Source: Linderina pennispora (lineage: Eukaryota; Kickxellomycota; Kickxellomycetes; Kickxellales; Kickxellaceae). From it: a DNA stretch of 21,280 nucleotides. The stretch covers positions 1-21,280 of the forward strand of contig NW_024468429.1 of assembly GCF_002104995.1 (NCBI RefSeq), written 5' to 3'. The position numbers were made by a program, and so were the translations under genes. Every line of letters begins with the position of its first letter. Position 1 is the stretch's first letter. This document shows positions 1 to 21,280 of the stretch, one piece after another. The notes under the pieces were generated by a model, which was not told the DNA's origin, did not search any database, and saw only the letters and a program-made list of their open reading frames with translations.

Positions 1-2
1 TG

Positions 3-423
3 GACATCACCAATATCCGCACCAAGGAGCACGCGGTCTTGGTTGCGGAGCCGGCCTCGGTCGAGATGCCAGCCAAGAGTGAATCGACGCCCTCGGATGT
101 CACCACCAAGAAGGCTGACGAATCGCGGCGCGAGAGCCTCTCGTCATCTGATTCATCCGATACTGATGCCGAGCTGCCAGCAGGACACCTACGCAGCCGC
201 AGTTCTGCAATACTACGTCGACGCCGATTAGCCCGGTGACTGCGCACGGTCATTGTCTGATGACCATCGGCAAGGAGTGGTCGAGAATGTCGAGAGCTTG
301 CGGCTGAAGGACGATGCGAGCACGAGCAACAACTCGGACGATGTGCACCATCTGTCCTCCACCTCAAAGTCCCCCCCGGCCGCTGCTAATACTGTTCCGC
401 CGATGGAGGGTCAGCTAAGGTGA
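3..423 (+). CDS. 3' end of an unrecognised Ser/Asp-rich protein, frame-broken
   Basis: An open frame enters from the window's left edge. It reads DITNIRTKEHAVLVAEPASV and then a hydrophilic stretch with SLSSSDSSDTD, and stops at TGA 237-239. The next frame (+1) continues from about 231 to TGA 421-423 with the same disordered, Ser/Asp/Asn-rich character (VENVESLRLKDDASTSNNSD). Skipping one base near 235-239 (CGG TGA C) joins the two halves, so this is probably one protein C-terminus of at least 139 residues with a one-base insertion. I recognise no domain. The low-complexity composition suggests a disordered tail. The alternative is that the protein ends at 239 and the rest is 3' untranslated sequence. 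Confidence 0.4.
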
Positions 424-1219
424 TACAGGAATCAAAAGCGCGCTTCTACTTTCTTCATTCCACTTGCCGCACAAACGTACATACTATCGTTATTCTCTTT
501 CATTTTTTTTATTTCTCTTTGCGGACTCGTTGCTGGCCATCGGTGAGCTTCCAAAAAGATGCATTGTTTCCAGTAGATGAAAACAGCCAAGGCAGCGGAG
601 CACATGGCAACATGGTCGTGAGGCATCTCACTGGCGTGGGCATGCAGCGAGTACACCATGTCGCAATATGCCTGCACGGCTCCTTATCCACCCTTGACGA
701 CAAGTGCCCCTGCCTGTGACAGATACAGCTCTCCGCACCTGCATCTGCTTACGTCACTGTCCTGCATCAAGGAACCGAGCAGACACAACATGAATCGCCA
801 TATCAGCAGGGAAAGGTGATTATCCCACATCCAGCTGCCATGAAATGGGGCAAGGAGGCGTTGGCGCCGAGTAGCTTCGCCCCAAGTCGAGCGGATGGGC
901 GGAGAGCCGAACCAAACACCCTTTATATTCGACCATTTCGGCAAAGTTTCTACTGAATCAAATATACTTCAACCTATTGCAAGCAATCGCTATAATACGG
1001 CCTCAGCCCAACCACTCCTGCAGACCATTTCCTCTTTGTTCACAAACTAAACCGCCTACATGATCGGCTAGCATCTAACAAAGACCAGTGGCTGTTTGCC
1101 AGGTGTCCTCTACCTGAAAGTGCGCAGCAGCAAGCTTATAGTGTTGCCTGGCCACATCATCAGTGAATGCTTCGATTTCTTTTCACTTTTTCAATCTGTT
1201 TTCCATGCTATTTCCTACT
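424..1219. other. Intergenic stretch without a supportable gene
   Basis: Only short, compositionally poor open frames occur here on either strand. A minus-strand TATAAAG (about 922-928) stands alone, with no convincing coding sequence after it. A pyrimidine-rich run at 490-530 could be the 3' region of the first gene. I see nothing else. Confidence 0.5.
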
Positions 1220-1370
1220 AGAAATACTCTGCTCGCGATGCGAGCTCAGCTGCTAGTCAGCATGGGTTGACACGTCGATAAGAGCATCACGGCGAACCGG
1301 TCATTTGAACGTGTCGGATGGTTGTTGGTGCAATGTCGATCATGGACATCTCCTGTCTTGATGGCCTGCC
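1220..1370 (-). ncRNA. Candidate guide (omega) RNA region just 3' of the Fanzor gene
   Basis: In described Fanzor and TnpB loci the guide RNA overlaps or directly follows the 3' end of the nuclease gene. This stretch lies immediately downstream of the Fanzor stop on the minus strand and is rich in inverted repeats. GACACGT (1269-1275) pairs with ACGTGTC (1309-1315). GCTCGC (1231-1236) pairs with GCGAGC (1240-1245) across a 3-base loop. Position and potential structure are the only evidence. I found no element end to mark where a guide would begin. Confidence 0.2.
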
Positions 1371-1585
1371 TCAGCGCAGGCGCTTCAGCGCTGGCTCGCT
1401 GCTGCACGCCTCTTGCGCGACCTCTTTTGTTGCAGGGGTGGTGCCAGAAGCATCGGCAACAATGGCCGTAAAGCGATGGAACCGTTCAGGAATACCGCCT
1501 GAATCACAGAATGACTGGAAAACGAGTCTGAAGTTTAGAACTGCTGCGAGATCGCGGTTCAAGAGCCGAGATGAATAGGCCCGGC

Positions 1586-1610
1586 CTGTATTGTGCCATG
1601 GCCCGCTTAC
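1586..1610 (-). other. Frame-break site in the Fanzor gene; possible 25-base intron
   Basis: On the minus strand this segment begins GTAAGC and ends ATACAG. Removing exactly these 25 bases joins T at 1611 to GC at 1585-1584. That recreates a Cys codon at the fourth zinc-ribbon position and moves the reading into the frame of NRDLAAVLNF. Fungal introns are usually at least about 40-50 bases, so a 25-base intron would be exceptional. A one-base insertion somewhere in 1553-1611 explains the frame equally well. Confidence 0.35.
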
Positions 1611-2451
1611 ATGACTCGCTTGTACAGCGGAGAAGGCCATGGCACTTCACAATTGGGTTCTTCGATCTCTGGTAGGGCCGCGGGTTGGGAACATGCCGGA
1701 ATGTCTGCAGCGACTTTTCGCAGCAGAACGGGCACATCGACGATGTCCGGAATTCGTCGATCAGATAGACTTCAAAGCCATGGTGCTTGAACTTGTCGCG
1801 CCACCCCTTGCCACGAATCGGCGCATGGTGTCGGGCCATTGGCGCACTCCAATTGCCCATGATTAGCACTGGATCTGGACCGAACTTGCTCCGGAGTTTT
1901 GCGGCAAGCCTGTGGTCTGCACGGGCCTGGTTCATGAATGAATCAAGGTGCAGCTTGCGGTGAAGCGGGTACACCTTGGGACTGGTACTGACACCTGGAT
2001 GGGCCTTCCAGCGCCTTTGGTGCTGCTTGTTTGACTTAGTGGGCTGCTGCTCTGGTAACCTTCGCGCTGTCATCGTGCTGGCATAAAATGGTGCTAGGAT
2101 ACACCGCACAGATGCACGGGCAGCAACGTAGGCATGGAATTTTGCTGGGCTAAGGGTCCGGCAGCAGTGCTTGGAAAGCTCTGCCTCTGCTCTGCGGACA
2201 GCATCTTCTGGGACTTGATCCTTTGTATCCCGACGAATCCTGTCATAGTGGCGCAGCTTGAGCTCCTTATTGCGCTGCTGCCGTGTGTAGCGGTAGAGCA
2301 TTTTTTCACCCTCTTTCCCATTGCTGCTATTTTCGTGCATCATGTATAGCAAATCGCCCCGACCTGGATCGATAAATACACAGCGGCCTTTCAGATTCTG
2401 CAGCTCTGGCTGTGGGATCTGGTGGATATAGTGACAGTCAGCTATAGTACT

Positions 2452-2559
2452 GCCTCCCACAGCATCGCCTCCCACAGCATTGCCTGTAGCATCGCCTCCC
2501 ACAGAATTGCCTCCCGCAGAATTGCCTCCTGCAGCATCGCCTCCCGCAGCATCGCCTCC
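2452..2559 (-). repeat. 15-bp minisatellite coding a GGDAA/GGNSA-type linker in the Fanzor
   Basis: About seven units encode five-residue repeats (GGDAA, GGDAA, GGNSA, GGNSV, GGDAT, then shorter and GGDAV units) at residues 358-393 of the Fanzor frame. All units keep the reading frame. The repeat lies between the basic helix and the RuvC-I aspartate and is probably a flexible, length-variable linker. Confidence 0.85.
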
Positions 2560-3630
2560 TGCAGTTGCTGCAGTGGCCTCTGTTGCATCTGATGGCATCT
2601 TCGCTGCTTCGCGTGCAGCCTTCTTGGCCAATTTTTCACCCCTTTCTGCTGCTTTCCTTGCCTCTGTTGCTGCCCTCTTTGCTGCGTTGATCTTGGTAGC
2701 CTCCTCACGTGTTTTCGAAACAAACACCTGCTTGATTATTTGCTTGTCCAAACGCACATGGCCTGGGATCCATGATGTCTGCAGAGGCAAGCATTGGGGA
2801 GGAGACTTGCCAAGCTGCTCATTCTCGATAAGCTGGCATAGACGAATGTATGCATGCAGATGCTTAAGTGGATTTGCCTTGGCATCATAGTATCGGCTGT
2901 CTTTGGCGAATCTGTACTTGGCATCATAGGCATTAAGGACTGGTGCCAGCTTGCTGTAGATTGCAAGCATCGGTGGGGTGAGCACACTGAGATCAGGGTG
3001 CCTAGAGGCAATTGCCTGGCGGAGCTTCTGTGCAGGCGTATAAATATACACTTGACATGCATTATTGAACTCAGCCTTAGACACATTGCCCATTGTACTG
3101 TGCAGTGTGTTTTTGCGGCTGCGAATATCAATCAATTTGGCCAGAATCCGCTGTAGGCAAGTGCCATAGTGCAACACAATGTTGTTCTTGTATGCTGTCA
3201 TCAGCTCAGTATCCACGTATGTTGCTACTTGATTCATTTCGCGTACGCCATGTAGCTCGATATCGCCATTATGCAATAGATAATCATAAGTATGGTATCT
3301 AACTACATCACCGAAATCTGCGCTCGACAGTTCTGACTTGTCCTTCCGGTTGACGAAATCCTCGGCAGATATGACAGTCTTCGCCTTCAGGTTGCGATAA
3401 ATGAATAAATAAATGGAACGAAAGAATCCCTTTTTCACAAATGTTGCTGGGTCAAAGGCATCATCGTCAGCTAGCTGATAGAGTAGTATCCATCGTGCAA
3501 GCATGTATGTATGCTCTTTGATGATATTGACGCTGTATACAAATCGTTCTAGGCGGGGCAACATAGAATCACGGAAGCCAATACCACCAAGTGATGTCTT
3601 TATGACAGTAGTGCTGCGGGTAATATTCAT

Positions 3631-4263
3631 TTGAGAAATTTGGTAGGCAAAGTAAGAAGAGAAATGATGCTGTTCAGTTTTGCTTTATTGCGTATGCATA
3701 GCATTAAGAACTTTTTATTAATAATGATCTGGCTTGCATGGTTCTTGAGGCTCTTGGCACTGATACAGTCTTTTGAATCAGTCTATACAGACTGGATCCA
3801 TTGTGGCCCAAATACTACTGCTTACGCATGTTCATAAGCCAAATTAATTTATAAAATAAACCCACAAATATTGCATGGCCGCTAGAAGAGCTATATGGCC
3901 ATATTCAATAGATGCTCATAAATAAATATCCTAAGAGTGTTGCGCAGCTGGTGATGACCACCATGATGACGCCATGGAGGTTATCAGGCCGACCGACAAT
4001 GAGAGCAGCTCTTGCGCTGAACCAATGGAGATTTCTAGTGGAGACCTATGACCACTACAATAACAACTTGTCACCCTGGTTTCACCGATGAGGTCAGATG
4101 CCGCACAAGATCAAAAAGGAGTTTATAGAGTAAGTCACTCAAACCCATGTTGAAGCTTAAGAGTTTTTTTTAACCAATTAAATAATTTCTAGCGGACGGT
4201 CGGACACTTTTTGGACTATAAAATCTTACATATAGGTAAAGATAAAGATAAAGATTTCCATGT
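3631..4263. other. AT-rich flank upstream of the Fanzor gene
   Basis: No supportable gene. It would hold the Fanzor promoter and the element's left flank. Visible structures are a near-perfect palindrome, CAGTCT-ATAC-AGACTG at 3779-3794, and three GATAAA units at about 4238-4255. I could not match any sequence here as an inverted repeat to the far side of the Fanzor gene (700-1370). Confidence 0.5.
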
Positions 4264-4435
4264 GTTGACATTCGGGGTCCGGAGTCCCCCTGCGCCACCA
4301 TAGACAAGGCCGAAACGCATACGTACAAAGGCCCAGACAGACGATCAGCCTTCCTTCTTCCCCTCAGTCAATTTTTGGAGAAGTTATTTTGTTCCATATA
4401 TTCGATAACCACTCATTCCCCAAGTTAACACCATG
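4264..4435 (+). repeat. Dispersed repeat copy A: promoter and leader of the HMG gene
   Basis: This stretch aligns by eye, with gaps, to 9822-10003. Shared blocks in the same order are GTTGACATT, a CACCAT block, CAGACAGAC, a pyrimidine-rich run ending CAGTCAAT, ACTC-TCCC, and GTTAACA shortly before an ATG. In this copy the ATG at 4433 opens the HMG-box pseudogene. The order and the ATG suggest a duplicated promoter and 5' leader, but a small mobile element carrying these features is also possible. Confidence 0.6.
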
Positions 4436-4826
4436 GACTCAATCTTTCAGACAACTAATCCAAAATATGTTCACTTCAGACGACGCTAATAAGAATACAG
4501 GTGATCCAGTACATGCTGTGGAAGATGGTCAAGATCAAAGGTCAATGGCACCACAGTTCCTCAAGCGCGCCAAGACACCCTGCATGCTGTTTTCACAAGC
4601 AAACTAGAAGCGTGTGCGCAAGGAAAGTCCTGAAGCCAGCTTTGTCAATGTCGGCGATCTTCTGGGCATCATGTGGACAAATCTAGCCAAGACAGAGAAG
4701 GCTGTATATGTGAAGATGGCCAGAAATGACGCGGAACGCTACGAAAAGAAGCTGTGCTGCGATAGGACCACGGCAGCGTATAAGCCAACAAGGCAGTCAA
4801 GGATTTCTTACCATATAATTAGATGA
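4433..4826 (+). pseudogene. HMG-box (NHP6/HMGB-like) DNA-binding protein, broken
   Basis: One frame contains a recognisable HMG box at about 4563-4752. It starts KRAKTPCMLFSQAN, is interrupted by TAG at 4605-4607, and resumes KRVRKESPEASFVNVGDLL, with the conserved Trp (IMWTNL) and ERYEKK following. Comparison with HMG boxes puts an ordinary residue where the TAG stands. HMG-box proteins of this type bend DNA in chromatin, and fungal mating-type regulators share the fold. The likely start is ATG 4433 (MDSIFQTTNPKYV), which is in a different frame, so a second break of +1 type around 4475-4490 is likely. The frame after the stop ends at TGA 4824-4826. With two lesions, and a neighbour full of relics, I call it a pseudogene. 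Confidence 0.75.
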
Positions 4827-4882
4827 CCTTTCTTGACGATGAAGTGGCAAGGGCATTCGAGCAAAGGTGCTGTAAAGGTGCA

Positions 4883-5083
4883 TTACATGGCTTCACATTT
4901 GAGTAGCAAGCACTCAAAGACGTGCTCAACCGTGTCTTTTCTTGCGCAGGTCGTATACATATCGACGAGTTTGTACTGCATGGCATGTGCAAACTTGTTG
5001 AGTGCATCGCCTTCTCCTTGCCACCCACTCCTCCCATCCGGCACAATTTGGCGGCAGATGTCCATACTTGGTTCTTGGAACAA
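4883..5083 (-). pseudogene. Remnant of a non-LTR retrotransposon ORF2 C-terminus
   Basis: A 66-residue frame contains CARKDTVEHVFECLLLKC, resembling the zinc-binding motif (C..C, then DTVEH.F.C) that follows reverse transcriptase in LINE-type elements. The preceding NKFAHAMQYKLVDMYTT fits the helix usually found before it. Sequence in other frames up to about 5157 may be part of the same relic, but no reverse transcriptase core is present. The identification rests on a short motif only. Confidence 0.45.
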
Positions 5084-5272
5084 TATACACAGGTCTCATC
5101 TGCGCTGCGACCGAAAATTCTGTGCTCTGCTCCATTCATATCCAGAGGAATGCCCAATAGTTCAGAAAATGATGGTATTTACGAATATACTGACAGTTTT
5201 ATGTTGCAAGAGCGCTATCGCCTGGCCCTTTTGGTACAATTTTTACAGAGTGAGCCTCCAGCTGGGTCGAGA

Positions 5273-6133
5273 TTACTGGCAGTTGGGGAAAGCCAGCTTT
5301 GATGAGGGCGTGTTGAACAGGCTGATCTCGGCATTACGGCGGCGGACAAGCCCATCAAACACTCTTCCACCAGCCAGGCGCCACTTGGGCAGCTCCTGTG
5401 CAGCCACCGTGCCTGGATTCTCGCCGGCATTCAGCCGCCTGATCAGGGTCGATGACTTCGCGTTGGAGCAGCCGACATTGAACACCCACGATGTCAGTGC
5501 ACCCCACTGGTTGTCGTTGAGCATGATCGAGCTCTTGAGGTACGTGGCAAGGCACGACGAGTAGGCAGGGATGTCGTCGTTGAGCAGGGCGTCGGCGGTG
5601 GACTGGCTCAGCGGGAAGCCGTACTTGACCTCACCGCAGCCCTTGGTCTGGCATCGGTGGCCAAAGCCGACAGTCGGCAGGCCGATGGGGTCAGGCGAGG
5701 GAGCTGCCACGAATTTGTTGGAGCTCTCATACTCTTTGATCAGGCTGACAGCCGCAGAGTTCAGAGTCCTGCAGAACCCGCTGCCGCCAGTGCTGCCGGT
5801 GTTGCTGGTGCTGCCGGTGTTGCCAGTGTTGCCAGTGTTGCCACCAGATGCACCACACTTGTCAGCGACGTAGCTGCTGGTTCCGGTTTTGACATAGTAG
5901 TCGGCGACATAGCACCCGTCCTGGGTTTTGTCCCACAGCGAATCGCCCTTGATTGATTCACCTTCGGTCTGGCAGGAGAGCGTGACGTCGTCACCACTGC
6001 TGTATGAGCGGACAACACCGTAGCTTGTGCCAGGGCCAGAGCGGCAGTTAATGTTGTTTCCCTTGATGGCATACCCGGACGCAAGCTGGGAGAGGGAGAC
6101 GAGGGCAATGGCAGAGATGGAAGAGATCTTCAT
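5273..6133 (-). CDS. Secreted SH3b-GH24 lysozyme (T4-type muramidase)
   Basis: The 286-residue protein starts with a signal peptide (about 1-20, MKISSISAIALVSLSQLASG). A bacterial-type SH3 domain (21-93) includes NCRSGPGTSYGVV. A Gly/Asn/Thr/Ser linker (98-119) leads to a GH24 domain (121-286). The GH24 catalytic triad is readable as Glu136 (KEYES), Asp148 (SPDPIG) and Thr154 (PTVGFGH). NQWGALTSWVFNVGC and the AGGRVFDGLVRRRNAE block are also typical. GH24 enzymes cleave the glycan of bacterial peptidoglycan, and SH3b domains usually bind cell walls, so this is probably an exported antibacterial or nutritional enzyme. Ten cysteines suggest disulphides outside the cell. GH24 is mainly a phage and bacterial family, which points to ancient transfer. 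The gene is intact and has its own TATA box. Confidence 0.93.
   Translation of the reverse strand: MKISSISAIALVSLSQLASGYAIKGNNINCRSGPGTSYGVVRSYSSGDDVTLSCQTEGESIKGDSLWDKTQDGCYVADYYVKTGTSSYVADKCGASGGNTGNTGNTGSTSNTGSTGGSGFCRTLNSAAVSLIKEYESSNKFVAAPSPDPIGLPTVGFGHRCQTKGCGEVKYGFPLSQSTADALLNDDIPAYSSCLATYLKSSIMLNDNQWGALTSWVFNVGCSNAKSSTLIRRLNAGENPGTVAAQELPKWRLAGGRVFDGLVRRRNAEISLFNTPSSKLAFPNCQ
5777..5842 (-). repeat. 9-bp repeats coding the Gly-Asn-Thr linker of the lysozyme
   Basis: In-frame repeats encode GNT, GNT, GST and SNT units at residues 98-119, between the SH3b and GH24 domains. They probably form a flexible extracellular linker that can change length by slippage. Confidence 0.8.
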
Positions 6134-6235
6134 GGCTGTATGTTGAAGGGTTTTTGCGGCTGTGTAAAAGCTAATGTTTTTGTTGGAATCCGAGTGTTGA
6201 TGCTCTTTCCGCTTTTCGCTGGAAGATTCCTCTAG

Positions 6236-6243
6236 CTTTTATA
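6236..6243 (-). promoter_or_regulatory. TATA box of the lysozyme gene
   Basis: TATAAAAG on the minus strand lies about 103 bases before the lysozyme ATG (6133). The spacing resembles that of the other TATA boxes in this window. Confidence 0.65.
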
Positions 6244-6265
6244 TGCGTGCCCGGTTACCAGCTCA

Positions 6266-7213
6266 TCACCAGTGCACGGTCATGATATGCACAGGCGCCA
6301 TGTGTGCCTGCTGACTAAAGGCTTGGGGTGTAATTTTAGAAAAATCACAAAAGACCGTCGGCGCTATTATTAGTCCATCACCCAGTTTGACCAAGTCGGT
6401 GCAAGGTGAATACATTGGCACAAGTGCATGCAGCAGGATGAAAACAGGCTTTGCATAGTGCAAAGACATGGCAGCAGGGCTGAGCAGCAGCGGAGATTGA
6501 AAAGCCAGCGGTGCTAAAAATACCTTGCTCTTGCAGTTTTGTGCTGATTCCTGGTTCTCCTACTACAGGCGCAGATGCAAATACGGGAAAGGGACAACTA
6601 TTACATAACCAGTCTCAAGCAGGCCGGATCGAAATCCCGATGGGAACTGGAATAATCCATTTGCTAAAAATACATGTTGCCTGGGATGCAGAAGCCACTG
6701 GGTAGCAGGTGTGCTGTGTGCTTGACACAATGAAAAAGAATGCAAAGACATGGTGTGAGGCTATGTGTACACCTACGGCAGTCGTCTACATTATAGTCGT
6801 GATCTACGAGCATGTATCCGAGATATATAAGGAGTCTAGATAGCAACAGTGCCGTTAATGAGGAGCACAGACATGGTAGAACAGAGTGCCACAGCGCAGG
6901 CACTATGGCCATGAGGCAGGTAGTCTGTTTTATTTGTCTCAACTGTTGTAGTCTGGATGCTATTCTGTGGACATACTGGATTGGACATATGTCTTCATAG
7001 CAGTGTGGTGTCGTCTGGCATGGCCATTCTGGGCAGTATTAAAGAAGGCTATATGTGGCCACACACGAGCAGTGCGCAAGTATATTGTAGATTGGTTTTC
7101 AGTTCTGCCATGGTGCAAAACAGATATAGTGCTGCAGTATATATTTGTCGACAGATTACAAAGACTAGATATCAAACTCCACAAAACAGAGTGTCAGACA
7201 TGGGAGATTCCTA
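6266..7213. other. Intergenic stretch without a supportable gene
   Basis: Short open frames on both strands show no recognisable motif or consistent composition. CTAAAAATAC occurs twice (near 6515 and 6664) without further extension. I see no RNA gene. Confidence 0.45.
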
Positions 7214-7294
7214 TCAGTGGATCCAGAAGACCTGGGCATTGGCCGAAGCGACAGCGACAGCAGCGATGGCGAGGATAGTAGTGTAGGCGTTCAT
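7214..7294 (-). pseudogene. Truncated secreted-protein gene (signal peptide only)
   Basis: An ATG at 7294 opens a 26-residue frame. MNAYTTILAIAAVAVASANAQ is a textbook signal peptide with an ANA-Q cleavage site, followed only by VFWIH and TGA 7214-7216. A good TATA box lies 75 bases upstream, so promoter, start and export signal remain while the mature protein is lost. The downstream sequence in all frames soon hits stops. I take it as the 5' remnant of a small secreted protein gene. A five-residue secreted peptide, or a missed intron starting within CAGGTCTTC, is less likely. Confidence 0.5.
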
Positions 7295-7368
7295 TGTTGA
7301 AGTTGGTTGGGTACTGAGGAGTTGCTGGTTGATGGTGGTGGAAGACGAGTTAGCGGGGGCGTCTTGCC

Positions 7369-7377
7369 TTTTATATA
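7369..7377 (-). promoter_or_regulatory. TATA box of the truncated secreted-protein gene
   Basis: TATATAAAA on the minus strand, 75 bases before ATG 7294. Confidence 0.6.
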
Positions 7378-7379
7378 TG

Positions 7380-8500
7380 TGGATGGATGACTGCCACGCC
7401 CAAGCAGCAGATATGCATTCTCGCTGAATACCGATTGTGCCAATTATATGCATTTATAAAATTGGGTATAGTCCTTGAAAACACTTACCGTAGAAAGGAC
7501 ATGCATGCACTCGTATTCACTCCCAATAGCGTGGGCTGCGATTGCCGCAATAAGTGCTGGGAGCATGCCATTCCGGATATCAGCACATGTTCTTATGCCA
7601 CTACAAAGGGAAATCCCAGTCATTTTTGATGTCACGATACGCTGTCAATTGGTGCAATTGGTGCAATTGGGAAATGCAAAGTCGTGTACAAGACAAGGAT
7701 ATCGTCAGTTAATAAGGGATGCCATTCTGTCAATTGCATGTGCAATCCAGCAATTGTGCGCCACTGCAGGGTGCAATGGTGCATAGATGATTCTGGTGCC
7801 TGTATTGAGACTGGAACTCAGCCCGCTGACCATGGCTCTGTGGATCTGAATCGTCGATTGGTACGCCATTACTCCAATGATATTTCTACACCGACACTTG
7901 CACTGGCATGAAGGCGACCTGGGTATCTGCCATGAAAATCATCTTCTTTTTGTTCTGCACCGTATAGTCGCACAAGTAGTTCAACGATAACAAAATTGCT
8001 GGGCTTTTCATCACTTTAGATATAGCCGGACCATCTATGACATTTTGTTGACGACAGATACTACTACCAGATACCACAGGTAGTGAGCCAATAGCCACTA
8101 CAAATCCGTAATCATATCGATAACTCAGCATCCACCAGTTGCTGATTTCTGAAGGCTGTTCGCAATGGTGATGGGCGAGTAGTTGCTTGCCCGCTATGCA
8201 ACCGGCCTGGTGCTGGCATCGTAGCCGTGGAAAATGGTGGACTTCGCATATCTCCAGAACTCTGCTCACAATAAATGGCAGCAAGGGCACCTACCGCGTT
8301 CTTTTCTACTTCATTACTATTCACTTGTCTATTTTTCTGCCAGCTTTCTTACCAACCTTCTGCCATGCCTTCACATCCCCAAAGCTTGCCTAAAACCTGC
8401 ACACCTCCATGCTAGAGACTGTTGACTTTTGTGTTTTGTGATCTCTGGTTGATAGGCAAGCTATGAAACAATTAGGTCATGCTCCACATTTGCATGTACC
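7380..8500. other. Decayed DNA with an unrecognised minus-strand frame
   Basis: A 134-residue minus frame (8290-7886) ends with coding-like text such as SPAILLSLNYLCDYTVQNKK and MIFMADTQVAFMPVQ. I cannot assign it, and stops flank it upstream. A short tandem of GGTGCAATT units lies at about 7646-7670. This may be a relic of a transposon or gene family. Confidence 0.35.
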
Positions 8501-8502
8501 CG

Positions 8503-9760
8503 AGACACTTCACTTGTGTCGCCATTGGAGAGAAGTTCCTACCAAAACCTGTATGGAAATGCCTCCTGGCGCAGTGATCCGAACCCTTTTGCCTCCACCA
8601 ACAATAGCTACAGCCGACATTTACTGGTAGATTTCTACGGCAGTTCATCATGGAAGTACTCCATATGCCATAGCACTAACAGTTTACTGGAGCGGCTTTA
8701 TGGCATACTATCGCTTAAAGGACCCAGTCCCTCTAGAACCCCCCATGTGCCCACCGAAATACCTGTCGGCCACTGCAGCGCTGATTGACCTTTCCCTTTC
8801 TGAGGATAGTGACAACGTGAGCCCTTGTCATGAATTTCCCATTTCCAAATTCCACTGTAGCGATATATCCAGCTGCTCTCAGGATAGCTCCAAGCCTTGC
8901 TTCTTGCGCAACTTCAACTGCAGTACGTGGTCAGAAATGTAGAATGCAGTGCTTTCTACCTGCAGCTCTGTCAAAATTGTGCGCCTTGTCGTTTGTATCT
9001 GTATCCACATACTCACATGAGGTCGAGATCGAGACTATTTGGTGTAGCGCTCCATCCCAAAAACACCTTAGCGTCGGAAGCGCCTCTCAAAGAGTACTTG
9101 CAATGCTGACTACAAGCGACGACGGTATCCCTATTGCATATCCTCACATGGCCATTGAGGCTACACTATCGCATTGAGACTCCAGTGGATACAACTGAGC
9201 CTGATCCACTGCCTGGCACTCCGCTCCTTGCTTTCAAAAGATTGGTGATCGTGTGCAGGTATCAATTCAATAACGACGCCCTTTCAAGGGAATGACCCTT
9301 CACTGGAGGCTCAGTACATGCAGCTACACCCTTGAACGGCCTCGGTCCTGCGTGAGTGTGGTATTTTCTGTAGCAATCGACTTTCTGGACTCCAACAACT
9401 CGGAATGGATATATCAGACAGTGGAGTTAGTGGTAGGATTCAGCGCTGTGCGGGTTTTCGTGAGGTGCCAGAGTGCCTATTCATTATTGCTCCTGGAGCA
9501 AGAGTTCTGAAAGCTAGTAGGCACGGGGAACTCCAGCACAATTTCTGTGCCTATTGGTCTCATCAGTCGGAATAGTGAGATCCTGGACGTGCCAAATATC
9601 TACTTCACACCTCACCAGCTATTTCGAGTGTCCAAGCACCTACCATACCTCAAGCAGCTGAAACCCGATATCGATCCGACAGATATACTGCATGCTGATG
9701 GTGGTATCCATAGAGGATGTCATGATGTATGCCATACTCGTAGGGAACAAGTGGAAGAGC
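8503..9760 (+). pseudogene. Heavily decayed unrecognised gene relic
   Basis: Coding-like text runs in the same direction through several frames. One frame covers about 8511-8942 (including LKDPVPLEPPMCPPKYL) with TAG at 8628-8630. A second covers about 9170-9295 (RIETPVDTTEPDPLPGTPLL). A third covers 9292-9510 (FSVAIDFLDSNNSEWIYQTV), and the same frame resumes at 9547 (LISRNSEILDVPNIYFTPHQ) after a stop. The DFLDSNN-W segment faintly recalls hAT transposases, but I would not name the family from that. Acidic, Pro-rich and then aromatic segments suggest one protein of 400 or more residues that has decayed. Confidence 0.35.
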
Positions 9761-9821
9761 CAAGGCGGATAGCGGTCTATTTATCTTGCGGCCACACACA
9801 TGTTATGAGCTCATCAGCCCT

Positions 9822-10003
9822 GTTGACATTGGAGTGCCGATCCACTCCCACGTCACCATGCCAACAACCAAACCACATAAAATCAGACCTCAGACAGACC
9901 GGACCCTCCCCTTTTCCTTCAGTCAATCTTGTTTCACTTTTATTTTAGCTCACATACACGCTTGTAAACACTCGTCCCATTTCCAAGGTTAACAAGCCCC
10001 ATG
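9822..10003 (+). repeat. Dispersed repeat copy B, matching 4264-4435
   Basis: The same ordered blocks as copy A are present: GTTGACATT, CACCAT, CAGACAGAC, a pyrimidine run ending TTCAGTCAAT, ACTCGTCCC and GTTAACA, ending at ATG 10001. After the ATG the sequence does not continue into an HMG gene. Copy A and B therefore share only the upstream part. Confidence 0.6.
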
Positions 10004-10323
10004 CTCGGCCATCTGGATAGGAGTTGCTCGGATATGGATATTGCCAAACAGCTGAATATTCAGCGATATTCTCTGTCTACCAAGTTGACTGGTATGGAAG
10101 TAACATGGGATAGCTGAGTAGATGGATGTGTGTAAAACAGAAGCTATTCCCTTGGCACTCTGCCCAGCTACCCGATATGGGAAAACATATATACCAGCTA
10201 CTAGATCCTCACACTTCCCTTGATCAAGCCTGGTGGTCAAGTGCTGACCTCACAGCGATTGCATGGACAAACCACCACCAAGAGTTTACTCGTCGTCTCG
10301 AAGTTGCAGCATCTGCCACTTAG
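10001..10323 (+). pseudogene. Unrecognised short frames after repeat copy B
   Basis: ATG 10001 opens a 38-residue frame containing DMDIAKQLNIQRYSLSTKL that stops at about 10115. A second frame (10126-10323) reads PDMGKHIYQLLDPHTSLDQA and ends EFTRRLEVAASAT. The two may be parts of one broken gene driven by the duplicated leader. I do not recognise either part. Confidence 0.3.
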
Positions 10324-10923
10324 TCTACGTTCCATTTATTATTCTCATAGGCTATTAACCCATGCATAGCCCACAGGTAGTGTGTGATTCAGCATATATT
10401 TACTGAAAGTATGAAGTAAGCGATGAAGAATGTACGTGAAAAGCAGGTTCAATTACATAATCTATTGATGTCTAGAAGTTGCTGACAAATTTGAAGTGTA
10501 TATCCTTGATTTCTTGCAGCAATTGTAGCCCCGACATGGAGCCGCGTAGCTCGCCTTGCGGGCTTGCAGTAAGAGCGATGGTTTCCTTTTTGATTTCTTG
10601 CAGCCAATTTCAGTGGATATGCTCTACTGCGGCCGGTGTGCATGCACAGCTTGGTGGAGTATTATGCTATCATGAGTGCCTGCACGCTGCCCCCTTGAAT
10701 ATGTTTCATGCCAGAAATCAAGAGCTGCAACGAGGATAATGGCCATATCATTCTATCGAACGTTCCTACAAATTATTTTTACACATTTTGTTCCTAGAGA
10801 TGTGATTAGAAACCTAAAAATACCTTGTCAATGGCTGTTTTCCTGAAGAAACAAGAATATGCACAGAAACCTCTGCGGAGAATGTTGCCCAGACTTGCTG
10901 TCCACAATAGTTGAGATAGTGCA
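10324..10923. other. Intergenic stretch with a 15-bp direct repeat
   Basis: TTGATTTCTTGCAGC occurs at 10506-10520 and again at 10590-10604, each followed by a related AATT-containing segment. The copies look like splice-acceptor sequences but no flanking exons are recognisable. No gene is supportable here. The 3' part is the promoter region of the next gene. Confidence 0.5.
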
Positions 10924-10930
10924 TATAAAA
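10924..10930 (+). promoter_or_regulatory. TATA box of the YGQ-repeat protein gene
   Basis: TATAAAA lies 127 bases before ATG 11051. It argues that the in-frame upstream codon at 10859 is not the start, because that lies before the TATA box. Confidence 0.6.
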
Positions 10931-11050
10931 TGGAGAAAGCGCCTTTGTTCGCCGGCAATGCTAACAAAAAAGCACTCCCTTTCTCTTCCCGTCTCCTTTT
11001 TTCATTACCATTCGAGTTTAGGGACGCCATTAGTTCTTCTCCAAGCAACC

Positions 11051-12004
11051 ATGAATTTCAACAAGCTGAAGGACGTCGCCTCGGGCGCTTACAAGCAGTA
11101 CAGCCAAGAAAAGTCCAAGAATAACAATACCCAGCACCAAGACTACAGCCACGGAAGCAGCGGATATCCTCCCCAGGATCCGTACGGCAACCAGGGCCAG
11201 CATGGCGGCTACAGCCAGTCGTCGCATGGTCAAGCTGGGCCAAACAGCTACCCGAGCCATGACCCATATGGCCAGCCCCAGCAGAATGCATATGGCCAGC
11301 CCCAGCAGAATGCATACGGACAGCCTCAGCAGAGCGGATACGGACAGTCTCAGCAGAGCGGATACGGACAGTCTCAGCAGAATGCATACGGACAGCCTCA
11401 GCATGGGGGGTATGGCCAGCCTCAGCATGGGGGGTATGGCCAGCCTCAGCATGGAGGGTATGGTCAACCCCAGCAGAGTGGATACGGCCAGCCCCAGAAC
11501 TGCAACGATCCCTATGGAAACAGCGGCCCATATGGCCATAACCAGCAGCAGCAGCAGCAGCAGCCACAGCATGGACCGTATGGTGATCATAGCTCATCAA
11601 ACAACCATGAGACTGCTCAAAAGTCGTCTGGTGTAAAGGTTGGTGGTGTTGATGTCGCTGCCGCTGCCACCCTTGCATCGGGTCTTCTGGGGAAGAAGAG
11701 CGGTAGCTCCCATGGCTCATCGTCCAGCGGCAAGATTGGCGGTGTGGATATCGGTACTGCTGCCAAGGTTGCATCTGGCCTCTTGGGGAAGAAGAGTGAC
11801 AACTCCCATGGCTCGTCGTCTGGCGGCAAGATTGGTGGTGTTGATATCGGCACTGCTGCCAAGGTTGCATCAGGGTTTCTGGGGAAAAAGAGCGGTGACT
11901 CGCACGGGAGCTCAAACAAGTCTTCCAGTGGCATTAACATTGGCGCTGCAACCAGTCTGGCATCAAGCTTCTTTGGAAAGAAGGACAAGTCTGGTGGCCA
12001 CTAA
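11051..12004 (+). CDS. Prion-like YGQPQ-repeat protein with glycine-zipper repeats, unknown function
   Basis: The 317-residue protein has three parts. The N-terminus ([17 protein letters not shown]) is a probable short amphipathic helix. Residues 28-180 are a disordered Gln/Gly/Tyr region with ten octapeptides of type YGQPQQNA or YGQPQHGG (73-152) and a run of seven Gln (165-171). Residues 196-290 hold three 32-residue repeats of form [22 protein letters not shown] and a Ser/His spacer, and a fourth partial copy ends the protein. The repeats alternate small residues in the manner of glycine zippers, with Lys-Lys caps. The first region resembles prion-like domains of phase-separating proteins. 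I recognise no enzyme or named family. The start is ATG 11051, placed downstream of the TATA box. The stop lies 50 bases from the convergent acyl-CoA synthetase stop. Confidence 0.85.
11267..11506 (+). repeat. Ten 24-bp units coding the YGQ octapeptides
   Basis: Each unit encodes YGQ[PS]Q followed by QNA, QSG, HGG or, in the last, NCN. Neighbouring HGG units are nearly identical in DNA, which suggests recent amplification. Confidence 0.9.
11636..11923 (+). repeat. Three 96-bp units coding glycine-zipper repeats
   Basis: The units start at 11636, 11732 and 11828 and encode K[VI]GGVD with an Ala/Gly-rich helix, LGKKS and a Ser/His-rich spacer. A fourth degenerate unit follows to the stop codon. 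Units two and three are the closest pair. Confidence 0.88.
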
Positions 12005-12054
12005 AGTATAGCATTTTGCTCATTAGTACCGTTTCTCCAATAGCACGCTAAAAA

Positions 12055-14340
12055 TTACTCCTGCGGACTGGTCTTGATCCAGCCACGAACAGCGTTCCAC
12101 AGCTCATCCTTGACTACCTCCTCCTCAATCGTGGCCGGCGTCGGAATCGGGCACACGTCGGGCGAGTTGCCATCCATAGCGAGCTTGCTGATCATCGACC
12201 GGATCATCTTGCGCAGGACCTTGCCACTACGGGTTTTGGGCAAACGCTCAACGAAAATAACGTTGTGCGGGTAGAGCGATGCGAATGGGCCGACGCGTTG
12301 GCGGATCTCCCTGACCAGGTCGTTCTTGATCTCGTCCAGCGTATGGTCTAGGCGGTGGTGCTTGAGCACGGCAATGACTACCGGCACGCTTCCCTTGATC
12401 GAATGCGGGCGCGCAACCACGCATGTCTCGGCGACCTCATTGTGCTCGACAATCACCTCCTCTAGCGAGCTGGTGGAGATGCGGTGGGCAGCCACGTTGA
12501 TGATGTCATCGGCACGCGACAGAATGTGCACGTATCCGTCCTGGTCGATCATGCCGGTATCGCCAGTGTCGTAGTATCCGGGGAATCGCTTGAAGTAGGC
12601 GCTGAAAAAGCGCTCCTCGTCGTTCCATAGCGTGTTCATGATGCCGGGGGGCAGCGGCAGCTTCAGCACGATGTTACCAATCTCTCCGCGCGTAGCCTCC
12701 TCTGGACTGTGGTCGATTTCGGTGTCTTCGTCGAACTCATCCTTGATTCTGAGCACGCGCAGGTCAACACCCTGGACGGGCATGCCTGCGCTACCGTACT
12801 TGATTGGCGGAATCTCACTGCCGTTCTCGGACAGGCCGACCTGAATTCCGACCAGGGGAGAACCCGTCTCTGTCTGCCACCAGTTGTCCGAAGCCACGTT
12901 GTTTACAGGACCCACGATTTCGTGAACCACCTTGCCAGTGTCGTCAACACCAGTGACATGCCTGACCCACCAGCGGTGGATCTCTGGCAGGCACCGTTCG
13001 CCAGCAAGGAACATCGCCTTAACGTGCGACAGGTTATATTTTTTGCGATATTCTGCGTGCGGGTCTTCGCGGCGCAGGATCATCATGGCCGTAGGCGCTG
13101 TGAAGAATGTGTTGACCTTGTGCTGGTCGAGTACGCGGTAGAAAGCGCTGGGATCGGGTGTGCCGACAGGCTTGCCTTCGAATAGAACGGTTGTGCTTCC
13201 GTTGATCAGCGGGCCGTAGCAGATATAGGAGTGGCCCAGGATCCAGCCCAGATCACTGGCAGACCAGTATACCTTGCCAGGTGCGCACGCATACATGCGC
13301 TCCATCGTGTACTTCAGAACAACAGCATGGCTGCCGCTGGGACGCACTACACCCTTGGGCTGGCCGGTGGTCCCGCTGGTGTACAGAATATACAAAGGAT
13401 CGTCCGAGCTCACAGTCTCGAATCCATGGTACAGCTCGTTGTCTTCAATTGCGTCGACCGCCTCTGCCCACGACACCTCACCCTCGTTGAGAGGCACCAC
13501 CAGCTGTGGGCGCTGCAGCACAACAACCTTTGCCGGCCTCGACCTGCAGACCTCCAAAGCGCCATCCAGCAGTGGCTTGTACGGCACAATCTTGTCCTTG
13601 TTCTCGACGCCACAGGAGCTGGCCAGAATGACCTTTGGCTGGCAGTCCTCGATGCGCTTGGCCAGCTCGTTTGACGCAAACCCACCGAACACCACTGAAT
13701 GAATGGCGCCCAGGCGGGCGCATGCCAGCATGGCGACGATTGCCTCAGGCACCGCGCCCATGTAAATCAACACACGATCGCCCTTGCTGACTCCGCTGCG
13801 CCGAAGCATGGTTGCCGCCTGCTTGACGCGCTCCAGCAGCTGCCCGTACGTGTACTTGCGCACCGAGCCGGTGACCGGCGAGTCGTAGATGAGCGCAGTC
13901 TGGTCAGCGCGGCCGGACTGCACGTGGCGGTCCAGCGCATTGTAGCACACGTTGAGTTTGCCATCGGGGAACCACGACACCTTGTGCGGCTTGGCTGGGT
14001 CTGGAGTCACCATCGCCCTTGTCGGCTGCTCAATCCAGTCGATTTCCTTGGCTGCTTCCATCCAGAACTCCTCGGGGTGGGTCAGCGAGTACTGCCGGAT
14101 CTCCTCCTGCTTGTACACGGTCTGCGAGGCTGACCGGCTTGTTGTAAAGTGCCTTGAGTTGAATACAGACGGCTGTATCTTGGCAGTAGCCAGACCACAC
14201 GGCGTTGCAGCACGGGCATTGCGGACGGCTGAGAGCTGACGAGCGCCAGATGGCACTGCAGCAGCGGGGCTCCGAATAGCCGATACGGCTGGGCGTCGGC
14301 TGGATGCTAGCGCAGTCCTCACAAGAGTGTATCGATTCAT
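12055..14340 (-). CDS. ACSS3: Short-chain acyl-CoA synthetase, ACSS3/propionyl-CoA synthetase type, mitochondrial
   Basis: The 761-residue protein joins a short-chain acid (acetate or propionate) to CoA with ATP, through an acyl-adenylate. Motifs in order are the P-loop YTSGTTGQPKG (320-330), VVRPSGSHAV (331-340; the VVR start is typical of ACSS3/PrpE), DLGWILGHSY (363-372), LAGERC (445-450), NWWQTETGSP (486-495), YDTGDTG (590-596), RADDIINVAAHRIST (609-623) and RSGK with the catalytic Lys707. The first 70 residues are Arg/Ser/Ala-rich without acidic residues, a probable mitochondrial presequence. Length is normal for the family plus leader. A TATA box lies about 105 bases upstream. The Gly usually found in the GHRIST hinge motif is Ala618. 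The substrate is inferred from family only; propionate is favoured over acetate. Confidence 0.93.
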   Translation of the reverse strand: MNRYTLVRTALASSRRPAVSAIRSPAAAVPSGARQLSAVRNARAATPCGLATAKIQPSVFNSRHFTTSRSASQTVYKQEEIRQYSLTHPEEFWMEAAKEIDWIEQPTRAMVTPDPAKPHKVSWFPDGKLNVCYNALDRHVQSGRADQTALIYDSPVTGSVRKYTYGQLLERVKQAATMLRRSGVSKGDRVLIYMGAVPEAIVAMLACARLGAIHSVVFGGFASNELAKRIEDCQPKVILASSCGVENKDKIVPYKPLLDGALEVCRSRPAKVVVLQRPQLVVPLNEGEVSWAEAVDAIEDNELYHGFETVSSDDPLYILYTSGTTGQPKGVVRPSGSHAVVLKYTMERMYACAPGKVYWSASDLGWILGHSYICYGPLINGSTTVLFEGKPVGTPDPSAFYRVLDQHKVNTFFTAPTAMMILRREDPHAEYRKKYNLSHVKAMFLAGERCLPEIHRWWVRHVTGVDDTGKVVHEIVGPVNNVASDNWWQTETGSPLVGIQVGLSENGSEIPPIKYGSAGMPVQGVDLRVLRIKDEFDEDTEIDHSPEEATRGEIGNIVLKLPLPPGIMNTLWNDEERFFSAYFKRFPGYYDTGDTGMIDQDGYVHILSRADDIINVAAHRISTSSLEEVIVEHNEVAETCVVARPHSIKGSVPVVIAVLKHHRLDHTLDEIKNDLVREIRQRVGPFASLYPHNVIFVERLPKTRSGKVLRKMIRSMISKLAMDGNSPDVCPIPTPATIEEEVVKDELWNAVRGWIKTSPQE

Positions 14341-14444
14341 TACGTGCTGATAGACTGAAAAACTGGACTTGAAGAGTAATAAAGTGAGGCGCTTGTTTGT
14401 TGTCGGGAGAAATCAGAGCGCTCTTGGGAGAGAGAAGCCGAGGG

Positions 14445-14452
14445 TATTTATA
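14445..14452 (-). promoter_or_regulatory. TATA box of the acyl-CoA synthetase gene
   Basis: TATAAATA on the minus strand, about 105 bases before ATG 14340. Confidence 0.6.
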
Positions 14453-14873
14453 CCACGCGCCATTGTCTGGGATTCGGTGGGAGCCGGTGGGAAAAATACT
14501 GCAGAGGGATTGCGCCTTATCTTTTGGAACCAACTCCTGTCAATGCAGCGACATAGGGTAGCCTGCCCCTTCCCCTGACATTGCCACGAAACCTCGCTCA
14601 ATCGCCGAGACAGCAGGCGACAATGGCGGTTTGCGGTCATGTGCTGCACCGTCAATCCTGTCCTCTGGCGAACAGTCACAGCGTGCCTTATCCACGCTTG
14701 TGTGACAGGGACCATGCGCTCCCGCCCAAAAAGGCCAGCGCTAATTAAGCAAAGGCAATCAGCAGAATGGTGATTTTTCTTCAGATTCTTGTAGCAGCTG
14801 GAGTAATGGAAAAGAAGGCTATTGGAAACATTGCTAATAGGGATATTTTGTAAAACACAGCGCGAGACGCATC
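14453..14873. other. Intergenic stretch between the heat-shock-like and acyl-CoA synthetase genes
   Basis: No supportable gene. It holds the upstream promoter of the acyl-CoA synthetase gene and the 3' flank of the small-heat-shock-like gene, both read on the minus strand. Confidence 0.5.
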
Positions 14874-15668
14874 TTAGGCGCGCGGAATCCGGATGACCAG
14901 CACCTCGGCCTCGAACTCGACGCGGGCCTCCTTCAGCTTCGTCTTGGGCGGCACAGCAAAGCCCTTGCAGAACGACACGTGCTCGCCGCGAGTGCACGAG
15001 CACGAGTGCTCGACGTGCTCCGGCCACATCCCGCAGTGCGAGTGGAAGACGCCCTCGCCATGGACAACGATCTTGCCCTCGACCACATCGACAAAGACCT
15101 TGGACTTGTCGGCGCCAGGCAGGTAGGCGTGCAGCTGCCAGATCTTGTCGGCCGTGTAGTCCTTCATGGTCGGGCACCACTCGGACTCGACGATCGCGTA
15201 CTTGTCGATGACCTTGTAGCACGGGTAGATGCGCCAGGTGGTCGGTTCCGGCTTGGGCGCCGGCTTGGGCGGGGGCGGCGCCGGCTTGCAGCAGTGGCAG
15301 TCGTGGTGGTGGTGGCAGCAGCACGAGTGGCATGACGAGTGGCATGACGAGTGGCAGCTGTGGCCGTGCGACCCCTTGCACTCCACCTTCTTGACCTCGA
15401 CCTTCTTCTCCTCCTTCTTCTCCTCGACCTTCACCGTGACCTTGACCTCCTCCTTCTTCTCCTCCTTCTTGCACTCCACCTTCTTCTCCTCCTTGCCCTT
15501 GCACTCCACGCGCACCTTGGTCAGCTTGGGGCCCGGGAACGCCGGGTGGTTCGTGTCCCATTTGTGGAAGATGTCCTCGCCCAGCGGGTGGAAGAACATG
15601 TCTGCTGCCTTGTGCAGGCATCCGTCGGCCTTCTTCAGGTCCTTGTCAAAGCTGCTGAACATCGACAT
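14874..15668 (-). CDS. Small-heat-shock-like protein with Lys/Glu and Cys/His-rich inserts
   Basis: The 264-residue protein ends in an alpha-crystallin-like domain (about 176-264): WQLHAYLPGADKSKVFVDVV, then EGKIVVHGEG, FCKGFAVPP and a final strand EVLVIRIPRA. This is the order of strands in Hsp20 chaperones. The N-terminus (1-50) is short and aromatic. Between them lie a Lys/Glu/Val block (57-98), a Cys/His block (99-127; SCHSSCHSSCHSCCC then HHHHDCHCC), and a Pro/Lys linker (128-141). Six further Cys sit inside or near the crystallin domain (150, 165, 212, 223, 225, 234). Hsp20 proteins hold unfolding clients in the cytosol. The Cys/His block suggests binding of zinc or copper. No heat-shock element is convincing upstream; an AGGGG stress-type motif lies at 16032-16036. 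I infer the fold from motifs only. Confidence 0.75.
   Translation of the reverse strand: MSMFSSFDKDLKKADGCLHKAADMFFHPLGEDIFHKWDTNHPAFPGPKLTKVRVECKGKEEKKVECKKEEKKEEVKVTVKVEEKKEEKKVEVKKVECKGSHGHSCHSSCHSSCHSCCCHHHHDCHCCKPAPPPPKPAPKPEPTTWRIYPCYKVIDKYAIVESEWCPTMKDYTADKIWQLHAYLPGADKSKVFVDVVEGKIVVHGEGVFHSHCGMWPEHVEHSCSCTRGEHVSFCKGFAVPPKTKLKEARVEFEAEVLVIRIPRA
15288..15500 (-). repeat. Low-complexity DNA coding the Lys/Glu and Cys/His blocks
   Basis: Positions 15375-15500 are AAG/GAG-rich on the coding strand (residues 57-98). Positions 15288-15374 contain repeated units coding SCHS (residues 99-127). Both keep the reading frame and produce long artificial frames on the opposite strand. Confidence 0.8.
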
Positions 15669-16336
15669 GGTGGGTTTGTGTATGTGGGTTGTTGCAGCGG
15701 GTCGTGGTCGTCACGTTGTACAGGTAATATAGCGGCCGTCTAATTGTCCTTGTAGCGTATGCGGGGGTGTAGCTGATGCAAATAAATGTCGCAGAGGTCG
15801 TCTATCCTGCAATATCGCGGTTAAAGGAAGCGGCTAGCAGAAAAAGTGTGCGAATAGTCAAAAAATGTTTTCGTGCTGAAGAAGAGAAGAGAACTGCTCG
15901 GGCCGCTCGCCTCCCTTTGCTTGCTCCCGGTCTTTATGTGGGTTTTGCGAGTCAGCGGGGGATAGGGTGCGAGGCGTGCCGTTGTTTTTCTGCTTTTTTC
16001 TCTGCTCCGTCCAGGCCAGTCCGCTCTGGGGAGGGGGAGGGCTCCAAGTGTAGTGCGCAGTATCCCAAGCGTGCGCCCAGCGGACGCCAGCGATATAGTG
16101 TTGGTCACGATTTGCATTCCTATTTCTCAGCGCCGGCACTCTCGCTCAGTATAGTGCAGCTGGAGGTGCATGTCCCACATCCCCAAGGAAAAGAAACATG
16201 CGGTGATTCGAGGACCTGACCGGCGCCATGATATTGTGCCATCTTCGTCGCGCTCCCAGTCGAGCGGGCTCCTCCCCTACGTGCGCGGGGCAGGCAGGTT
16301 CTGAGCGCCTGTATTTGGTGGAAAAGCACTGTAAGG
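15669..16336. other. Promoter region of the small-heat-shock-like gene
   Basis: A weak TATA-like TATATT (minus strand, about 15728-15733) lies about 60 bases before the start. A G-rich block at 16028-16041 includes AGGGG. Purine runs near 15880-15895 do not form a proper heat-shock element. Open frames here on either strand are unconvincing. Confidence 0.4.
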
Positions 16337-17269
16337 TTAGAGTTTGGATGCAGGCAGCAGATCAACAATCGGGTCAACTTCGACGCGTGCCTCCTGGGCT
16401 GTGCTGGCAACAAAGGACCCGTCCCTTGAGAACATCTCGCCGACCACTATACCGCGCCCATGACTGAGCTGCGGGCACTCGGTCTTGTACAGCAGAAAGT
16501 CGCCCGGGTCCGCCGGCTTATGGAACCACACATGGTGCCCGATCGAGACCAGTCTGCGCAATGTGTCTGGCGCCGGGGCAACGCGCACGCCAAATGGCCG
16601 TAATGTGACCCGAGTGAAGAGCAGATCCGAATACATGACCAGAATGCACTGCTGCATCTGCTGCGACCGCAACCTGTTGTCCGGGCACCGCAGCCACAGG
16701 TGCTGCTTGGCAGGCGCAGGCACAGCTATGTCCTCGTCGACCTCCTTGACCCAGATCTCCGCCGGAAACCCGCCCGGGTAGCCCTGCGGATCCAGCACAT
16801 AGTGGTTTTCGGATGCAGGGTTGCCACCGGCCACCGGCAGCGTGCCAGGCGCCCCTGCCTCGGGCGGCACAAAGCCAGGCATTTCCTTTTGGTAGGCGTG
16901 CTTGCTGGCAACGTTACTGCCGTGGGTTACGAAATTGCAAATCATATGCATGACAGGCTTGCTGTTCTGGTGGCTGGTGATTACACGCGAGCAGTAGTTT
17001 CGCCCTTGGCCCAGCGTGGCTACTGTGAAATGCACTGGTGCGGAGACGGTTACGCGCCGCAGGAACTGCGTGTGCAGGGAGTGTGCGACCCAGTCGGCGC
17101 CTGTGGTGCGGAATGCGGCCGCCAGGGCCTGGCCCATCAGCTGGCCGCCAAACACAGAGGGCGCGTGCGGCGGATTCCACAGCTGTCTGCTCTTGAACGA
17201 CCCGTCGCCAACTTCCTCCAGCTCCAGCAGTGTGTCGATGTCGAGTGGGGGTTCCATGTGTGGTTGCAT
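16337..17269 (-). CDS. TES1: Peroxisomal acyl-CoA thioesterase (TesB/ACOT8 type)
   Basis: From Met at 17269 the protein has 310 residues. It hydrolyses acyl-CoA to free acid and CoA, with two fused hotdog domains. Motifs of the family are NPPHAPSVFGGQLMGQAL near the start, HSLHTQFLR, HLWLRCP, ILVMYSDLLF (Asp215, expected catalytic), IGHHVWFHKP and GIVVGEMFSRDGSFVAS ending AQEARV (Gln292). The C-terminus is SKL, the classical peroxisomal targeting signal, which fits a role alongside beta-oxidation. An in-frame ATG at 17350 would add 27 residues, but it overlaps the TATA box (TATAAATG). I therefore start at 17269, 81 bases downstream of that box. It lies downstream of VPS9 on the same strand, with a separate promoter. 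Confidence 0.93.
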   Translation of the reverse strand: MQPHMEPPLDIDTLLELEEVGDGSFKSRQLWNPPHAPSVFGGQLMGQALAAAFRTTGADWVAHSLHTQFLRRVTVSAPVHFTVATLGQGRNYCSRVITSHQNSKPVMHMICNFVTHGSNVASKHAYQKEMPGFVPPEAGAPGTLPVAGGNPASENHYVLDPQGYPGGFPAEIWVKEVDEDIAVPAPAKQHLWLRCPDNRLRSQQMQQCILVMYSDLLFTRVTLRPFGVRVAPAPDTLRRLVSIGHHVWFHKPADPGDFLLYKTECPQLSHGRGIVVGEMFSRDGSFVASTAQEARVEVDPIVDLLPASKL

Positions 17270-17349
17270 GGCGAAAAAATGTGCTTGCAAAGGAATGTCT
17301 ATGGTGTGTCGGAGTTTTGCCCATTCGCGACCAGGCAGGGGGGCTATCA

Positions 17350-17355
17350 TTTATA
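17350..17355 (-). promoter_or_regulatory. TATA box of the thioesterase gene
   Basis: TATAAA on the minus strand, 81 bases before ATG 17269. It overlaps an in-frame ATG (17348-17350), so that ATG is unlikely to be in the mRNA. Confidence 0.6.
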
Positions 17356-17734
17356 TGCAACCAAGGCGGGCTACAGACATCGGCAGGGTGTCTGTTTGGA
17401 TTCCGGTTCACTACGCAATGCGCGCCATGCATTCTGCTATTTGGTTATTTTGGTTTTTCAATAGAGGAGTCCAGGCGCCACTGCCTGGCAATGGACCGGG
17501 CATAAACGTGCTGTTCTGCAGACCAGTACGCCACAGCCGAGCGGCGCTCCCTGCTGCCCGCAACGACAACAACCGCCAGCGGCATATCAATCGCTGTGCT
17601 GTGCCGGAAACGGAGACATGGTGTGGATTCAAGCGCATTTATGCATCACCCTGTATTGAAGCCACATCAAGCAGCCTGGCAAAAAATAGTGCACTCAAAA
17701 CATATGATGGTGTTTCTTGGCAAGTTGGAAATGG
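17356..17734. other. Intergenic stretch between thioesterase and VPS9
   Basis: This is the upstream region of the thioesterase gene and the 3' flank of VPS9. I see no further gene or RNA. Confidence 0.5.
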
Positions 17735-19775
17735 CTATTGGGGTGCTGACGACTCGTCGCGCATCTGCTGCTCAAACTCCTGCTGTAGCCTGCGTGCCAG
17801 CTCTTCGTCGCCAGAGGTATCAGGAATGGTGGTGTCAGGAACCGATGTCTGGCCCAGATCTGGTGGCGCTGTAATCTCATCGTCATCCTCTTCCTCCTTG
17901 AGTAGATCCTCCTCAACCTCATCTTCCTCCTCCTCATCCGACGACCCATCGGCCCACCGGTCCTTCCACCGCTCGACCTCATCAACTGCGTCGTCTCCGT
18001 CCTCCTGCGGCGCTGCTGCTGTCGGTGGTGGCACGACATGTGTCCGTTGCGACATGCTGTGCACAGGGCTCTCCAGCTCATCCAACACCTCTTCATTGGC
18101 GACAACATCGCGGGCCTCGTTGCCCATCGACATATCCAGCAGCTGCTCAATGGTCTTTGGTACAAATCCCTGGTTGCTCTCAAACACAATCTCAACGACC
18201 TCCGAGTCAATATTCGGGAACATGTCGCGCACCAGCGCCAGCGTCGCGGTCCATTCAGACGTGCCCATGATCAGCTCCTGCACATTGGCCGTGTCCTGCT
18301 GGCTATGCGAGTACTCGCGCTGGTGCCTCGGCTGACGTGAGGACTCGCCCGGGTACTGGGTGCTTGCGCTGCTATCGCGGCGGCTGGGCGATGTGGCGCC
18401 GGTCTCCGAGGCATTGGGCGTCGACAGCTCGGAGATGAGGCGGCCGACAAAGTTGTTCGTTTTCTCAAGGGTGGTCTTGGCAATGCCGCTGCCCTTGTCG
18501 ATCAACCACTGGGCGCGCTCGGCGCTGAGATCCGGCACGGGCCTGCGCTGGGCCTCCTGGCGCTTCTGCTGGGCGGTGCGCTCCTTGCCGCGCTTCTCGG
18601 TCTCGATCTCCCAGATGGTCATCTCGATGTTCTTGTCGAACTCGTCCTGTGTGATGGACAGGCAGGAGGCATCCATGCTTTCAATGAAGGCCACGGCGCC
18701 CTGCAGGTTTGTCACATAGTAGCCGGCCTCGGACTGCATTTTCTCGGCCGACCGGAACCGCATGATGTACTGGATGTTGGACACCAGCTTGGGCGGCGCT
18801 GCTGTAATCACGACGTAGATGAGCAGCGGCAGGAATTTGTCGGCGCCCACGTCGTTGCCCTTCATGTGCTTCAGCAGACCGTAGATCACCGTGCAGCAGT
18901 TTAGGACGCAGATGACCTTGTCGCGCGGCGACTTGAAGTTGTTCATCTTCAGCAGCTCGGTCTTTGCGAACTGCAGGAAGGCCGTGTTCTGCGGGCTCTT
19001 TGGTATGTCCAGGTGCTCCTCCTTGATCCACCGGAACAGGCTCACCTTCTCCCTCAGCACCCGGTCCTTGTCCGCGTCGTCCGAGGCCGTCGGCGAAAAG
19101 CACACCGGGTACAGCCGATTCATCACCAGCTTCTCCATGCCCTCCCTTGCATTCTCAAACTCGCGCTCGCCCGCATACATCCACACGCTGCACTCGCGCA
19201 TCTTGCCCGAGATGAAGTCCAGAAAGTCGTGGATAAACCTGACCTGCTCGCCAAGCGTCAGCGGCCGCCGCGCAAACTCTGTCAAAAAGTTCTTGACTGT
19301 GCGTGCCACCGGCTTGGCCTCGGGGTTGCGCAGCTGCTGCAAGAACGTGTTGTAGTTGAACCCGTCGGTCTCCGGTTGAAACTGCGCACGCAGCTCTGCC
19401 GTCTGCTCCGACGCGGCTGCCTCGGCCGCCTGCGTTGACTGCGAGGCGCTTATCTTCAGCGGGTCGAACTGGTTGATGATGTCTTGGATTGCATCGTGCA
19501 CTTTGGAGGTTGAGGAGACCCGCTGTACTACTGGCGGCGGAGGCAGCGCCTCTGCCAAGGTCTCGGCTGGTGTCGAATTCTCTGGCTCATTTGCAGATGG
19601 CGAAGCGTCGGGCACGGCAATTGGCTCTGTGGGCTGGTCGCCGGCTGGCTGTGCGGTCTCCTGGTTGTCATTTTAGCTCGGCGGTCTGACCGGTGTCGGC
19701 TTTCGGAGTCTCGACGGTGTTGGGCTTCGCCTCTGCCGTTGGCTCTTCGCCTGCAGCTGTATCAGGCTTAGTCAT
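17735..19775 (-). CDS. VPS9: VPS9-domain Rab5 guanine-nucleotide exchange factor with CUE domain
   Basis: Vps9/Rabex-5 proteins load GTP onto Rab5-family GTPases on endosomes. In numbering from 19615, a helical bundle occupies about 85-170 and the VPS9 core about 185-320. ADKFLPLLIYVVITAAPP (258-275) carries the conserved Asp259, Pro263 and Tyr267. A CUE ubiquitin-binding domain follows (about 455-495, with DMFP 464-467 and LL 492-493), then an acidic tail (EEEEDEVEEDLLKEEEDDDE, 561-580) and a final helix DEELARRLQQEF (603-614). No ATG is available at the 5' end of this frame. ATG 19773-19775 opens MTKPDTAAGEEPTAEAKPN in the other frame and reaches TGA at 19666-19668. Dropping one base in the A4 run (plus 19671-19674) joins the frames, giving about 679 residues. 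A 55-base intron with a poor GTCGAG donor is the alternative. Confidence 0.9.
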
Positions 19776-19989
19776 TATAATGGAAGCGAATTGGATTGCT
19801 CTAGAAGGCGCTGGCAGGAATGGAGTAAAAACGAGGCAAACGTGCAAGCAGCAGACAGAGCCTGGTGTCGTCAGTGGAAGGCGGCGGTCACGCTTACCAA
19901 TCTAGGCTGGCAGAAAATTATCCTCACTCACCTTTTTCTTCTCTCCACACGCAGTTTTCTCATATACCACAGATAGCATTTCAGCGAAA
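19776..19989. promoter_or_regulatory. Divergent promoter region of VPS9 and FES1
   Basis: The two start codons are 214 bases apart and point away from each other. There is no good TATA box. A long pyrimidine run (19930-19948) precedes the FES1 start. I could not identify a heat-shock element. Confidence 0.55.
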
Positions 19990-20858
19990 ATGGACGCACT
20001 ACTCAAGTGGGCGATTCTGAATGGAGCCACAATGAACGAGGACGCGCCGGACAACGGCACGCGGCCAGAGCCAAAGAAGATCGATCCCGAGATCCTCGAT
20101 GCGATCCTGGGCAAGCCGGCCGTCGGTGCAGATGACCGAGTGTGTGGACGCAGCCGAGGACACGACGCAGTCGGTCGACGACCGCGAGATCGCGCTGGAC
20201 AACCTCGAGATGCTCATTGAGAACATCGACAATGCCGCCAACCTGCAGCCCCTGGCGCTGTGGCCGCGGCTGGTCAAGCTGCTCGACGACCCCGAGCCGT
20301 CGGTGCGCACCGGCGTGCTGTGGGTGATGGGCACGGCCGTCCAGCACAACCCGAAGGCGCAAAAGTCGTTTGGCTCCAACAGCTGCCTGAAGGCGGTGCT
20401 GGAGGTGCTGCGGGAGGACACGGTGGGCGAGGTGCGCGCAAAGGCACTGTACTGCATGTCGTCGTATGTCCGGGCGAATGTGGCTGGGCTGACAGAGTTC
20501 ATCAGCCAGGGCGGGCTGCTGGTGCTGCTGCAGGCGATCGAGAGTGCGGCCACGGTGCTTGGCCAGAAGACGTTCTTCTTGCTGCGCGCGCTGATCGACG
20601 AGGCTCTGGATGAGGAGACGCCGCAGGAGCTGCGGCCTGGCAGCACGCTGGCCGACGCTATCGTCGAGCTCGGCTTTGTTTCCGGCCACAGCCAAGGCGA
20701 TCCAGCCGATGGTTGCGAGCGGCGAGTCGGGCGCGGTGGTCGAGCAGGCAGTCATGTTCTTGGCTGCTCTGACCGGGACCGCAAAGGGCAAGGGCGCAGT
20801 GAGCGGGAGCGCGGAGCTGAAGGAGCTGGCGCCGAAAATCAAGCAGACTTTTGGCTGA
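19990..20858 (+). CDS. FES1: FES1, nucleotide exchange factor of cytosolic Hsp70 (two frame breaks)
   Basis: Fes1/HspBP1 proteins release ADP from Hsp70 through an armadillo-repeat body. The start MDALLKWAILNGAT and PEPKKIDPEILDAILGKP match the family N-terminus. From 20126 the +1 frame continues VQMTECVDAAED, then ALDNLEMLIENIDNAANLQP, GVLWVMGTAVQHNPKAQKSF and ALYCMSSYVRANVAGLTEF. From 20682 the next frame continues PATAKAIQPMVASGESGAVV to the end LKELAPKIKQTFG and TGA 20856-20858. Two single extra bases, one at about 20125 (GTCGGTGCAG) and one in the T run 20679-20681, account for everything without loss of residues. The product would then be 288 residues, normal for Fes1. Introns cannot explain the breaks because no residues are missing. 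Sequencing error is more likely than loss of this conserved gene. Confidence 0.92.
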
Positions 20859-21022
20859 TTTTGACATTGCCGGGCTGGACACGCTGCTTTGAGGATCAGA
20901 TCAAACCAACGCGATGGCTGGCAAAATGCTCGCGTTCAAACAGAATGCGCGCAAGCAGACTTTGCGTTTTTTCAACTCCTCCAAAATACACATTTTACAC
21001 ATATTTTTCCTCTCACTTTGAA

Positions 21023-21280
21023 ATGCTGGCTGACAGTACCGCGCAGAGGGTGTTTAACCGCGTAGAGGGCGACGACAGGCACGCCGCCGGAGCACTCGGG
21101 CGCGTTCCGGATCGGCCATCGCTCGTACATACAGCAGTTTGCCAAGTTCTACTCCGTGCGCCTCGACGCGCTCAAGCCGCTGGTGCTGGCCAGCGCGCAA
21201 AAGAAATGGTCGTCGCGGGCCTCGTGCACAGCCAAAGTCCTGAACGTCGAAAGGTCACAGCTGACATATATTGCTGGCAC
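21023..21280 (+). CDS. POLD2: DNA polymerase delta subunit 2 (Pol31/POLD2), 5' part only, frame-broken
   Basis: ATG 21023 opens MLADSTAQRVFNRVEGDD. The +1 frame from about 21081 gives TPPEHSGAFRIGHRSYIQQF, then AKFYSVRLDALKPLVLASAQ, KKW and CTAKVLNVERSQLTYIAGT at the window end. The QFAKFY-RL-LKP-L---A-KKW pattern and the V-LNV-----TYIAGT strand are characteristic of the N-terminus and OB-fold start of this subunit, which bridges the catalytic and other subunits of polymerase delta. The frame changes between 21063 (a TAG in the second frame) and about 21090, consistent with one extra base. The rest of the gene lies outside the window. Confidence 0.88.
   Translation, partial: MLADSTAQRVFNRVEGDDRHAAGALGRVPDRPSLVHTAVCQVLLRAPRRAQAAGAGQRAKEMVVAGLVHSQSPERRKVTADIYCWH

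Follow-up and report, generated by a model that had tools for sequence, protein, structure and literature searches.

A dead copy of a high-copy Helitron-type element carrying Fanzor1 in Linderina pennispora, with intact siblings as proposed RNA-guided helpers

In the TnpA-TnpB pair of IS200/IS605, an HUH transposase is combined with an RNA-guided nuclease, for which the insertion site itself serves as TAM. Canonical Helitrons insert between A and T and do not duplicate the target. Their definition comprises TC...CTRR termini with a hairpin before the 3' CTRR (PMC3627910), and in the same paper Bao and Jurka describe Fanzor1 in Helitron2 elements of Chlamydomonas. A gene-drive role for TnpA-TnpB is presented in PMC11870625. 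Saito et al. draw the parallel between Fanzors and IS200/IS605 in general terms, and their discussion treats the role of Fanzors for the carrier transposons as still open (PMC10432273). The TAM has been given as ATN for PpFz1 (PMC11423790) and as CATA for SpuFz1, whose element is preceded by a conserved CA (PMC10432273). No paper treating Fanzor and Linderina together was found in the literature searched, and a statement that Helitron target and TAM are equal was not found in what was searched on Fanzors and Helitrons.

The DNA analysed here, referred to as the window, is a stretch of 21,280 nucleotides from Linderina pennispora (assembly GCF_002104995.1, contig NW_024468429.1, positions 1-21,280 of the forward strand). 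It is contig C92 of the genome searched for siblings (26.17 Mb, 222 contigs). The window contains ordinary fungal genes at 12055-14340, 16337-17350 and 17735-19615 (by Pfam acetyl-CoA synthetase-like, acyl-CoA thioesterase and VPS9/CUE protein, respectively), and a gene with a phage-type lysozyme domain, in a fungal genome, at 5273-6133 of the minus strand (Pfam Phage_lysozyme, E 3.6e-33). A sequence-only reading had assigned a 708-codon frame to a Fanzor nuclease, an assignment that was to be dropped if no similarity to Fanzor proteins appeared. The assignment was borne out. The frame matched PpFz1, the Parasitella Fanzor1 of known structure, with E 3.4e-74, SpuFz1 of Spizellomyces with E 4.2e-28 and GtFz1 of Guillardia with E 1.8e-7; a Pfam search with the window Fanzor protein assigned no family. 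RuvC-I Asp421, GNWS, DEFRTS and the C4 zinc ribbon do lie in this one frame, and NRDLAAVLNF in another, as first proposed (positions in Table 1); the cysteine pairs of the window protein are at residues 633-636 and within 663-674. The gene is almost certainly a Fanzor1 pseudogene.

Table 1. Features of the Fanzor-bearing element in the window
Feature	Positions	Strand	Basis or remark
Whole Fanzor-bearing element, Helitron-type ends, 3,037 bp	1218..4254	-	21 aligned copies with unrelated flanks
5' terminal region common to the genome's Helitrons, starts (TCTTTA)n	4173..4254	-	Terminal-sequence matches
Fanzor1 frame, 708 codons, defective copy	1504..3630	-	Open frame, protein comparison and motif check
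Gly/Ala-rich tandem-repeat linker; conserved WED/RuvC-I segment missing in window copy	2442..2570	-	Copy alignments
RuvC-I Asp421 codon	2368..2370	-	Aligned with PpFz1 CVLMDPGRRDLLY
GNWS segment, residues 592-595	1846..1857	-	Identical in PpFz1
DEFRTS, residues 625-630	1741..1758	-	Identical in PpFz1
C4 zinc ribbon (CPFC ... CHGLLRC..SESC)	1609..1734	-	Motif check and PpFz1 comparison
Interval of reading-frame loss relative to siblings	1560..1595	-	21-copy alignment and frame check
RuvC-III segment NRDLAAVLNF, outside the 708-codon frame	1530..1559	-	Open sibling's NRD segment aligns with PpFz1 NRDQAAVLNF
Conserved 3' noncoding end, candidate omega-RNA scaffold	1218..1329	-	Low pairwise divergence
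3' terminal hairpin GCTCGC-ATC-GCGAGC, nine bases before CTAG	1231..1245	-	Helitron counterpart GCTTGC-ATC-GCAAGC
Target TA, next to the 3' terminus of all copies examined	1216..1217		Predicted guide begins just beyond

The family was then enumerated within the same genome. The census gave 122 protein matches (best 63 of 699 candidates scored), which were grouped by hand into at least ∼62 protein-level loci; this number counts the window and includes some allelic loci. With the RuvC part as protein query, 119 relatives were found, mostly in Coemansia and many in Mucorales. An earlier query that included the linker gave one relative among the best 7,992 candidates (those with most words in common), probably because the linker had filled the candidate list. 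Four Coemansia gene models (P0031, P0086, P0099 and P0115) have Fanzor-like sequence fused to unrelated domains, and are probably insertions into genes or model errors.

Twenty sibling loci were fetched, of which L020 ends at a contig edge, leaving 19 comparable at the site of frame loss. Of the 20, nine have an open frame of 857-889 codons; copies lacking an intact gene are broken or deleted in various ways. An intact copy had been named beforehand as a candidate active nuclease, and seven of the 20 are open with the N-terminus and all six tested motifs in one frame. An open sibling matched PpFz1 with E 1.2e-82, and its RuvC-I, GNWS, DEFRTS, C4 ribbon and NRD all line up with PpFz1, NRD falling on NRD. 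Over 616 codons of 16 copies, the broken ones and the window included, pN/pS was 0.275. As judged from this ratio, the Fanzor protein has been under purifying selection across copies, and the family has spread with a working protein.

An internal deletion between two GCAGACA repeats is common to L024, L027, L081 and about a dozen loci, the junction having been read in three copies and the rest judged from the pattern of protein matches. It removes most of RuvC and keeps the 3' end. The window locus has such a GCAGACA-bounded deletion in one haplotype, absent from the other: on contig C146 the counterpart of this insertion has lost a large internal part, and beside it lies a Ty3/gypsy-like element (named from its frames, by eye). 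Splicing was considered for the recurrent deletion of the other copies and was rejected, its bounds being the GCAGACA repeat and not GT...AG (by eye).

The window copy departs from its siblings in two places. In the alignment its length differs by a net one base from that of the 20 siblings at ∼1560-1595. CHGLLRC and NRD share a frame in 19/19 comparable siblings and stand in different frames in the window, a frame loss seen in 0/19 of them. The RuvC residues and C4 ribbon are therefore not all in one frame in the window copy, NRD being the one out of frame. The paralogue search and alignment that had been proposed as a check was made in the same genome, and no paralogue ending in the first frame without NRD was found among the 20. 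The other difference lies upstream of RuvC-I. The distance from KMPSD to RuvC-I is 231 bp in the window versus 408-579 bp in the 16 measurable siblings, so that the window linker is 177-348 bp shorter. The missing segment encodes WGRVADLTSKPFKAHG..TTDGVTICILL, which aligns with the Parasitella and Spizellomyces Fanzor1 proteins immediately before RuvC-I, and its WG motif is present in 17/20 siblings and absent from the window. The Gly/Ala repeat linker, strongly variable in length among copies, adjoins this pre-RuvC-I segment conserved with PpFz1.

Having lost both the frame and the conserved pre-RuvC-I segment, the window copy is dead twice over; on sibling comparison it is a dead paralogue with two separate lesions and no spliced gene. 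The sequence-only reading had described the gene as otherwise intact, which is wrong, since the conserved WED/RuvC-I segment is also gone, and had offered inactivation, mis-sequencing or splicing as explanations of the shifted frame. Inactivation stands, splicing does not, and mis-sequencing is conceivable only for the frame loss. Length changes of one base are typical sequencing errors, and the frame loss might on this account be an error of assembly or sequencing in an otherwise working gene. However, the window also lacks the segment that 17/20 siblings and PpFz1 possess, so that the copy would be defective even then, and 11/20 fetched siblings are likewise not open for ≥857 codons; we regard this explanation as very unlikely. 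That a spliced or programmed-frameshift gene yields a full Fanzor from the two frames is hardly credible. The frame does change just 5' of the last catalytic motif, but the siblings stay open across this point with neither an intron nor a shift, and the change is shared by none of the 19.

The 5' terminus of the element is at 4254 and the 3' terminus, CTAG, at 1218-1221. Its 5'-end copies were taken from the best 40 of 199 candidates scored and its 3'-end copies from the best 40 of 251. The survey of 5' ends covered 38 sources, of which three had no match, eight adjoin a Helitron and 27 others were counted by eye. A/TC (the slash marking the insertion point) was found at 22/23 Fanzor-type 5' ends not beside a Helitron, the exception being L015, and at 4/4 Helitron 5' ends. 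CTAG was terminal at 45/48 3' ends (exceptions L025, CTGG; L050, CCAG; L024, ATAG). Fifty-three of 54 places could be parsed for a 3' hairpin 8-9 bases before a CTAG-type tetranucleotide, a shape that the search pattern itself required; 49 of these hairpins had six pairs and the other 4 had five, and one of the 53 had the Helitron form. TA stood 3' of the terminus in 20/20 copies picked by protein similarity and in 28/28 further copies, for which the query itself ends in TA; some of these copies are allelic pairs.

The Fanzor element thus has the 5' TC, hairpin and 3' CTRR of a canonical Helitron. Between its ends the longest exact inverted match is 5 bp, against the 8-15 bp asymmetric inverted repeats of Helitron2, and membership in Helitron2 was rejected on this ground. 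A retroposon with a repeat tail, suggested by the (TCTTTA)n end, was dropped once the Helitron ends were found to be common to both. The genome's own Helitrons were recognised from PF14214 (Rep domain), which gave 13 matches, E being 5.8e-24 or lower in seven. Pfam recognises only this N-terminal domain in them, and a helicase part is suggested by the GPGGSGKT motif in their frames. The Fanzor-family 5' end matches four of these Helitrons over 66-68 bp at 98.5-100%, and the 5' ends of single Fanzor copies match Helitrons over 71-121 bp at 85-100%. At the 3' end, the hairpin in eight Helitron copies differs from that of the Fanzor element by a paired change (Table 1). No transposase or Helitron genes were seen inside the Fanzor elements examined. 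The TC...CTAG ends, the matching 5' end and the hairpin with its paired change thus point to a canonical Helitron using the transposase of its relatives. The carrier is very probably a Helitron, and most likely it is mobilised in trans by the genome's own Helitrons.

All eight Helitron 3' ends found (L016, L018, L022, L029 and L041-L044) abut another 5' terminus, which is Fanzor-type in seven and belongs to another element with the same end in one; the junction points differ. The (TCTTTA)n end of relatives is apparently a place where Helitrons insert. A composite Helitron-Fanzor mobile unit was considered because of these junctions and was rejected for the three copies in which both parts were read. 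In these, the Fanzor parts are 2.9-5.1% apart and the Helitron parts 1.2-2.0%, the median Fanzor divergence over all pairs being 5.0%. In addition, C157 and C5 hold the same Fanzor copy with and without a Helitron (flanks at 95% across 1.8 kb; the Fanzor sequences differ by 0.8% in the part compared).

Insertion sites read YA/TA, and the site without insert reads YATA. The base at -2 is a pyrimidine in 19/21 Fanzor-type ends (P 2.1e-4 versus flank background) and in 22/24 when three Helitron ends are added (P 3.9e-5 versus flank background); L015, being without A/TC, and L037 and L073, being allelic to other rows, were left out of these counts. Given this preference before the insertion A, the unoccupied site is usually YATA; the window's own reads AATA. 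In the occupied site, AGTA precedes the guide-matching sequence.

Empty sites were sought by comparing the joined flanks of 18 copies, in sets of 7, 6 and 5, with the genome (best 40 of 56 and best 40 of 48 candidates for the first two sets). Among the matches listed, a Fanzor-free counterpart was present for 7/18 copies, a counterpart with a Fanzor-type element for 8/18 (L009, L014, L015, L017, L023, L026 and the C1 and C157 copies) and no usable counterpart for 3/18 (L011, L024 and the C179 copy). The L012 empty site is clean, with 240 bp unbroken at A/TA and no target duplication; a further ∼540-bp difference in this alignment lies 208-750 bp upstream. At L019 the junction has a T to A change and no duplication, the 5' flank being shared over only 9-10 bp and the upstream flank unshared. 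The L013 counterpart lacks 39 bp between GTCAC repeats, and extra sequence is present in those of L025 (8 bp), L028 (11 bp), the C35 copy (102 bp) and L010 (∼1,173 bp). The length difference is exactly at the insertion point in 5/7 Fanzor-free counterparts (L085, L087, L088, L090 and L094), and over ∼11.7 kb of aligned flank at the first five loci, all three in-alignment length differences of ≥5 bp sit at the junction. The 102-bp and ∼1,173-bp fillers are single-copy, part of the longer one being 67-68% similar to two places, which fits a loss of host DNA at insertion, the simplest reading of these differences. Fanzor-cut scars at the empty loci were also considered. For MmeFz2, length changes have been reported 17-18 bases inside the target; the differences here are at the junction instead and so are no evidence of RNA-guided breaks, and this candidate was rejected.

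Pairwise divergence is 2.8% in the 112 bases of the 3' noncoding end, compared with 5.8% for third codon positions and 6.0% for the 5' UTR. It falls to 1.6% over 1230-1310 (81 bases), an interval picked after viewing the conservation profile, and the last 25 bases of the 3' end are rather variable. Folding of the 3'-end RNA was no better than that of shuffles (z -0.40, -0.85 and -1.31), which leaves this end only a candidate guide RNA. Its conservation could serve only the Helitron terminus. The YATA insertion site fits the ATN TAM of PpFz1, the nearest characterised Fanzor. Whether the insertion site is the TAM is, from the sequences compared, an evenly balanced question, and the pyrimidine preference and TA may reflect only the target taste of the transposase.

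Overall, we consider that the window probably holds a dead copy of a high-copy Helitron-type element with Fanzor1 whose intact siblings act as an RNA-guided helper. The identity of the gene and its carrier are well supported, and cutting is what we infer. In the proposed mechanism, the Helitron-ended element would be moved in trans by same-genome Helitrons with a matching 5' end. The Fanzor of intact siblings would bind RNA from the conserved 3' end, read on into the flank as guide. An unoccupied site would present YATA followed by the guide-matching sequence, and an occupied site would be spared since AGTA, not YATA, stands before that sequence. The Fanzor would then cut the unoccupied allele or sister site, and the element would be copied in or kept, much as TnpB works for IS200/IS605. 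That empty sites are cut in the cell under RNA guidance is put forward tentatively. Similarly, the Helitron insertion site and Fanzor TAM might be the same signal, YA/TA, so that every copy would act as an RNA-guided drive, addressed by itself, on the unoccupied allele, although we hold this with considerable doubt. If true, each insertion would record the adjoining DNA as guide, and the element would provide eukaryotes with an equivalent of IS200/IS605 TnpA-TnpB based on a rolling-circle transposase.

The Fanzor might instead be a mere Helitron passenger, its nuclease irrelevant to persistence, its 3' end kept for transposase recognition and the TAM resemblance coincidental. The folding result and the weakness of ATN as a motif agree with this, and Helitrons would be expected to conserve their 3' ends anyway. 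However, the pN/pS across copies indicates selection on the protein, and the constraint extends 80-110 bases inward, past the hairpin. We regard the passenger explanation as a serious possibility, if somewhat improbable. The carrier could also be another transposon, IS607-like for example or of unknown type, whose Helitron-like 5' end was acquired through recombination or a nested insertion. A transposase gene was not seen within the element, Helitrons often adjoin Fanzor copies, which would allow an exchange of ends, and target deletions, as at some sites here, seem unusual for Helitrons. Against this, both ends are Helitron-like, the 3' hairpin differs from the Helitrons' own by a paired change, and the clean empty site has an A/T target with no duplication. 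Such an origin is thus unlikely, and a Helitron remains the preferred carrier.

In one heterozygous-looking genome, the family supplies a large number of similar copies with defined ends; their proteins are open in some and broken in others, and sites are available both with and without the element. Whether the unoccupied site is cut can thus be reduced to a simple in vitro assay with natural guides, for which the TAM is predictable beforehand from the insertion sites.

Fanzor in Helitrons is known from Chlamydomonas, and the Linderina element, differing in ends and target from what is described there, is a new variant. CRe-1, -2 and -3 of Chlamydomonas reinhardtii (PMC3627910) are likewise non-autonomous Fanzor1 Helitrons with ends common to the host's autonomous Helitrons and with common internal deletions. 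However, they are Helitron2 elements that have inverted repeats and several exons, insert after TTTT and frequently duplicate the target, whereas the Linderina element has TC...CTAG ends, an A/T target, a single-exon gene and no ATIR found (longest match 5 bp). PpFz1 (PDB 9cf0-9cf3; PMC11423790) belongs to the same protein family and its ATN TAM fits YA/TA, but the Linderina family differs from it in the variable-length Gly/Ala repeat linker before RuvC-I; neither helitron nor transposase appears as a word in the main text of that paper. SpuFz1, in Spu-1 of Spizellomyces punctatus, is also a Fanzor1, with a CATA TAM, an upstream CA like YA/TA and a 3' guide RNA, but Spu-1 has terminal inverted repeats and is reported with no associated transposase found (PMC10432273). 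Unlike IS200/IS605, the Linderina element is eukaryotic, relies on a Helitron transposase probably supplied in trans, and carries Fanzor1 instead of TnpB.
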